A model generated the notes under the pieces. That model was not told where the DNA came from, made no database searches, and saw only the letters and a list, made by a program, of their open reading frames with translations. From Bacteroidota bacterium (GTDB lineage Bacteria; Bacteroidota; Ignavibacteria; Ignavibacteriales; Ignavibacteriaceae): a stretch of 64,000 bases of DNA. Both the position numbers and the translations under genes were made by a program. Below are positions 1 to 64,000 of the stretch, in pieces. Every line of letters starts with the position of its first letter. Position 1 is the first letter of the stretch. Where the stretch lies: contig JAKAKL010000118.1 of the NCBI GenBank assembly GCA_021824565.1, positions 1 through 64,000 on the forward strand. The letters are read 5' to 3'.

Positions 1-191
1 TTTCTACTAACCGCAAGAGGATTGATTCTTACTTTTATTTTTTGTGAACTGTCTTTGAATTTCAATTTATTCTTAACAAATAAATTGAAAGGAAAATTTT
101 TCAATAATAATAATCCGCCGAATGCAGCTCCGGCAGAAACAAAGAATTTTTTTCTTCCTAATTTTTTATCTAATAAATTTTGAATATTCAT
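1..191 (-). CDS. N-terminal fragment of an exported/anchored protein after actA (partial)
   Basis: The frame opens with ATG at 191 and runs off the left edge, giving 63 residues. An AAAGGA ribosome site lies about 8 nt upstream and the gene starts 18 bp after the cytochrome gene, so the two are very probably one operon. The N-terminus has a basic stretch (LGRKKFF) followed by a Gly/Ala/Leu hydrophobic segment (residues 17-30), resembling a Tat-like or uncleaved signal anchor. In alternative complex III operons the gene after actA is actB, a large molybdopterin-oxidoreductase-like Fe-S protein, but the visible residues are too few to show this. Other respiratory Fe-S or small anchor proteins remain possible. 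Confidence 0.6.
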   Translation of the reverse strand, partial: MNIQNLLDKKLGRKKFFVSAGAAFGGLLLLKNFPFNLFVKNKLKFKDSSQKIKVRINPLAVSR

Positions 192-209
192 TCTAAATTC
201 CTTTGTCAA

Positions 210-779
210 TTAACGGTGACATGCGTAGCAATTTTCCGGACCGTTCTTAATGTTTTTAAGATATGGTAAATTCTTCTGCGCGTTACGGTGACAACTTAGG
301 CATGCAGACATTGTGAAGGAATGCACCTGGACAATTCTATCCATTTGCGCAACGTTGCCGTGGCAGCTTTCACATTTAATTCCCATATTCACATGCACAC
401 TATGATTAAAATAGACAAAGTCGGGAACTCTATGAACTCTTACCCACGGTATAGGTTTATCTTCTTTATAATAGGTGGTCAGTTTTATAATTTCTGGTTT
501 ATCTTTTCTTGCGATACTATGGCAGTTCATGCATGTTTGAGGCGGAGGTACCATAGCGTGGCGGGAAAGTTCCACTCCAGTATGACAATACTCGCAGTCA
601 ATTTTCATTTCTCCTGCATGAAGCTTGTGAGAAAAATTAATTGGCTGGACAGGACTATAACCTACATTATCTCTTTCGGCGCGCGAAGCAAAATATGTAA
701 CAGTAAACGACGCGAGTATAACAAATATTGTTATCGGCAGTCGGACCCGGAGGATATAATCTAACAAAGATTTTTTCAT
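210..779 (-). CDS. actA: Membrane-anchored pentaheme cytochrome c, ActA-like subunit of alternative complex III
   Basis: A 189-residue protein with one N-terminal membrane segment (about residues 12-32) and five CxxCH heme sites: CEYCH, CMNCH, CESCH, CLSCH and CYACH. The order and spacing, the PINFSHKLHAG stretch before heme 1 and the WVRVHRVPDFVYFNHSVH stretch before heme 3 match the ActA pentaheme subunit of quinol:cytochrome c oxidoreductase (alternative complex III). That complex oxidises menaquinol and passes electrons to periplasmic carriers. Distal His ligands (FSHKLH, FNHSVH) are present. It is followed after 18 bp by another exported protein, consistent with an act operon continuing to the left. 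A stand-alone cytochrome c3-family protein in another respiratory operon is the main alternative. Confidence 0.78.
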   Translation of the reverse strand: MKKSLLDYILRVRLPITIFVILASFTVTYFASRAERDNVGYSPVQPINFSHKLHAGEMKIDCEYCHTGVELSRHAMVPPPQTCMNCHSIARKDKPEIIKLTTYYKEDKPIPWVRVHRVPDFVYFNHSVHVNMGIKCESCHGNVAQMDRIVQVHSFTMSACLSCHRNAQKNLPYLKNIKNGPENCYACHR

Positions 780-1169
780 CTTAACCTACACTATTTTCCT
801 AAGAATGAAAGATGATAATTTTAAAAGTATAAAACAGACAGATAGCAATCAGTTTGACTACCTCGTTTATTTGCTTTATTATAATTAAGTATACATGCGA
901 GATGAATTACCCGCAAAGAGTATTATTTTTTTGTAACGATTCTAAAAATGTGTGGCAAACTTAAAAAATTAAACTTATAAAAAAAAGAGAATGAACCGAG
1001 TTTATTTTTTATTTAAGAATAGTTCCCATACATCTATAAATTTCAAGTGAAAATTTATTTAAATAATAAGTTTGCTTTGGTGATGTATATCATTTAAAAT
1101 GCATTCAGTGAGCAAGAAATAGACCGTTGAAATGTTAAATGGTGAGACGGGCGATTTTTTTAAAAAATG
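780..1169. other. Intergenic region upstream of the cytochrome operon
   Basis: About 390 bp of AT-rich sequence between the ends of two minus-strand transcription units. It should contain the promoter of the cytochrome gene and the 3' region of glcF. No convincing small gene, RNA or terminator hairpin was seen; long A/T runs at 975-1012 make promoter guesses unreliable. Confidence 0.5.
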
Positions 1170-2474
1170 TTATTGGTCATTCAAACATCTTTTTAATAAA
1201 CTAATAGGATGAATTACTTCAACATCAACGTTAAATTTTTTTGTTCCGTATTTTAATTGCGCAATACAGCCGTGATTGCCTGCCAATACAGCATTAGCAT
1301 TAGTTTCTTTTATTTTCATCATCTTCCTCTGAAGAAGAAACATTGAGTCATCATAATGAGTTAAGTTATAAATTCCCGCGCTGCCGCAGCACCAGGAGGA
1401 TTCATCTAGTTCTTTCAACTCGACTCCTGGAAGAGATTTCAAAATTTTTCTTGGTTCACTGAAAATTTTTTGCGAATGCACCAAATGGCAAGCGTCATGA
1501 TAAGTTATCTTTTCATCTATAATTTTAAACTTGTCTTTCAGATTAATTTCCGCTAAGAATTCCATAACATCTCTAACTTTCAAAGAGAAGGTTTTAGCTT
1601 TTTCACAATAATCGTTGTCATCTTCCAGAATACGCCCATACTCTTTCATGAAAGCCCCGCAGCCAGAAGAATTTATAATTAAAAATTCATAATCAAATTT
1701 TGAGAACTCATCAATATTTTTTCTAGCTAATTCTTTCGCTGTTTCTATATCGCCATTATGCCCGTTTAGAGATCCGCAGCAAACTTGACCTTTCGGAATT
1801 ATTACCTCGCAACCCACAGCGGACAAAACGTCAACCGTATCTCTATTTATTTCATCAAACATGATGCTCATCAAGCATCCCGTGAGTAAAGCTACTTTAT
1901 ATTTTACTTCTGACTTTGGCTGGATTTTTTCATTAAGATATTCGTCGGAGAAAATTGGCGAAACATCAGGCGACAGCAAATCCATTTCGGAAAGCTTTGG
2001 AAAGTTTTTTTTAAATAAGCCAGAGGAATGTAAGCGTTTCCTCAATCTAGATTTCTGGTAGACCCGCAAAAGCCTAGCCGCAATTTTTATGTTTATCCTA
2101 TGAGCGACAACAAATTTGAGAACAATTTTTTTAAAAATGCGTTTCCACACTTTTTCATAATTATAATTTTCAATTAACGCCCTCGCCGATTCAACTATCA
2201 AACCATATTTTACACCGGCAGGGCAGGCGGTTTCACATGCCTGGCAGTCTAAACAAAAATTCATTTCGTCAGCGAATGTTTTCGAAATACTAATTTCCCC
2301 GTCCGCTATTTTTTTTGAAAGACGAATTCTTCCACGTGGTGAAGAGCGTTCAAGTTTTGTAATTTCATAAGTAGGGCAAGTTGCAAGACACATCCCGCAG
2401 TGAATACACTGAGATAAAATATCATCTCCAGGCAGTGCTTCAAACAATGTTCTTTTCCCGGAATCTTTCGACAT
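1170..2474 (-). CDS. glcF: Glycolate/D-lactate oxidase iron-sulfur subunit
   Basis: A 434-residue protein with two N-terminal 4Fe-4S clusters (C23-C26-C29-C33 in CIHCGMCLATCP, and C74-C77-C80-C84 in CLDCQACETACP) and two later CCG domains (CCGSLNGHNGD and CCGSAGIYNLT). This is the layout of GlcF/LutA-type Fe-S oxidoreductases, which take electrons from the flavoprotein partner and pass them to the quinone pool. It starts 4 bp after the stop of the FAD subunit gene, so the two are co-transcribed and probably co-translated. There is no GlcE-like third subunit. Whether the substrate is glycolate, D-lactate or another 2-hydroxyacid cannot be read from the sequence. Confidence 0.88.
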   Translation of the reverse strand: MSKDSGKRTLFEALPGDDILSQCIHCGMCLATCPTYEITKLERSSPRGRIRLSKKIADGEISISKTFADEMNFCLDCQACETACPAGVKYGLIVESARALIENYNYEKVWKRIFKKIVLKFVVAHRINIKIAARLLRVYQKSRLRKRLHSSGLFKKNFPKLSEMDLLSPDVSPIFSDEYLNEKIQPKSEVKYKVALLTGCLMSIMFDEINRDTVDVLSAVGCEVIIPKGQVCCGSLNGHNGDIETAKELARKNIDEFSKFDYEFLIINSSGCGAFMKEYGRILEDDNDYCEKAKTFSLKVRDVMEFLAEINLKDKFKIIDEKITYHDACHLVHSQKIFSEPRKILKSLPGVELKELDESSWCCGSAGIYNLTHYDDSMFLLQRKMMKIKETNANAVLAGNHGCIAQLKYGTKKFNVDVEVIHPISLLKRCLNDQ

Positions 2475-2478
2475 ATAG

Positions 2479-3909
2479 CTAAGGTCTTATTTGTTCCCTG
2501 CTTTTAGGAAGTGTACCTTCACATCGCGGGGTAGTTGAAAAAATCTTACCAGGATTTAAAATATTATTTGTATCAATTGATAATTTTATATTCTTCATCA
2601 TATCGACTGCGGGAGTTCCAACCGCTTGTTCAAGGAACTGTTTTTTAGCAAGTCCGGTGCCATGTTCACCGGTTATTGTGCCGCCTAATTTTATTGCTTC
2701 ATTAAAAATAAAGTCAAAGGCTTTGTGTGCTAAATTAATTTCATTATTGTCTCTCTCATCCGTAAGACAAGTCGGGTGAAGATTGCCGTCTCCAGCATGT
2801 CCAAAATTTCCAAAAGTAACATCAAACTTTCTTGCTGCCTCCGTAATTTTTTCAATCATTGCAGGCAGTTCACTTCGCGGCACTGTTGCATCTTCAAGAA
2901 TTGTAGTAGGGCGCTTACGTGCGAGCGCACTGAAGGCGCTGCGCCGGGCAAATTTCAGCATCTCTGCTTCTTTTTCATTTTCAGCAATTCTAATAAAAAA
3001 TGCCCCGTTCCTTTTCAATATATTTTTTATTAATTCTGAATCTTCTTCGACGATACTGTTTCTTCCGTCAACTTCGATTAACAATATGGCTTCACAATTT
3101 CTCGGCATCCCAGCGTTTGTAAAATCTTCAATACAATTAATTGTAGTGCGATCTAAAAACTCAAGCATGCTCGGCGTAATATGTGCGGAAATAATTTCGG
3201 CAACAGACTTAGCGCTGTCTGAAAGCTTATTAAAATATGCCAGCATAGTTTTTGTCTTTTGCGGCAAAGGTATAAGTTTTAAAATAATTTTCGTTATTAT
3301 GCCGAGAGTACCTTCGCTCCCGACAATAAAATCCCTGAGATTATATCCGGCGACATCCTTATAATTTTTTCCACCGCTTCGCATTGGCTCGCCATTTGGC
3401 AAGATCATTTCTGCGCCTAAGACGTAATTTTTTGTTACGCCATATTTCAGTCCGCGCAGTCCGCCTGCATTATTGGCTACGTTTCCGCCGATTGTACAAA
3501 CATTCGCGCTTCCAGGATCAGGAGGATACAGCAACCCCATCTTTGCAGTTTCTCTTTGCAAGTTTCCAGTGATAACTCCAGGCTGAACAGTGGCTGTTAA
3601 ATTCTTATCGTCAATTTCAATTATATTATTCCAGCGAGTCATAACGACAACTAAAGAATTTTCTACAGGAATAGAACCGCCGCTTAAGCCCGTGCCGGAG
3701 CCTCTCGGAATGATATTGAATTTTTCTTCGTTTGCTAACTTTAGAATTTGTGAGATTTGTTCTTCGCTTTCAGGAAAGACTATTGCTTCAGGTTTGAAAT
3801 TAAAAATTGCAGTCGCATCGTAAGAATAGCAAATCTTATCTTCTTCAGAATCAAGATAATTTCTTATTCCTACGATGCTTTTAATTTTTTCTTTTGCCGA
3901 ACCGGTCAT
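2479..3909 (-). CDS. glcD: FAD-binding 2-hydroxyacid oxidase (glycolate oxidase subunit GlcD / D-lactate dehydrogenase family)
   Basis: A 476-residue flavoprotein of the FAD_binding_4/FAD-oxidase C family. The FAD site is seen in PRGSGTGLSGGS (about 68-79), GNVANNAGGLRGLKYG and VAGYNLRDFIVGSEGTLG. The C-terminal half has HAGDGNLHP and GEHGTGLAKK, the conserved substrate and metal-binding histidines of this family. It oxidises a 2-hydroxyacid to the 2-oxoacid, with electrons leaving through GlcF encoded 4 bp downstream. It is first in a two-gene unit and its 5' end is 13 bp from the upstream protease gene, so it may also be read from that promoter. Length and motifs are normal for the family. 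Confidence 0.88.
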   Translation of the reverse strand: MTGSAKEKIKSIVGIRNYLDSEEDKICYSYDATAIFNFKPEAIVFPESEEQISQILKLANEEKFNIIPRGSGTGLSGGSIPVENSLVVVMTRWNNIIEIDDKNLTATVQPGVITGNLQRETAKMGLLYPPDPGSANVCTIGGNVANNAGGLRGLKYGVTKNYVLGAEMILPNGEPMRSGGKNYKDVAGYNLRDFIVGSEGTLGIITKIILKLIPLPQKTKTMLAYFNKLSDSAKSVAEIISAHITPSMLEFLDRTTINCIEDFTNAGMPRNCEAILLIEVDGRNSIVEEDSELIKNILKRNGAFFIRIAENEKEAEMLKFARRSAFSALARKRPTTILEDATVPRSELPAMIEKITEAARKFDVTFGNFGHAGDGNLHPTCLTDERDNNEINLAHKAFDFIFNEAIKLGGTITGEHGTGLAKKQFLEQAVGTPAVDMMKNIKLSIDTNNILNPGKIFSTTPRCEGTLPKSREQIRP

Positions 3910-3922
3910 AACCGACAGCCAA

Positions 3923-5578
3923 TTAGTTATTAATGTTTAGAAGTTTGTTATAAACTTCTTTATCGTTTAAAATATTAAACGCTGTTTTGAACTGGACATC
4001 ATCCGAAAGAATCTGCTCAATTTCACCGTCGTTGCCTATATATCTCGAAGCCAATTCAATTTTGATTTCTTCAATTATTTCCTTTTTAAATTTCTTCAGT
4101 TCTTTATCGCCAATATTTTCAAACTGGTCCTTTATCTTCTCAAGGTTTTCATAAATACTGTTGTTCATCCTTTTAGTTTTTACGTCAGCTAAAAGCCGAT
4201 CTACATCGGATTCCTCAGGAGACTTGAATTTATAATTTTGTTCATTCAAATATTTTTCAAAATCATCTAATAGTTTCTCATCATTCAAAGAATAAAAATC
4301 ATCCTTTGAATGAGCGTAATAATAATGGTCGGCGAACTGGAAAAATAATCCTTTGGCAAGAATGTCTTTTGTAATATCACCTTCAATACTGTAAGGAACG
4401 GTTGTATCGGGCGTAATTCCGCCTGCTGAATAAACAACTCGTTTATGATCCGTATAGAAAGTGTTCTTTACAACAGTATCAACTTCAATAACTGCCTTGT
4501 TATGGTTTGCATAATCGATTTTCTGAATACATCGCCCGCTTGGAGTATAATATTTGGCTGTGGTGATTTTTAAAGAAGTCTTATAATCGAGCGGGGTGAT
4601 AGTCTGCACCAATCCTTTACCAAAAGATTTTGTACCGAGAATAACTCCTCTATCATGGTCTTGAATAGCACCTGCAACAATTTCAGATGCCGATGCCGAG
4701 CCGTCATCAATTAGCACAACAAGTTTTGCATTGCCAAGCAAAGGTTCCTGCGTTGAATAATAACTTTTCTTGCTTGCTTCATCTCTGCCTTTGGTTGATA
4801 CAACTAATTGGTTTTTCTGCAAAAAGTTTTCACACACATCAACTGCAACATCAAGCAATCCGCCCGGGTTTCCTCTTAAATCAAGGACAACGGACTTAAT
4901 TTCTTTTTCTGATTTTAATTTCTTCAGAGCTTGTAATACTTCATCGCTTGCAGATCGGCTGAAATTTGTCAGCCTTAAATAAACGTTGTTGCTATTCTTT
5001 GGATAAAAGCCCGCGTATGCAACGCTTTTTACAAGCACTTCTTGCCTTACAAGGTTAAAAGACAAAGTATCTTTTTGGTTGTCTCTTAAAACTTTTATGT
5101 TAATAATAGTACCCGGCTGTCCTTTAACTAACGATGAAATTTCATTTACATTTTCCGGAGTAATTTTTTTACCGGCTACTTCAATTAAATTATCACCGAC
5201 CCTAACTCCCTGCTTTTGAGCGGAATAGCCGTCGAACACTTCGACTACAGTTACCTTATCTCCTCTTACCCCGATTGAAATTCCAACGCCGCCGTATTTA
5301 CCGTTGGTTATTAAATCAAAGTCTTCTTTTTTATTTTCATCAATAAAAATTGTATACGGATCTAAAGCACCAAGCATCCCTTTGATTCCGGCGCGCATAA
5401 ATTCTTCAGGATCAATTTTATCAACGTAATTAAAAGTAACCTCTTTATAAATTCTTCCGAAAAGATCGATGTTTTTAGCTATCTCAAAATACACATCGTC
5501 TTTGCCGGTAAAGAAGCCGGAGAAAATTAAAATAATAACTGCGGCAAAAATTAATTTTTTATAACTAGAAAATTTCAT
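3923..5578 (-). CDS. ctpA: C-terminal processing peptidase, S41 family, with PDZ domain
   Basis: A 551-residue protein with an N-terminal membrane/signal segment (about 8-24), a PDZ domain (about 95-170; GGVGISIGVRGDKVTVVEV) and an S41 protease core. The Ser-Lys catalytic pair is placed at S296 in DDGSASASEI and K321 in SFGKGLVQ, with Q325 four residues later, as in CtpA/CtpB. The family cleaves or trims periplasmic proteins from their C-termini. A roughly 150-residue charged C-terminal extension (from about 400) goes beyond the minimal enzyme. Its start overlaps the tmk stop by 4 bp, indicating translational coupling. The exact substrate is unknown. Confidence 0.88.
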   Translation of the reverse strand: MKFSSYKKLIFAAVIILIFSGFFTGKDDVYFEIAKNIDLFGRIYKEVTFNYVDKIDPEEFMRAGIKGMLGALDPYTIFIDENKKEDFDLITNGKYGGVGISIGVRGDKVTVVEVFDGYSAQKQGVRVGDNLIEVAGKKITPENVNEISSLVKGQPGTIINIKVLRDNQKDTLSFNLVRQEVLVKSVAYAGFYPKNSNNVYLRLTNFSRSASDEVLQALKKLKSEKEIKSVVLDLRGNPGGLLDVAVDVCENFLQKNQLVVSTKGRDEASKKSYYSTQEPLLGNAKLVVLIDDGSASASEIVAGAIQDHDRGVILGTKSFGKGLVQTITPLDYKTSLKITTAKYYTPSGRCIQKIDYANHNKAVIEVDTVVKNTFYTDHKRVVYSAGGITPDTTVPYSIEGDITKDILAKGLFFQFADHYYYAHSKDDFYSLNDEKLLDDFEKYLNEQNYKFKSPEESDVDRLLADVKTKRMNNSIYENLEKIKDQFENIGDKELKKFKKEIIEEIKIELASRYIGNDGEIEQILSDDVQFKTAFNILNDKEVYNKLLNINN

Positions 5579-6204
5579 ATCGTCACACGCCTCTTCTCAT
5601 ATAATTCTATTTCTCCAATAATTTGTTGATGTATCTCTTCTTTAGATAAAGTCCCGTTAATAATTTTAAATCTTTGCTCTTTCTCTGCCAAATAAAAATA
5701 ACCGGCACGTACTTTCTGAAAAAAATTATTAGCTGATATTTCTATACGATCTAATTTTGATTTACCTTTTTTTAATTTTCTTTTTTCTGCCTCTTCAACA
5801 GGTATATCAATAAAAAAAGTTAAGTCTGGAATAGTTCTGCCTACCGCAATCTGATTTATGTGTTCCACAGATTCAAGCGGGATGCCTCTGCCAAATCCTT
5901 GATACGCAGTTGTCGAATCGTGGAACCGGTCGGAAATTACATAAATTCCATCATCGAGATAAGGACGAATTTTTTCTCTGACAAGCTGCGCACGCGCCGC
6001 GGAAAAAAGAAATATCTCGGTCTCAATCTGCATTTTATTATGAGTTTTATCAAGTAGAATTTTTCTTACAAGCTCTGAAATTTTTGTCCCGCCTGGTTCA
6101 CGTATTATTTTAACTTTTCTATTTTTTTTCCCAAGATATTTTTTCAGCAAATTAATCTGAGTCGATTTACCGCTGAAATCTATTCCTTCGAATGAAATAA
6201 ACAT
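5575..6204 (-). CDS. tmk: Thymidylate kinase
   Basis: A 209-residue P-loop kinase that phosphorylates dTMP to dTDP. The P-loop is FEGIDFSGKST (residues 5-15), followed by the REPGGT substrate loop and the DRFHDSTTAYQG motif, where this family carries DRY; the Tyr is Phe here. The lid region is basic (KRKLKKGKSK). The 3' end overlaps the protease gene by 4 bp. Length is typical for a bacterial Tmk. Confidence 0.93.
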   Translation of the reverse strand: MFISFEGIDFSGKSTQINLLKKYLGKKNRKVKIIREPGGTKISELVRKILLDKTHNKMQIETEIFLFSAARAQLVREKIRPYLDDGIYVISDRFHDSTTAYQGFGRGIPLESVEHINQIAVGRTIPDLTFFIDIPVEEAEKRKLKKGKSKLDRIEISANNFFQKVRAGYFYLAEKEQRFKIINGTLSKEEIHQQIIGEIELYEKRRVTI

Positions 6205-6235
6205 TATTGTCCGAATTTAGATTATAAAATATTGT

Positions 6236-7150
6236 CTAATTAAATTTTTTAAGAATGTATCTAAGTCTTTCCGGCTTGGAATAAATGAAAGTAATATTAT
6301 CCGGACAAACTATCTGAGGTGACACAACACCAAGCGTATCCATCGCAATATCGCTGTATCTTACAAATGCCTTTATTTGGCTGGTATCTACTTTACCCAA
6401 TATATCTACTCCGCCGCGCAATCCAACTACAATCTTATTTGGTATTAAAATAACTTCTCTATCGGCTGGAGCATCTGTTACATTAACATAAACATTATCG
6501 ACATTTCTATCAACAATTTTTTGTACATCAAGATAAATTTTCACGTCACTAAACTTGTATCTCATCCCCTCAATTTTTTCAAGTGATACCTGCTCAACAG
6601 ATTTGGACTCAAGATCAGAAAGTTTCAAAATGTCTGTTTCAATACTATCCAAGTTTTTCAAATAACTGTACGCTCCATAGACTATAACTGAATCGGGAGC
6701 AACGGTAACTTGCGAGGCTAACCCATACCCTTGTTTAAATCCCAAATCGACAGCAGGATATATTTTTACTTTTTTCGCAAAAGATTTTTCAATAAAAAAA
6801 GAAAGAGTATCAGGCGTTATGCTTGTTACTTCAACATCCGAATTAAGCCAGGGATTATCCGGAATAAAATTATATAAGTTAGCATATCTCTTACCGTATT
6901 CGTAGCCAACCGGAATAACAAAATCTGTTGCTGTGCTTAGCTCCAGCGAAACTAATTTCCACCCTTTGCCTTTCAATTTGATTGCAACTGCTTCAGGCAG
7001 CGGCGAACCGGTTGAATATCCGGCTGGAAAGTCCACCAGTCTTACAGGTACTTCAAATGTTGCGTAATAATCATTTGAAAGCGAAATGGAAATCCACAAG
7101 ATGATTGAAAAAATAAATGAAATTATTATTGCGTAAAAATTCTTTTTCAT
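6236..7150 (-). CDS. YbbR-domain membrane-anchored protein
   Basis: A 304-residue protein with one N-terminal membrane helix (about 5-25) and an extracytoplasmic part of YbbR-like beta repeats (for example YATFEVPVRLVDFPAGY, and repeats near 120-290). YbbR proteins such as CdaR usually sit next to the diadenylate cyclase cdaA and modulate c-di-AMP synthesis. No cdaA-like gene lies in this window, so a role in c-di-AMP control is only a family-level possibility. It lies between yqgF and tmk in a run of minus-strand genes. Confidence 0.75.
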   Translation of the reverse strand: MKKNFYAIIISFIFSIILWISISLSNDYYATFEVPVRLVDFPAGYSTGSPLPEAVAIKLKGKGWKLVSLELSTATDFVIPVGYEYGKRYANLYNFIPDNPWLNSDVEVTSITPDTLSFFIEKSFAKKVKIYPAVDLGFKQGYGLASQVTVAPDSVIVYGAYSYLKNLDSIETDILKLSDLESKSVEQVSLEKIEGMRYKFSDVKIYLDVQKIVDRNVDNVYVNVTDAPADREVILIPNKIVVGLRGGVDILGKVDTSQIKAFVRYSDIAMDTLGVVSPQIVCPDNITFIYSKPERLRYILKKFN

Positions 7151-7223
7151 TGCTCAAATATAAATATAAAAAGAAAACAAATACTTTCTAGGGTGATTAC
7201 TAAAACGTTAATCACAAAAAAAT

Positions 7224-7664
7224 TTACTGCTTCTTTTTCAACTCGTTTAAATAATCCTCCAGTATGATAGCAGCCGCACCGCGGTCAATTAGAGACTTAT
7301 CTTTTCTTTTTGATTTTTTATTTACAGACTGAATGATAACATTTTGTGCAATTGACGATGTATACCTTTCATCGCGAAGCAAAACTTCTACACTTAGCTT
7401 TGACTCAAGATTTAACTTAAATGCCAACACAGATTTTGTTAAAGCATACTCTTCCCCATTCTCTTTTAAAGGCAATCCAAGGATAATTTTCGTTACGTTT
7501 TTATCTTCAATTACCCCGGCAATATTATCGAAAAACTTTTCATCGTTTAAAAATGTCTTATATGGATAAGCGAAAATAAGCAGCGGATCAGTTAGTGCGA
7601 TCCCTATTCTTTTTTCGCCGTAATCAATCGCCATAATTCTTTGATAAGAATTTTCTTTCACCAT
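7224..7664 (-). CDS. yqgF: Putative pre-16S rRNA nuclease YqgF (RuvX-like RNase H fold)
   Basis: A 146-residue YqgF/RuvX protein. The RNase H-fold metal site is seen in MAIDYGEKRIGIALTD (first Asp), LGLPL, RDERYTSSIA (Glu/Asp) and the final IDRGAAAIILEDYL. YqgF trims the 5' end of 16S rRNA precursor; early work proposed a Holliday-junction role. It begins 3 bp after the stop of the (p)ppGpp synthetase gene and is clearly in the same unit. Length is standard. Confidence 0.9.
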   Translation of the reverse strand: MVKENSYQRIMAIDYGEKRIGIALTDPLLIFAYPYKTFLNDEKFFDNIAGVIEDKNVTKIILGLPLKENGEEYALTKSVLAFKLNLESKLSVEVLLRDERYTSSIAQNVIIQSVNKKSKRKDKSLIDRGAAAIILEDYLNELKKKQ

Positions 7665-7667
7665 TGA

Positions 7668-9842
7668 TTAAGAACTTTCAAATCTTTCAACGGTATATAC
7701 CCCTTTAAGCTTTTTCAAACGCTCGATTATCCTTGCCAGGTGCTCGATGTTGTGAACATATAAAGTTACGCTGCCTTCAAACATGGAATCCGTTGTATTA
7801 ATGTTTATTGATTTTATATTCGTGTTCTGATACGAAACTATTGTATGTGAAATTTCATTTAATATCCCCGCTGAATCTTCACCGAGTATGCTTAAGCCTG
7901 CAACAAAAAGCGACCCTTCGGCTTCAGGCCATTGAACCGGAACCAGTTTGCTGCTGTCCTTTTCAGAAATTCTTATAAGATTGATGCATGTTTTCCTATG
8001 AATTTTAATTCCTTCACCGACAGTTATGTATCCAATTACAGGATCACCTGGAATCGGGTTGCAGCATTTTGCATACGAATACATTATCCCGGCATTTTTT
8101 CCATCTACCAAAACGCCGCCTATATCCGTCCTTGCTATGCTTGCAAAATTATCAAACTCCAGCGAGGGAATTTTTTCTTTTTTTTCTTCCTTTTCCCTTG
8201 TAGCTGTTAACACTTCATCTAAATTTATTTTACCTTGACCAATTGCTTTATAAAATAATTTTGGGCTTTCAAATTTCAGGCTCAACGTCAGCTTAGCGAG
8301 ATCGGAAGGAGTGAAAGACAATTTTAGTCTTTTAATTTTTTTCTCCCATATTTCTTTTCCGGCATCAATAATGTCTTCTTCTTCTTTGTTAATCCATTTC
8401 CTAATCGCAGTTTTTGATTTATGCGTCACTACAAATTTCATCCAGTTTTTATTAGGATGCTGATTCTTTGAAGTAATTATTTCAACCTGATCGCCGCTGT
8501 GCAGAACCGTGTCCAGAGGAACTATTTTCCCGTTGACCTTTGCTCCGATGCAATGGAATCCAACTTTACTGTGAATCTCAAATGCAAAATCTACGGGTGT
8601 AGAACCAACCGGCAGCCTTCTCAAGTCACCTTTTGGAGTAAAGACATAAATTTCATCTTGATAAAGATTAAGTTTAAAGCTCTCCAATAATTCTTTACGA
8701 GCATCATCCTTTGACGCACTTTCAAAAATATCTCTTATCCAGTTTACCCAGCTTTCAAGTTCTTTATCCGATGCGGCTTTATTTTCTTTATAGCGCCAAT
8801 GTGCAGCAACTCCTTTTTCGGCAACTTCGTGCATTTTCTTTGTTCTAATTTGAACTTCAACTAACCTGCCCTCAGGTCCGACAACGGTAGTATGAATAGA
8901 CTGATAATTATTTGTCTTCGGTATTGAGACATAATCTTTAAATCTATCCGGAACGGGCAAATACATTTGATTAACTATTCCGAGAGTTGTGTAACAATCA
9001 TTTGTATTCTCTGTGTCAATAATTATTCTTATGGCAAACAAATCATAAATTTCTTCAAATGGCTTGTTCCTTTTTACCATCTTTCTATAAATGCTGTAGA
9101 GATGTTTGGGACGACCGTTCATTTCATATTTTAAATTATAGTCATTAAGCTTTTGAATTATCGGTTCGCTGAATTTATTTATGTATGATTCTCTTTCTTT
9201 CCTTTTGCTCTTAATTTTTCTTGCGATTTCTTCGTAAGCTTCCCTGTTGAGATATTTAAATGAAAGATCTTCAAGTTCCCACTTCACCTGACCAAGACCA
9301 AAACGGTTAGCGAAAGGAGCATATATTTCAAGCGTTTCTTGCGCAATCCTTCGCTGCTTATCCTGGTTTACAAATTCAAGCGTACGCATGTTGTGAAGAC
9401 GATCAGCAAATTTAACGAGAATGACCCGAACATCTTTCACCATTGATAGAAGAAGTTTTCTATAATTCTCTGCTTGGGTTATTTCCTGTCCTTTAAATAT
9501 TCCTCCAATCTTTGTCACGCCGTCAACAATTTCAGTTACTTCCTTTCCAAATTCTTTAACCATAAAATCAAGGTTGAAGTCCGTATCTTCAACAACATCA
9601 TGCAGTAGAGCGCAGACAACAGTTACATCATCGAGAGGAATTTCTTGAGACACTATCATTGCAACTTCAAAAGGATGCGTAAAATATGGCTCGCCTGAAG
9701 CACGCAAATCATTCTTATGCGCTTCTAACGCAAACTCAAATGCCTTTGTTATCATAACATCACTAACGCTCGGTAAATGATGTTTGCATGCATCCAGAAG
9801 GTCATCGAGCATTTTTTTATATCTTGGATTTTCAAGAGCCAT
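7668..9842 (-). CDS. spoT: Bifunctional (p)ppGpp synthetase/hydrolase (RelA/SpoT family)
   Basis: A 724-residue Rel protein. Domains in order: HD hydrolase (H at FTHPFEVA near 55 and HD in ALLHDVVEDTD near 81), synthetase (RFKDYVSIPKTNNYQSIHT and EVQIRTKKMHEVAE), TGS (about 400-465; EIYVFTPKGDLRRLP), a zinc/CC motif (YAKCCNPIPGDPVIGY) and a C-terminal ACT domain. Both catalytic halves look intact, so it should make and degrade the stringent-response alarmone. I place the start at ATG 9842 rather than the in-frame GTG at 9851 because MALENPRYK is a conventional beginning; the choice changes only three residues. yqgF follows after 3 bp. Confidence 0.92.
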   Translation of the reverse strand: MALENPRYKKMLDDLLDACKHHLPSVSDVMITKAFEFALEAHKNDLRASGEPYFTHPFEVAMIVSQEIPLDDVTVVCALLHDVVEDTDFNLDFMVKEFGKEVTEIVDGVTKIGGIFKGQEITQAENYRKLLLSMVKDVRVILVKFADRLHNMRTLEFVNQDKQRRIAQETLEIYAPFANRFGLGQVKWELEDLSFKYLNREAYEEIARKIKSKRKERESYINKFSEPIIQKLNDYNLKYEMNGRPKHLYSIYRKMVKRNKPFEEIYDLFAIRIIIDTENTNDCYTTLGIVNQMYLPVPDRFKDYVSIPKTNNYQSIHTTVVGPEGRLVEVQIRTKKMHEVAEKGVAAHWRYKENKAASDKELESWVNWIRDIFESASKDDARKELLESFKLNLYQDEIYVFTPKGDLRRLPVGSTPVDFAFEIHSKVGFHCIGAKVNGKIVPLDTVLHSGDQVEIITSKNQHPNKNWMKFVVTHKSKTAIRKWINKEEEDIIDAGKEIWEKKIKRLKLSFTPSDLAKLTLSLKFESPKLFYKAIGQGKINLDEVLTATREKEEKKEKIPSLEFDNFASIARTDIGGVLVDGKNAGIMYSYAKCCNPIPGDPVIGYITVGEGIKIHRKTCINLIRISEKDSSKLVPVQWPEAEGSLFVAGLSILGEDSAGILNEISHTIVSYQNTNIKSININTTDSMFEGSVTLYVHNIEHLARIIERLKKLKGVYTVERFESS

Positions 9843-9931
9843 GTTTATCACTAAATAATAAATTTAATTTTAAACTAAATTTAGTAGAATTTATTGAATT
9901 GTTAAAGTCACCCTAAAAAAGTGTGTGTGCT

Positions 9932-10954
9932 TTATCTTGAAAGGTTTTCTTTCATTGCTTCGATGCGGCTTAACCGGCTGGATAAATTTTCTTTAACTCG
10001 TTCGGAAAGATTTTTTATAGCCAAAATGTCGTTGCACAGCAGAAGAGCTTCATTTTTGTCTCCCATTCTTTCATAAATCTGAGCAATGATATGCTTTAAA
10101 ATTATTTCATTGTAATGATTTTGATCGGGAACGCTTAAGTACGATTGCAGCACTTCCTCATAGTATTTGATTGCGGTCTTCTTATCTATATCTTCATAAG
10201 CTCTTGCAAGTCCCCATTTAAAAGCCCGGTTATCGGGAAAATCTTTTAAACCATCCTCCGCAATTTTTACAGCTTTATTGTACTCATGTTGATCTATATA
10301 TATCCAGACAAGTGAACTTATAGCTGCATAATTATTATAAGATGAATGTTTGATAGCTGCGTTCAGCAAATTAATTCCTTCCTGCTCGTCATTACCAACA
10401 AAAGGAAGCCATTTTAGGAATTCAGTCTTCCGGCTTTTCCAGTAATCGTAAGCGCCGATGGCAATATATGCATCGTAGAAATTTGAATCGATCTTCAAAC
10501 AATTTTCAAAGTCGGATTTTGCAGTGAGACCGGTAGTAAAGGCGGCGAGCCAGTTTTTATTAATTGCATCAGCATAAGCTTTATATCCATTGCAAAGTGC
10601 TACAAAATAATTGTACCAGATATTTTTCGCATTAGAGTCAAGTAGTTTTTTTGATTGGTCCCCAGCTTTCTTTAAATAATCATTTATGAAATCGGAATTC
10701 ATCTCTTCGCCCAGATCATAAGCTTTGGCAATTTGCGTTGCCGCTAAATAAATTTTTCCTAAAGGGATGTCCGGGAATCTTTTATCTAATTTTGTAAAAA
10801 CATTAGAAGCTTCGGAATAATTTTGATTTGCAATTTCTTTTATCCCCGAACGCAGCAATCTATCTACGGTTGTGTCCGGGTAAGACTGCGCGAAAATTAT
10901 TCCGGCAGGGAATAAAATAAGAAACAATAAAATGATATTTTTATAATGTCCCAA
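9932..10954 (-). CDS. Secreted TPR-repeat protein of unknown function
   Basis: A 340-residue protein with a clear signal peptide (hydrophobic 6-22, ending near FAQSYP) followed by helical repeats of TPR type (for example DNRAFKWGLARAYEDIDKKTAIKYYEEVL and YERMGDKNEALLLCNDILAI). TPR domains mediate protein contacts; no catalytic motif is visible. The start overlaps the 3' end of upp by 14 bp, so it is translated as part of the upp unit. The substrate or partner is unknown. Confidence 0.7.
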   Translation of the reverse strand: MGHYKNIILLFLILFPAGIIFAQSYPDTTVDRLLRSGIKEIANQNYSEASNVFTKLDKRFPDIPLGKIYLAATQIAKAYDLGEEMNSDFINDYLKKAGDQSKKLLDSNAKNIWYNYFVALCNGYKAYADAINKNWLAAFTTGLTAKSDFENCLKIDSNFYDAYIAIGAYDYWKSRKTEFLKWLPFVGNDEQEGINLLNAAIKHSSYNNYAAISSLVWIYIDQHEYNKAVKIAEDGLKDFPDNRAFKWGLARAYEDIDKKTAIKYYEEVLQSYLSVPDQNHYNEIILKHIIAQIYERMGDKNEALLLCNDILAIKNLSERVKENLSSRLSRIEAMKENLSR

Positions 10955-11579
10955 AAGTTCTATCTCCAGCGTCGCCCAATCCAGGTAAAATATAGCCTTT
11001 GCTATTTAATTCTCTATCCAGCGCCGCTCCAAATATATTTACTTCAGGATGATTTGCTTCAAGCTTTTTAATTCCTTCGGGAGCCGCAACCAGGCAAGCA
11101 AATATTAAATTTTTCGCGCCGCGCTTTTTTAAATAGTTCAACGCCTCATTTGCGCTGCCTCCAGTTGCTAACATTGGATCGACAAGGATGACTTTTGCCG
11201 AATCGATATTCTTTGGAGTCTTATAATAATATTCCACTGGCTTCAGCGTCGTTTCGTCTCGTTGAAGACCGATGTGACCTACCTTTGCATCAGTAATGAT
11301 TTCAAGAAAGCCATTTACCATTCCCAATCCCGCACGAAGCACGGGGACAAGCACTACATCATCAATAATTTTATAACCTGTAGTTTTTTCAAGCGGGGTT
11401 TCGATTTCAAATTCAGCAGTGCGCAAGTCTTTGGAAATTTCCATTGCTATTATGTGAGAAATTCTTTTTACTGCTTCCCTAAAAATTTCCGGAGATGTTT
11501 CTGCCTGTCGTAAAACAGTAACATCTCTTTTAATCAGAGGATGATCAATCAAGTAAAAATTTGGAAACTTAGTTGTCAT
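10941..11579 (-). CDS. upp: Uracil phosphoribosyltransferase
   Basis: A 212-residue type I phosphoribosyltransferase converting uracil and PRPP to UMP in pyrimidine salvage. The PRPP loop is VILVDPMLATGGSANEAL and the uracil-binding C-terminus reads YILPGLGDAGDRTFGT, both diagnostic. A GAGGAAT ribosome site lies 3 nt upstream of the ATG. Its 3' end overlaps the start of the TPR protein gene by 14 bp. A 135-bp gap separates it from der, so it may have its own promoter. Confidence 0.94.
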   Translation of the reverse strand: MTTKFPNFYLIDHPLIKRDVTVLRQAETSPEIFREAVKRISHIIAMEISKDLRTAEFEIETPLEKTTGYKIIDDVVLVPVLRAGLGMVNGFLEIITDAKVGHIGLQRDETTLKPVEYYYKTPKNIDSAKVILVDPMLATGGSANEALNYLKKRGAKNLIFACLVAAPEGIKKLEANHPEVNIFGAALDRELNSKGYILPGLGDAGDRTFGTL

Positions 11580-11714
11580 AATAATTCCTCAAAAATTTTT
11601 AAGATTTAAATCTGTTCACACAAAAAAATTATGTCGATAAAAAAGATTTTAACTAAATCAAATCTTCATTATTCGAAATTAAAATGGCGTTTACCCAAAA
11701 TTAGATTTAATCTT

Positions 11715-13028
11715 CTATTTATTCTTAAAGCTCAAAGTAATTGGCACACCTTCAAAGCCAAAGTTCTTCCTTATCAGCTTTTCTAAAAACCTTCTATAAT
11801 GCTCCGGTATTTCTTTAGGATAATTTGCAAAGAAAAGAAAAATGGGATAATGATCGCCGACCTGGGTGATATATTTTATCTTAACTTCTTTGCCAGTTCC
11901 GGTTGAAGGCGGAGGAACACGCTCAATTTCCGAAAGCAGCACATCATTTAAGTCGCTTGTAGGAATTTTCTTTTTGCGTTCTTCATTTATTCGCTGACAT
12001 AAATCGATAAGCTTATAAATTCTCTGCTTGGTCAAGGCTGAAATAAATATTACGGGAGCATAATCAATATTACCGATCTTCAGCTTAATTTCTTTTTCAT
12101 ATTGAATGGCAGTGTTGTCGTCTTTTGAAACCAGGTCCCACTTATTAGCAGCTATTACCAAGCCTTTTCTCCACCTAACAGCCTCGTCAATAATTTTTTG
12201 GTCCTGCTTTTCTATCCCAGTTTGTGCGTCAATCATTACAACAGCTACATCGCATTCGCCTATGGTTTTTAATGTCCTTATCATTGAAAAAAATTCTATG
12301 CTTTCATCAATTCTTTTTTTCTTTCGAAGTCCTGCGGTATCAATTAATACTATTTCATTTCCATAATATTTTAAAATAGAATCAAGGCTGTCACGCGTTG
12401 TACCGGGAACATCCGTAACAATGCTTCGATCATATCCAAGCAGAGAATTTGTTAAAGAGGATTTCCCAACATTCGGTCTGCCGACTATTGCTATTTTTAA
12501 TCTTGCATCATTCGATCCGTCATTATCAGTACTAGCGAAATCTGCCGTTAGCTCATCAAGCATATCGCCAACTCTTCTACCGGCAAGCGCAGAGATTGAA
12601 TAAATCTTTTTAATTCCGAGCTTATAGAATTCCGCCGCAGACGCTTCATAATTTTCTGAGTCTACTTTATTAACAAGCAATATAAAATTTTTATTAGAAC
12701 TTCTCAGCATCTCCGCAATTTGAATATCGACCGGGTTAATGCCGGTACGAACATCAACAACAAATAAAATAGCATCGGCTTCAGTGATAGCTATTTCAAC
12801 TTGTTCGCGAATTGCGGTCTCAAAAAGGTCTTTGGAATCAGGCACATAACCGCCAGTATCAATTACTTGAAATTCTTTTCCAGCCCAATCTGCATCGCCG
12901 TAATTTCTATCTCGTGTAACACCGCTGCGGTCATCGACGATCGCTTCTCTCTTTCCGACAAGACGATTAAACAAAGTAGACTTGCCCACATTTGGTCGTC
13001 CTACTATTACTACCAGCGGTTTTTTCAT
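11715..13028 (-). CDS. der: Ribosome-associated GTPase Der (EngA)
   Basis: A 437-residue tandem GTPase needed for 50S ribosome assembly. Domain 1 has GRPNVGKSTLFNRL (10-23), DTGG and NKVD; domain 2 has GRPNVGKSSLTNSL (about 181-194), DTAG and NKWD. A C-terminal KH-like domain follows (about 350-437). All G motifs are intact and length is normal. It begins 20 bp after the stop of the DUF5683-like gene, at the end of the porU-porV cluster. Confidence 0.95.
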   Translation of the reverse strand: MKKPLVVIVGRPNVGKSTLFNRLVGKREAIVDDRSGVTRDRNYGDADWAGKEFQVIDTGGYVPDSKDLFETAIREQVEIAITEADAILFVVDVRTGINPVDIQIAEMLRSSNKNFILLVNKVDSENYEASAAEFYKLGIKKIYSISALAGRRVGDMLDELTADFASTDNDGSNDARLKIAIVGRPNVGKSSLTNSLLGYDRSIVTDVPGTTRDSLDSILKYYGNEIVLIDTAGLRKKKRIDESIEFFSMIRTLKTIGECDVAVVMIDAQTGIEKQDQKIIDEAVRWRKGLVIAANKWDLVSKDDNTAIQYEKEIKLKIGNIDYAPVIFISALTKQRIYKLIDLCQRINEERKKKIPTSDLNDVLLSEIERVPPPSTGTGKEVKIKYITQVGDHYPIFLFFANYPKEIPEHYRRFLEKLIRKNFGFEGVPITLSFKNK

Positions 13029-13048
13029 ATTTTTTTTCTAACCCTATC

Positions 13049-14008
13049 TTAAAAATTATACGAAATATTTATCGTCGGCACCAGCTCAAGCCTATCCGAA
13101 TAATTTATATTGCCGTTTTGCATTCTAAAATTCACAGCTAAAGATTTATTATAATTATCGACACTCCAGACCGCATCGAAGATACTCATAAAATGATTTA
13201 TATATATTATAATAATTGCCGTTTTGCTGTCAGCATAATAATCGTTTGCAACCGCGCGCTGATGTGCGTAACCTACCATTTGAGGAGTAAGAGTATGAAA
13301 GTCATTATCGCTCATCACTGCGGTGTTCCAGCCGTGACTGTACTGCGGATATTTTCCTATTAATTCATAATACTGCTGTTCTCCAAAATGCGGGAGCATA
13401 TGAGAGTAACCGCCGCTGATAGCGCTTTCCAATTTATTCAGCTCATTCCAATCTACGCGATATTGGCTCCAATCAGTTGTATTGGCTGGAGGATTGCCGC
13501 CCGGAAATATATTATAGTTTTTAACATTTTGATCTGGATTTGAACTCAGAGTAGGATCAGAATTTGCATTAACAACATTGGAAATATGCTGTATTGTCCA
13601 AGCGGCATATTTTGCAACATTCCAGTTCTGGTTAGCATAATTCTGAAATGACTGCGTTTGCGAATCGCCTTTGTTATTATAAATAATAGCAGTAGTAATT
13701 GCTGCGGCTTCTACGACAAATATTATTCCCGCTTTTAAATATCTCTCAGCATAAAATTCTCCGGCTCCAGGCAATATACCTGATAAAATTCCTGCAAGAA
13801 GCGGAGACTTTTTTTGAGATGCATCTAAATTCAGCTCAGTAATTTTCGTCTGCGAAGGATTATAAGACAAATTATTCGCGTCAAGATAAAGAGTGCCGGA
13901 TAATTTCGGCTGCTCGGCTTCCTGCGCAAAATTAGTCTTTAATAGAAGTATCGAGAATAAAATTACTAAAAAAATTTTTACCTTTTGATATTTCATGGTT
14001 CCCAGCAT
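13049..14008 (-). CDS. DUF5683-like exported/membrane protein
   Basis: A 319-residue protein with a signal segment (about 9-28) and a Pro/Gly-rich hydrophobic stretch (SPLLAGILSGILPGAGEFYAERYLKAGIIFVVEA, about 69-102) like that of DUF5683-type envelope proteins, where PG-G-(E/Q)-FY is a hallmark. A further hydrophobic segment near 265-280 and a C-terminal beta-like end (LVPTINISYNF, terminal Phe) suggest an outer-membrane or periplasmic location. A second ATG at 13996 (MKYQKVK) is an equally good start. It is flanked by the peptidase-MA protein (24 bp) and der (20 bp). No function is known to me. Confidence 0.6.
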   Translation of the reverse strand: MLGTMKYQKVKIFLVILFSILLLKTNFAQEAEQPKLSGTLYLDANNLSYNPSQTKITELNLDASQKKSPLLAGILSGILPGAGEFYAERYLKAGIIFVVEAAAITTAIIYNNKGDSQTQSFQNYANQNWNVAKYAAWTIQHISNVVNANSDPTLSSNPDQNVKNYNIFPGGNPPANTTDWSQYRVDWNELNKLESAISGGYSHMLPHFGEQQYYELIGKYPQYSHGWNTAVMSDNDFHTLTPQMVGYAHQRAVANDYYADSKTAIIIIYINHFMSIFDAVWSVDNYNKSLAVNFRMQNGNINYSDRLELVPTINISYNF

Positions 14009-14032
14009 TTTTTTAAATAATATTTTTATTAA

Positions 14033-17000
14033 TTAAATATCAAATCCAAACATTATACCGCCGTAAAATCTCCACTCTTTTCCATAAGAAACAATATCGC
14101 CGTTTACATTGCGGGAGAATTTATCAAAGCCGTAGGAGGCGTCAAAGAAAACATCTGTAGGAAACTCATAATACGAGTTCATGTGAATTCTTATTTCGGC
14201 GCCCGCTCCTTTTTTAAAATCTTTTATTGTTGTTGCGTTAGCATCCCAGGCGTTGCCGATATCTCCATAAAAAGCCATAAAGATTTTATCAATATATATA
14301 TGACCGATCCTGTCATCAATATTTTTCAACAAAGGAAATCTATACGTTAAATTAAACCAGCCTACTTTATTTCCGCTGATAGCATAGAACGGATAGGCTT
14401 TCATTCCAACAAGTCCGCCGAGATAATAGTCAAAGAAATCCGGTACGGTTTTCCCCATAATGGCGCCGAACCTAAATTTAGTAGTTAAGGTATTATCATC
14501 CCAAAGCAGGAAATGGATTTTAGAATTAAGCTCAAGCCGGTTGAAATCATAGTTATTAAAAACAGGTTCAAGAAATCCATTGCTTACAGTATAATTGCCA
14601 TCCGGATTAAATTTGTCAAACTCGTAATTATACGTTAGGTCGAGATTCATACCTATTGGATTTATCTCATCGTCAACTGCAGGCTTAATTGCATCGTAAG
14701 TATATTTTAGCTGTACATTCCTGCCGATTAAATAATTATCGGTAGTAGCCGGATAAAGCGAATTATCAGGTAAGAAGAAACTTCCAAGGTTTGCGTTGTA
14801 CGTACTGAAGATAAAACGAAGTTCAAGATTCTGCTCCCGCGAAAAAATTCTTTGCGACGCCGCAAAATCAAATTCAAATAAATTATAAGAGACATCAACC
14901 GGGATTGTATAATCGTAGTGGACTACATTTCCGATTGTATCCGGATTGAATGAAACCGTTGAGTTAGCGAGCCTGCTGATGTTATAAACTTCAAGCGAAA
15001 GCTCCGGCTTAACGCCAATATCATAAAGCAGCGGGATTTTATTTCTGTAATTAAATATAAAAAATAAATCGCGCTCCAATCGTGAATTGATGTCGGCGCC
15101 GGCAAAGAGAGAATAACGGTTCAGCATATCGGTTGACGAGACGTAAACGCCTGGCTTTATCTTTTCAAAAAAATTATTTGTTGTGTTATAATTATCGTAA
15201 CGGATAAAAGGATAGAAAGAAAGCTTTGTAAAAGTCCCGGTATAATCTTCTTTTTTATAGTTTGGAATATTGTAATCGTTATAATGAAGAAGTCTTGTCA
15301 TATCGAATTTTGCAAGGTCTCCTTTGGGCTTATCTTTATCAAGCGGAGGATCTTTTATCCAAACATAATCATAACCGGGTTTCACTTTCCTTTCATCTGC
15401 CGGAGTAATTTCAAAAATTTTAAATCCTTTTGAAGTGTAACCTGCATAAAGAATATTTCCTGCAGAATCCACAGTAGGCATAAAAGCACCGCCGACAACG
15501 TTTGTCAATTCTTTTTTCTCGCCGCTCTTGATATTATAAGAATACAAATTAAAGATGCCTGTGGAATCGGAACAAAAAATTACATTCCCTTTCTTATCAT
15601 AGGCAGCATTTCTATTATCATGATTGTTCTTAATAAGAAAATTAAAATTAGACCCGCCTGTATCTATCGTTGCTATGCTTCTATTATCTGCGTATGAATA
15701 ATCAAAAATAATTTCTTTATCGTCGGGAGAAAATTTAGGATCATATACCTGTTCGCCGTTATTGAACTTTGTAATCTGTTCGAAATTTTTTCCTTCAATA
15801 TCTACGGTCCCAAGATTTGTAGTTCCGTCTTTTTCAAAGATGAAAACAATCTTTTTACCGTCGTTGGAAATAGAAGGCTGGTTGGCTCTCAAGTCGTGTG
15901 TCAATCTAGTTTCTTTGTCTTTACTAATTTCATAAGTGTAAAGATCATGAACGTTATACCAGTTAGGATTATCATCTGAAAGTTTAGAATAAATTATTTC
16001 ATCCTTGCCCGGAACCCAGCTTATCGTAGAAGTTACGCCCGGGACAATTTCTTTTTCTTTATTCGTCTTTAGATCATAAAGATAAATTCCTGCAATACTG
16101 AAATAATCATTATTCTTATTTGAGATATAAACAAACTTGCTGCCGTCAGGAGAAAATGTCGGATAGAAATTCCCAAATCCAACTCCTGAAATAATTTCCC
16201 CCTGGACGGAATCTGAAAGAACTTTCTTCATTCTTTCACGGTAACTTGTTGTTATAAAGTCGCGCCATTCATCATAAATTTGGTTTCCATCTTTACCAAG
16301 CGCATCTTTGAAAGCCGCGTCAATTGTAAATACTCCGAACTTTCCAAGGTCATGACTTATTTCTTCCAGTTTGACTTCGCCGTATTTTTGCGAAATATAT
16401 CTTGTCAAAGCAAAACCAGAATTATAGACTGACTCATTGCCTAAACTTGTTTTATCAAATTCTCCCATCTGATTCCACGTCAGCATATCGCCGTCGAGAG
16501 CATAACATCGTAATACCATATCGCGGTGAGTGTCCCAGTTATCGTAATTAAATTCCTTACGCATATACTGAGCAGTTCCTTCAGCGAACCACGACGGAAC
16601 ATTTACTCCTGCAATTGGATATGAAACTATAACATTTGGATAGCCGTACAGAATATCAGGTCTGCGTTCATCTTCATAATTTAAGAGCTGGAGAAAAAAT
16701 GCAGGCACTGTTCTCGGCATTTTCAGCGCAGACTGTATTTGCACCATGTGTGTAGTTTCGTGCGAGATAACATTGCGAAGCCAGTTATGCGCACCGCGCA
16801 AATCGAAGTCCAATGCGCTCGTCCATATTTCAATTTTATTATCGAAAAAATAAGTTGCGCCATTAGAGTAATCGTCAATATCTTTTATGACATAATGAAT
16901 TGTACCCGGGTTGTAATCGTACAAAGATTCGAGAACAGGAATAACCTCATCCGCAATTTTCGCAACAACACGTGCAGTTCGCTCCGCGCCTTCGTGGAAA

Positions 17001-17125
17001 TGCACTTCACAATATTTTCCTTTTATGGTATACCATTTAAGTTCCGGGTGAAAATCTGTAAACTGCGCAAAGCTGTTTACACTGAACATTGTCGCCAAAA
17101 AAACTGCCGCTATAATTTTTTGCAT
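14033..17125 (-). CDS. Peptidase-MA-like zinc protease with TolB-type propeller and outer-membrane barrel
   Basis: A 1030-residue exported protein (signal peptide 1-20). An N-terminal gluzincin domain carries HETTH at 122-126 and a downstream WFAEGTAQY segment (E182) that can supply the third zinc ligand. Residues about 300-600 contain repeated PD40/WD40-like blades (for example YPTFSPDGSKFVYIS, KFSPDDKEIIFDY). The last 400 residues are a surface-antigen-type beta-barrel ending in YGGIMFGFDI. It follows the M6-like T9SS protein after 53 bp in the porU-porV transcription unit, so a role in processing or handling surface proteins is plausible but inferred. Confidence 0.72.
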   Translation of the reverse strand: MQKIIAAVFLATMFSVNSFAQFTDFHPELKWYTIKGKYCEVHFHEGAERTARVVAKIADEVIPVLESLYDYNPGTIHYVIKDIDDYSNGATYFFDNKIEIWTSALDFDLRGAHNWLRNVISHETTHMVQIQSALKMPRTVPAFFLQLLNYEDERRPDILYGYPNVIVSYPIAGVNVPSWFAEGTAQYMRKEFNYDNWDTHRDMVLRCYALDGDMLTWNQMGEFDKTSLGNESVYNSGFALTRYISQKYGEVKLEEISHDLGKFGVFTIDAAFKDALGKDGNQIYDEWRDFITTSYRERMKKVLSDSVQGEIISGVGFGNFYPTFSPDGSKFVYISNKNNDYFSIAGIYLYDLKTNKEKEIVPGVTSTISWVPGKDEIIYSKLSDDNPNWYNVHDLYTYEISKDKETRLTHDLRANQPSISNDGKKIVFIFEKDGTTNLGTVDIEGKNFEQITKFNNGEQVYDPKFSPDDKEIIFDYSYADNRSIATIDTGGSNFNFLIKNNHDNRNAAYDKKGNVIFCSDSTGIFNLYSYNIKSGEKKELTNVVGGAFMPTVDSAGNILYAGYTSKGFKIFEITPADERKVKPGYDYVWIKDPPLDKDKPKGDLAKFDMTRLLHYNDYNIPNYKKEDYTGTFTKLSFYPFIRYDNYNTTNNFFEKIKPGVYVSSTDMLNRYSLFAGADINSRLERDLFFIFNYRNKIPLLYDIGVKPELSLEVYNISRLANSTVSFNPDTIGNVVHYDYTIPVDVSYNLFEFDFAASQRIFSREQNLELRFIFSTYNANLGSFFLPDNSLYPATTDNYLIGRNVQLKYTYDAIKPAVDDEINPIGMNLDLTYNYEFDKFNPDGNYTVSNGFLEPVFNNYDFNRLELNSKIHFLLWDDNTLTTKFRFGAIMGKTVPDFFDYYLGGLVGMKAYPFYAISGNKVGWFNLTYRFPLLKNIDDRIGHIYIDKIFMAFYGDIGNAWDANATTIKDFKKGAGAEIRIHMNSYYEFPTDVFFDASYGFDKFSRNVNGDIVSYGKEWRFYGGIMFGFDI

Positions 17126-17178
17126 TAATTAATATGATTAAAGTTTGTGGATGAATTGAAAAAAGGAACGCTTCATTA

Positions 17179-20100
17179 TTATTTCACGACGGCTATCTTG
17201 ATTATATTGCTTTCTGTTTTTCCATCGGAACCGGTAGCCTGAATTCTTGCAAGATAAACACCGCTTTGAATTTTACTAACATTCCAAACTGTTTCATTAT
17301 CAAGTCCGCCGCGAGCAAAATCTGTCAAATGAGCCACATAGTCGCCTGCTAAATCAAAAATTTTAATATCTATTTGTGAATCTTCGGAAACATAATATCT
17401 AATCCTTGTTTCAGAACCGTAAACCGGATTAGGATAGTTGTAAGCTTTGTTCGCTGGGAAAAATTGGTTTACAAAATTCTGGCTCTCTGCAGCTCCGATA
17501 AAAGATGAATTGAGACTGTTCCCGTTTTCCTCAGCCCAAAATAATTTTCCGTCATTCGCTCCAATATTCCATGCAGAAAAATTGCCCTGCTGATTAAGCA
17601 CGGCTAAAGATAATTTTCCATTCTCATCGAAAAGTGCAGGCGTTGTTTTTAACATCGAACCAACGGTAATCGGAAATCCGGGAACTGCTTTTCCTGTGCT
17701 GCCATCAATCGCAAAGATTCTTCCGTCAATTGTTGCCGCAATTACTTCAGAGCATCCGCTTCCAAAGAAATCAGCAGCAACCGGCGTTCCTATAAAAGAC
17801 TTTCCGTTTGGATCATTAAAAGGAAAATTTTCGGCGCTTGCTCCTTGCAAGTTAACTGCATTAATTCCGCTGCTGTCAGTAAAGAGAATATAATTACCTC
17901 CGTCAAGCTTCAAATCAGCAAGAGCAAATTTAGTTATTGGGCTATAGGATAATAATTTTAATTCACGAACCAGTTTCCCTTTACTGACGATATCTATATT
18001 ATTTCCGGTTAGCAGAGCAATTTCAATATTATTTCCGTTCGCATCTTGGGTTAATGCCAACTGCATCAAATATCCGTCGTTGCTTTCATAACTGTTACCT
18101 TCGCTATCGTATAAAATAAATTTAGCGGATGAATTAAGCACATTATTTGTATTGCCTGCATAAACATAAAAATTATTCGCAGCAATTACTTGTGATAATA
18201 TAATACTGCCGTGTGAAGAACTATCAATGGAAACTAAAGCCGGATCATTACCAGGCAATGAACCGAGTGAAAATATTTTCAAATATCCATTTGTTGTCCC
18301 AACTAGAATTTCATTTGTATTGGAACTTGCATTATATATTACCGGCGTCGCCGATATAAATCCATGAATATTTGCAGTGCCGACGAAATTATTTATTCCG
18401 TCATCCATATAAACATTCAGCGTCGAATCAATTGCACCAACAATATATTCAACACCGTTAATATTTATCGAAGCAGTTTTATAAGAAGAAAAATGAGAAA
18501 TAGTTTTTACAATATTGCCTGAACTATCAATTATATTTAGATTGTTTGAAGATATAACGCCGAATTCAATTCCGTTATTTTTATTAATAATATTTATTTT
18601 TTCTGGAGACGAACTGAGCTGTTTAGAAAAGATCGGTTTAATTAATGAATCGCCGTAGGTAATCTGGAAATTCATTTTGTCTGAAGAAGCAGAAAAATTT
18701 GAGATCGCAATTAAACTGTTTGCGCCGGAATTAGCTTTACTATTTGGTCGCGTGTCATTTGAAAAAATATTTTTATATAATCTCGCCGGATTATTTGCAT
18801 ACCAGAAATCACTATAATCACCTTCTCCGATAATTGTATTACCAAGGACATCAGTAAATTTTTGTCCGATCTGAGGAATGCCGCTTGCTTCCATTAAATT
18901 TATACCGCGGTTGTTTGGATCAGCATTGATTGTATTAGAAGCGATGTTGGCACTAATAATATTATCGTCAATATGCCAAATTAAAATTCCGCCGTTATAA
19001 TTTGAAGCCGAGTCAATTTGACCGGGAAGCGCCCAATCAAATTCATCTACGTTGGTAACAACACCGTAAAGAGAATCAGTTTCGGCATTCATGAAAGTAG
19101 TTGTATCATGATAAAATGTTCTTGTGTAAGTCTTGCCTCCCAGTTCGTAAGTTACTTTTGCGCCGTCATGGTTGGCATCCCGCTGTCGATTTTCAATTAA
19201 GAAATATTCTGTTGAGCTTATCGGCACTTTCAAAATTACAGTATCAGAAATCGCAGCCGTCAATTGTGTGGTTAAATTAATATTATAGTTGCCTGGCGGA
19301 ACTGTTACTGGTTCAGCCCATCCTAAAAATATTTTTTCCCAGGCTGATGGCTCCGGCGGAAAAGCGCCGCTGTATGCAAATATGGATTGTCCATCCATCA
19401 GACCAAATCTTCCGATACCGCTTAATCCGGTTTTAGTGTCAAATAAATCCGGCAGACCAAGGTAACTTCCAACGCTTGCGGCAAGCAGTCCGTTAATTGT
19501 TTCTTGAAATAAAATAGTTCCATCAAATGTTGATTCTTCCCTGCTCTCGGTTTCAGGAATAATTAAACTATTTTTAATTTTAAAACTTCCTCCATCTACA
19601 GGAAATCCGTTAAAGGTACTCCCGAAAAAATTTTGCAAAGCATTCAAGCTTAAGTAGATTGAAGGCAAATCTCTTTCAGTTCCCAAACTGCCGGGCAATG
19701 AAATATCTCTTCCAACGCCCGCATGAAAAATTGTAAATAACTGGTAATTGCCGAAATCAAAACCCGGATTCATAGAATCAGCCAACGACCAAACCTCTTT
19801 AGAAAAATTTGCAAGAGTTGAAAAATCTGTCGAGCCCGGATCGGGAGAATAATTTCTCATTGTTTGCGAAACCGTAACAACATTAGGAAGTATTGTATAC
19901 TTAATAAATAGTCTTCCATTAGAAACTTTTTCAAAATAGTTTTTTACAAATTCTAAGTGAGCATCAAAATAATTTATGTCGTGTGGAAGAGGATCTAATA
20001 TTGTGTTGCCGTAATTTTGAGAATATATCGAACCGAATTTTCCGTTGCCGACAGTGGCAGCATCTTTATCAGTCTGAAACTCAACCATAACTGCAAGAAT

Positions 20101-20238
20101 ATTCAAAGTATCTGCCGCAGATGAAATTTGTTTTCTAATTTTTCCAGGGAAAGGATTAAGCTTGTGAATAAAAGTTTGGGCAGTTAAGCTGCCCAAACTA
20201 AATGTTACAACAAAAAGGAGAAATATTTTTTTCAGCAT
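17179..20238 (-). CDS. M6-family-like protein with degenerate zinc site and T9SS sorting domain
   Basis: A 1019-residue exported protein (signal peptide 1-21). The N-terminal half resembles M6 (immune inhibitor A-like) metalloproteases: residues about 245-310 align as the active-site region, including LGLPDLFD (260-267) and GIGRFGLMDG. The expected HExxH just before LGLPDL is absent: residues 253-258 read AASVGS. The middle (550-920) looks like a beta-propeller with FG-GAP-like repeats, and the C-terminus (about 935-1019; YNYPNPV...GVYLARI...IIKIAVVK) is a type A T9SS sorting domain. It is therefore probably surface-exported through PorU/PorV but not a conventional metalloprotease. The start lies 6 bp after porV, with an AGAGGCG site inside the end of porV. 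Confidence 0.75.
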   Translation of the reverse strand: MLKKIFLLFVVTFSLGSLTAQTFIHKLNPFPGKIRKQISSAADTLNILAVMVEFQTDKDAATVGNGKFGSIYSQNYGNTILDPLPHDINYFDAHLEFVKNYFEKVSNGRLFIKYTILPNVVTVSQTMRNYSPDPGSTDFSTLANFSKEVWSLADSMNPGFDFGNYQLFTIFHAGVGRDISLPGSLGTERDLPSIYLSLNALQNFFGSTFNGFPVDGGSFKIKNSLIIPETESREESTFDGTILFQETINGLLAASVGSYLGLPDLFDTKTGLSGIGRFGLMDGQSIFAYSGAFPPEPSAWEKIFLGWAEPVTVPPGNYNINLTTQLTAAISDTVILKVPISSTEYFLIENRQRDANHDGAKVTYELGGKTYTRTFYHDTTTFMNAETDSLYGVVTNVDEFDWALPGQIDSASNYNGGILIWHIDDNIISANIASNTINADPNNRGINLMEASGIPQIGQKFTDVLGNTIIGEGDYSDFWYANNPARLYKNIFSNDTRPNSKANSGANSLIAISNFSASSDKMNFQITYGDSLIKPIFSKQLSSSPEKINIINKNNGIEFGVISSNNLNIIDSSGNIVKTISHFSSYKTASININGVEYIVGAIDSTLNVYMDDGINNFVGTANIHGFISATPVIYNASSNTNEILVGTTNGYLKIFSLGSLPGNDPALVSIDSSSHGSIILSQVIAANNFYVYAGNTNNVLNSSAKFILYDSEGNSYESNDGYLMQLALTQDANGNNIEIALLTGNNIDIVSKGKLVRELKLLSYSPITKFALADLKLDGGNYILFTDSSGINAVNLQGASAENFPFNDPNGKSFIGTPVAADFFGSGCSEVIAATIDGRIFAIDGSTGKAVPGFPITVGSMLKTTPALFDENGKLSLAVLNQQGNFSAWNIGANDGKLFWAEENGNSLNSSFIGAAESQNFVNQFFPANKAYNYPNPVYGSETRIRYYVSEDSQIDIKIFDLAGDYVAHLTDFARGGLDNETVWNVSKIQSGVYLARIQATGSDGKTESNIIKIAVVK

Positions 20239-20244
20239 AGAATG

Positions 20245-21417
20245 TTAAACGCCTCTTGGAATCCCTCTGTATGTGGTTGCTGAATTTCCCCAGCCAACCG
20301 AAAGTGTAAATCTTAAAGTGTTAGCCAAAGGAGAAGTATCGCCGCCAGGGAAAACCGAGGTTGAAATATAACTGAAGTCAAATCCGTAAATATCATATCG
20401 TATTCCGGCTCCAAATGTGATAAACTTTCTGTTACCTTGATTTGGATCTTCGTAAAAGAATCCTGCACGGATTGCAAATAGGAAATCACCTGGAGTGCCG
20501 TACCAGTATTCAACACCCATAGAAGTCTGAATGGTTGTGAATTCTTTACTCAAAGATTGGTTAGTCCACGATGTAAAAATTGCTTTATAAAATTCATCTG
20601 ACGTAGTAGAACTGTCTACAGGATTCATTTTCTCAGCAACTAAGAGTTTATTAAAATCAATTGTATAAACTAAAGAATTATAATCATCGTGAAATACTTG
20701 ATAAGCAAAGCCTAACCTAAAGTTAGTTGGAATTGGATCCGCCTGCGCACGGTCAATATAATACATTTTTGGACCAAGATTGCTAAGATCAAGACCAATG
20801 CTTAAGTTTCCACCAATATCTGTATTAATTACAGGAAGAATTAATTTTGCAGGTCTCCACATTCCGCCAACGTCAAAGCTTACAGAAGTGGATATACCTT
20901 TACCTTGTTCAATACCCGCTCCCTGGCTGGCAAGGTGACTATATATAATTCTAAAGTTTACACCAAGTCCCCAATCATCTGAAAGGCGTGTCGCGTAACC
21001 AACTGTAGCGGCACCATCAAAAGCATTAAAGGTAGACAGCGGAGTAGGGCTGTCAGTAGTATAAGCAAACTGTCCATAATTCATAAAAGTAATGCTTGCA
21101 GTTATACTTCCATTTATATCAGGCATATACTGCATGTACGTTAGATAGTCATAAAAAATATCAAGATTAAATTGAGGCAGCCATTTGCTGTGGGTTATGC
21201 TGACTTCATTGCTTTTAGTAAATGCAATGCCTGCTGGATTCCAAAAAATCGCGGCAGAATTATCAGCTAAGCCCGCGCCTGATTCTCCCATCGAACCAGC
21301 TCTTGAATCCGGGGCTATCAGCAGGAATGGCACAGCAGTCGTCTCTTGCGCATACATCGTCTTTTGAATCACCATCATCACCATGCTGAACATCAAAAGC
21401 TTGAGAATCATTTTCAT
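20245..21417 (-). CDS. porV: Type IX secretion outer-membrane shuttle protein PorV (LptO)
   Basis: A 390-residue outer-membrane protein of the PorV/PorQ (UPF0164) family. After a signal peptide (about 1-23), TAVPFLLIAPDSRAGSMGE and AIFWNPAGIAF are hallmark PorV stretches; the rest alternates like an FadL-type beta-barrel. PorV carries T9SS cargo from the translocon to the PorU sortase. A strong AGGAGG ribosome site sits 8 nt before the ATG. It follows porU by 88 bp and precedes an M6-like T9SS cargo gene by 6 bp. PorU-PorV adjacency is common in T9SS bacteria, which supports PorV over PorQ. Confidence 0.88.
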   Translation of the reverse strand: MKMILKLLMFSMVMMVIQKTMYAQETTAVPFLLIAPDSRAGSMGESGAGLADNSAAIFWNPAGIAFTKSNEVSITHSKWLPQFNLDIFYDYLTYMQYMPDINGSITASITFMNYGQFAYTTDSPTPLSTFNAFDGAATVGYATRLSDDWGLGVNFRIIYSHLASQGAGIEQGKGISTSVSFDVGGMWRPAKLILPVINTDIGGNLSIGLDLSNLGPKMYYIDRAQADPIPTNFRLGFAYQVFHDDYNSLVYTIDFNKLLVAEKMNPVDSSTTSDEFYKAIFTSWTNQSLSKEFTTIQTSMGVEYWYGTPGDFLFAIRAGFFYEDPNQGNRKFITFGAGIRYDIYGFDFSYISTSVFPGGDTSPLANTLRFTLSVGWGNSATTYRGIPRGV

Positions 21418-21505
21418 ATAAATTGTCCTCCTAAATATATTTTCATTGTGTTAAATTAAATCTTTTCTAAATATTTTGAAAAATAAAAATTATGGTACTC
21501 ATTTT

Positions 21506-24500
21506 TTATCGTATCACCGCCATTTTTCCCAGCACGCTTTTAGAATAAGCTCCGTCAACAGTACTTACAATTATTTTGTAGAAATACGTTCCATTCGCAA
21601 GCAGATCGCCGTTCTCGTCTCTTCCGTCCCAGAATATTTTTACGAATTTATCATTTACATAGCTTTGAGATATTTGACGGATTAACCTTCCTGCAACAGT
21701 GTAGATTTTTATTTTTACAGAAAGAGGCTGGCTTAAGTTCTGCTGGAAAGTAAAAGTAGTGCTTGAACCAAAAGGATCGGGATAATTATATACATCTTGG
21801 ATCTGTAAGCCTTGCCCGTTAACAACTGTAAAGTTTGTCGTTTTAGAAGAATAATTATTAAATACATCCCAGGCTGAAACTTTAAGCGTGTAATCGCCGG
21901 GTTGAATATTATCAAACTTGTAGCTGATTAGTCCTGACTTTCCATTTCCATTTAGGTCGCCCGTAAAAAAGTTTGTAAAATCTATCGGGTTATTGATCTG
22001 ATTGTTTAGTACACCTTCAAGCTTATGCCCTACGCCGGTTCCAGTGGTATTTAATCCGTTGCCATCGTATAGCTTAACCAACAAAGTAGAATTTGGGTTT
22101 ACAAGCTGCGCGCTCTGATATGTAGTATCATCAAAAAATATTTGTATGCTCGGACCTATTCTGTTATTAACCGCTGTAGTATCTGTTCCGCCTACAATGA
22201 TATTATCAGTGTATCCTAAGCCGTCGACAGAATTATTATAGAAATAAATTAAAACTTTACCATTTTGATTTTCATATGAAATATCTTTCGGAACTACAAA
22301 ATTAGCAGAGAACTTTCCATTTGATATCGAAACTGCACCGCGGAAAATTATACCGCCTTGAACAAGCATAGGGAAATTGCCAATTGCCGGCAGTAAAACC
22401 TGACGCTGTGAATCAAACATCGTTAAAATTCCTTCCCCATTAAAATTTGCCCATGGAGAATTATCCGGTTTTCTAACTTCGCCGTTTATTTGTACATGGC
22501 TCAGCGCTTTTATCTGAACATTTGCTGAAAGATTTTGTCCGTCTATCGAATCAATGGTAGCATTATATTCGGGGATTAATAATCTAAGCGTAGGATCGCC
22601 TAAAATCTCATACTTTTGGGAATTAGTATCTGAAAAATTTTGTTTGGCAAGAAAGACCGCTTTGCCAACTGTAATCGGGAGATCATTAGAATCGCGCGGC
22701 GTCAGGAGAAGATCAGTAAAAAGTTGGTACATTAGTTCATGATTGTCGAACGAATACACGGCTCTCGATGAAGAAAAAGCGCCAATCGCGCCAGCACTTG
22801 GTAGTAAGACTAGAGCTTCAGCACCGCTTTGATAGTTAGGGATATCATAATATCCGAAATCGCAGGTAGCCGCCGTTAGAAAAAAATATTTATTATTATG
22901 AAGCTGAGGTATTGTTATGCTTTTTTCAAATACATGTTCGTGCGCCCAAAGTTCAGGACTGCCGTGACCAATATAATTAAGTATCAAAGTCCCATTGTTT
23001 ATCGCGTCGATAATTGCCTGCGCTCCCTGCGGAATTCTCTTTCCATCACTCACGAGCACAACAGGATATGCAGCCATATAAAGCTTTTGCAAATCAAAAG
23101 ACTTTGGAATAATAGTATTAGCGAGATCTTCATTCGGTTGAGTATGCTCTGCTCCTTCGTAAACTGCATCCGCCCAGCCGTCGTCTGAAACTAACGTGAT
23201 TAAATTTCTCCAGGGTCCTTTATCGCTGCTGTTTTCATACTGTATAATTTTACTTACTATATTATTCGCATCATTATCGTTTGAAACAGTAATTCTGCCG
23301 TAAGCTAAGTCAGTAATAAAATCATTTCCATCCACGCAAACGAAATAATCATCTGTGTTATAGGAATAAATTGTATTAAATGATTCTTCACTTTCGTAAG
23401 TCGGGACGTAGTTGTCGTGGTAGCCTTCGACATCTTTATAATCGAAAGTTCCTTTTCCGAAAAATAAAACATACTCCGGTTTTATCTGCCAGTTATCGTA
23501 TGCATATTTTATGAAATCCCTGACAGCAGTTGGGTCCTCCATACCGCATGAAAATTCATTAAAGATTTGATCGACATAAACTATATCAGTCGATATTTTA
23601 ACCGGCGCCTGGCTTTCGCGGTAACTTTTTAATCTTTGAGCAGCATCAGAAAATTTTTCATCTGTTATAATAATAAATTTAGCGCCCGGTTGAATTGAAT
23701 GTATATTAGAATTCGACATTTGCGTTATGTTAGAAGGCGTCAAATAATTGCCGCTGCCGACAGCAATATATTTGGAAACATGACCGGCACGCTCCTGTGC
23801 TTGGAATTTAAATTCACCGCCGCTTCTGACGGCGGGAGAAACTGAACTGACATTTGCGTAATCTGAAACATTAAACACCAGTATTTCGGTTGAAGAAAAG
23901 CCAGTCAGATCATAATAAATTACAGCGGTAGTATCTTTAGAGAAGAATAATAAATTGTCGTTTGCGGCTTGAAGTTGTTTTTGATAATAAATCTCAAAGT
24001 AATCAAGATAGCCGAGAGAATTTAAAGTTGTCGGAGTAAAAGTAATTTTCAAGACGCTTTGATTATCCGGCAGCGGATTATTATAAGTCGCTGATAGCAA
24101 AGATGGAACTCCAACTGAATATTCATAATCGCCCCAGCCGCTGATATATTGATTAATAATCGGAGTTGAATTTTCATCTACTTCAAGCCCAACAGACTCC
24201 GATGAACCATCAATAAATCTTATCGAATAATTTATCGGATAATTATTTAATCTTCCGTCCAGCTTGTTTATGTATGTCATAGAAGTATTAGTTGGCGAAA
24301 AACTATCGCCCATATATTCTCTGCCGCTGTTATTAATATTTATTTTATCTTTTTCCCAATCTGCAAAAGCTTTTGTAGAAGTTTGCGTATAATAATTAGA
24401 GGAACTTAAACTTGCCTGAGGCTGCATTCTTTTGCCGTTACTGCCGCCGGAAGTAATCCAATAATAATTATGATCAGAATAAGGATCATGGAATCTTTTT

Positions 24501-25480
24501 ATCGTTTTGGAAGACGAATCGTAATCCCAAAAATCAGTTCCTCTTCCGTAAAATAAAATATAGTCGCCGTCGTTAAATACGCTGTCATTCCCGCCGCTAA
24601 AGTAGATAGCGTTCTCAACTAAATCCGATGGACGGGGAGACAGAATACTTTCCGGCAATGCCTTTCCGCCGTTGTTGTATATCTTAATTGTTCTTGGATC
24701 GACTTTGTTAGGATCGATGCCGAGCGAAGGCAGCATTGATTTTGTAATCTTATATATTCCTTCGGTCGGAGCTTCAAATCTAAACCAGGTACCGGTTGCA
24801 AGCACGCTATTGAAAGTTCCTTTGGTAAGCTGCTTGTTGGTTTTTGTTTGTATCCAAAATTTAGCGACATTAAAATTTATTAAAACATCATTTAAGAAGT
24901 TACCTGCCGGCTGTTGAGCTATTGTTTGCGAGTTTGAGTAATTAATTCTGAAAACAACTTTCGTATAAAGTCTAATTACATTTTTGGACGGATCAAAATA
25001 TATCGGAAGAACATTAAACCTCTGAACAGGAATCCCGCGCATTATTCCGTAATCTCCAAAAGAAACAATCTCGCTTCCGGGTTTGTAATTCATATAATTG
25101 TTTCCCATCTGATATTGGAAGTCGTTCATCTTGCCGCTTTTATTATATTTCGGTTTCGGAAGAAGCATTCCATCAATTGTATTATATGAAGAGCTTATTA
25201 CTTGTACGGTGTTTCCATATTCCGACGGTACGCCGACATTTAGATTTACAGTAGGAACTTCGGGTATTCCCCACTTTTCCGGAGCCGATGTAAAACCTCC
25301 AGCTACTCTTACCTTAAAGAATTTTTGATTATTAACTGTTACGAAAGATGTATCGGAATAACTTGGTGTGTACTCGATTGTAATAGAATGAAAATCAGAG
25401 GTTAAGACCTTGAAGTCGCTTTGCGGATAAATCGGTACCGCAAGAATTAATAGAAATAAAATAGAGATTTTGCTATTCAT
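21506..25480 (-). CDS. porU: Type IX secretion sortase PorU (peptidase C25 family)
   Basis: A 1324-residue gingipain-related protein. It has a signal peptide (about 1-19), an N-terminal beta-rich prodomain region, and a C25 caspase-like domain in which LNYIGHGSPELW gives H839 and FFLTAATCDFGYYD gives C873, the catalytic pair. The C-terminus (about 1230-1324; YNYPDPF...GTYFYKI...LGKMAVIR) is a FlgD-like/T9SS type A domain. PorU removes the C-terminal signal of T9SS cargo and attaches the protein to the surface. porV lies 88 bp downstream. A secreted gingipain-like protease is the alternative, but the size and porV partner favour PorU. Confidence 0.88.
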   Translation of the reverse strand: MNSKISILFLLILAVPIYPQSDFKVLTSDFHSITIEYTPSYSDTSFVTVNNQKFFKVRVAGGFTSAPEKWGIPEVPTVNLNVGVPSEYGNTVQVISSSYNTIDGMLLPKPKYNKSGKMNDFQYQMGNNYMNYKPGSEIVSFGDYGIMRGIPVQRFNVLPIYFDPSKNVIRLYTKVVFRINYSNSQTIAQQPAGNFLNDVLINFNVAKFWIQTKTNKQLTKGTFNSVLATGTWFRFEAPTEGIYKITKSMLPSLGIDPNKVDPRTIKIYNNGGKALPESILSPRPSDLVENAIYFSGGNDSVFNDGDYILFYGRGTDFWDYDSSSKTIKRFHDPYSDHNYYWITSGGSNGKRMQPQASLSSSNYYTQTSTKAFADWEKDKININNSGREYMGDSFSPTNTSMTYINKLDGRLNNYPINYSIRFIDGSSESVGLEVDENSTPIINQYISGWGDYEYSVGVPSLLSATYNNPLPDNQSVLKITFTPTTLNSLGYLDYFEIYYQKQLQAANDNLLFFSKDTTAVIYYDLTGFSSTEILVFNVSDYANVSSVSPAVRSGGEFKFQAQERAGHVSKYIAVGSGNYLTPSNITQMSNSNIHSIQPGAKFIIITDEKFSDAAQRLKSYRESQAPVKISTDIVYVDQIFNEFSCGMEDPTAVRDFIKYAYDNWQIKPEYVLFFGKGTFDYKDVEGYHDNYVPTYESEESFNTIYSYNTDDYFVCVDGNDFITDLAYGRITVSNDNDANNIVSKIIQYENSSDKGPWRNLITLVSDDGWADAVYEGAEHTQPNEDLANTIIPKSFDLQKLYMAAYPVVLVSDGKRIPQGAQAIIDAINNGTLILNYIGHGSPELWAHEHVFEKSITIPQLHNNKYFFLTAATCDFGYYDIPNYQSGAEALVLLPSAGAIGAFSSSRAVYSFDNHELMYQLFTDLLLTPRDSNDLPITVGKAVFLAKQNFSDTNSQKYEILGDPTLRLLIPEYNATIDSIDGQNLSANVQIKALSHVQINGEVRKPDNSPWANFNGEGILTMFDSQRQVLLPAIGNFPMLVQGGIIFRGAVSISNGKFSANFVVPKDISYENQNGKVLIYFYNNSVDGLGYTDNIIVGGTDTTAVNNRIGPSIQIFFDDTTYQSAQLVNPNSTLLVKLYDGNGLNTTGTGVGHKLEGVLNNQINNPIDFTNFFTGDLNGNGKSGLISYKFDNIQPGDYTLKVSAWDVFNNYSSKTTNFTVVNGQGLQIQDVYNYPDPFGSSTTFTFQQNLSQPLSVKIKIYTVAGRLIRQISQSYVNDKFVKIFWDGRDENGDLLANGTYFYKIIVSTVDGAYSKSVLGKMAVIR

Positions 25481-25706
25481 TAATAATTTAATAATTCAAT
25501 TAAAAAAACTTAAGCCCAATTATCTTATTTAAATTTTGACCGGTAGCAAAATACTCTATTAAAAAAACTCCTAAATTTTTGCCTCAATTTAGCTACTCTG
25601 TTACTACAATGTCAAGTCATCAAAATAAATTATTTTATAAAATATTACATGAGGTTATTTGCTTCACCCGGGTAAAAAAGTAGAATCCTTACATACTTTC
25701 AGAAAA

Positions 25707-26273
25707 TTATAATCCGAGTTCAACTTTATTAAGCTTCATCGCGTTAATACAAAAATCAATATGTTCATCCAGAGCTATACCTAAGTTTTCTGCACCGTTT
25801 ATTATATCTTCCCTGCTTACACTGCGCGCAAAAGCTTTGTCTTTCATTTTTTTTCTAACGGATTTTACTTCCACCTCATCGATGGATTTATTCGGTCGAA
25901 CATAAGTAACAGCAGTGATAAAGCCGGCAAGCTCATCGCAGGCGAACAAAGTTTTTGCAAGCAGAGTATCTCTCGGAACTCCGCTGTAACCTGCGTGCGA
26001 TAGAATGGCATTCCTAAAATTTTCATCAAAGCCTTTTTCCTTTAATATCTCCGAGCCTTTAAATGGATGCTCCTCTGCAGTTGGAAACATCTCGTAATCA
26101 AAATCGTGAAGCAATGCAACGTTGCTCCAGTAAGGAACGTCCTCATTATATTTTTTTGCATATTCCCTTACACAAGACTCAACTGCATAAGCATGTTTCA
26201 GCAAAGCATCAGATTTTGTGTACTCTTTTAACAAGGCTAAACAAAATTCTCTGTCTCTTGAATGATCTTCCAT
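25707..26273 (-). CDS. HD-domain phosphohydrolase-like protein
   Basis: A 188-residue HD-superfamily protein. Motifs are LLKHAYAVESCVREYA (first His), ALLHDFDYE (HD pair), EEHPFKGSEIL, and ILSHAGYSGV, consistent with a metal-dependent phosphohydrolase; the substrate is not evident. The frame is open up to 26393, but I place the start at ATG 26273 because TTTGGAGAA lies about 8 nt upstream and the longer version would overlap nth and add 40 residues unlike the family. It starts 20 bp after the nth stop codon. Confidence 0.75.
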   Translation of the reverse strand: MEDHSRDREFCLALLKEYTKSDALLKHAYAVESCVREYAKKYNEDVPYWSNVALLHDFDYEMFPTAEEHPFKGSEILKEKGFDENFRNAILSHAGYSGVPRDTLLAKTLFACDELAGFITAVTYVRPNKSIDEVEVKSVRKKMKDKAFARSVSREDIINGAENLGIALDEHIDFCINAMKLNKVELGL

Positions 26274-26292
26274 TTTTATATTCTCCAAATAT

Positions 26293-26940
26293 CTAATTGA
26301 ATTCAGGATTAAAGCTCGGACATTCGTCCGCCAGCACGCATTTAAGACAATGCGGCTTGCGCGCTGCACAAACTTTCCTTCCGTGCGAAGCAAGATAATG
26401 AGACGAATTTATCCAATCTTCTTCAGGTAATAATTCTTTTAATCTTGCCTCTATCTTTTCAGGATTATCCGACTTTATAAAGCCCAATAAGTTTGATAGC
26501 CTTTTCACATGAGTGTCAACCGCAATTGCCGGTATTCCGAATGCATTTCCCGCAACCACCGAAGCCGTCTTCCTGCCTACTCCGTTTAATTTTGTCAGCG
26601 CTTCAAAATCCGCAGGAACTTCGCCTTTGTATTTTTCAACTAATGTTTTACAGCAGCCGATAATGCTTTTTGCTTTTTGCCTGTAAAAGCCTGTCGAATA
26701 AATATCCTTCTCTAATTCTTCCTGTTTTACTTTTAAAAAATCTTTTGGCGAACGGTACTTTTTAAAAAGATGTTTGCCTACCTGGTTAACTCTTTCGTCG
26801 GTGCACTGAGCGGATAATATAGTTGAGATTAAAAGCTCAAATGCGTTGGAATACTCAAGTGCCGGCTTAACTGCCGGATATTCTTTTTTCAAAATAGAAA
26901 ATATTTTCCTTGCTTTCGCTGATTCAGCTTTTAATTTCAT
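26293..26940 (-). CDS. nth: Endonuclease III (DNA glycosylase/AP lyase)
   Basis: A 215-residue base-excision repair enzyme acting on oxidised pyrimidines. The helix-hairpin-helix is LNGVGRKTASVV with the catalytic Lys in GRKT, the catalytic Asp is in AVDTHVKR, and the C-terminal 4Fe-4S loop is CAARKPHCLKCVLADEC with the exact C-x6-C-x2-C-x5-C spacing. The start overlaps the 3' end of the ferredoxin gene by 17 bp, suggesting coupled translation. Length is normal. Confidence 0.94.
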   Translation of the reverse strand: MKLKAESAKARKIFSILKKEYPAVKPALEYSNAFELLISTILSAQCTDERVNQVGKHLFKKYRSPKDFLKVKQEELEKDIYSTGFYRQKAKSIIGCCKTLVEKYKGEVPADFEALTKLNGVGRKTASVVAGNAFGIPAIAVDTHVKRLSNLLGFIKSDNPEKIEARLKELLPEEDWINSSHYLASHGRKVCAARKPHCLKCVLADECPSFNPEFN

Positions 26941-27268
26941 CTTTATGAAATCTTTTATCTTTAATAAACAACCGCTCTACCGGCTTATTATTAATAATAT
27001 GGCTTTGAATAATTTCTTCCACATCGTTTACTGTTACACCGCCGTACCAAATTTGTTCCGGGTAAACGACAACAGTAATTCCATATTCGCAAGCATCAAG
27101 ACAACCGGCTACATTTGCCCGCACCTCAGAATTCAAACCCAATTCCTTTAATCTTTTTTTAAATTTCTCTCTAACTTCCGCGCTTCCTTTATCCAGGCAG
27201 CAGCCGCGCGGATCGGTTTCCGGTCTTTTATTCTCGCATACAAAAATATGTTTGTTAAAACGCTTCAT
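26924..27268 (-). CDS. Thioredoxin-like [2Fe-2S] ferredoxin
   Basis: A 114-residue protein of the (2Fe-2S) thioredoxin-fold ferredoxin family: IFVCENKRP at the N-terminus, RGCC near 22-24, and NVAGCLDACEYG near 52-62 give the cluster cysteines. Its redox partner is unknown. It overlaps nth by 17 bp, which places an Fe-S carrier next to an Fe-S repair enzyme, although that pairing may be incidental. The start ATG at 27268 begins MKRFNKHIFVCEN, standard for the family. Confidence 0.85.
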   Translation of the reverse strand: MKRFNKHIFVCENKRPETDPRGCCLDKGSAEVREKFKKRLKELGLNSEVRANVAGCLDACEYGITVVVYPEQIWYGGVTVNDVEEIIQSHIINNKPVERLFIKDKRFHKDEIKS

Positions 27269-27320
27269 TATAATTTGGGAAGATGATTTTTAGTTATCTT
27301 ACACAGACTCAATACTAAAT

Positions 27321-27510
27321 AGCCCCGCCATTTAGAGGCTGTGTGAAAATTATTTTAATTGCATAGAACTCAACCCCCGGCCCCTTCTCTTAAAAAGAGA
27401 AGGGGAGAGATTTAAATTTGTTCTTAAAGTCCCTCTCTTTTTAAGAGAGGGATTTAGAGTGAGTTCCTTTAGAAACTTTACTGTTTTAACACAGCCTCTT
27501 TATTGCGGGG
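27321..27510. mobile_element. MITE-like nested palindromic element
   Basis: A non-coding element bounded by 16-bp terminal inverted repeats at 27334-27349 and 27484-27499 (15 of 16 positions match; core GAGGCTGTGT/ACACAGCCTC). The four bases TTTA flank both cores, which could be a target duplication, though such short AT-rich words occur by chance. Inside are GAACTCA/TGAGTTC (27366-27372, 27460-27466) and two strong hairpins (27381-27405 and 27431-27451). Outside the repeats CCCCGC/GCGGGG (27323-27328, 27505-27510) also pair. No transposase is present, so mobilisation would need an enzyme encoded elsewhere. Confidence 0.55.
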
Positions 27511-27640
27511 ATTAATTATTCTCCCAAAGGCTAAAGGCTTTAGCCCATCTAACAAGTATTAATCGGCTAAAGCCCCGCATTCATTAAGGACTCACTTTCC
27601 CCGCCCTGAAAGGCGAGTTATTCACAAAAAACTTTTTTAC
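27511..27640. repeat. Hairpin-rich REP-like intergenic sequence
   Basis: Contains short palindromes such as GGCTAAAGGCTTTAGCC (27528-27544), a second GGCTAAAGCC copy near 27575, and CGCCCTGAAAGGCG near 27602. These are the kind of small hairpins found in dispersed REP-like repeats of related genomes. There is no coding potential. Family membership would need a genome-wide comparison. Confidence 0.4.
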
Positions 27641-27759
27641 ACAACTTCAGTGATTAAATTAAAAATAAATGTTAAATCCTATTTTTTTTCATCACTGAAT
27701 TTATCGTTCTACTAAGCTTAGCCTGGGATTTGAGATTTGAATTTTGCAATTTGAGTCAG

Positions 27760-27833
27760 TAGCGCGTACGGGATTCGAACCCGTGGTCTCTGCCTTGAGA
27801 GGGCAGCGTCCTAAGCCACTAGACGAACGCGCC
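27760..27833 (-). tRNA. tRNA-Glu (anticodon CTC)
   Basis: Read on the minus strand, 74 nt fold into a full cloverleaf: 7-bp acceptor stem (GGCGCGT/ACGCGCT, first pair G-U), D arm GTCT...GGAC, anticodon stem CTGCC/GGCAG with loop CTCTCAA, a 5-nt variable loop, and T arm ACGGG-TTCGAAT-CCCGT, with discriminator A. The loop gives anticodon CTC, reading the Glu codon GAG. CCA is not encoded. The GTCTAGTGG D-arm is typical of tRNA-Glu. Confidence 0.93.
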
Positions 27834-28047
27834 TGTATTTTATTAATTAAAAATTGTCTCAAAAATATGTTTTCTGAAACTAATTTCCAAGTAAAAAGAA
27901 AGATCGAACCTATATCTTTGAAACGATTATTCATTTTTGCTCAGATCAGTATATCGCTTCAATAAATTGCGGCGTTATTATTTATACCAACCAGCGCCGC
28001 CGATTACTGCGCTCGTTATATGCAGCGAAGAAAACGCATCTCCGCCG

Positions 28048-28110
28048 CAACAAACAACAAACCACACACAACAAACAACTAACCACGCGCAACAAACTAC
28101 AAACAACTAA
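28048..28110. repeat. Heptanucleotide tandem array with 21-bp superperiod
   Basis: Nine consecutive 7-nt units without gaps: CAACAAA (four copies) and variants CCACACA, CAACTAA (two), CCACGCG and CTACAAA. The order forms three 21-nt units, the first two of the pattern CAACAAA-CAAC(A/T)AA-CCACNCN. The array reaches the stop codon of the FN3 protein gene (28107-28109). Confidence 0.75.
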
Positions 28111-28730
28111 TGGGGAGCCGTTGCAGAAACCGGGTTACTCCATGTGCCCTTCTCTTCACCTTTTAAAGCGCGGCATCTTATCCAGTATTTCCTGCCTGAA
28201 GTTAATCCCTTAAAAGTAAATCTCGAAGTTTTACCCGAAGCGCCGGCATTTACCCAATTCTCCGGGCTGTCTGCTGAAATCTGGAACTCATAACCCGAAG
28301 CCGAAACTACCCTGTCAAAGTTTATGTCGATCTCACCGGCTTCATCTCCAATTGCCGCAGAAATATTTGTAACCTGCTCAATTGGTTCTGCGCTTCCACG
28401 TTCGGCAGCTAACGGAAAGCCTGTTGTTAATAGAATATTTACGTCATCAGTTTTGCCGTTAATCTCGTTAACAATAGATAAATCTATTTTCTCGAGATTC
28501 TCACGCGCGTCATCTCTTTCCGCAATAGCATTTTTCAACTTATCTTTCAATATGCTTACTGCTCCCTCCTTCACTTCAAGCGTTGTTATTGCGCCGTCAT
28601 AGCTTGTTACCTTGGTATTATCAACAACAACTTTCACTCCCTCATCTATTAGCGCTTTATGCCTGTTTCTCGTCGTTTGAATTACTTCAGGAACAGGGTT
28701 TCCTTTTAAATCAGATTTTATTTTAGCCAT
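28107..28730 (-). CDS. Small fibronectin type III domain protein, function unknown
   Basis: A 207-residue protein without a signal peptide. Residues 1-110 are predicted helical and charged (VSILKDKLKNAIAERDDARENLEKID), and about 115-205 form one FN3 domain (EIDINFDRVVSASGYEFQIS, FKGLTSGRKYWIRCRALKG, WSNPVSAT). Proteins of this size with a helical N-terminus and one FN3 domain occur in Bacteroidota genomes without known role. It stands alone between the tRNA and a 1.1-kb non-coding region, with a heptamer array at its 3' end and a degenerate repeat array upstream, so it looks like accessory content. A strong site (AAAAGGAG, about 28738-28745) precedes the ATG. Confidence 0.72.
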   Translation of the reverse strand: MAKIKSDLKGNPVPEVIQTTRNRHKALIDEGVKVVVDNTKVTSYDGAITTLEVKEGAVSILKDKLKNAIAERDDARENLEKIDLSIVNEINGKTDDVNILLTTGFPLAAERGSAEPIEQVTNISAAIGDEAGEIDINFDRVVSASGYEFQISADSPENWVNAGASGKTSRFTFKGLTSGRKYWIRCRALKGEEKGTWSNPVSATAPH

Positions 28731-28814
28731 TTTAGACTCCTTTTATAGTTATGAAATATGTTAATTAAGGTACAATTCCTTTTATTCTTTGTTTTTAATC
28801 AAAATTTGACATCT

Positions 28815-29195
28815 GCACGAAGGAAAACTTCTTTTTCACGAATAAAATTTCCTTTTCCATGAGTGAAAAATATTTTTACACGAATAAAAATCATTTTTCC
28901 AGCCTTAAATTTTCATTTTCATGCATTGAAACGGGTTTTTCTCTTCTGAAATTTCATTTCTATGCATAGAAATCATTTTTCCAGCCTTGGAATTTCATTT
29001 TCATTCGTTGAAATCATTTTTTCAGCCTTGGAATTTCGTTTTCCTTCGTTGAAATCATTTTCCCAGCTCTGAAATTTCGTTTTTATACATGCAAAAATTT
29101 TTTTCATGCTTAGATTTTTCATTTTAATTCATGCAAATCATTTCTCAAGCATAAAATTTTCATTTTGATGCATGGAAATATGCTTTTCTCTTAAG
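28815..29195. repeat. Degenerate T-tract repeat array, period about 20.5 bp (41-bp dimer)
   Basis: About 18 successive half-units, each carrying a run of T (usually TTTT) followed by a CCTTGG/CGTTGA/CATGCA-like word. The marker words sit near 28818, 28839, 28861, 28881, 28903, 28924, 28944, 28965, 28985, 29006, 29026, 29047, 29067, 29088, 29109, 29130, 29150 and 29171, mostly alternating 20 and 21 bp apart. The best-preserved copies are at 28970-29075. A 41-bp dimer is not a multiple of three and there is no open frame, so this is not a decayed coding repeat. Confidence 0.7.
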
Positions 29196-29784
29196 CTTTC
29201 TTTATTCTAATTGATAAAAACCCGTTGTTTGAAATTATATTTTAAGTAATAGGTATAAAAATTATTTTATGTATAATTTGAAACTCATCCTCCTTATCGC
29301 CTTCTTTTGATAAGAGAAAGGAAATATAAAGTTGAATTCTTATAAATACATTTAAAGCAATAAATAATGACCAAAGCATCTTTGAAATTATTTATTTTAA
29401 AATAAAAATTTAAACAAACTTCTTTGCTTAATTAAATTAGCTCTATATTTATTATATGTTAGAGTTGACTCACCTGCCCCGGAAAATGTCGCGAGTAACA
29501 TGATCTAAAATTTGAGAATATTTTAGAGAAAGTCAATAATCTTCCCAAAAATTTTTTTTATACTATTAATTAATTCAAATTCATTTAGGATATAAATTTC
29601 TTTTTTTGATTTTTTGAAAAATTTCATAAAATGTTCAAACTAATACTAATCATGATAATAAAATTGAACTAATATGGAATGAAGTTTAAGATCAAGTTCA
29701 AGTTTAAGAAGATCATGTTTGAGTATAGGAAGAAGGTAAACGCGAAGATCAGGAGATGACATATGATTATTACTTCAAAATTTA
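29196..29784. other. AT-rich non-coding region upstream of secD
   Basis: About 590 bp with no recognisable gene or RNA. A 26-codon frame at 29679-29759 would encode a very basic peptide alternating Lys with Phe/Ile (MKFKIKFKFKKIM...), but it lacks a ribosome site and its DNA is a run of AAGTTY-like hexamers, so it is not called as a gene. Confidence 0.4.
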
Positions 29785-29815
29785 TTGACTTTCTAAGCAC
29801 CAACAAGTAATTTTG
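29785..29815 (+). promoter_or_regulatory. Candidate promoter of secD-secF
   Basis: TTGACT at 29785-29790, a 17-nt spacer, then TAATTTTG at 29808-29815. The second box fits both a sigma-70-like -10 and the TAnnTTTG element of Bacteroidota. It lies about 50 nt before the secD start. The small RNA at 33127 has a box pair with the same first hexamer and spacing. Prediction only. Confidence 0.4.
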
Positions 29816-29864
29816 ACCTTCAATTAATTTTTAATGATTCATTTTTTAGAAGCAATATTAAAAC

Positions 29865-31811
29865 ATGAAAGAATACAGATTTAAGTTGATCCTAATTCTC
29901 ATGGCAGTTGTTTTAAGCATCTACCTATTGTACCCGACGTATGTTGATTATCAAAATCAAAAGATGATTAACAAAATAGTCGCAGAAAAAGAGAATGAGA
30001 TTAAAGCGCAGGACCCAAAAATATCGGCAAGTACGTTAGACAGCAAACTGAAAGCAGTCGAAGACAGTATAAAAAACGCCGATCCTTCAATCACAAAGAT
30101 GAAATTAAAAAGCATAAAGCTCGGTCTTGATCTGCAAGGCGGTATGCGTGTTGTGCTTGAGGTAAACACAGGCAAGCTGCTTGAAAAATTAGCAAAGAGT
30201 CCGGATGACGTATTCAAAAGAGTGATGGCTCAATCCGAAAAAGAAGCGACTCTTTCCGATGAATCTGTAGTAAGTATTGTAGCTAAGAATTTTGCTGCGC
30301 GCGGGATAAGGTTAAGCAGATATTTCGGAAATATAAGGCAGGACGATAAAGAAATAGTCAGCGATCTGCAGAAAGATGCTGATGATGCAGTTACGCGAGC
30401 AATGGAAATTATACGGAACAGAGTTGATCAATACGGCGTTTCCGAGCCGACAATCCAAAGACAGGGCAGCAGGCGAATTATTGTCGAGCTTCCCGGCGTT
30501 GCAAGAGAAGAAGAAGCAAAGCAGCTTTTACAAGGAACAGCGTTACTCGAGTTTAAGCTTGTAAAAGATCCGGAATTTACGATCTCTGTTATGAAAAAGA
30601 TTGACGATGTATTGGCAGGAACTTACGCAGCGGATACCGCAAAAGCCGATACAAATAATTCTCCTAATTCTAAAGTTGCCAAAAAAGAAACGAAGCAGAA
30701 CAAAGTTGCTTCCAGCGATACTTCGACAAAGCAAATGTCGGCGGAAGAATTCGCGGCGAAACATCCGTTCTTTACAATTGCAATGCTCGATCCAAAAGGA
30801 AAAACTGCAGACGCATACGTTAGAGCAGACGAAAGAGATAAGCTTCAAATGATGCTTAATAGGCCTGATGTTCAAAGCGTAATACCGGACAATATTCAGT
30901 TCGTATTTTCTGCAAAACCTATCGGGAATCAAAACGGACAGGACATCTATATGCTGTATTGCGTAGATAAAAATCCTTTGTTAACCGGAGGAGTTATTAC
31001 CAATGCTGTCGCAACAATAAGTCCTGAAACTTCTGCGCCGATTGTGAACATGGAAATGAATTCCGACGGTTCTGCTGATTGGGCGCGTATTACAGGTGCA
31101 AATGTTGGTAAAAGAATTGCCATTATTCTTGATGGTGTTGTTTATTCGGCTCCGGTTGTGCAAAACAAAATTACAGGAGGACGTTCACAAATTTCAGGAA
31201 GCGGCGATTTGCAGGAAGCACAGCTTTTGGCAATCGTACTGAAAGCCGGCGCACTACCGGCTCCGGTAGATATTATAGAGGAAAGAACAGTGGGACCTTC
31301 GCTCGGACAAGATTCGATCAACAGCGGTTTTAATTCTACACTAATTGGATTTTTGGTGGTAAGCTTTTTTATGATTATGTATTATCAACGAGCCGGCACT
31401 ATAGCTGCAGCTTCTTTGATATTTACAATTCTTTTTATACTTGGGTTCTTAGCAGGCTTTAACGCAACACTTACTTTACCCGGTATAGCAGGTATCATCT
31501 TAACGATTGGTATGGCGGTGGATGCGAACGTTCTGATTTATGAACGTATAAGAGAAGAAATGGAAACAGGCAAAACGCTTAAAGCATCTGTAGACAGCGG
31601 ATTTTCTAAAGCTTATTCTGCAATCATCGATTCAAATATAACTACTTTTATTACAGGTGTTATACTCTACCAGTTTGGAACTGGTCCTGTCCAAGGCTTT
31701 GCTTTAACTTTAATGATTGGTTTGGGAGCAAGCTTATTTAGTGCTCTTGTTATTGCAAGAGTTGTTTTTGATTACATGGTAGCAAAAGGTATTAAACTAA
31801 CCATCGGATAA
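29865..31811 (+). CDS. secD: Protein translocase subunit SecD
   Basis: A 648-residue membrane protein that, with SecF, helps complete Sec-dependent export using the proton gradient. It has one N-terminal membrane helix (about 8-25), a SecD1 region (LGLDLQGGMRVVLEV near 84-98), a large periplasmic P1 domain with a low-complexity Lys/Asn/Ser insert (about 250-300), and five C-terminal membrane helices with the IILTIGMAVDANVLIYERIREE motif (about 545-566). In many Bacteroidota SecD and SecF are fused; here they are separate genes 29 bp apart. Confidence 0.95.
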   Translation: MKEYRFKLILILMAVVLSIYLLYPTYVDYQNQKMINKIVAEKENEIKAQDPKISASTLDSKLKAVEDSIKNADPSITKMKLKSIKLGLDLQGGMRVVLEVNTGKLLEKLAKSPDDVFKRVMAQSEKEATLSDESVVSIVAKNFAARGIRLSRYFGNIRQDDKEIVSDLQKDADDAVTRAMEIIRNRVDQYGVSEPTIQRQGSRRIIVELPGVAREEEAKQLLQGTALLEFKLVKDPEFTISVMKKIDDVLAGTYAADTAKADTNNSPNSKVAKKETKQNKVASSDTSTKQMSAEEFAAKHPFFTIAMLDPKGKTADAYVRADERDKLQMMLNRPDVQSVIPDNIQFVFSAKPIGNQNGQDIYMLYCVDKNPLLTGGVITNAVATISPETSAPIVNMEMNSDGSADWARITGANVGKRIAIILDGVVYSAPVVQNKITGGRSQISGSGDLQEAQLLAIVLKAGALPAPVDIIEERTVGPSLGQDSINSGFNSTLIGFLVVSFFMIMYYQRAGTIAAASLIFTILFILGFLAGFNATLTLPGIAGIILTIGMAVDANVLIYERIREEMETGKTLKASVDSGFSKAYSAIIDSNITTFITGVILYQFGTGPVQGFALTLMIGLGASLFSALVIARVVFDYMVAKGIKLTIG

Positions 31812-31840
31812 TTTAAACGGTTTAAGGAGCGAATTTATAA

Positions 31841-32980
31841 ATGCGAATTTTTGAACATATTCATATTGACTGGCTTGGTAAAAGAAAATTATTTTACACT
31901 ATTTCTCTTTCATTGTTCTTAATCGGCTGGATAAATGTTTTTGTAAGAGGATTACACTTCGGTATCGATTTTAAGGGAGGAACTGAAATTGTTTTACAAT
32001 TTGATAAGGCAGTTAATGTCAGCACTGTTAGGCAGTACGTTGATAACATTGGCTTAGGCTTTGTCGAATTAAAAACATTCGGCGGCGAAACCGGCGTGCT
32101 TGTAAGAACCGAGTCTCAAAACATTCCTCCGTCTATATTCCCAAAAGTTGTTACTCAAATTGACAGCGCCATTGATAAAATTTATCCCGGCATTCCCAAA
32201 ACAAAAATAGATACAACAGCAGGTTCTATTACTTATGCTTTTGCAAACCCTGACACGACAAATAGCATTATTACGCAGCTCTTAAATGCAGGCTACCAGG
32301 CAGGCAAAGTTTCTGAAGAGCCTACAAATACGCAGATGGTTGTTCGAGTTGGCATAGCAGATTGGATTAAAGATAATTTAAGATTAAGGATGCCTGATAA
32401 TCATTTCCAGATAATAAAAGAAGATCATGTTGGACCGAAAGTAGGAAATGAATTAAAAACCAATGCAGTAATTGCAATAGTATTATCGTTGATTGGAATT
32501 TTAATTTATCTTGCGTTCCGGTTCAAGTTTATTTTTGCTGTTGGCGCAGTCGTTGCTTTGTTCCATGACGTACTTATAACAATTGGATTATACGCTGCTC
32601 TTTACGGAGTGATTCCGGGATTAAATTTAGAAATTGATTTGACAGTTGTCGCTGCGTTCCTAACACTTATTGGATATTCTGTAAATGATACGGTTATTGT
32701 TTTTGATAGAGTCCGAGAGAATTTAAAGATACACAAGACGATGCCTCTTGAAGAACTTATCAATCAGAGCGTTAACAGGACAATGAGCCGAACGATTCTA
32801 ACCGCCGGAACTGTATTATTAGCTGTATTTGTTCTGTTGATATTTGGCGGTGAAGTTCTAAGAGCGTTTTCATTTACACTCTTCTTCGGAACGATTACCG
32901 GAACTTATTCTTCAATTTTCATTGCAAGCGCGCTAGTGCTTGAATATGCAAATCGATTCCAGAAGAAAGTTACTTTTTAG
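31841..32980 (+). CDS. secF: Protein translocase subunit SecF
   Basis: A 379-residue partner of SecD. Motifs are GIDFKGGTEIVLQF (about 41-54) after the first membrane helix and IGYSVNDTVIVFDRVREN (about 276-293) in the C-terminal bundle of helices. Start ATG 31841 has AAGGAG about 9 nt upstream. A hairpin terminator follows 24 bp after the stop codon, closing the secDF unit. Confidence 0.95.
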   Translation: MRIFEHIHIDWLGKRKLFYTISLSLFLIGWINVFVRGLHFGIDFKGGTEIVLQFDKAVNVSTVRQYVDNIGLGFVELKTFGGETGVLVRTESQNIPPSIFPKVVTQIDSAIDKIYPGIPKTKIDTTAGSITYAFANPDTTNSIITQLLNAGYQAGKVSEEPTNTQMVVRVGIADWIKDNLRLRMPDNHFQIIKEDHVGPKVGNELKTNAVIAIVLSLIGILIYLAFRFKFIFAVGAVVALFHDVLITIGLYAALYGVIPGLNLEIDLTVVAAFLTLIGYSVNDTVIVFDRVRENLKIHKTMPLEELINQSVNRTMSRTILTAGTVLLAVFVLLIFGGEVLRAFSFTLFFGTITGTYSSIFIASALVLEYANRFQKKVTF

Positions 32981-33003
32981 TTTAAAGTCTCTATAGTTTT
33001 TTT

Positions 33004-33034
33004 AGCCGGCGTGATTCTTATGCCGGCTTTTTTA
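33004..33034 (+). terminator. Rho-independent terminator of secDF
   Basis: Perfect 7-bp stem AGCCGGC/GCCGGCT (33004-33010 and 33022-33028) with an 11-nt loop, followed directly by a run of T. It sits 24 bp after the secF stop. Confidence 0.88.
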
Positions 33035-33092
33035 TTTTAAAAAAATATTCTTGTTATTTTTGTCACAGAAAAAATTATTTAAAAAATAATTC

Positions 33093-33123
33093 TTGACTTC
33101 TAGAAAATGCTTTTATAAATTTA
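33093..33123 (+). promoter_or_regulatory. Candidate promoter of the small RNA
   Basis: TTGACT at 33093-33098, 17-nt spacer, TAAATTTA at 33116-33123 (overlapping TATAAA at 33114-33119). This is one base from the Bacteroidota TAnnTTTG element and places the start of transcription near 33127. Confidence 0.45.
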
Positions 33124-33126
33124 CAT

Positions 33127-33210
33127 CGGCTCTTTCAAAAGGTTCTCCCCTGCCTTTTGAGAAAAAAGAGCTAAGTCCCGATGGTCGCCCGATCATTGGG
33201 CTTTTTTATT
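33127..33210 (+). ncRNA. Probable free-standing small RNA (two hairpins)
   Basis: An intergenic segment between a closed secDF operon and the converging phosphatase gene with all parts of a small RNA gene. Hairpin 1 pairs GCTCTTT (33129-33135) with AAAGAGC (33165-33171) and CAAAAGG (33136-33142) with CCTTTTG (33153-33159), leaving a C-rich loop TTCTCCCCTG. Hairpin 2 is a 10-bp stem (33177-33186 with 33191-33200, loop GCCC) followed by CTTTTTT, a strong terminator. No reading frame is present. It does not match 4.5S, 6S or tmRNA hallmarks I know. The C-rich loop could pair with ribosome binding sites, but that is speculative. Confidence 0.6.
33177..33210 (+). terminator. Rho-independent terminator of the small RNA
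   Basis: Ten consecutive pairs (CCCGATGGTC with GATCATTGGG, including G-U pairs) close a GCCC loop at 33187-33190, followed by CTTTTTT. Confidence 0.8.
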
Positions 33211-33226
33211 TTTAAAAGGTTTGAAT

Positions 33227-35773
33227 TTAAGAGACCCTAACCAGAACCATTGTCATATCGTCGTTCTGTTCAGCGTTTCCTCTAAACTTTTTCAGTTCAT
33301 CCCAGATTAATTCCATTACTTTGTTAGAATAGAAAGCAGATTTATTTTTTAGAAGTTCGGAAAGTTTATCTTCGCCGAAAAGATCGGAAGATTCATTCAT
33401 GGCTTCGGTAATACCGTCAGAGAAGAATGCGAAAATTTGTCCTGACTGTAACTGAACTACTTCTTCAATTAAAGTATTTTCAAAAACATCACCTTTTTCT
33501 AAACCGACGCCAATACCTTGAGTTCGATAAGAATTTACGTATCCGTTTGAAGCGACTAATAGCGGCATATGACCCGCACGGCAAAATCTTAATGTTTTAT
33601 TTTCCGAGTCAAATAGCGCAAGAGTCATCGTCACAAAAGAATTTCGTTCAATGCTTTTATAAAAATGCTGATTCAATTCTATTAAAATATCTTTTGGAGA
33701 TCGATTTGCGCTGCAGGAAAGCTGCACCATAGTTTGCAGTTTAGCCATGTACAAAGAGGCGGCAAGACCTTTGCCGGAAACGTCGCCGACGACGACAAAT
33801 AATTTTGAATCGGAAACAGGGAGTAAATCAAAATAGTCTCCGCCGACTTGAAGCGCCGGAATCATTTCCCCGCAGATGTCAAGACCATTTATAGCGGGAA
33901 TACATTTGGGCAGCAAGCCCTGCTGAATTTTCCTCGCAAGATCAAGATCTCTTTCCATTCTAAGCTTTTCAGCTTCAGACTGGTAGAGGCGTGCGTTCTC
34001 TATAGAAATAGCAGCTTGATTAGCAGCGGCAAACAATAGTTCCAAATCTTTACCGGCGAATTGCGACCCGGAATGTTTTAAACCGAATAATAATAAACCG
34101 ACAATTTTGGATTTTATAATCATCGGAATAATTGTATAAATATTTTCATTAACTAAAGCTTCGTCTTCGTCTTTCAGCGCTTTCGTAAATTCTTCTCTGT
34201 CAATTACAGGCTGTTTTGAGATCATTGATTTAGTTAAAATAAAATCATCAACAAACTTACTGTTAAGGGACATTCCATTGTTCTTAAGACCTACGCTTTT
34301 AACGAGGGTATACTTGTCAACTTTGCTTTCTTTAATAAGGATGCCAAAATTATTTATCTTTAATGCCTGGACAAAAGTTTCCTTCATAGAATCCAGTATA
34401 TTCTCAAGTCCGACAACAGTTGATACGTCGTTGCTGAATCTTATTAAAACTTTTTGTGAAGCAAATTGTTCAGGATAAAACCGTGCTGTTAGGAAGTCCT
34501 GGAATTTATCTTTTGTAGACTGGAAAAGTATTGCAAAAACAATAAAAATACTTCCGGCAATAGCTGTTTGAAATTGTGTACCAATCGCTTCGCTAATGCT
34601 TTGCCCCAATACGTAAATAACCAAGAAATATATTGCTGCCAAGCCAACTGTAGCAGTGCCGTACATAACGGTATTTTTCACTACAACACTTACATCCATT
34701 AGCTGGTATTTAAATATCGAATACGCAAATGCAATAGGAACAAGAATAATTAATATTATAGGAGTATAAAATTGAGGTGAATTAAAAACTGTATCCGATA
34801 TTATCGGTGCAATTCGGGCGGTGTAAACAACCGCGGCAATGGCAATCGTAAAAGCAAATAATATTACGAAGACTCGTTTCTTCTCTTCTTTGGTTTTTAA
34901 TCTTCTGTAATTTATAAAAAGAGAAATTAGTGCGGCAAGTTCAAGAACGATTGTAATATTACCCCAAACATTTGCGACAGCGTTAATTCCGTCAAACTTG
35001 CCGTTTTTTGTCATTGAAATAATCCCGCCAATAAATATTAATGAACAAATTATTGGCGTAATAAACAAAGTCCATCTTACCCATTTTCTTTCAATTAATT
35101 TGAACGGCTGCGGAAAGGTCCAGAAAAATGAAAGGAATAGAAACGGAGTAACACAGCCTCCCAAAATTGTAAGTGAAATTGCTAAAGTGTATGGAATCGG
35201 ATTCTGAAGAACAATTGCTGGCGTAGTAGATTCGGGAATGAATATGCCAGCTGATCCCATAACAACAGCAACACCAATTCCATAGAATAACTGCTGAACC
35301 CTGCCGTCCGGTTTAGACATTAGCACAATAAATCCGATTAGTATCTGCACCAGAGCGAAGAGTATATTTGCAACGTTACCGATCAGGATTAATTTTTTAA
35401 TGTATACTCTCGTATGAAAAATCTTACCGGCTTTTTCAACTGTATATTCGGCATATTCACCGGCATTAACTTTGTCCAGGATTAATTGAGCTTCGGTAGG
35501 ATTTGAAAAAGATTTGTTGTTTATTTCAAGCAGTTCGTCACCGTCACGGATTCCAGCATTCCAGGTTACGCCATTAATTTTAACATTTTGGAAAATGATC
35601 GCAGTTTTATTCTTCCCTGCTACATTCTGAATCCAGAGGCATTCGTCGTTCGATTTAACGTTTACGGCAAGTGAAAAATACAGTTCTACAACCGCTGTCA
35701 AAATCAGCGCTGCGGACAAAGCTATTATTAATAGCTTCTTATTCTTCAGATAAAACTCTTTAATCTTCAACAT
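33227..35773 (-). CDS. Membrane SpoIIE-type PP2C phosphatase with PDZ-like and GAF domains
   Basis: An 848-residue protein. Layout: membrane helix (about 13-33), periplasmic PDZ-like domain (about 45-125), about seven further membrane helices (130-430), a GAF-like domain (about 440-600), a short coiled linker (EAEKLRMERDLDLARKIQQGLLP), then a SpoIIE/RsbU PP2C domain. The metal site is intact: VGGDYFD, VVGDVSGKG, FFSDGITEA and DDMTMVLV. Such enzymes dephosphorylate STAS anti-anti-sigma proteins. The gene is the most downstream of three phosphatases here and probably senses an envelope or periplasmic signal. Confidence 0.82.
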   Translation of the reverse strand: MLKIKEFYLKNKKLLIIALSAALILTAVVELYFSLAVNVKSNDECLWIQNVAGKNKTAIIFQNVKINGVTWNAGIRDGDELLEINNKSFSNPTEAQLILDKVNAGEYAEYTVEKAGKIFHTRVYIKKLILIGNVANILFALVQILIGFIVLMSKPDGRVQQLFYGIGVAVVMGSAGIFIPESTTPAIVLQNPIPYTLAISLTILGGCVTPFLFLSFFWTFPQPFKLIERKWVRWTLFITPIICSLIFIGGIISMTKNGKFDGINAVANVWGNITIVLELAALISLFINYRRLKTKEEKKRVFVILFAFTIAIAAVVYTARIAPIISDTVFNSPQFYTPIILIILVPIAFAYSIFKYQLMDVSVVVKNTVMYGTATVGLAAIYFLVIYVLGQSISEAIGTQFQTAIAGSIFIVFAILFQSTKDKFQDFLTARFYPEQFASQKVLIRFSNDVSTVVGLENILDSMKETFVQALKINNFGILIKESKVDKYTLVKSVGLKNNGMSLNSKFVDDFILTKSMISKQPVIDREEFTKALKDEDEALVNENIYTIIPMIIKSKIVGLLLFGLKHSGSQFAGKDLELLFAAANQAAISIENARLYQSEAEKLRMERDLDLARKIQQGLLPKCIPAINGLDICGEMIPALQVGGDYFDLLPVSDSKLFVVVGDVSGKGLAASLYMAKLQTMVQLSCSANRSPKDILIELNQHFYKSIERNSFVTMTLALFDSENKTLRFCRAGHMPLLVASNGYVNSYRTQGIGVGLEKGDVFENTLIEEVVQLQSGQIFAFFSDGITEAMNESSDLFGEDKLSELLKNKSAFYSNKVMELIWDELKKFRGNAEQNDDMTMVLVRVS

Positions 35774-35861
35774 TTGTTTTTATATAAAATTTTCTAAACT
35801 AAGAACCTATACTAGATTTTTTGTTACACAAAGTAATGAATTTTTCTGAAGAACAAAAAGG

Positions 35862-37541
35862 TTAGAGAACTTTAATAATAAGCATTGTAATATCATCAGA
35901 CTGCAAAGCGCCTTTTGTAAAACTTTGCACCTCATTTTTAATATTGCTTAAAATTTCTTCGGCGGACAGTTTCGAATATTTAACGCTAAGTCTTTCCAGC
36001 CTTTCGTCCGAAAATTCTTCGTCATTAATATTTTTAGCTTCTGTAACTCCATCGGTAAATAAAATTATAATATCATCTTTTTCTAGACCAATTGTTTCGG
36101 TAACATAAGGCATAAATGTTTTCATTACTCCCAAGATTATTCCACCTAATTCCAGCTTTTGAATTTTTTTATTTCTAATAAGCAAAGGCGGATTATGTCC
36201 GGCGTTTACGTACTGAAGTGTCGGACTTTCATCATTAAGCATTCCCCAGAAGAACGTAATGAATTTCCCGTCGGAAGTATTTGAAGTAATCAGATCATTA
36301 ATAATTCCGGTTGCTTCGGAAAGGTCCATACCATGCTTGCAGATGATCCTTAAGAACGCCTGTATGTTCGCCATGAGCAGCGCTGCAGGAACTCCTTTGC
36401 CGGAGACGTCGCCGATGGCAATACAAAAATTTTTTTCATCCAAAGAAATAATATCATAATAATCTCCGCCAACATGCTGAGACGAAATATTTAAAGCTGC
36501 TATTTCATAATTAGAATATTTAGGAATTTCGCGCGGTAATAAATTTTTTTGAATGCCGCGTGCTATCTCTAATTCTTCCTCAAGTTTTTGCTTATCGAGC
36601 GCTTCTTTAAACAACCTCTGGTTTTCCAAAGAAATAATGGCAAGACATCCGACAGAATAAATAAATTCTATATCAGTTTCAGTATAATTATGATTATTAA
36701 CTCGCTTACCAAGCAGGATTAACCCTTTAGTTTCACTTTGCATCTGCATCGGGACTATAAGTTCAACACCCAGCTTTTGCAGCAATGGAAATTTTTCTTC
36801 AACTTCATTCTTAGGGACAGAATTTTCAATCTCATTAAAATTATATTTCCCAATCAAATTCTTAAGCTCAGACACGTCAAATTTTGATTCAAGAATATTT
36901 GGATGCTCACCATTAAAAAGTATTACCGCAAACTTGGAAACGAGGAACTGTCCAATTACCGAATAAACTAAAAGCCTCGCTACTTTAGCTGACTCTGAGA
37001 ACATTCCAAACTCTTTGCTAAGTTCAAACAGTGAATTCAATCTATGAACTCTTCTATCGAGGGCGCGGTTAACACGTTTAAGTTCATCAAGCATTATCGA
37101 GTTTTGTATTGCAGAGGCAGAAATATTTAGTATCGTCCGCAGGAATTCAGTATCATCCTCAGTAAAAGAAGTTTTATTTAATTTTTCTCCGAGACAAACA
37201 ATACCCAAACATTCCTGCGGCGAGCTGATTTTATCTACAACAGCGATATTATTCGATGCTAAAAAATTTTTGAAAGAATTATCTTCAAAGAGTTTCTCGC
37301 TGCTTTCAATCTGAGGGAAATTATTGATAATATCGTTTGTAAAACCTTTAGAAGATTTCGGAATGATAATTCCGTTTATCTTTAATGCGATTAAGCCTTT
37401 CGTTACAAAAAATTTACCCATACAAGTAAGGAGAACATTATTCAGAATAAATTCCAGATCGAGGCTTGAATTAATTATTCTGCTAAATTCAACAAGTGCA
37501 GTTAAGTTCCTTTTAGCTTTTATATTATCCAAGTCGCTCAT
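35862..37541 (-). CDS. Cytosolic GAF-SpoIIE-type PP2C phosphatase
   Basis: A 559-residue protein without membrane segments. Two GAF-like regions (about 10-155 and 175-310) precede a coiled linker (KLEEELEIARGIQKNLLP) and a SpoIIE PP2C domain with VGGDYYDI, AIGDVSGKG, LFTDGVTEA and DDITMLII. It should act on phosphorylated STAS proteins in response to a small-molecule or redox signal bound by GAF. Its start directly abuts the stop of the RsbW-like kinase gene (37542), placing it in the partner-switching unit. Confidence 0.84.
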   Translation of the reverse strand: MSDLDNIKAKRNLTALVEFSRIINSSLDLEFILNNVLLTCMGKFFVTKGLIALKINGIIIPKSSKGFTNDIINNFPQIESSEKLFEDNSFKNFLASNNIAVVDKISSPQECLGIVCLGEKLNKTSFTEDDTEFLRTILNISASAIQNSIMLDELKRVNRALDRRVHRLNSLFELSKEFGMFSESAKVARLLVYSVIGQFLVSKFAVILFNGEHPNILESKFDVSELKNLIGKYNFNEIENSVPKNEVEEKFPLLQKLGVELIVPMQMQSETKGLILLGKRVNNHNYTETDIEFIYSVGCLAIISLENQRLFKEALDKQKLEEELEIARGIQKNLLPREIPKYSNYEIAALNISSQHVGGDYYDIISLDEKNFCIAIGDVSGKGVPAALLMANIQAFLRIICKHGMDLSEATGIINDLITSNTSDGKFITFFWGMLNDESPTLQYVNAGHNPPLLIRNKKIQKLELGGIILGVMKTFMPYVTETIGLEKDDIIILFTDGVTEAKNINDEEFSDERLERLSVKYSKLSAEEILSNIKNEVQSFTKGALQSDDITMLIIKVL

Positions 37542-38024
37542 TTAGTGGGTAGCTGATAATTTTTTTGAAAGTAAAACCTGGTTATACTTGCCGGGGACAG
37601 AAACATATTTTACCTCGTCCATTAAAGATTTCATCAAAAACATCCCCAAGCCACCGACACGATGCTGCCGGTAGTAACGCTGCAAATCCGGATCAGGAAT
37701 TGTTTCCGGCTTAAATGGCACGCCATGATCAATAATAATCACAGTAAATTTTTCGGAAGAAAATTTTAGCCTTATAATAATCTCGCCTTCGGGAAAATAT
37801 TTGTAAGCATGCTTAATAATATTAGTGCATGCTTCATCAACGGCAAGGATAATATTATCTATAACCTTCGCCGGAAGCCCTATTAACAAGGCGCCTTGTG
37901 AAACGAATTCCCTGATGTCCGAAAGATTTTCAGTTCGGCTTTTAACGACTAATTCTTTTTCTTCTATTTTGGACTTCTTACTTTTCAAGGTTCTTTGACT
38001 CGATATATTTGTTAATTGCTTCAT
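37542..38024 (-). CDS. rsbW: RsbW-like anti-sigma/serine kinase (HATPase_c_2)
   Basis: A GHKL ATPase-domain protein of about 150-160 residues. The N box is AVDEACTNIIKHAYKY, the G1 box IIIDHGVPFKPE and the G2 region RVGGLGMFLMKSLMDEV. RsbW-type kinases bind a sigma factor or other target and phosphorylate a STAS partner, encoded immediately upstream. The start is uncertain: the frame is open to 38093, ATG 38024 overlaps the STAS gene by 47 bp, and a TTG at 37988 would leave an 11-bp overlap and a family-sized 148-residue protein. The regulated target is not identified. Confidence 0.8.
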   Translation of the reverse strand: MKQLTNISSQRTLKSKKSKIEEKELVVKSRTENLSDIREFVSQGALLIGLPAKVIDNIILAVDEACTNIIKHAYKYFPEGEIIIRLKFSSEKFTVIIIDHGVPFKPETIPDPDLQRYYRQHRVGGLGMFLMKSLMDEVKYVSVPGKYNQVLLSKKLSATH

Positions 38025-38343
38025 CTTCTGTTTTATAAATTTCATATAGCAGCGGGAATCCAAGCAAGTCGAAGATGTTAAATACTTTATCATTCATGCT
38101 GGACAATTTAATATCGCCGTTGTTCTCGCGCATCTTTTCAATGAACGCCATAAACACGCCTAATCCGGCGCTGCTTATGTACGCAAGCTCTTTAAAGTTT
38201 ACAACCGTTTGATACTTACCTTTTTCAACTAAATTTGAAAAAGTATTCTCAAGTGCAGGGGCTGTATGAGCGTCAAGATAGCCCTGCAAATAAATAACGC
38301 TGACTTCACCTACGTCTTTAGTTGAAGTACTGAATTCTGCCAT
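37978..38343 (-). CDS. rsbV: STAS-domain anti-anti-sigma factor (RsbV-like)
   Basis: A 121-residue single STAS domain. The phosphorylation loop reads LAYISSAGLGVF with the usual Ser pair; IYLQGYLDAHTAPALE is the conserved first part. Dephosphorylated RsbV-type proteins sequester the RsbW kinase and free its target. I start it at ATG 38343 because GGAG lies 8 nt upstream and MAEFSTST fits the family; the longer frame to 38379 adds 12 basic residues. It overlaps both neighbours, so the phosphatase, STAS and kinase genes are tightly coupled. Confidence 0.86.
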   Translation of the reverse strand: MAEFSTSTKDVGEVSVIYLQGYLDAHTAPALENTFSNLVEKGKYQTVVNFKELAYISSAGLGVFMAFIEKMRENNGDIKLSSMNDKVFNIFDLLGFPLLYEIYKTEDEAINKYIESKNLEK

Positions 38344-40418
38344 TCTTTTTCTCCATCGTTTTTTAATATTTGTTTCCACTTAAGTATAACTAAAGTTATA
38401 TCATCGTGCTGGGGATTATTTTGCGAAAAAAGTGTTACTTCATGAATAACTTTGTTGGATATCTCGTCCGCATTTCTGTCGCAATTTTCCAAAAGTATTT
38501 TTTCAAAAAGACCGCTTCCGAAGTCTTCCAGATTTTTATTTTTAGCTTCTGTTATGCCATCGGTATAAAGGACTATGGTATCATTCTCTTCCAAATCTAT
38601 TTTTAATTCTTCCAAAGTATTTGCGAAATGCTCCGTAAAATTAAGCCCAAGCCCAATGCCGGAGGGTTTCATATTTTCAGCTATATTATTTCTAATCAGC
38701 AATACGGGACAATGACCTGCGCGGGATATTTTTAATGTTTCATTTTTAAGATCAATCAGTCCGTACGCAGCGCTTACAAAGCTTTTTCTGTCTAAAGTTC
38801 TTTGAAGTATTTCATTCGCCTTTACCAAGATTTCTTTCGGACTTCGAATTGTTTTAGACAGAGACTCAAAAATTCCTTTTACTTCAGCCATAATGAATGC
38901 TGCTGAAATTCCTTTGCCCGAAACATCAGCAATTACAAATCCAAAGTTATCTGAATCTATTTCAAAAAAGTCATAATAGTCGCCGCCAACTTCAAATGCC
39001 GGAATGAAAACAGAAGAAATATTCAAATCTTTATAGTCGGGATTTTTGGCGGGTAAAATTTTTCTTTGAACTTCGCGCGCAAGATCGAGTTCTTTCTCAA
39101 GTCTTTCTTTGACAATTGATTCTTCAAACAGATGAGAGTTTTCTATTGCCACTGAAGCATAATCTGAGAAGGTATCAAGCGCATTTTTATCTTCGTCATC
39201 AAAAGCGAAATTATTTTTTCTCGCTGTAAAAAGGAATCCTTTTGCTTCATTATGCATTTTCAGAGGAGAAAATGATATAAAATAAAAAGGCTCGCTTAAC
39301 TGTAATTTCTTTTGAAATTTTTCAAGCGCAAGGAATTCGGTTCCGCTTACTTCAATATTCTTCTTCGTGTCCTTAGCATAAGTAGTAAGCAAATCCGCAT
39401 CAAGAAATCCAATACTTTTATTGCCGATAGATTTTAAAACGTCATTATCTTTCCATGCAATCCACGAGGCATCCGCGCTGCTTACCTTGGATGCAATTTC
39501 TGCAATTGTATCGACAAGATCGTCAAAGTCAAAAACTTCTGTAATCAGTTTGCTGAAATATTGCAATGAAGATACTTCTTGAGCTTTCCTATCAAATGCC
39601 TCTGCTGTTGGTATATGAAATAGAGTTGTAAAAAATAATATGCTAAAATAGATAGCACCATAGATCATATTAATTTTTAAAAACTGCAAAAACGCAGGGG
39701 AAAATTTGGTTAAGATTTGGTAATTAGTGCTGCTGTCGGAGTTACCGGCAAGGTTCAAAACAAATAAAACTGCTATGATAATCGAAAGGAACAGAAGTAT
39801 CTTTTTTTCTTTTTTTATTATGAAAGCAATCCATGAAATTTTAATCGAATTTAAAATTACAAGCAGTATCGTGATTATAAAAAAAGTATCTTTTATGTAA
39901 AGCAAGTCAGGATTCTGCTGGAGCAGCGTTGAATAAGATGATAAAATGATGAATACAACCATTGTGTTGAAGTATGTACTTACATTCCTTTTTTGCTTTA
40001 AAAAATACAATTCCCTAAATGCTAAAAATATATACGACACTGAACCGAGTATGATTGTTGAGTATATAAATGAAACAAGGCTGTATATTAGATCAAATCT
40101 TAACGGTGCAGATTGAGTTCTACTCGATAATTCGCCGAGCAGCGGGTTGGAAAAAATTATGAAGAAAAAAATTAACGCGGTTAAAATTCCAATGTTCATT
40201 ACAAGGGAAAGCGGATTAACTTTTTTTATGTGTATCCACTCCATCAAGAAAAATATAAACGAGGCAATCGTAATTCCTACAAGCAATTCGTTTATAATTA
40301 ATGAAACTGTATTTTCGGATGATGGAATAAAAAACTTAAAGAAAAATAAAATTATCGCCGCTCCAATGAAAAATTGGAATTTAGCATTGATCTTCAGCCT
40401 TGATAATTCAAAGTTCAT
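38310..40418 (-). CDS. Membrane GAF-SpoIIE-type PP2C phosphatase
   Basis: A 702-residue protein with about eight hydrophobic helices in the first 270 residues, a GAF-like domain (about 285-430), a coiled linker (KERLEKELDLAREVQRKILP) and a SpoIIE PP2C domain with VGGDYYDF, VIADVSGKG, LYTDGITEA and DDITLVIL. It heads the operon and overlaps the STAS gene by 34 bp, so its main substrate is likely that STAS protein. The N-terminal membrane module is unlike the PDZ-bearing one of the phosphatase at 33227, implying a different signal. Confidence 0.83.
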   Translation of the reverse strand: MNFELSRLKINAKFQFFIGAAIILFFFKFFIPSSENTVSLIINELLVGITIASFIFFLMEWIHIKKVNPLSLVMNIGILTALIFFFIIFSNPLLGELSSRTQSAPLRFDLIYSLVSFIYSTIILGSVSYIFLAFRELYFLKQKRNVSTYFNTMVVFIILSSYSTLLQQNPDLLYIKDTFFIITILLVILNSIKISWIAFIIKKEKKILLFLSIIIAVLFVLNLAGNSDSSTNYQILTKFSPAFLQFLKINMIYGAIYFSILFFTTLFHIPTAEAFDRKAQEVSSLQYFSKLITEVFDFDDLVDTIAEIASKVSSADASWIAWKDNDVLKSIGNKSIGFLDADLLTTYAKDTKKNIEVSGTEFLALEKFQKKLQLSEPFYFISFSPLKMHNEAKGFLFTARKNNFAFDDEDKNALDTFSDYASVAIENSHLFEESIVKERLEKELDLAREVQRKILPAKNPDYKDLNISSVFIPAFEVGGDYYDFFEIDSDNFGFVIADVSGKGISAAFIMAEVKGIFESLSKTIRSPKEILVKANEILQRTLDRKSFVSAAYGLIDLKNETLKISRAGHCPVLLIRNNIAENMKPSGIGLGLNFTEHFANTLEELKIDLEENDTIVLYTDGITEAKNKNLEDFGSGLFEKILLENCDRNADEISNKVIHEVTLFSQNNPQHDDITLVILKWKQILKNDGEKEWQNSVLQLKT

Positions 40419-40542
40419 AAATTTTCTTTAGCGAAATTGAATATTATTTTAATTTTTTAACTCAATTGTGCGTAAATAATAAAATGCGCATCATTCTAAA
40501 ATTAAATTACGCTAAAAATTGATTTTTGTAAAGGAGTGTTGT

Positions 40543-40563
40543 ATGAGCGGAAGAAAAATATGA
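40543..40563 (+). other. Six-codon frame behind a perfect ribosome site
   Basis: AAAGGAG is followed 7 nt later by ATG and then AGC GGA AGA AAA ATA TGA (peptide MSGRKI). It lies alone on the plus strand between two minus-strand genes. It may be a remnant of a lost gene start or chance; no function is claimed. Confidence 0.25.
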
Positions 40564-40590
40564 TAGCAGTGTTTTTTTATAGATTTTGTC

Positions 40591-40626
40591 AAAATACCGG
40601 CTGCCGTTGACTTTTCAGCAGCCGGC
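40591..40626 (-). terminator. Terminator after the anti-sigma gene
   Basis: On the minus strand a GC-rich stem (CCGGCTGC at 40597-40604 with GCAGCCGG at 40618-40625) closes a 13-nt loop and is followed by TATTTT. It lies 9 bp beyond the stop of the anti-sigma gene. Confidence 0.78.
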
Positions 40627-40634
40627 AAGTATAA

Positions 40635-42191
40635 CTAAATTTCAATCTGTTTAGCTGTAGTATCCTTTTTATTCTTTGGCATTTGTTTTTGCCATTGTTC
40701 CATTTGTTTCTGGAAAAGCTCCATTTGCTTTTGCACTTGCTGTAATTCTTTTTCAAGTTCTTTCTGATTAAATGCAGTAGAATCGCTGAAAAACTGTTTA
40801 TAGAATTCCGCTATCGAATCCGGGTTAGAGAATTTAAACTTCCTAAAATTCTTCCCGTACAAACGATTAAGTTTCTTGTTATTGAAGTTGAATGTAGTAT
40901 CAAATCTGAATGCTCTGAAATTAAATTTTAATCCTTTGGCTGAGTCAGAATAAAAATATTTATAGTTGAAATTTTTACTTTTGTTGATGTCCGGGAAATC
41001 AAAAGAAAACATTTTATTGAACATGTCTCCAGCCCTGCCGAGGTTTGCCGCTATACTGTCAAAATCTTTCACCGGAATATGCGGCACAATTATTTGCGGC
41101 AAATGGATTTGGCAAGAATTGCTGTCAAAGAAAATTTTAAAGTCATTCATTGAAGGAAGATTATTCAACCTCACGAGATTGGAATCGAGATGGAAGTTGA
41201 AAACAAAATTACCATTTTCTTTATTCATCTTACTCATTTCTTCGTTCAATTTTTTCATCTGCTCGTTAAATTTGCTTTTATCAAAATAAAACGAATCCGA
41301 GAAAATTGTATCCGGCGTAATGAAAATATATTTGTTATTGTTTGTAGAATTAACTTCATTAACAAACCGCGCAATAGAAGAGCTGTTAAAATAATTTTCA
41401 AAGCCGGCAGGAAGCACGTTTCGCATTTTCTGTTTATTTGCTCTGGCCGCAAACGAAATTAAATCGGCGACAAGTGCTTTATTAAAATTCCAGATATTCG
41501 GATTTATGGCAACTGTATTCTTTTCATTTACCAAAACTTGAGACTGGAGATTATCAGCATAGCTCGACAAAATAGAATCCACCTGGCGCCTTTGAGCCGT
41601 ATTTAAATTTAAACCTTTAATAAATTTTTCAAGATTGTTTCCTGCAATGCTCTGATTTGAATTCTTAATCTCGAAATATTTATTGCCGTTTGGTCCTGAA
41701 CCGAGATATAGATACTGATGCTTAGAATTATCCAGCGGCAGTTGATGATAAAAAGCAAAATTGAAAATATCTTCGTTAGTCAGATCAGCAGCGTATAAAA
41801 GCGGTTTTAAATTCTGCTTATAAAAATCGGAAATGTTCGATTTTTGTTTTTCTACTATGTTGTTAATAAAACCTGGATTATATTTTAAAACGACCATCAG
41901 CATAATGCTCAATGCTATTATTCCGACAACCGGATAAAAATTCCTTAACCGGAAAATCCATGTAGTGCCGTTTTTTAATGTGGCAGAAACGCGCGTATCA
42001 AAATACGGATTTTCATTAATTGATTTTACCGATGATGCAGTAAGCTGCTTTACTTTCTTCAGCTCATCTAACTTATTTTGCAGGTCCTTGGAAAATTTTA
42101 ATTCGTCTTCCAACTTTTTAATCTCGGCATCGGAAAGTTCGTTATCAACATACGCTGATAACAACTCATATTTTTTATAAATATTTTTCAT
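40635..42191 (-). CDS. Membrane anti-sigma factor with large extracytoplasmic region
   Basis: A 518-residue protein. The first 80 residues (LSAYVDNELSDAEIKKLEDEL) look like a cytoplasmic anti-sigma domain but lack the zinc-finger HxxxCxxC. One membrane helix follows (about 88-105). The remaining about 410 residues are extracytoplasmic, rich in Asn, Phe and Lys, and end in a Gln/Met/Lys coiled coil (QQVQKQMELFQKQMEQWQKQ, about 482-501). Its ATG overlaps the last base of the sigma gene stop by 1 bp, so the pair is translated together. It most likely holds the sigma factor inactive until an envelope signal arrives; no known sensor domain was recognised. Confidence 0.68.
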   Translation of the reverse strand: MKNIYKKYELLSAYVDNELSDAEIKKLEDELKFSKDLQNKLDELKKVKQLTASSVKSINENPYFDTRVSATLKNGTTWIFRLRNFYPVVGIIALSIMLMVVLKYNPGFINNIVEKQKSNISDFYKQNLKPLLYAADLTNEDIFNFAFYHQLPLDNSKHQYLYLGSGPNGNKYFEIKNSNQSIAGNNLEKFIKGLNLNTAQRRQVDSILSSYADNLQSQVLVNEKNTVAINPNIWNFNKALVADLISFAARANKQKMRNVLPAGFENYFNSSSIARFVNEVNSTNNNKYIFITPDTIFSDSFYFDKSKFNEQMKKLNEEMSKMNKENGNFVFNFHLDSNLVRLNNLPSMNDFKIFFDSNSCQIHLPQIIVPHIPVKDFDSIAANLGRAGDMFNKMFSFDFPDINKSKNFNYKYFYSDSAKGLKFNFRAFRFDTTFNFNNKKLNRLYGKNFRKFKFSNPDSIAEFYKQFFSDSTAFNQKELEKELQQVQKQMELFQKQMEQWQKQMPKNKKDTTAKQIEI

Positions 42192-42784
42192 TACAATAAC
42201 TCCCTTTCATAGGGCTTCAAAATATTCCTCAAACTTTCTCTTGCTCTAAAAATTCTCGACTTAACAGTTCCAATCTCACATTGAACGGCTTCGGCAATTT
42301 CCTGGTAACTTAATCCTTCAATATCTTTTAACAATAAAGGTACTCTAAGTTTCTCCGGCAATTTTGAAATTCCCGCTCTTACAATCTCTGCCGTATCCTT
42401 ATCTTCCGGTGAAGTAGTATAGCCGGGTTCATTATCTGAATCAGATATGGCAGTAAAAATGCTCCTTATCCTAATCTTGCGCAGATGATCTTTGCATTTA
42501 TTAATTGTAATTCTATAAAGCCATGTTGTAAATTGGGATTCAAATCTAAATCTCCCTAAATTTTTATAGACAGTAATAAAAACTTCCTGCGCAATGTCGT
42601 CTACCAATTCATGATTATTTAAGGTAAGATAAATTATGTTTCTTACCTTTTCCTTATGCCTAAGCATAAGTACATTGAAAGTTGATTCATCTCCTTCGAT
42701 AAATCTTTTTATCAGAGAAAAATCATCGTCAAGATTCAATATTTGTGGATATTGCACTTCGTGTTTCTTTCTTTTGATTTTCAT
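42191..42784 (-). CDS. ECF-type RNA polymerase sigma factor
   Basis: A 197-residue sigma-70 family factor of the ECF class. Region 2 is LMLRHKEKVRNIIYLTLNNHELVDDIAQEVFITVYKNL, with the typical DDIAQE; region 4 is LSYQEIAEAVQCEIGTVKSRIFRARESLR, a helix-turn-helix. It is translationally coupled to the membrane anti-sigma protein. Together they are expected to direct an envelope-stress regulon. The divergent lepA promoter region lies upstream. Confidence 0.9.
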   Translation of the reverse strand: MKIKRKKHEVQYPQILNLDDDFSLIKRFIEGDESTFNVLMLRHKEKVRNIIYLTLNNHELVDDIAQEVFITVYKNLGRFRFESQFTTWLYRITINKCKDHLRKIRIRSIFTAISDSDNEPGYTTSPEDKDTAEIVRAGISKLPEKLRVPLLLKDIEGLSYQEIAEAVQCEIGTVKSRIFRARESLRNILKPYERELL

Positions 42785-43018
42785 GTTTTTAGACGCACTC
42801 TCATATTTTTTGTTCCAAAAATAAAATTATATCTCTACTTCTGTATATTCTTTTACACCGGCGAATTTATTTAATGATGGAAGATAATTTAACAAGATAA
42901 TTGAAATAATAAATTCATAAATACTTATATTTTTTTTGATTAATATCAGCCTCATCTTTTTGCTGCCTTTCAATATTATATCTTCATAATTATATTTGAC
43001 ACTCAAATTAAAAAACTT

Positions 43019-44812
43019 ATGAATAACATCCGGAACTTCTGCATAATTGCGCATATAGATCATGGCAAATCAACTATCGCCGATTGCCTGCTTGAAAATA
43101 CTCATACTGTCACTGAGCGCGAAGCAAAGGCTCAAGTGCTCGACGATTTGGAACTTGAACGGGAACGCGGGATTACAATAAAATCGCATGCGATCCAAAT
43201 GAAATATATAGCCTCTGACGGCATAGAATATATCCTGAATTTGATTGATACTCCGGGACATGTTGATTTCACCTATGAAGTTTCCCGTTCGCTTGCCGCT
43301 TGTGAAGGCGCTGTTTTAGTTGTCGATGCAGCGCAAGGCGTCGAGGCACAAACTATCAGCAATCTTTATCTTGCAATTGAAGCCGGACTGGAAATTCTTC
43401 CTGTGATTAATAAAATTGATCTCCCGAGCGCCGAGGTTGAAAAAGTAAAAGGACAAATCATCGACCTGATCGGGTGTAATTCCGACGAAATAATTCTTGC
43501 AAGCGCTAAGTCAAAAATTGGCATTGATGAAATTTTAGAAGCTGTAGTAAAAAAAATACCTGCTCCCAAGGGCAATCAGGATGCTCCACTGCAGGCTTTA
43601 ATCTTCGATTCTATTTTTGACAGCTACCGCGGTGCAATTGCATATATAAGAATTTTCAACGGTACCTTAAAAACAAATGACAAAATAAAATATTTTGCGG
43701 TTGATAAAGAAATTGAAGCAGAAGAAATCGGAATTTTAGGCTTAAGAAAAATAAAAGCCGATGAACTTTCCGCCGGTAATGTAGGCTATTTAATTTCGGG
43801 TATAAAGGATGTCCATGATATTAAGGTTGGCGATACTGTAACACATGCTAAACAAGGCTCTAAAACTCCTCTACCCGGATACAAAGAAGTTAAACCGATG
43901 GTTTACAGCGGGCTTTATCCGACTGATGCAGATGAGTTTGAAGATCTCCGCGATGCGCTCGAAAAGTTTCGTTTAAATGATTCTGCTTTAATATACCAGC
44001 CCGAAACTTCTGCTGCGCTCGGCTTCGGGTTTAGATGCGGTTTCCTCGGTCTTCTTCACATGGAGATCGTTCAGGAAAGATTACTGCGTGAATACAACCA
44101 ATCAATTATTACAACGCTTCCAAACGTTGAATATTATGTTTATAAAAAAAATAATGAAAAAATTATTGTAGATAATCCTGCGATGATGCCTCCCGTAGGC
44201 GAAATTGAAAAAATAGAAGAGCCTTATATCAAAGCTCAAATAGTTTGCCCGAGCGAATACGTCGGAAATATTATGAAGCTCGCGACCGATAAAAGAGGTA
44301 CTTATAGAAATACAACTTATATTGATCCGACTCGAGCTGATATTCAATACGAGTTTCCTCTTTCAGAAATAATTTTTGATTTCTATGATAAATTAAAATC
44401 AACGACGCGCGGCTATGCTTCATTCGATTATGAATACATTGATTACCGCGAATCGGAATTAGTCAAGCTCGACATCTTGCTTAACAGCGAACCGGTGGAT
44501 GCACTTTCAATGATTGTTCATAAAAGCAAATCGTATGACTGGGGAAGAAAAGTCTGCACGAAATTAAAAGATCTTATACCAAGACAAATGTTTGAAATAG
44601 ACATTCAAGCTGCGATAGGCACCAAGGTAATTTCAAAATCTGTAGTAAAAGCTCTAAGAAAGAATGTGCTTGCAAAATGTTATGGCGGCGATATAACAAG
44701 AAAGAGAAAACTTCTTGAAAAACAAAAGGAAGGTAAAAAGAGGATGAAACAAGTCGGCAACGTAGAGATACCGCAGGAAGCCTTCCTTGCAGTCCTTCAA
44801 ATTGATGAATGA
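43019..44812 (+). CDS. lepA: Elongation factor 4 (LepA)
   Basis: A 597-residue translational GTPase that back-translocates ribosomes. The G motifs are AHIDHGKST (11-19), DTPGHVDF and NKIDLPSA; the C-terminal LepA-specific region includes [22 protein letters not shown]. Length is normal. The 3' end overlaps the lepB start, as the lepA-lepB order commonly does in bacteria. No clear ribosome site precedes the ATG. Confidence 0.96.
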
Positions 44813-45746
44813 AGATGGAGGATTTTTGCCTTCGCTTGATTATAAAGATTATGCTGCTTCAGATTTAGCAAAAGAATCTCCAAAAGAAACAACGTTTGAA
44901 ATTAAACGACTGCTCAAAATTTTTTTGATTGCCTTTCTGCTGGCAGTAATTATAAAATCATTTTTTATTGAAGCAAACCAAATTCCTTCAGCCTCAATGG
45001 AAAATACTTTGCTTGTCGGAGATTTTATTATTGTCAATAAGGTTGCATATAGATTTGCCAGTCCGTCAAATATCCCTTTCACCAATATTCCTATTCCAAG
45101 CGTAACTTTCTTCCCTATTTGCCAGCCTAAAAGAAATGACGTAATCGTTTTTCATTTCCCCGGTTATCAAAACGAAATTACACCTGCTCAAGATGAAAAT
45201 TTTATTAAAAGGATTATTGGTCTTCCCGGAGATACAGTTGAAATAAAAAAAGGAATCGTTTTTATAAACCATAAAATTTTTCCTTCACCTTATAAAGCTT
45301 TAACCGGAAAATCGATTGAAACTTTTGTTATGCCTGATGATAGAATTTTCCCGCCAGGAGAAAATTGGAATGGCGATAATTACGGACCTTTAATAGTACC
45401 GCGGAAGGGCATGACAATTAAAATTTCTCCCGAGAATATTAAAGAGTGGGAGACACTAATTGATCGAGAACTAAAGAGACGTGCAGTTAGTACCGAAGGG
45501 ACAGTAGTAACAATTGATGGAGCGCCGGTAAGAAGCTACACTGTTAAAAAGAATTATTATTTTGTATTAGGCGACAATCGTGAAGACAGCATGGATAGCC
45601 GCTACTGGGGCTTCGTTCCTGATAACTCGATTATTGGCAAAGCTGTTATGATATACTGGTCACAGCGTCAATTAAATTCTTCCAAAAGTTTCTTGGACGA
45701 TTTTAATTCAATTAGATTTAAGAGAATCTTTTCCTTTATTAGATAG
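44805..45746 (+). CDS. lepB: Signal peptidase I
   Basis: About 313 residues. After one membrane helix (about 42-62) the catalytic Ser lies in [16 protein letters not shown] and the catalytic Lys in [16 protein letters not shown]; the third box is [17 protein letters not shown]. It cleaves signal peptides of Sec-exported proteins, fitting the many exported proteins in this window. I use ATG 44805, inside the end of lepA (8-bp overlap); a TTG at 44787 is an alternative. The 80-residue insert between the Lys box and the last box is typical of Bacteroidota LepB. Confidence 0.93.
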
Positions 45747-45832
45747 CGGTTCCTTTTTATGTGATTTTTGCTTTTAGACTTAACACTTATATTTTAGATG
45801 ATCGCTAAAAAATATTTCACAACCGAAAATAA

Positions 45833-47842
45833 ATGACAATGAAAAAAATTATTTTCTTTTACTTACTTCTCGTTCCTGCTTTTTTAGTTGCACAAAATAA
45901 ATATTTAATTTATTTCAAAGATAAAGCAGTCCCGATGAGTAAAACACTTAATAAAAAAAGCATAGCTTATCAGCAGGCGTTGCAAACATTGTCGGCAAAA
46001 TGCATACGGCGCCGGGAAAAGGTAATGGGAAATAATATTATTATGTACGCAGATATTCCTGTTAAGCCGGACTATATAAATGCTGTTGAAAAACTTGGAA
46101 TAACAATAGAGAACAAACTAAATTGGTTTAACGCTGTTTCCGCATATCTATCAGATTCTCAATTAAAGGAAGTTACCTCTCTGCCGTTTGTAGAGAAAGT
46201 TGATCCGGTTAAGACTTTAAGTTTTTCTAGATCAACATCTTTGGAAAAAATTACTCCAGCAAAGACTGAAAATATCTCCACAGATACATTATACGGACCA
46301 TCATATACAGAAATGAATTTATGCGATATACCTGAAGTACAAGCAAAGGGAATTACCGGCAAAGGCATAACAATAGGTATTCTTGACGATGGGTTTAAAT
46401 GGAGGCAGCATGAATCTCTTGTCAATCAAGATGTAATCGCCGAGTACAATTTTGTTTTTCATGATTCCTCTACCTCGCCGCAGCCTGGCGATATTCAATC
46501 TTCAGGCAATCATGGAACTTATGTCTTTTCTTTAATCGGAGGTTATAAACCCGGTGAGATTATCGGCGTTGCTCATGATGCAAAATTTATTCTTGCAAAA
46601 ACCGAAGACGACCGCAGCGAAAGCCACATTGAAGAAGATAATTACGCAGCTGCTCTTGAATGGATGGAAGGGCTTGGAGTCGATATTACCACAAGTTCTC
46701 TCGGCTACAGTATTTTTGATGACACAACTTATTCCTATACTTATCAAGATATGGATGGTAAAACTACAATCTGTGCGAAAGCGGTAGAACTTGCTTATCA
46801 AAGAGGTGTTGTTACAGTTTCGGCAGCCGGTAATGACGGAGAAAATTCATGGCATTATATTGAAACTCCTGGAGACGGAATTCATATTTTAACTATCGGC
46901 GCTGTTGACTCGACAAATACATTAGCACCATTTAGCTCACGTGGACCGACGTACGACGGAAGAATTAAACCGGACATTGTTGCCATGGGTTCAAATAACT
47001 ATGGAGCGTCAGTCGCCAACGGATTTAGTGCTTATGGAATTGGAAGCGGAACCTCTTTTGCAACGCCTATCGCCGCAGGTGTGGCTGCTTTGCTTCTTTC
47101 GGCTTACCCCGAACTGACCAATGCTCAGGTAAGAGATATTCTTAGAGTAACTGCTGGCAATAATTCTGCTCCTGATAATAATATTGGTTACGGTCTGGTG
47201 TCTGCTGAAAAAGCAGTTGCTTATCCTAACCTTTATTATGATTCTACAAATAATCAATATACTCTAACAAAAATATTTTTCCCCAACAACGGGATTGAAT
47301 CTCAGACGGCAGCGCTCCATTATTCTGTAAATTCGTCGAGCTTCAGCAATATAATTTTAAGCTATGATGGCATTTTAAAATATTCTTATAAACTTCCGCA
47401 AATCCCAATTGGCGAGCTAGTTGAGTTTTATTATTCATACAAGGATACTCTTGGAAATATTTTCAACGAACCCGCTTCAGGCTATTTTGAATTCTATTCG
47501 GGAAACAATATGCTTAATTTAATTGGCGACACTTCAGTTCCGGTGTTCCAAAACGTACTCGGCAATTGTTACCCAAATCCTTTTACTCCTTACGGCTCAC
47601 AATCTCATTTTATTAAAATCCCGTTTAAATCAGGCGCAATTCAGCATGCAAAGCTGATTATAATAAATAGTGTCGGTCAGATTGTTAAGACTTTGTTTGA
47701 TGGACAAGCACAATTAGGCTTAAATACAATTTTATGGGATGGCAGGTTGTCTGATGGAAAGATGGCTGCAAGCGGAGTTTATTTTGATATTTTATTTCTT
47801 GGCTCAAAAAATTACAACAGTAAGTTTGTTTTACTAAAATAA
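45833..47842 (+). CDS. Subtilisin-like serine protease with T9SS sorting domain
   Basis: A 669-residue exported protein (signal peptide about 1-20). The S8 triad is D185 (IGILDDG), H227 (SGNHGTYV) and S408 (GSGTSFATP), with the AAGN oxyanion region near 331-334. Residues 25-135 look like an inhibitor-type propeptide. The C-terminus (about 580-669; NCYPNPF...NTILWDGRLSDGK...GVYFDILF) is a T9SS type A sorting domain, so it is expected to be exported and processed by PorU. All catalytic residues are present, unlike the M6-like protein at 17179. The ATG at 45839 is an equally likely start. Confidence 0.88.
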   Translation: MTMKKIIFFYLLLVPAFLVAQNKYLIYFKDKAVPMSKTLNKKSIAYQQALQTLSAKCIRRREKVMGNNIIMYADIPVKPDYINAVEKLGITIENKLNWFNAVSAYLSDSQLKEVTSLPFVEKVDPVKTLSFSRSTSLEKITPAKTENISTDTLYGPSYTEMNLCDIPEVQAKGITGKGITIGILDDGFKWRQHESLVNQDVIAEYNFVFHDSSTSPQPGDIQSSGNHGTYVFSLIGGYKPGEIIGVAHDAKFILAKTEDDRSESHIEEDNYAAALEWMEGLGVDITTSSLGYSIFDDTTYSYTYQDMDGKTTICAKAVELAYQRGVVTVSAAGNDGENSWHYIETPGDGIHILTIGAVDSTNTLAPFSSRGPTYDGRIKPDIVAMGSNNYGASVANGFSAYGIGSGTSFATPIAAGVAALLLSAYPELTNAQVRDILRVTAGNNSAPDNNIGYGLVSAEKAVAYPNLYYDSTNNQYTLTKIFFPNNGIESQTAALHYSVNSSSFSNIILSYDGILKYSYKLPQIPIGELVEFYYSYKDTLGNIFNEPASGYFEFYSGNNMLNLIGDTSVPVFQNVLGNCYPNPFTPYGSQSHFIKIPFKSGAIQHAKLIIINSVGQIVKTLFDGQAQLGLNTILWDGRLSDGKMAASGVYFDILFLGSKNYNSKFVLLK

Positions 47843-47857
47843 TTTTATGGTATTTAG

Positions 47858-48499
47858 ATGAATAAAATTTTATATCCTTCGCAATTAGAATATTTAAAGA
47901 GCATGCAAGCAGAACCCGACGAGATTATTGTTGAGTTAGAAGAATTTGCCGCGAAAAATAATGTACCAATATTATCTAAAGATTCAGCAAAGTTTTTAGA
48001 GATACTAATTACTCTTATGCAGCCCAAACGTGTTCTTGAGCTTGGAACAGCTATCGCTTATTCATCAATTAGAATTGCAAGATGCCTTGGTAAAAAAGGA
48101 ATTGTTCACACAATAGAAAAAAGTGAAGACAACATTAGAGCGGCTAAAGAAAATATTGCTAAAGCCAGTCTTCAAAATAAAATTATTTTGTTTGAAGGAA
48201 ATGCTTTTGACATTATGCCGAAGCTTGACAAGAAATATGACTTCATTTTTCTTGATGCAGACAAATCGGACTATAAACGTCTTTTTGATTACAGCATGAT
48301 TCTCTTAAAAAAAGACGGAATTATTTTTGTCGACAACTTGCTCTGGAAAGGTTACACGGCATCCTCAAAAGTTCCTTCTGAATACCGCCTCTCTACAAAG
48401 ATAATTCGTGAGTTTAATAAAATTTTTATCTCTCAAAAAAATTTGAAAACTACTATCCTGCCGGTTGGAGATGGCATCGGCTTAGGTATTAAACTTTAA
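47858..48499 (+). CDS. Class I SAM O-methyltransferase (family 3, caffeoyl-CoA-type)
   Basis: A 213-residue methyltransferase. The SAM site is VLELGTAIAYSSIRIA (glycine loop) with the acidic HTIEKSEDN; FIFLDADKSDYK carries metal-binding Asp residues and GIIFVDNLLWKG follows, as in bacterial O-methyltransferases of the caffeoyl-CoA type. The acceptor is unknown. It starts 15 bp after the subtilase and is followed after 9 bp by a small helical protein. Confidence 0.86.
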   Translation: MNKILYPSQLEYLKSMQAEPDEIIVELEEFAAKNNVPILSKDSAKFLEILITLMQPKRVLELGTAIAYSSIRIARCLGKKGIVHTIEKSEDNIRAAKENIAKASLQNKIILFEGNAFDIMPKLDKKYDFIFLDADKSDYKRLFDYSMILLKKDGIIFVDNLLWKGYTASSKVPSEYRLSTKIIREFNKIFISQKNLKTTILPVGDGIGLGIKL

Positions 48500-48508
48500 A
48501 AATTTGTT

Positions 48509-48937
48509 ATGAAAATGAAATCCGATACTCCGGAAGATTTTATAAACGATATAGAAATATTTTCTAAGAAAAAACTAAAACGTAAAATTGAAGTTCTGCG
48601 TATTTATGAAAGTGCGGTTCAAACTCACCAAGAAAATATATTTGAGGAATTAGCTTTTACGGCAAAATACGTGCAAGGCTTGCTGCGCATAGTTAAAAAC
48701 CATTCAGGTGATGCCGAGATAACGAATATAGAGAAAATAAGAAAAGATTTTTCAGACAATATGGAATTAGCAGTAAAGCAGATAAAAGAAATAACTCAAA
48801 ATGCTGACGATTCTTTTAAAATATATCTTGAAGAAAATTTCTTCCTGTTGAATCAAGAAGGTTTTATAAATTTGACTGAGCTGCTTTCCGATCTCGAATA
48901 TGTAAAATTATTTCTCAATGATCAAAAAAGAAGCTGA
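48509..48937 (+). CDS. Small helical protein of unknown function
   Basis: A 142-residue charged protein predicted to be almost all alpha-helical, with no signal peptide, membrane segment or cysteines. I do not recognise a family. It follows the O-methyltransferase by 9 bp, so the two are likely co-expressed. Its TGA stop abuts the TGA of the converging marR gene with no gap (shared palindrome TGATCA), so neither gene has room for a separate terminator. Confidence 0.6.
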   Translation: MKMKSDTPEDFINDIEIFSKKKLKRKIEVLRIYESAVQTHQENIFEELAFTAKYVQGLLRIVKNHSGDAEITNIEKIRKDFSDNMELAVKQIKEITQNADDSFKIYLEENFFLLNQEGFINLTELLSDLEYVKLFLNDQKRS

Positions 48938-49390
48938 TCATTTATTCAGAATCCACTGATTAAGCGCGCTAAGCATGCTCGTCATTGCGCTAATCAAAGT
49001 ATCGTGCTGAGATTCATCAATATGAGCCAGGATTTCTTTATGTACGTCAACGTAAGATTTATTTAATTTGCTAACGAGCTCTTCGCCTTTGGGAGAGAGA
49101 AACAATTTCATGTTCCTTCTATCGCTTACATCTATATCGCGAATAACATAATTTTTTTCAACAAGCCCGTCGATTATTCTTGTAAGACGGCTTGGGCTTA
49201 AGCTCATCTTTTCGGCTAAAAATTTGTTATTCAATCTTTCATTTGTGCCGAAAAGCCTTAAACATCTGAATTCCCCCTGAGTAAGATCGTAATTTCCAGC
49301 TAATCTATATTCTTTTTCCTGACAGCTTCCAAGCAGGCTGAAAGTTAAGTCTGCTAATTTGTTCGCGGTGGTTGCGGAGTTATTTTTCAT
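48938..49390 (-). CDS. MarR-family transcriptional regulator
   Basis: A 150-residue winged-helix regulator. YDLTQGEFRCLRLF, NKFLAEKMSLSPSRLTRIIDGLVEKNYVIRDIDVSDRRNMKLFLSPKG is the standard MarR core (about 35-105) with the DxRD wing. The N-terminus has one Cys (SCQEKEYRL), which could be redox-active but this is only a possibility. Targets are unknown; the divergent gene is not adjacent. Confidence 0.86.
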   Translation of the reverse strand: MKNNSATTANKLADLTFSLLGSCQEKEYRLAGNYDLTQGEFRCLRLFGTNERLNNKFLAEKMSLSPSRLTRIIDGLVEKNYVIRDIDVSDRRNMKLFLSPKGEELVSKLNKSYVDVHKEILAHIDESQHDTLISAMTSMLSALNQWILNK

Positions 49391-49461
49391 GTTCCTTCCA
49401 TTTAAGAAAATTCACCGACTCAAATTTCGTCAAAGTTTGGAATTAAATCAAGATGATTTTT

Positions 49462-50085
49462 TTATAGTAAGTAGTCTTCGTCTGCAACGTCAAGCAAACT
49501 CTCTCCTTTTAATCGCTCACTAATTTCCGAAAGCAACCCTGCTACAAAAAACGTTTCGCAGTAGAAATTAAATTTTACTTCACTATCAAAAACAGTTTTG
49601 TCAACTTTTACATTATACGAAGCCAATATTTTGTGAACTTGACTTGCCATCTGGTAAGTGGTTGAGAAAGAAATTTTTTTGTAAGGCTTTTTAACTACAA
49701 TTCGTGCGGCTTCAACAGCCTTCTGCGCCGTATAATAATAAGCTTTACCTAAAGGACCAACGCCAAGTTTAGTGCCGCCAAAATATCTAACCACTACTAT
49801 TAAAATATTGTGTAATTCAAAATGCGTTATTGCGTTTAGAATTCTAATCCCGGCAGATCCCGCAGGCTCGCCATCATCACTATATTTGAATTTTTGATCC
49901 GACAATCTTACGGCATAACAATGATGGGTTGCGTCAAAATATTTTTTCTTTAGCTTTGCAAGATGTTCGTTTGCTTCTTCGATAGAACCTACTGGAATTG
50001 CAAAACCACGGAAAACAGAACTTTTCTCTTTATATATTATTTCTGATTCTGATGAAATTGTTTTTATTTTAGTGATCTCGTTCAT
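49462..50085 (-). CDS. yigZ: YigZ/IMPACT-family protein
   Basis: A 207-residue UPF0029 protein. The N-terminal IMPACT domain includes KKYFDATHHCYAVRL, DDGEPAGSAGIRIL and VVVRYFGGTKLGVGPL, the family hallmarks; the C-terminal part is the smaller YigZ/DUF1949 domain. Family members bind translation-related partners; the bacterial role is poorly defined. It is divergent from uvrA with a 97-bp shared upstream region. Confidence 0.9.
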   Translation of the reverse strand: MNEITKIKTISSESEIIYKEKSSVFRGFAIPVGSIEEANEHLAKLKKKYFDATHHCYAVRLSDQKFKYSDDGEPAGSAGIRILNAITHFELHNILIVVVRYFGGTKLGVGPLGKAYYYTAQKAVEAARIVVKKPYKKISFSTTYQMASQVHKILASYNVKVDKTVFDSEVKFNFYCETFFVAGLLSEISERLKGESLLDVADEDYLL

Positions 50086-50182
50086 GTTGACACGAATGAT
50101 TGACAGATGCAGTTGTATTTAAATTGATTTTCAAACATTGTATCAGTAAAATAACAATTTAAATTTTTAATTTTAAAGCGAA

Positions 50183-53008
50183 TTGGAAAAAGAAACAATA
50201 ATAATAAAAGGCGCCAGAGAGCATAACCTAAAGAATATCGACATTGAAATTCCGCGGGATTCTTTTACGGTAATTACCGGGCTGTCAGGCTCTGGTAAAT
50301 CGTCTCTTGCATTCGATACAATTTATGCTGAAGGACAGCGCAGGTATATCGAATCGCTGTCGGCTTATGCAAGACAATTTCTCGATATGCTTGAAAAACC
50401 TGAAGTTGATTTGATCGAAGGATTAAGCCCGGCAATTTCAATCGAGCAAAAATCCACTTCCGGAAATCCAAGGTCCACCGTAGGCACTGTTACAGAAATT
50501 TACGATTATTTAAGACTGCTTTATGCAAGGCTTGGAACTCCATACTGTTATAATTGCGGTAAGCCAGTAACAAAACAATCTTCATCACAAATAATAGACT
50601 CAATTTTAACTTCTCTTAAAGGAAAGAAAATTTCGATACTCGCTCCCGTAATTCGCGGAAGAAAAGGACACTACCGCGAACTCTTCGAAGATTTTTTATC
50701 CGATGGATTTCTACGAGTGAGAGTTGACGGTGAAGTGTTCGAAATATCGAAAGGCTTCCACGTTGATCGGTATAAGATTCATAACATAGAAATTCTAATT
50801 GACAAGCTGACTGTAAATGAAAATTCCAGGCTGCGTCTGACCGAATCAATTGAAGTTGGTCTTAATTATGGCAACGGCATGGTGATAATCAACGACTCTT
50901 CCGGCGACCATGTTTACAGCAGGCATCTGGCTTGTCTCGACTGCGGCATAAGTATTCGCGAGCTTGCGCCAAATTCTTTTTCGTTTAATTCTCCTTACGG
51001 CTCTTGCCCTGATTGCGAAGGGCTTGGCGAAAAAAAAGAATTGGATATAAACTTAATTATCCCGGACTGGGATAAAACTATTAATGAAGAAGGTCTCTCT
51101 GCGCTTGGTAAGCCGCGCCAAATATGGTTCTTCAACCAGCTTGAAGTTGTAGCAGAGAAATTTGGCTTCACATTCGACACAAAATTAAAAGACCTTAATG
51201 AAGAACAGAAAAATATTTTGTTGTACGGAAGCACTGAGAAAATTTCTTTCTCATATTCTTACGGCAACAGTAAACCCGTAACTTATTTTCACCGATTCTC
51301 CGGCTTAATAAATTATCTGAAAAATTATTATTCAACCACAACTTCAAATAATATCCGCGAATGGGTTGAATCGTATATGAACACTGTACCTTGTCAGACT
51401 TGCGGAGGAGGCAGATTAAAAAAAGAATCTTTGTCCGTTAAATTCCAGGGGATGAATATCAGCGAAGTAACCTCTCTTTCAATAAAAAAGACGGAGGAAT
51501 TTTTCAACAATCTAAAAATTAACGGACGCGAATCAATTGTTGCTAGACCGATTTTAAAAGAAATTACAGAACGGCTTCACTTCCTGCTGAACGTTGGACT
51601 TGATTACTTAACTTTAAATAGGTCAGCACGAACTTTATCCGGCGGAGAATCCCAGCGAATAAGACTTGCAACTCAAATTGGTTCCCAGCTTGCCGGCGTT
51701 TTGTATGTGCTTGACGAGCCAAGCATCGGACTTCACCAAAGCGACAATATAAAACTTATAAACTCACTTAAGAATTTGCGCGACATCGGAAATACTGTAA
51801 TTGTTGTTGAGCATGATAGAGAGACAATCGAAAGCTCAGATTACATGATTGATCTTGGTCCGGGAGCAGGAGAGCACGGTGGCGAAGTTTGCCTTGCCGG
51901 AAATACAAAATCGCTTGTTGATTCACAGAATGGGATTAATTCTTTAACGCTTTCGTATCTTACAAACAAAAAGGAAATTAAAATTCCTTCGGAGAGAAGG
52001 AAAGGAAACGGAAATGCCATCGAACTAAAAGGCGCTTCGGGAAACAATTTAAAAAATATTAATCTCAAAATTCCTCTCGGCACATTAACTTTAATTACCG
52101 GTGTAAGCGGTTCCGGCAAATCGTCATTAGTCAATGAAACGCTCGTTAAGATTTTAATGAACAAAATTTATAATTCCAAAATGGTTCCGCTTTCTTACGA
52201 CTCAATAACCGGCTTAGAAAATATAGATAAGATTATTGAAATAGATCAGTCGCCGATCGGCAGAACGCCTCGTTCAAACCCGGCAACGTACACCGGTTTG
52301 TTTACATTTATAAGAGATTTATTTTCACAGCTTCCCGAGTCGAAAATGCGCGGCTACAGCACCGGCAGATTCAGCTTCAACGTTGAAGGCGGAAGATGCG
52401 AAGAATGCGGCGGCGACGGACTAAAAAAAATCGAAATGAATTTCCTTCCCGACGTTTACGTTGAATGCGAATCATGCCGCGGCAGAAGATACAACCGGGA
52501 AACTCTTGAAGTTTTGTACAAGACTAAATCTATTGCCGATGTGCTCGAAATGCGGGTTAGCGAAGCTTTAGAATTTTTCGAAGATTTGCCCACGATAAAA
52601 AGGAAAGTAAAAGCAATAAACGACGTTGGGCTTGGTTATATAAAATTAGGTCAGCAAGCTACAACATTATCCGGCGGTGAAGCGCAGCGAGTTAAGCTTG
52701 CAACTGAACTAAGCAAAGTAAGCACCGGAAAAACTCTTTACATTTTAGATGAACCGACTACCGGGCTTCACTTTGAAGACGTAAATATTTTGTTAAATGT
52801 TTTGAACAAGCTAGTGGACAAAGGGAACACTGTCGTGGTAGTTGAGCATAATCTTGATGTAATTAAAACTGCGGACTGGATAATAGATTTAGGTCCTGGC
52901 GGAGGTGAAGACGGCGGCAAAATAATTGCCGAAGGTACACCAGAACAAATTGCTAAAAATAAAAAAAGTTTGACGGGAGAATTCTTGTTGAAGGAGCTTC
53001 GCAGCTAA
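50183..53008 (+). CDS. uvrA: Excinuclease ABC subunit A
   Basis: A 941-residue nucleotide-excision-repair ATPase. The two Walker A motifs are [15 protein letters not shown] and [15 protein letters not shown]; signatures are [12 protein letters not shown] and [12 protein letters not shown]. Zinc motifs CLDCG...CPDCEG and CEECGGDG...CESCRG are intact. The start is TTG at 50183, which gives the normal N-terminus ([19 protein letters not shown]). A 23-bp inverted repeat begins in the last codons of the gene (see 52996). Confidence 0.96.
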
Positions 53009-53066
53009 CTGAAATTTTTCTTCTGCTTAATTACGTCAGGAATAAAATTTCAGTTAACTGCGAAGC
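52996..53066. terminator. Long inverted repeat between uvrA and the FKBP gene (possible bidirectional terminator)
   Basis: Arms at 52996-53018 and 53044-53066 match over 23 positions with one mismatch, separated by 25 nt. The left arm includes the end of uvrA and its stop codon. It sits exactly between two converging genes, which suits a shared terminator, although the stem is unusually long and lacks a clear T run on either side. Confidence 0.5.
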
Positions 53067-53072
53067 AAATAA

Positions 53073-53861
53073 TTATTTTGTTTCTTTTAATTTCTGAATC
53101 ATTAAGCCAGCGTAAGAGTTCTGCGGATTCAGCTTATAAGCCATCTCAAAATTCTGAAGAGCTAATTGCTTATCGCCGTTTAAGAAATATGATTCAGCCA
53201 GACTGTTATAAGCATTAGAAGAATTTGAGTAAGTGCTCGCATTCATTTTAAATATTTCTATCGCCTGTTTTATCATCTTAGCCGAAAGCATTCTTAGACC
53301 GAGATTGTTCAGCTCACCTTCGTTAAAATTAAAATCATCTTTTTTATTCTGATATAAATAATGATATTGATTTATTGCAGAGTCAATACCTTTATCAAAG
53401 ATTGTCGCAAGAATTGTATCCGCAATCGACGGCTTCGGAGTCGATACTTTTAAAAGTTCAACGTCAAAAATGAGAGTCGCATTCGGCGGAATAACATTGC
53501 CTGCGCCGCGCTCGCCGTATCCAAGATCGGGCGGGATAATAAGTCTGAACTTATCACCAACCTGCATTAAAGCCACGCCTTCATCCCATCCTCTAATAAC
53601 TTTTCCCTCGCCTAAAGTAAAATCAAACGGCACACCTCTTTTTATTGACGAATCAAAAATATTACCGTCTGTTAAATAACCGGTATAATTAACTTCTACT
53701 TCTTTACCGGCTTGAGCTTTCTCTCCGTTCCCTTTTGTTAAAATAATATATTTAAGTCCTGAAGCGGTGGTCATCGTATCTTTTACCGCTGTTGAATCCT
53801 GCGCAAGTGTGAACGATGAAACAAAAAGAACAGATAAAATAAATCCTAAGAGCGTCTTCAA
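53073..53861 (-). CDS. Exported FKBP-type peptidyl-prolyl isomerase with TPR tail
   Basis: About 262 residues: signal peptide (KTLLGFILSVLFVSSFTLAQ), an FKBP domain (VNYTGYLTDGNIFDSS, VIRGWDEGVALMQVGDKFRLIIPPDLGYG, IPPNATLIFDVELLK) and about three TPR-like helical repeats at the C-terminus. It should assist folding of exported proteins in the periplasm. The frame is open to 53936, but a TTG at 53861 has GAAAGG about 7 nt upstream and yields a clean signal peptide, whereas the longer form adds 25 residues before it. Confidence 0.84.
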   Translation of the reverse strand: MKTLLGFILSVLFVSSFTLAQDSTAVKDTMTTASGLKYIILTKGNGEKAQAGKEVEVNYTGYLTDGNIFDSSIKRGVPFDFTLGEGKVIRGWDEGVALMQVGDKFRLIIPPDLGYGERGAGNVIPPNATLIFDVELLKVSTPKPSIADTILATIFDKGIDSAINQYHYLYQNKKDDFNFNEGELNNLGLRMLSAKMIKQAIEIFKMNASTYSNSSNAYNSLAESYFLNGDKQLALQNFEMAYKLNPQNSYAGLMIQKLKETK

Positions 53862-54067
53862 ACCAATACCTTTCAAATAATTTCGTGTTAAAAAATTGAC
53901 GGCACAAAGATAAATAAATAATCTCAATACTTTCAAAGTAAAATATAAATAAGAGAAGAAAGAACTTTATAGTTTTAATTAAAACATTTTTTAATATGTG
54001 GCGTCTAAATGAGGGTTTACGAATTAAATTTAGAGTAAAATTTTTTTCTAAAAAAAGGAGCTGAGTA

Positions 54068-54133
54068 GTGAATAATTCAAGTAAATTAGATAAGTTAGTC
54101 CCGTCTTTAATAAATTATTTCTTAATTAGGTAA
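54068..54133 (+). CDS. Short upstream reading frame (leader or truncated duplicate)
   Basis: A GTG-started 21-residue frame (MNNSSKLDKLVPSLINYFLIR) with AAAGGAG about 7 nt upstream, ending 5 bp before the DUF2723 gene ATG. The ribosome site is stronger than that of the large gene itself, which has none visible. It could be a leader peptide that couples translation to the next gene, or the cut-off 5' end of a related gene: the LDKLVPSLI stretch resembles DUF2723 protein starts. Confidence 0.4.
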   Translation: MNNSSKLDKLVPSLINYFLIR

Positions 54134-54138
54134 AATTT

Positions 54139-57024
54139 ATGAGCATAAAATCCGTTTACAGATCAATTGCGACAATTGTCTTTTTTATATCTGCAATAGT
54201 ATTGTTTATGACGGTTCAGCCTTCGGTTTCCTTTTGGGATCCCGGAGAAATTTCAGCGGCATCATACTCGTTGCAAGTTCCGCATCCGCCGGGAGGTCCT
54301 TTATGGTTAATTATAGGGCGTTTTTTTTCGATGCTTCCTTTTGCACATAACATTGGTTTTAGAATAAACACGGTTTCAGTTTTAGCAGGAGCCTTTTCAG
54401 TACTTTTACTTTTTCTCTCAGCAGTAAAAATAATTGAAGGCTACCGCGGAAAAAATTATAAAGATATTCCGGATGCGTTGATAACTTATATATCAGCCGC
54501 AATCGGCGCGCTTGCTTTTGCGTTCTGCGATACTTTCTGGTTTAATGCAGTTGAATCAAATTATTTTGCGGTAAGCACGCTTCTCTTCTCCCTTATTATC
54601 TGGCTTATGATGGATTGGTATGAAAGAGCCGAAGTTAAGACAAATGAAAAGTACATAATATTAATGGCGTACCTAATTGGTCTTTCCACTGCCGTGCATT
54701 TGATGAGCGTTCTTGCAATATTAACTTTTATCAGCGTTGTGGTAATGAGAAAATATGTTACCGATGACGAAATGTATAAAAAATCAGCTTACATATTTTT
54801 AATTCACGTTGGAATATTGTTAGTGCTCGCAATAGCATTGTGGGCAGGACAAACCGGTACAACTCCGCCGTCCGCAGATGAATTCCATGCATTCGACTCC
54901 AAGTTTAAATGGATTATGATCGGTGTTTCCGCGATATACATGAGCGCTTTATGGAAGAAAATATTTAATAGAAATTCTTTTTATGTACCGATAATGATCG
55001 GCGGAATTATCTTAGGAATTGCTTATCCCGGAATTGTCAAAGGAGTTCCAGCTTTGCTCCTGGCGCTTGGCGGACCCGATGTGGGAACAAACCTTTTAAT
55101 ATTCGTTATTATTTTAGCTGTTTTAATTTATCTAACATTCTGGTCGGTAAAAAAGAACAAACAAATTCTGCATATTGCTTCAATGAGTTTGCTGTTTACA
55201 TTACTTGGATTTACAACTTATGCGATGATCATAATAAGATCAACGGAACATACTCCGATGAACGAAAACTCACCGGATAACTTCAAAAAATTAATGTATT
55301 ACCTTGACCGCGAGCAGTATGGCGACTTCCCGGTTTTTGACAGAAGGTTTTCACAAGAACCTAACCAGCAAGGAATTTATACAAATTATTCAAGCGATCT
55401 TGATTTTCTGTGGCGCTACCAAATTAACCACATGTTCAACAGATATCTGCTCTGGAACTTTGCTGGCAAAGTATCGACTGATCAAGACGCAGGTGTAAAT
55501 TGGGGACAGTTATATGGCATCCCGTTTTTAATGGGATTGATCGGGTTATATTTCCATTTCAAAAAAGATTGGAAGATGGCTTCCGCCTGGCTGATTTTAT
55601 TTATATTTATGGGTTATCTAATTGCCTTTTACCAGAACCAGCAGGAGCCGCAGCCGCGCGACAGGTTCTATTTTTATCCCGGTGCTTTTTTTGTCTTCGC
55701 TGCATGGATTGCAATTGGCGTAAGAGAAATTGCAGGATTGATAATTGAAAAAATTAAAAACCCGTCAGCGGCGAGGAATGCTGTGTTTGCATGCCTGGGC
55801 GCTGCTTTGCTGCTTATTCCCGGAAACATGCTTCGCACAAATTATTTCAGCCACGACCGCTCGCATAACTGGCTGCCGTGGGATTTCTCTTACAACCTTC
55901 TGCAAAGCTGTAAACCAAATGCTATCTTATTTACCAATGGAGATAACGATACATTTCCTCTCTGGTATCTTCAAGATGTCGAAGGCGTGCGTAGAGATAT
56001 TCGAGTAGTCTGCTTAAGCCTTGCAAACACCGATTGGTATGTTGAGCAATTAAAAAATCAATCGCCGTACGGCGCAGAAAAAGTAAAATTCAGTTTGACA
56101 GATCAGGATATAAAAAATCTTCAGCCTGTTCAGTGGGAACCGCAGTTGGTTTCAATACCTGTTTCTAAAGAAGCGATAAAAGAATTCAACGTTACCGACA
56201 CTTCAGTTATTAACAACGGCAAAGTTTCTTTTATGATGAACAATACTCTTCAGTTTGGAGACGTTAAAGCTATAAGGATACAAGATATTGTTGTACGCGA
56301 TATTGTTGAAAATAATACATGGGAACGTCCAATATATTTTGCTTCCACATGCTCGCAGGACTGCTTTATCGGAATGGACAATTATCTTCAGATGCAGGGA
56401 TTGGCTTCACAGCTTGTGCCCGAAAGAATGACTGGTGCAAATGATGTTAATGCCGATATAACGATGAAAGATTTGTTTGATGTAAATCCTTCTTTTTCAA
56501 AAACCTATTATAATGGTTTTAAATATAGAGGATTAAATGACAAAAACGTTTTCTTTGATCAAACTGAAACCAGATTAATTCAGAACTATAGGAACGTTTA
56601 TATCCGCCTCGCATATTATTATCTGAACGTTGAAAAGAACGACGCAATGTGCGTGAAGACGTTAGATAAGATGGAGCAGTTCATGCCGCGATCAGTTGTA
56701 GATATTGATTACCGTTTCTTGTATGATATTGGAAATCTTTATTATGCCGCCGGAGCAATTGATAAATATAAAAGCGTTGCTGCCGACGTTGAGAAAGAAG
56801 CTTTGAAACATCTTGACGTATCGGCAAACGATCTTCAATCGCCTTACAATGCTTATAGTATTCTTGAAAGAACTTATATCAACTTAAAGGAATACAACAA
56901 AGCTATCAACATTCTTGAGAAGCTTGAAATTTATTTCCCGAACGCCGGTGGAATAAGAGCTGAAATTCAGCAAATTCAGCAGATGGAAAATGCTAATCAT
57001 ACAAGTAAGGACTCTGTAAAATAA
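54139..57024 (+). CDS. DUF2723 polytopic membrane protein with TPR tail
   Basis: A 961-residue protein of the DUF2723 (GT117-like) family. The N-terminus has the family hallmark VSFWDPGEISAASYSLQVPHPPGGPLW (about 30-56), where WD-GE-HPPG lies in the first periplasmic loop as in O-mannosyltransferase-like enzymes. About ten or more membrane helices follow (to about 560), then a soluble domain and C-terminal TPR-like helices. A glycosyltransferase role for envelope or exported proteins is a family-level inference. The first residues are preceded by a short upstream frame at 54068. Confidence 0.85.
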   Translation: MSIKSVYRSIATIVFFISAIVLFMTVQPSVSFWDPGEISAASYSLQVPHPPGGPLWLIIGRFFSMLPFAHNIGFRINTVSVLAGAFSVLLLFLSAVKIIEGYRGKNYKDIPDALITYISAAIGALAFAFCDTFWFNAVESNYFAVSTLLFSLIIWLMMDWYERAEVKTNEKYIILMAYLIGLSTAVHLMSVLAILTFISVVVMRKYVTDDEMYKKSAYIFLIHVGILLVLAIALWAGQTGTTPPSADEFHAFDSKFKWIMIGVSAIYMSALWKKIFNRNSFYVPIMIGGIILGIAYPGIVKGVPALLLALGGPDVGTNLLIFVIILAVLIYLTFWSVKKNKQILHIASMSLLFTLLGFTTYAMIIIRSTEHTPMNENSPDNFKKLMYYLDREQYGDFPVFDRRFSQEPNQQGIYTNYSSDLDFLWRYQINHMFNRYLLWNFAGKVSTDQDAGVNWGQLYGIPFLMGLIGLYFHFKKDWKMASAWLILFIFMGYLIAFYQNQQEPQPRDRFYFYPGAFFVFAAWIAIGVREIAGLIIEKIKNPSAARNAVFACLGAALLLIPGNMLRTNYFSHDRSHNWLPWDFSYNLLQSCKPNAILFTNGDNDTFPLWYLQDVEGVRRDIRVVCLSLANTDWYVEQLKNQSPYGAEKVKFSLTDQDIKNLQPVQWEPQLVSIPVSKEAIKEFNVTDTSVINNGKVSFMMNNTLQFGDVKAIRIQDIVVRDIVENNTWERPIYFASTCSQDCFIGMDNYLQMQGLASQLVPERMTGANDVNADITMKDLFDVNPSFSKTYYNGFKYRGLNDKNVFFDQTETRLIQNYRNVYIRLAYYYLNVEKNDAMCVKTLDKMEQFMPRSVVDIDYRFLYDIGNLYYAAGAIDKYKSVAADVEKEALKHLDVSANDLQSPYNAYSILERTYINLKEYNKAINILEKLEIYFPNAGGIRAEIQQIQQMENANHTSKDSVK

Positions 57025-57036
57025 CTTTCACTAAGG

Positions 57037-57064
57037 GATGACATCTTTCTAAAAAGATGTCATC
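57037..57064 (+). promoter_or_regulatory. Hairpin between the DUF2723 gene and ytxJ
   Basis: GATGACATCT (57037-57046) pairs with AGATGTCATC (57055-57064) across an 8-nt loop whose ends can extend the stem. No T run follows, so it is not a standard terminator; it may stabilise the upstream message or attenuate ytxJ. Confidence 0.4.
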
Positions 57065-57086
57065 TCTTATCAATATTATTTTTTAC

Positions 57087-57434
57087 ATGATTAACGTTAA
57101 AGATATAAAATCAGTTGATGAATGGGAGAATATAAAAACCGGAATTCGGGGAGAAAGTGAATTGATCATTTTCAAATACAGCCCCTACTGTTCAATCAGC
57201 GCCAATGTCGAAGATGATTTTGACAAATGGATAAAGACTCTGCCAGCCGGAGTAGAGCTGGACTGCCTAAAAGTAAATGTAATTTCCGAAAGATCAGTCA
57301 GTCAGATAATTGCAAAGGATTTAAAGATCACCCATCAATCGCCGCAGGTAATCTGGCTTGATAAGAATTTTAATGTTAAGTGGAATGCAAGCCATTATCA
57401 GATAACAGAAAAAGAACTAACGTCCTGTCTATAA
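57087..57434 (+). CDS. ytxJ: YtxJ-like monothiol bacilliredoxin family protein
   Basis: A 115-residue protein of the YtxJ/DUF2847 family. FKYSPYCSISANVEDDFDKW carries the single redox Cys in a C-S-I-S context, and THQSPQVIWLDKNFNVKWNASHYQIT is the family signature. YtxJ is associated with bacillithiol-dependent disulfide exchange. I use ATG 57087; a start at 57057 would fall within the upstream hairpin and add a hydrophobic stretch unlike the family. It lies after the DUF2723 gene in the same direction. Confidence 0.82.
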   Translation: MINVKDIKSVDEWENIKTGIRGESELIIFKYSPYCSISANVEDDFDKWIKTLPAGVELDCLKVNVISERSVSQIIAKDLKITHQSPQVIWLDKNFNVKWNASHYQITEKELTSCL

Positions 57435-57563
57435 TTAACAAATCATAAATACTTCTAATCTTTTTTGATATAAAATACACCGGCGGAACTTTTAGATAAA
57501 GCTGCCGTCTAAAAAAATTCTTATTCGAAGCATTTTTAGAATTATCTTTTAAGGTTTTCCGCT

Positions 57564-58496
57564 ATGAGCATTGTTGTAGAAGAGCTTTCAAAAAATTACG
57601 GCAGACAAAAAGCAGTGGATAATATTTCATTCCAGGTTAACACGGGAGAAATTCTTGGTTTCCTCGGTCCAAATGGAGCGGGCAAAACAACAACAATGAA
57701 AATTATCACTTGTTTTATGTCCCCAACAAGCGGCGACGTAAATATTAATGGGCTTTCCATTCATACTGAAAAAGAAAATGTTAAGAAAAAGATCGGCTAT
57801 CTTCCTGAGAATAATCCGCTTTATTTTGATATGCCCGTACTTGAATACCTGGCTTTTACAGCGGCTCTTCAAGGAATAGATAAAAATAAAATACAGGATA
57901 AAATTGCGGAGATGGTTTTCATCTGCGGTCTTGATGAAGAGAAGCATAAAAAGATCGGCGAGCTTTCCAAAGGCTACAGGCAGCGTGTCGGGCTTGCGCA
58001 GGCGATGATACACAACCCGGAAATATTAATCCTTGATGAGCCGACAACCGGTCTTGACCCGAACCAGATAATCGAAATTAGAAAACTCATTAAACGAATT
58101 GGTAAAGAAAAAACCGTTATTCTAAGCACACATATTCTCCCGGAAGTTGAAGCCACTTGCGATAGGATACTTATCATCAACAAAGGCAAAATAGTTGCAG
58201 ATGGTACGCCGGAGACGTTGCGCAGACAATCTCACAACAACGAAATTTTAAGGATCAGCATTTCAGATGCTGCGGACAGAAACGAAATCATTTCCTCTTT
58301 ACAAAATTTGGAATCTGTAAATATGGTAGACCCGCTGAGAGATGACAGCGGCGCTTTGATAATACAAAGCAAAGCCGGACTGTCTTCCAGAAAAAATATT
58401 TTTCATCTTTGCGTCGATAAACAGTGGGTACTTACGGAAATGACGCCAATCGAAACTAAGCTTGAAGACATTTTTAGAGAATTAACAACAGATTAA
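57564..58496 (+). CDS. gldA: ABC transporter ATP-binding protein (GldA-like)
   Basis: A 310-residue ABC ATPase. Walker A GPNGAGKTTTMK (about 34-45), signature LSKGYRQRVGLAQAM and Walker [14 protein letters not shown] are intact, with STHILPEVEATCDRI as the H-loop. It is the first of four same-direction genes spaced by 2 to 3 bp or overlapping that match the GldA-GldF-GldG set plus DUF4340. In Flavobacterium the Gld ABC proteins are needed for gliding; the same block occurs widely without motility, so gliding cannot be concluded. Confidence 0.87.
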   Translation: MSIVVEELSKNYGRQKAVDNISFQVNTGEILGFLGPNGAGKTTTMKIITCFMSPTSGDVNINGLSIHTEKENVKKKIGYLPENNPLYFDMPVLEYLAFTAALQGIDKNKIQDKIAEMVFICGLDEEKHKKIGELSKGYRQRVGLAQAMIHNPEILILDEPTTGLDPNQIIEIRKLIKRIGKEKTVILSTHILPEVEATCDRILIINKGKIVADGTPETLRRQSHNNEILRISISDAADRNEIISSLQNLESVNMVDPLRDDSGALIIQSKAGLSSRKNIFHLCVDKQWVLTEMTPIETKLEDIFRELTTD

Positions 58497-58498
58497 AT

Positions 58499-59224
58499 AT
58501 GAATAAAATTTGGATTATTGCCGCCCGCGAGTTAAAAACTTTTTTCGATTCTTTAACCGCTTACATTTTATTAATTGCTTTTTTGGGAATAAGCGGATTT
58601 TTTACATGGCTCTTCGGCTCGGATATTTTTTATATCGGGCAGGCTTCGCTCCAGCCTTTCTTTGCCGTTGCATACTGGACTCTTTTCTTTTTCACTCCGG
58701 CGCTTACTATGAGAATGCTTGCTGAAGAAAATAAAACCGGCACCATTGAATTGCTATTAACAAAATCCGTAACCGATTGGCAGGTTTTATTAGGAAAATT
58801 TTTAGCTTGCTTAATGCTGATTGGTATTGCTTTAGCCTTAACTCTTCCCTATTACTTTACTGTCTGGTCGATAGGACCGGTTGATCACGGCGCAGTGTGG
58901 TGCGGCTATCTCGGACTTCTATTAATGAGCTCGACGTATATCAGCATCGGCTTGTTTGCATCAAGCATTACAAGCAACCAGATTGTTGCTTTCCTGCTCT
59001 CGCTGTTCATCGGGTTATTTTTTCTCATTATCTTCAGCGTGCTTTCTTCAAGCTCGACGGGATTCATCGGAGAGTTGTTCGACTATCTCAGCCTGCAGTC
59101 GCACTTTGATTCCATTTCGCGGGGCGTAGTCGATTCAAAAGACATTATTTATTTCCTCAGCATTTCGTTGTTCGGATTACTATTAGCGGAAACAGCATTA
59201 GCAAAAAGAAATATCGCAGATTGA
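58499..59224 (+). CDS. gldF: ABC transporter permease (GldF-like)
   Basis: A 241-residue membrane protein with about six hydrophobic segments and the conserved LTMRMLAEENKTGTIELLLTKSVTDWQVLLGKF stretch (about 74-105) of ABC-2 permeases of the GldF type. It starts 2 bp after the ATPase gene and is followed 3 bp later by gldG. Confidence 0.87.
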   Translation: MNKIWIIAARELKTFFDSLTAYILLIAFLGISGFFTWLFGSDIFYIGQASLQPFFAVAYWTLFFFTPALTMRMLAEENKTGTIELLLTKSVTDWQVLLGKFLACLMLIGIALALTLPYYFTVWSIGPVDHGAVWCGYLGLLLMSSTYISIGLFASSITSNQIVAFLLSLFIGLFFLIIFSVLSSSSTGFIGELFDYLSLQSHFDSISRGVVDSKDIIYFLSISLFGLLLAETALAKRNIAD

Positions 59225-59227
59225 AAT

Positions 59228-60754
59228 ATGCTTACAAAGAAAAAAATCATTACATCTATAATTCTGATTTTCGGAATTCTTTTATTAATAAATATTATTG
59301 CCGAACGCTTTTTCGTGAGGCTTGATTTTACACAAGGACATCAATATACTTTAAGCAAAGCGACAAAGAATATTCTCAACAAGCTTGACGCTCCTGTAAC
59401 CGTTACAGCTTATTTCTCAGAAAACCTGCCGCCGGATATTGAACAGGTTAGAAAAGATTTCCTCGATCTTCTGATTGAATACGCAAACGCATCAGACGGC
59501 AAAGTTGTTTACCAGTTTATTAATCCAAACAAGGATCAAGAGTCGGAAATGAAGGCGCAGGAAGCCGGTATTCAGCCGCTTGTTATTAATGTGAGAGACC
59601 GCGATCAGATGAAACAGCAGCGCGCATATCTCGGCGCTGTTTTACAATACGGCAGCAGGACAGAAAAAATTCCTTTTATTCAGCCCGGCTCTGCTATGGA
59701 ATATGCGCTCTCATCAACAATAAAAAAATTGACTTTAAAGAATAAGACTAAAATTGCTTTCCTTCAGGGAGACGGCGAACCGCCTCTTTCGAGCATGCCG
59801 CAGTTAGACGAACAACTTTCTATTTTATATGAGATAAACACACTTACGCTTACCGACAGCACTGAGATCCCAAATAATTATAAGACAATTATAATAGTCG
59901 CGCCGGCAGACACAATTGCTCCAACTCTTCTTAAGCAGCTTGATGATTTTCTTGCAAGAGGCGGAAGGCTTTTAATTGCATTGAACCGCGTTAAGGGCAA
60001 CCTATCCAACGCGATGGGAGAGTCCTTATATACAGGCTTAAGCGGCTGGCTTAAAACAAAAGGAATTGACGTTCAAAACAGTTTTGTTGTAGATGCAAAT
60101 TGCGGCAGCGTAATGGTTCGCCAGCAGCAAGGCATCTTTATTATGAATACGCCGGTTAAATTTCCATACCTTCCCATCATTTCCAACTTTGCCGATCACC
60201 CGATAACAAAAGGTATAACTTCCGTTATGATGCCTTTCGTCAGTCCTGTTAAATTTAATTCGCAGGACAGCGCTGTCCATTACACTACTTTAGCGACTAC
60301 TTCTGAAAAAGCCGGAGTTCAAACTCCGCCCGTTTATTTTAATGTCTCCAAAGAATGGAACAAAGACGACTTCCCTATTTCTTCAATACCCGTTGCAGTT
60401 GCCGCAGAAGGCAAATTCGTAAACAATACTTTTTCAAAGTTGGTAGTTTTCGGCAGCGGCGATTTTGCAGTGAACGGCGAAGGACAAAGCGCCCAGCGGC
60501 TAAGCAAGGACAACGTAAACCTTATGGCGAATGCCGTAGACTGGCTTTCAGATGATACCGGCTTGATCGAACTGCGGACTAAAGGCATTACATCGAGACC
60601 TATCAACCCGAATTTAAAAGACAGCACCAAGACGCTTTTGAAATATTTAAATTTCCTTCTCCCGTTACTTCTGATATTAGGATACGGATTATTCAGATAT
60701 AAACATAGACAATCTCTTCGCAACAAATGGATGAATGAAAGATATGTTCAATAA
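59228..60754 (+). CDS. gldG: GldG-family ABC transporter auxiliary protein
   Basis: A 508-residue protein with membrane helices at each end (about 8-25 and 472-490) and a large extracytoplasmic domain. VTAYFSENLPPDIEQVRKDFLDLLIEYA and KIAFLQGDGEPPLSSM are hallmarks of ABC_transp_aux/GldG proteins. It overlaps the DUF4340 gene by 20 bp. Its biochemical role in the transporter is not established. Confidence 0.86.
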   Translation: MLTKKKIITSIILIFGILLLINIIAERFFVRLDFTQGHQYTLSKATKNILNKLDAPVTVTAYFSENLPPDIEQVRKDFLDLLIEYANASDGKVVYQFINPNKDQESEMKAQEAGIQPLVINVRDRDQMKQQRAYLGAVLQYGSRTEKIPFIQPGSAMEYALSSTIKKLTLKNKTKIAFLQGDGEPPLSSMPQLDEQLSILYEINTLTLTDSTEIPNNYKTIIIVAPADTIAPTLLKQLDDFLARGGRLLIALNRVKGNLSNAMGESLYTGLSGWLKTKGIDVQNSFVVDANCGSVMVRQQQGIFIMNTPVKFPYLPIISNFADHPITKGITSVMMPFVSPVKFNSQDSAVHYTTLATTSEKAGVQTPPVYFNVSKEWNKDDFPISSIPVAVAAEGKFVNNTFSKLVVFGSGDFAVNGEGQSAQRLSKDNVNLMANAVDWLSDDTGLIELRTKGITSRPINPNLKDSTKTLLKYLNFLLPLLLILGYGLFRYKHRQSLRNKWMNERYVQ

Positions 60755-61694
60755 GTTTTCAACTAAATCTTTAATAATTACTTTCGCGGCTTTATTAATT
60801 ATAGTTGCGGCTTTTTTGATTAAGGATTCGCTGCAGGGCGAAAGATCGTTCCCGTCAAGCATAATTTCTTTAGATACTTCGAAGGTTACTGCGATTAATC
60901 TTTATCCCAAATCTCTGAACCACCGCGAAGTTAGAATATTTAAAGACGGCAATGAATGGAAAGTGCAGCTTCCAAATGATAACAACACAGCTAAAGTGCC
61001 GCTTTCAAAAGTTCAGCAGTTGTTATCGCAAATCCTGTCGATAAAGCCCGTAAGCGTCGCGGCGGAAAGTGCCAGCAAGTGGAAGGATTTTCAAGTTGAT
61101 ACTGCCGGGACAAGAGTTAAAGTGTTTGAAGGAAGCGACGATGTTTTGGACTTAACAATCGGAAAGTTTGCATACCGGCAGCCGCAAAGCATGTCAACTT
61201 ATATTCGTGTTAACGACGACAAAAATGTTTATTTAACAAACGGATTTCTCGACATGACTTTTAATCATGATGCGGATTATTTCAGAGACAACACCGTAAT
61301 AAATGACGATTATAATAATTGGTATAAATTAACTTTCACTTATCCGGCGGATAGTTCTTTTCAGCTAATTAGGAAGAATAATTCATGGCTGATTAACGGC
61401 AAGCAGACCGACTCCTCCGCTGCGGTAAACTACCTTAGATCAATATCGAATATTTCACAATATTTTTACATAGATAACCCTTCGCAGCAGCAATTGCAAA
61501 AGGCAAAATACACTTTGTCAATTCAGTCCAACGCTTTAGGATTGATAAATGTTTTTGCATACGGCGATACTTCCAGTATTATAATTAACTCATCGCAAAA
61601 CCGTGATTCTTATTTTGACGGGAAGAAAGAAAATTTCTGGCAGAGAATATTCGTCGGCAAAGGACATTTCTTTACAAGCAAGCGTAAGAAATAA
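60735..61694 (+). CDS. DUF4340 domain protein
   Basis: A 319-residue protein with an N-terminal membrane helix (about 12-29) and an extracytoplasmic DUF4340 region (KVTAINLYPKSLNHREVRIFKDGNEWKV). It overlaps gldG by 20 bp and ends the four-gene block; gldG and DUF4340 commonly occur together. Function is unknown beyond this association. Confidence 0.82.
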   Translation: MKDMFNKFSTKSLIITFAALLIIVAAFLIKDSLQGERSFPSSIISLDTSKVTAINLYPKSLNHREVRIFKDGNEWKVQLPNDNNTAKVPLSKVQQLLSQILSIKPVSVAAESASKWKDFQVDTAGTRVKVFEGSDDVLDLTIGKFAYRQPQSMSTYIRVNDDKNVYLTNGFLDMTFNHDADYFRDNTVINDDYNNWYKLTFTYPADSSFQLIRKNNSWLINGKQTDSSAAVNYLRSISNISQYFYIDNPSQQQLQKAKYTLSIQSNALGLINVFAYGDTSSIIINSSQNRDSYFDGKKENFWQRIFVGKGHFFTSKRKK

Positions 61695-61734
61695 TGGTTA
61701 CGATAAATCTTAATTAATGAAGTTACGCAAAAAT

Positions 61735-61940
61735 TTTTATTCCACCCTTTCAGGGTTATGTCTTGTCTTTTATTCTTACCTGAGGGTGTCACCCTCTGCT
61801 GAAATATTTCTCCCTTACACGGACTTTATCTAAATGACGCCGAAAGCGTCATATATTTTAGGGCGTGACTAAGTCCCGCCATATAAGTCATTACATTTAT
61901 AATATAACTCTGAATGAGTGAAATAATAAATTGCATAACT
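61735..61940. repeat. REP-like cluster of small hairpins
   Basis: Several short palindromes in a row: ACCCTTTCAGGGT (61743-61755), GAGGGTGTCACCCTC (61783-61797), TGACGCCGAAAGCGTCA (61834-61850), GGGCGTGACTAAGTCCCGCC (61861-61880) and ACTCTGAATGAGT (61907-61919). No coding frame. This resembles dispersed palindromic elements seen in related genomes; the remaining bases of the gap (61695-62072) hold only the ribosome site of the next gene (AAAGGAG, 62060-62066). Confidence 0.5.
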
Positions 61941-62072
61941 TGAGTTGATTAATTATAAAAGATTTTTTCCATCCAAGTGATTTATCCGCCGCTCCTAACT
62001 TTATTGTAATCAACACCGGAAAAGCGAAGTCTAACTTTTTGAGAACTAAAAAAATTATCAAAGGAGTTAGCA

Positions 62073-62495
62073 ATGAAACACAGATTAATAACCACGTTAG
62101 CCGCTGCGGCAATTTCGATGATCCTGATGTCTTCGGAATCATCAGCACAAAATGGAGTTAATTATTCCGATTCAAAATATCATTCAATCGCGGTTGGAAA
62201 TTTAATAAGCGGAATAAATTCTAATAATGCCGGGCTGAGTAAAAGCTCAATTTATTTTGCGGGATATTATAGAGTCCATGAAGCTTCAAGCGCGCTTATA
62301 AAAATACTTAAGGACAACACGAAAGACAGATGGATAAGAGTCTATGCGGCGCTTGCGTTATACAATATGGACGAGACTGGCGCTTACACTGAAATTCAAA
62401 GGCTTGCTAATACAGAGGGCGACGCCAAGGTAAAAAATATTTGCGCCGCTATTTATGCGGAATATCTTCACAGCCTGCAGGCTTCTGCAAATTAG
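62073..62495 (+). CDS. Small exported HEAT-repeat-like protein
   Basis: A 140-residue protein with a signal peptide (about 1-26, ending SSAQN) and helical repeats: SSALIKILKDNTKDRWIRVYAALALYNMDETGAYTEIQRLANTEGDAKVKNICAAIYAEYL looks like about two HEAT repeats. These mediate protein contacts; no catalytic residue is seen. AAAGGAG lies 6 nt before the ATG. It is flanked by repetitive non-coding DNA on both sides and has no operon partner. Confidence 0.7.
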   Translation: MKHRLITTLAAAAISMILMSSESSAQNGVNYSDSKYHSIAVGNLISGINSNNAGLSKSSIYFAGYYRVHEASSALIKILKDNTKDRWIRVYAALALYNMDETGAYTEIQRLANTEGDAKVKNICAAIYAEYLHSLQASAN

Positions 62496-62609
62496 ATGAT
62501 TACGGAATAGCTTCATGAAAGCCGGCTCCTTCGTAAGAGAGAATGCTAAAGGTCAATAAGAGGATAATGTGAAAATAATTTTTAGAGAATGTATGAACTT
62601 GACCTCATT

Positions 62610-62644
62610 TTGACACAAACTTTTTCAATTTTGTCTTAGTTTAC
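62610..62644 (+). promoter_or_regulatory. Possible promoter reading into the 21-bp array
   Basis: TTGACA at 62610-62615 and TAGTTTAC at 62637-62644, 21 nt apart, a loose match to a Bacteroidota promoter just before the repeat array. Weak evidence. Confidence 0.2.
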
Positions 62645-62654
62645 TTTATAAAAT

Positions 62655-62927
62655 GCCAGGTCTATATTATAAATTGCCTGTTCTAATTTTAAAAGTGTCA
62701 AGTCCGGGTTAAAAATTGCCTGGTCTAATTATAAAAATGCCAAGTCCATTTTAAAAGTTGCCTGGTCTAATTCAAAAAATGCCAGGTCCAGAACAAAAGC
62801 AGCCAGGTCTGGTAATAAAAGTGCCCGGTCCGGGACAAAAAGCGCCTGGTCTAAGATTAAAAGCCTCAGGTCCATTTCATAAATAGCCTGGTCTTATTTT
62901 GCATTAGCCAAGTACGCGTAAAAAGCT
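62655..62927. repeat. 21-bp tandem array, 13 units, strictly phased
   Basis: Thirteen units each exactly 21 bp long with no insertion or deletion. Each starts with a variant of GCC(A/T)GGTC(T/C) and ends with an A-rich 12 nt. Even-numbered units mostly carry T at position 4 and odd units A, giving a partial 42-bp dimer. On the minus strand one frame reads repeating heptapeptides of the form D-(Q/L)-A-x-(F/L)-x-(L/M/P), for example LDQAIFNPDLTLLK, with one TAA stop near 62735. It may be a decayed coding repeat. Confidence 0.85.
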
Positions 62928-63214
62928 AACCGGTGCTACATAATTTTACCTTAGTTCCTTTCAAATTTAGTTAAATGCAGCATAGGACAGCCGCAAACAA
63001 ATAATTAATTCAATGTTTTGGTTCCGGTATTTAATAATTAAGCCCGGAACTATCATGTTTAAAAATAAGAACGTCATTAGAGTAGGCGAGCACGTATGAA
63101 AATCTGCTTACTTAAGAGATATTTAAGAATCCTGCTTATCATGTTCCCGTTAATAATTACACAAGCAAATTAAGTTATAGCTGTAAAACAGTTAAGAAAA
63201 AAATAAAATACTAA
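62928..63214. other. Intergenic region before dnaK terminator
   Basis: Contains a 25-codon plus-strand frame at 63096-63173 (MKICLLKRYLRILLIMFPLIITQAN) that looks like a signal peptide followed directly by a stop; an AGGCGAG site lies about 7 nt upstream. It may be the start of a decayed exported-protein gene. Nothing else was recognised. Confidence 0.3.
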
Positions 63215-63241
63215 TAAAAAATGCCGGGCTAACCCGGCATT
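63215..63241 (-). terminator. Terminator of dnaK
   Basis: Perfect hairpin ATGCCGGG/CCCGGCAT around 63221-63240 with a 4-nt loop; on the minus strand it is followed by TTTTTT. It lies 41 bp past the dnaK stop. Confidence 0.85.
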
Positions 63242-63280
63242 TATTATTTTGATCCTATAAAGAAGTCAAACTAAATATTA

Positions 63281-64000
63281 TTAATTCTTTTTCTTTTTAG
63301 TTTCGTCGTCGACGACTTCATAAGAAGCATCCTGTACTTCTTTGTCATCTGCTTTTTGTTCGCCTTGAGATGCGCCGCCAGTCTGCTGTGAAGGATCGGG
63401 ACCGGGCTGCTGCGCTCCGGGCTGTGAATAAAGCTCGGAAGCGATCTGGCTCCATACTTTATTCAATGATTCCGTTGCAGCTTTAATCTGATCGGTGTTG
63501 TTGGAAGCGATTGCGTCCTCAACTTTTTTTATCTCAGCTTCAAGCTTTCCTTTGGAATCGGCAGACATTTTATCTTTCATTTCCTCAATTTGTTTTTTAG
63601 TTTGAAAGACCAAGCTGTCAGCCTGATTTTTAACATCGATGCCTTCTTTTTTCATTTTATCTTCGGCAGCATGTTCCTTAGCGCTGTTCTTCATCTTCTC
63701 TACTTCTTCCTGCGACAATCCGCTTGAAGAAGTTATTCTTATGCTTTGCTCTTTGCCGGTAGCTTTGTCTTTAGCGGCAACGTGGAGAATACCGTTAGCG
63801 TCAATATCGAAAGTAACTTCGATCTGCGGAATGCCTCTCGGTGCAGGCGGAATGCCGTCAAGATGGAATCTTCCGAGCGATCTGTTATCAACAGCCATTG
63901 GTCTTTCACCTTGAAGAACATGAATCTCAACGGAAGGCTGACTATCAGATGCAGTCGAGAATACTTCGCTCTTCTTCGTAGGAATTGTTGTATTAGCGTC
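63281..64000 (-). CDS. dnaK: Chaperone DnaK (3' part, cut by window edge)
   Basis: The visible 239 residues cover the C-terminal part of Dna[32 protein letters not shown] begins the substrate-binding domain, [35 protein letters not shown] follows, then the helical lid, and a Gln/Gly/Pro-rich tail ending [13 protein letters not shown]. The family folds newly made and damaged proteins with DnaJ and GrpE. The ATPase domain lies beyond the right edge. A strong terminator follows the stop. Confidence 0.95.

Follow-up and report, generated by a model that had tools for sequence, protein, structure and literature searches.

A non-coding array of 21-bp units in an Ignavibacteriaceae genome belongs to a class of arrays that may be rows of protein-recognition sites

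The window, a stretch of 64,000 nucleotides from contig JAKAKL010000118.1 of a Bacteroidota bacterium of the family Ignavibacteriaceae (assembly GCA_021824565.1), carries a tandem array between a gene for a 140-aa HEAT-like protein and a DnaK-like gene, both of which converge on it. The array is the middle part of an element, spanning 62598-63013, that is bounded by two conserved ends, E2 and E1. The same window holds a second array. The features discussed here are the following:

28107-28730, minus strand: FN3-like gene, encoding a 207-aa protein with a C-terminal FN3-like domain
28762-29216, minus strand: second array (21/41/82 bp), directly 5′ of the FN3-like gene
62073-62495, plus strand: neighbouring gene for a 140-aa protein with a weak HEAT_2 match (E 0.0024), its 3′ end towards the array
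62598-62644, minus strand: conserved end E2, TAAGACAAAATTKAAA..GTRTGTGYCAAAAT..
62642-62914, minus strand: array of 13 x 21-bp units, core GACYWGGC, conserved GAC--G-C---TT
62915-62949, minus strand: degenerate outer units between the array and E1, still in the 21-bp register
62950-63013, minus strand: conserved end E1, TTTGCGGCWGTYCTATRYTG..YCAAATTTGAA
63281-64000, minus strand: 3′ part of a convergent gene that appears DnaK-like as read from its sequence

Beside the DnaK-like gene, an inverted repeat at 63213-63248 runs into a T-rich stretch and looks like the terminator of that gene.

All 13 units of the array are on the minus strand and exactly 21 bp long, and no indel interrupts them. The initial annotation had described 13 units in strict 21-bp register at 62655-62927; this is the same array read in another phase, and the register is borne out. 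Identity at lag 21 is 153/252 (61%, z = 12) and at lag 42 it is 162/231. In 2000 dinucleotide shuffles of the array, lag-21 matches averaged 66 with a maximum of 93, and a value of 0.385 was never exceeded at any lag from 6 to 60. TRF reported periods of 21, 42 and 84, the two longer ones being super-periods; alternation of the units produces the one of 42 bp. Across 37 units from three loci, columns G1, A2, C3, G6, C8, T12 and T13 hardly vary; the others drift. The units are direct and non-palindromic (palindrome z 0.5), and their register runs on into both conserved ends, as it also does in the sister copies compared unit by unit.

The element occurs in six copies in the genome. Besides the window copy these are:

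C125: 98% identical to the window copy, cut by the contig end
C83:47932-48303
C83:31941-32439, minus strand
C3:119727-120266, minus strand: the gene-linked copy (C3:119717)
C3:140316-140960

E1 is found in all six, and E2 in all except the C125 copy, where the contig end cuts it off. The flanks of these copies are mostly unrelated. In a comparison of unit profiles the inner units fell into two groups without clear mutual similarity, one comprising the window, C125, C83 and right-hand C3 copies and the other the C3:119717 copy and the second C83 copy. In the gene-linked copy the array lies 46 bp from a gene for a 243-aa protein at C3:118940-119671, with E2 facing the gene start. A blastn search of 59 relatives found no copy of the window element, and profile models of E1 and E2 gave weak matches but no clear copy in 40 relatives, the best of them (in G011) having no array. 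A single blastn match, in a coding-like region of G025, was regarded as chance. Synteny at dnaK is not conserved in seven named MAG loci. The window array is a gene-less, or orphan, copy of a six-copy element with a non-coding 21-bp middle. Contig C125 ends (L022 9975) within its near-identical copy of the array, so the array has broken the assembly there. At the end of contig C3, adjoining an F1 element, we also observed a 52/104-bp array with ATCCCTAAAGGGAT palindromes (L024 15073-15309).

The window array belongs to a class of non-coding tandem arrays with a period of 21 bp or its multiples. It does not lie directly 5′ of a small-protein gene, a feature of the gene-linked members only. About 857 kb of the window's own genome was sampled: 492 kb that included contigs picked for carrying the window element or a match to it, then 365 kb from other contigs, some with weak chance matches to the element. 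Lag scans gave 11-12 positions at lags 21/42 in the first sample and 10-12 in the second, one of the latter (L153) in a coding frame; apart from multiples of 21, other lags were rare in both. Once weak and coding cases are removed, about 24 long arrays remain, roughly one per 35 kb. Nearly all have a period of 21, 42, 63 or 84, and their units are mostly unrelated. If the sample is typical, we estimate on the order of 130 arrays in the genome. In G001, about 10 such positions occur in 600 kb, two of them in coding-like low-complexity sequence, and the class was not seen in samples of G004, G005, G007, G009, G013 and G054.

Mean autocorrelation peaks at 21, 42 and 63 bp only. The 21-bp period is shared by about 30 arrays, a frequency that no other array period approaches. 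The arrays have no sub-period of 3, 7, 10 or 11 bp. An origin from 7-bp repeats or 10.5-bp sub-units was considered and rejected, as there is no autocorrelation at 7, 10 or 11 bp. About a third of the arrays have palindromic units (mean z 1.39 ± 0.35). Some contain 41-bp steps, so the 21-bp register is not absolute. Repeats of other kinds were also noted: G018, a family member in whose sample no 21-bp array was seen, has 7/14-bp repeats (ATTACTA, TGAAGTATGAATTA; L080, L079), and another Ignavibacteriales MAG has a 20-bp palindromic array (ACCTCAGAGGTTTGGTTTCA; L174 940-1085).

About a third of the sampled arrays precede, on the 5′ side, a gene for a small uncharacterised protein (126-245 aa) that starts some 30-210 bp from the array; the remaining two thirds or so have no partner gene. 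One linked protein belongs to the NCBIfam PQLLE family (NF052641; 108 bits, cut-off 80), of which 34 loci were collected from relatives and 395 genomes of the phylum. Lag-21/42 identity reached at least 0.53 in 30 of these 34 loci vs 2 of 82 control loci (one of the two being the genome's own F1 element), with a Fisher p of 4e-21 that is only indicative, because some of the loci are related to one another (L245 and L256 are fragments of a single gene) and the cut-off was chosen with the data already in view. The four failures are L258 and L266, which have little or no 5′ flank, L261, which has a 41-bp period, and L267, at 0.52. Two more loci, L274 and L273, are doubtful, passing the locus-wide scan but with a 5′ flank in which a 21-bp array is not evident. 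The arrays are on the 5′ side; no PQLLE 3′ flank contains one. The PQLLE protein is itself an internal duplication of a unit of about 105 residues, and in hhalign it matches the GGTR, L238 and L169 proteins at 80-86% probability (GGTR 80%). The same comparisons demonstrated no relation of the FN3-like, L162 or C3-linked proteins to the other partner families.

Arrays also stand 5′ of five of the eight GGTR-family loci with enough flank, one of them in a different family of the phylum; the other three loci have none. The second window array and its FN3-like gene form an intact gene-array module with homologous modules in relatives. Homologues of the FN3-like gene were found in G001 (three), G012, G019 and G459. 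All but the last are preceded by an array; in G459 only a 67-bp repeat is seen. By eye, these arrays are alike between species, sharing GGAAA..TTTCC in their units and similar downstream blocks. The structure model of the FN3-like partner exceeds a pLDDT of 70 in the FN3 part only, and the protein was not found on plasmids or viral contigs. Searches that included Pfam and NCBIfam scans recognised no DNA-binding domain in the partner proteins. Pfam and NCBIfam gave no Y1 (IS200-like) transposase or other recombinase domain in them either, including the C3 F1-linked protein, and the linked genes have no Rep initiator domain.

Several gene-less arrays match gene-linked ones in the unit PWM, at values above a null with a 0.999 quantile of 0.53 and a maximum of 0.57. 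The matches are L165-L244 (0.97), L048-L291 (0.83), L221-L254 in G012 (0.98), L241-L279 in G001 (0.81) and, across species, L158-L253/L254 (0.74-0.77). The pair L221-L254 is a 636-bp match at 95%, flank included; contigs end at or close to L244, L254 and L221, where the assembly may have had an effect. L158 and L168 share 450-550 bp, and several copies share the array but not the flanks. The window array, with its GACYWGGC unit, is tied to the gene-linked C3:119717 copy through E1 and E2 only, not through unit similarity.

What the period means can be approached by asking at which level it is kept. The initial annotation had proposed either a decayed gene for a heptad-repeat protein or a DNA-level structure. 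A period of 21 is seven codons, and the minus-strand frame of alternating D-Q-A and D-L-A heptapeptides exists as claimed, with one internal TAA and one at the entry side, making only two stops in 13 units. The sister arrays, however, speak against the decayed gene: in this frame the C83 and C3 copies have TAG as the second codon of alternate units, and all three F1 arrays tested have stops in every frame. An entropy test of codon positions found no 3-bp periodicity (p = 0.66). Among 32 arrays the least-stopped frame was for most no better than in column shuffles, a test with two exceptions (L168, L233) and a null inflated by alternating units. We therefore see practically no room for a coding origin of the window array. 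As a separate case, the array at L157 988-1383 differs from the other members: its plus-strand frame is open throughout (IFEVLSDFNELVEN repeats) and may be a genuine coiled-coil gene. The DNA-level proposal fared better in one of its two parts. The recurrence of the period in about 30 arrays of mostly unrelated sequence is strong support for phasing to two helical turns; curvature as the selected property finds no such support. A-rich blocks do recur every two helical turns, by construction, but the predicted bend of the window array is not raised above that of column-shuffled 21-bp repeats (z = 0.19; 1.33 vs dinucleotide shuffles), and the class as a whole averages 0.28 ± 0.16 against its column-shuffled controls. 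Nor do arrays at 64-69% GC in G143, or the lack of autocorrelation at 10-11 bp, fit phased A-tracts, and selection for curvature is highly improbable. It is also quite unlikely that the arrays act as RNA, either transcribed separately or within the 5′ leader of their linked gene. Where a gene is linked, its coding strand is rich in purines across the array (fraction above 0.5 in 32 of 39 among the L242-L291 upstream regions, mean 0.56, as raw values for these regions alone), but the window array lacks this bias (0.48), folds like its shuffles (z -0.08 and -1.48 on the two strands) and has no match in an Rfam search.

A fixed spacing combined with free sequence would be the pattern expected of protein sites on one face of the DNA, and the combination of gene linkage and satellites suggests recognition in trans. 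We tentatively propose, with a little less than even confidence, that the arrays are helically phased rows of recognition sites, with a separate sequence and gene for each family, and satellites dispersed elsewhere. Each 21-bp unit would be a putative protein-binding site. With a spacing of 2 x 10.5 bp, all such sites would face the same way around the helix, allowing a protein to bind cooperatively along the array. The simplest candidate binder is the protein that the linked gene encodes; a shared factor is the alternative. Binding at the gene-linked copy may regulate its own gene, with satellites, the window array presumably among them, bound elsewhere. Selection would keep the spacing, and the recognition sequence would drift along with its protein. 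In favour of this reading are the constant period over mostly unrelated units, the 5′ arrays of PQLLE, GGTR and FN3-like loci, the unit matches between gene-less and gene-linked arrays, the palindromic units seen in part of the class, and the failure of the coding, curvature and RNA-fold readings. Weighing against it are the lack of a recognised DNA-binding domain in the partners, the many arrays that have no partner gene, the three GGTR loci with no array, the non-palindromic units of the window array and its link to the C3:119717 copy by the ends only, and the 41-bp steps.

The main rival to these recognition-site rows is mobility of the cassette, which would fit many of the same observations. 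Here E1-array-E2 would be a miniature, non-autonomous element copied in trans by a logic like that of REPIN/RAYT; the linked gene or another transposase would mobilise it, and the period would reflect that machinery. Such a cassette would fit an element that is present six times with the same ends in mostly unrelated surroundings, arrays that recur without the gene to which they are linked elsewhere, and the 450-550 bp shared by L158 and L168. Against this, the partner proteins lack a Y1 transposase domain or that of any other recombinase, several copies have the array in common but not its flanks, and mobility by itself gives no reason why a linked gene always has the array on its 5′ side; we regard mobility as possible but unlikely. 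The arrays could also be functionless minisatellites, duplicated with a 21-bp ruler such as slippage on a protein-wrapped template. Mostly unrelated units, variable copy number and a mixture of homogenised and diverged arrays would suit neutrality. It leaves unexplained both why, across the phylum, the arrays stand 5′ of particular gene families and why motifs are retained between species, making a purely neutral origin rather improbable.

Several known systems resemble these arrays in part. The REPIN/RAYT systems of Pseudomonas and E. coli pair one gene with a repeat family of its own sequence whose copies are dispersed intergenically, and several REPIN families coexist in one genome (PMC3116915). 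The arrays described here likewise have their own repeat family beside one gene and dispersed copies, but REPINs are inverted pairs of short palindromes, as opposed to 10-25 direct 21-bp units, and RAYTs are Y1 transposases, a domain that the present partners lack. In anatomy the arrays resemble the iterons of plasmid Rep systems, which repeat directly every 17-22 bp or so, roughly two turns of the helix, beside the gene of their binder. Unlike iterons, the present arrays are chromosomal, form many unrelated families per genome, have 10-25 or more units and come with no Rep domain; the FN3-like protein, moreover, was not found on plasmids. The tested defining features of REPIN/RAYT and of iteron/Rep systems are absent here. 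The parC and tubC centromeres also place a small gene beside a helically phased tandem array of binding sites, but no ParM/TubZ-type partner was identified here and there are dozens of arrays per chromosome. CRISPR arrays show regular repeat spacing in non-coding DNA too; in the present arrays most of the 21-bp unit is repeated, there are no unique spacers of constant length, and no cas gene is among the listed array neighbours. The open-access literature yielded nothing relevant on 21-bp arrays or PQLLE, and an earlier description may exist beyond that scope.

There is perhaps an even chance that these arrays belong to an undescribed chromosomal DNA system of the Bacteroidota, in which small, mostly helical proteins (PQLLE/GGTR and others) each have their own 21-bp direct-repeat array and dispersed satellites, with spacing conserved and sequence free, one protein-repeat pair per family and many per cell. 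A constant period, free sequence and the same protein family across the phylum are a combination predicted by no repeat class that we could name. If the proteins bind the arrays, orthogonal protein-DNA pairs that obey an inherent spacing rule would exist by the dozen in these genomes. They would lend themselves to studies of the co-evolution of binding specificity, and might form an additional level at which chromosomes are organised or genes controlled. The PQLLE family gains a genomic context open to immediate testing.

One further observation concerns another part of the window. The stretch 4564-4858, in which ARAGORN found no tmRNA, matches the Rfam family Rp_sR47 (Rickettsia sRNA47) at 66.5 bits against a cut-off of 60, in an unexpected organism.
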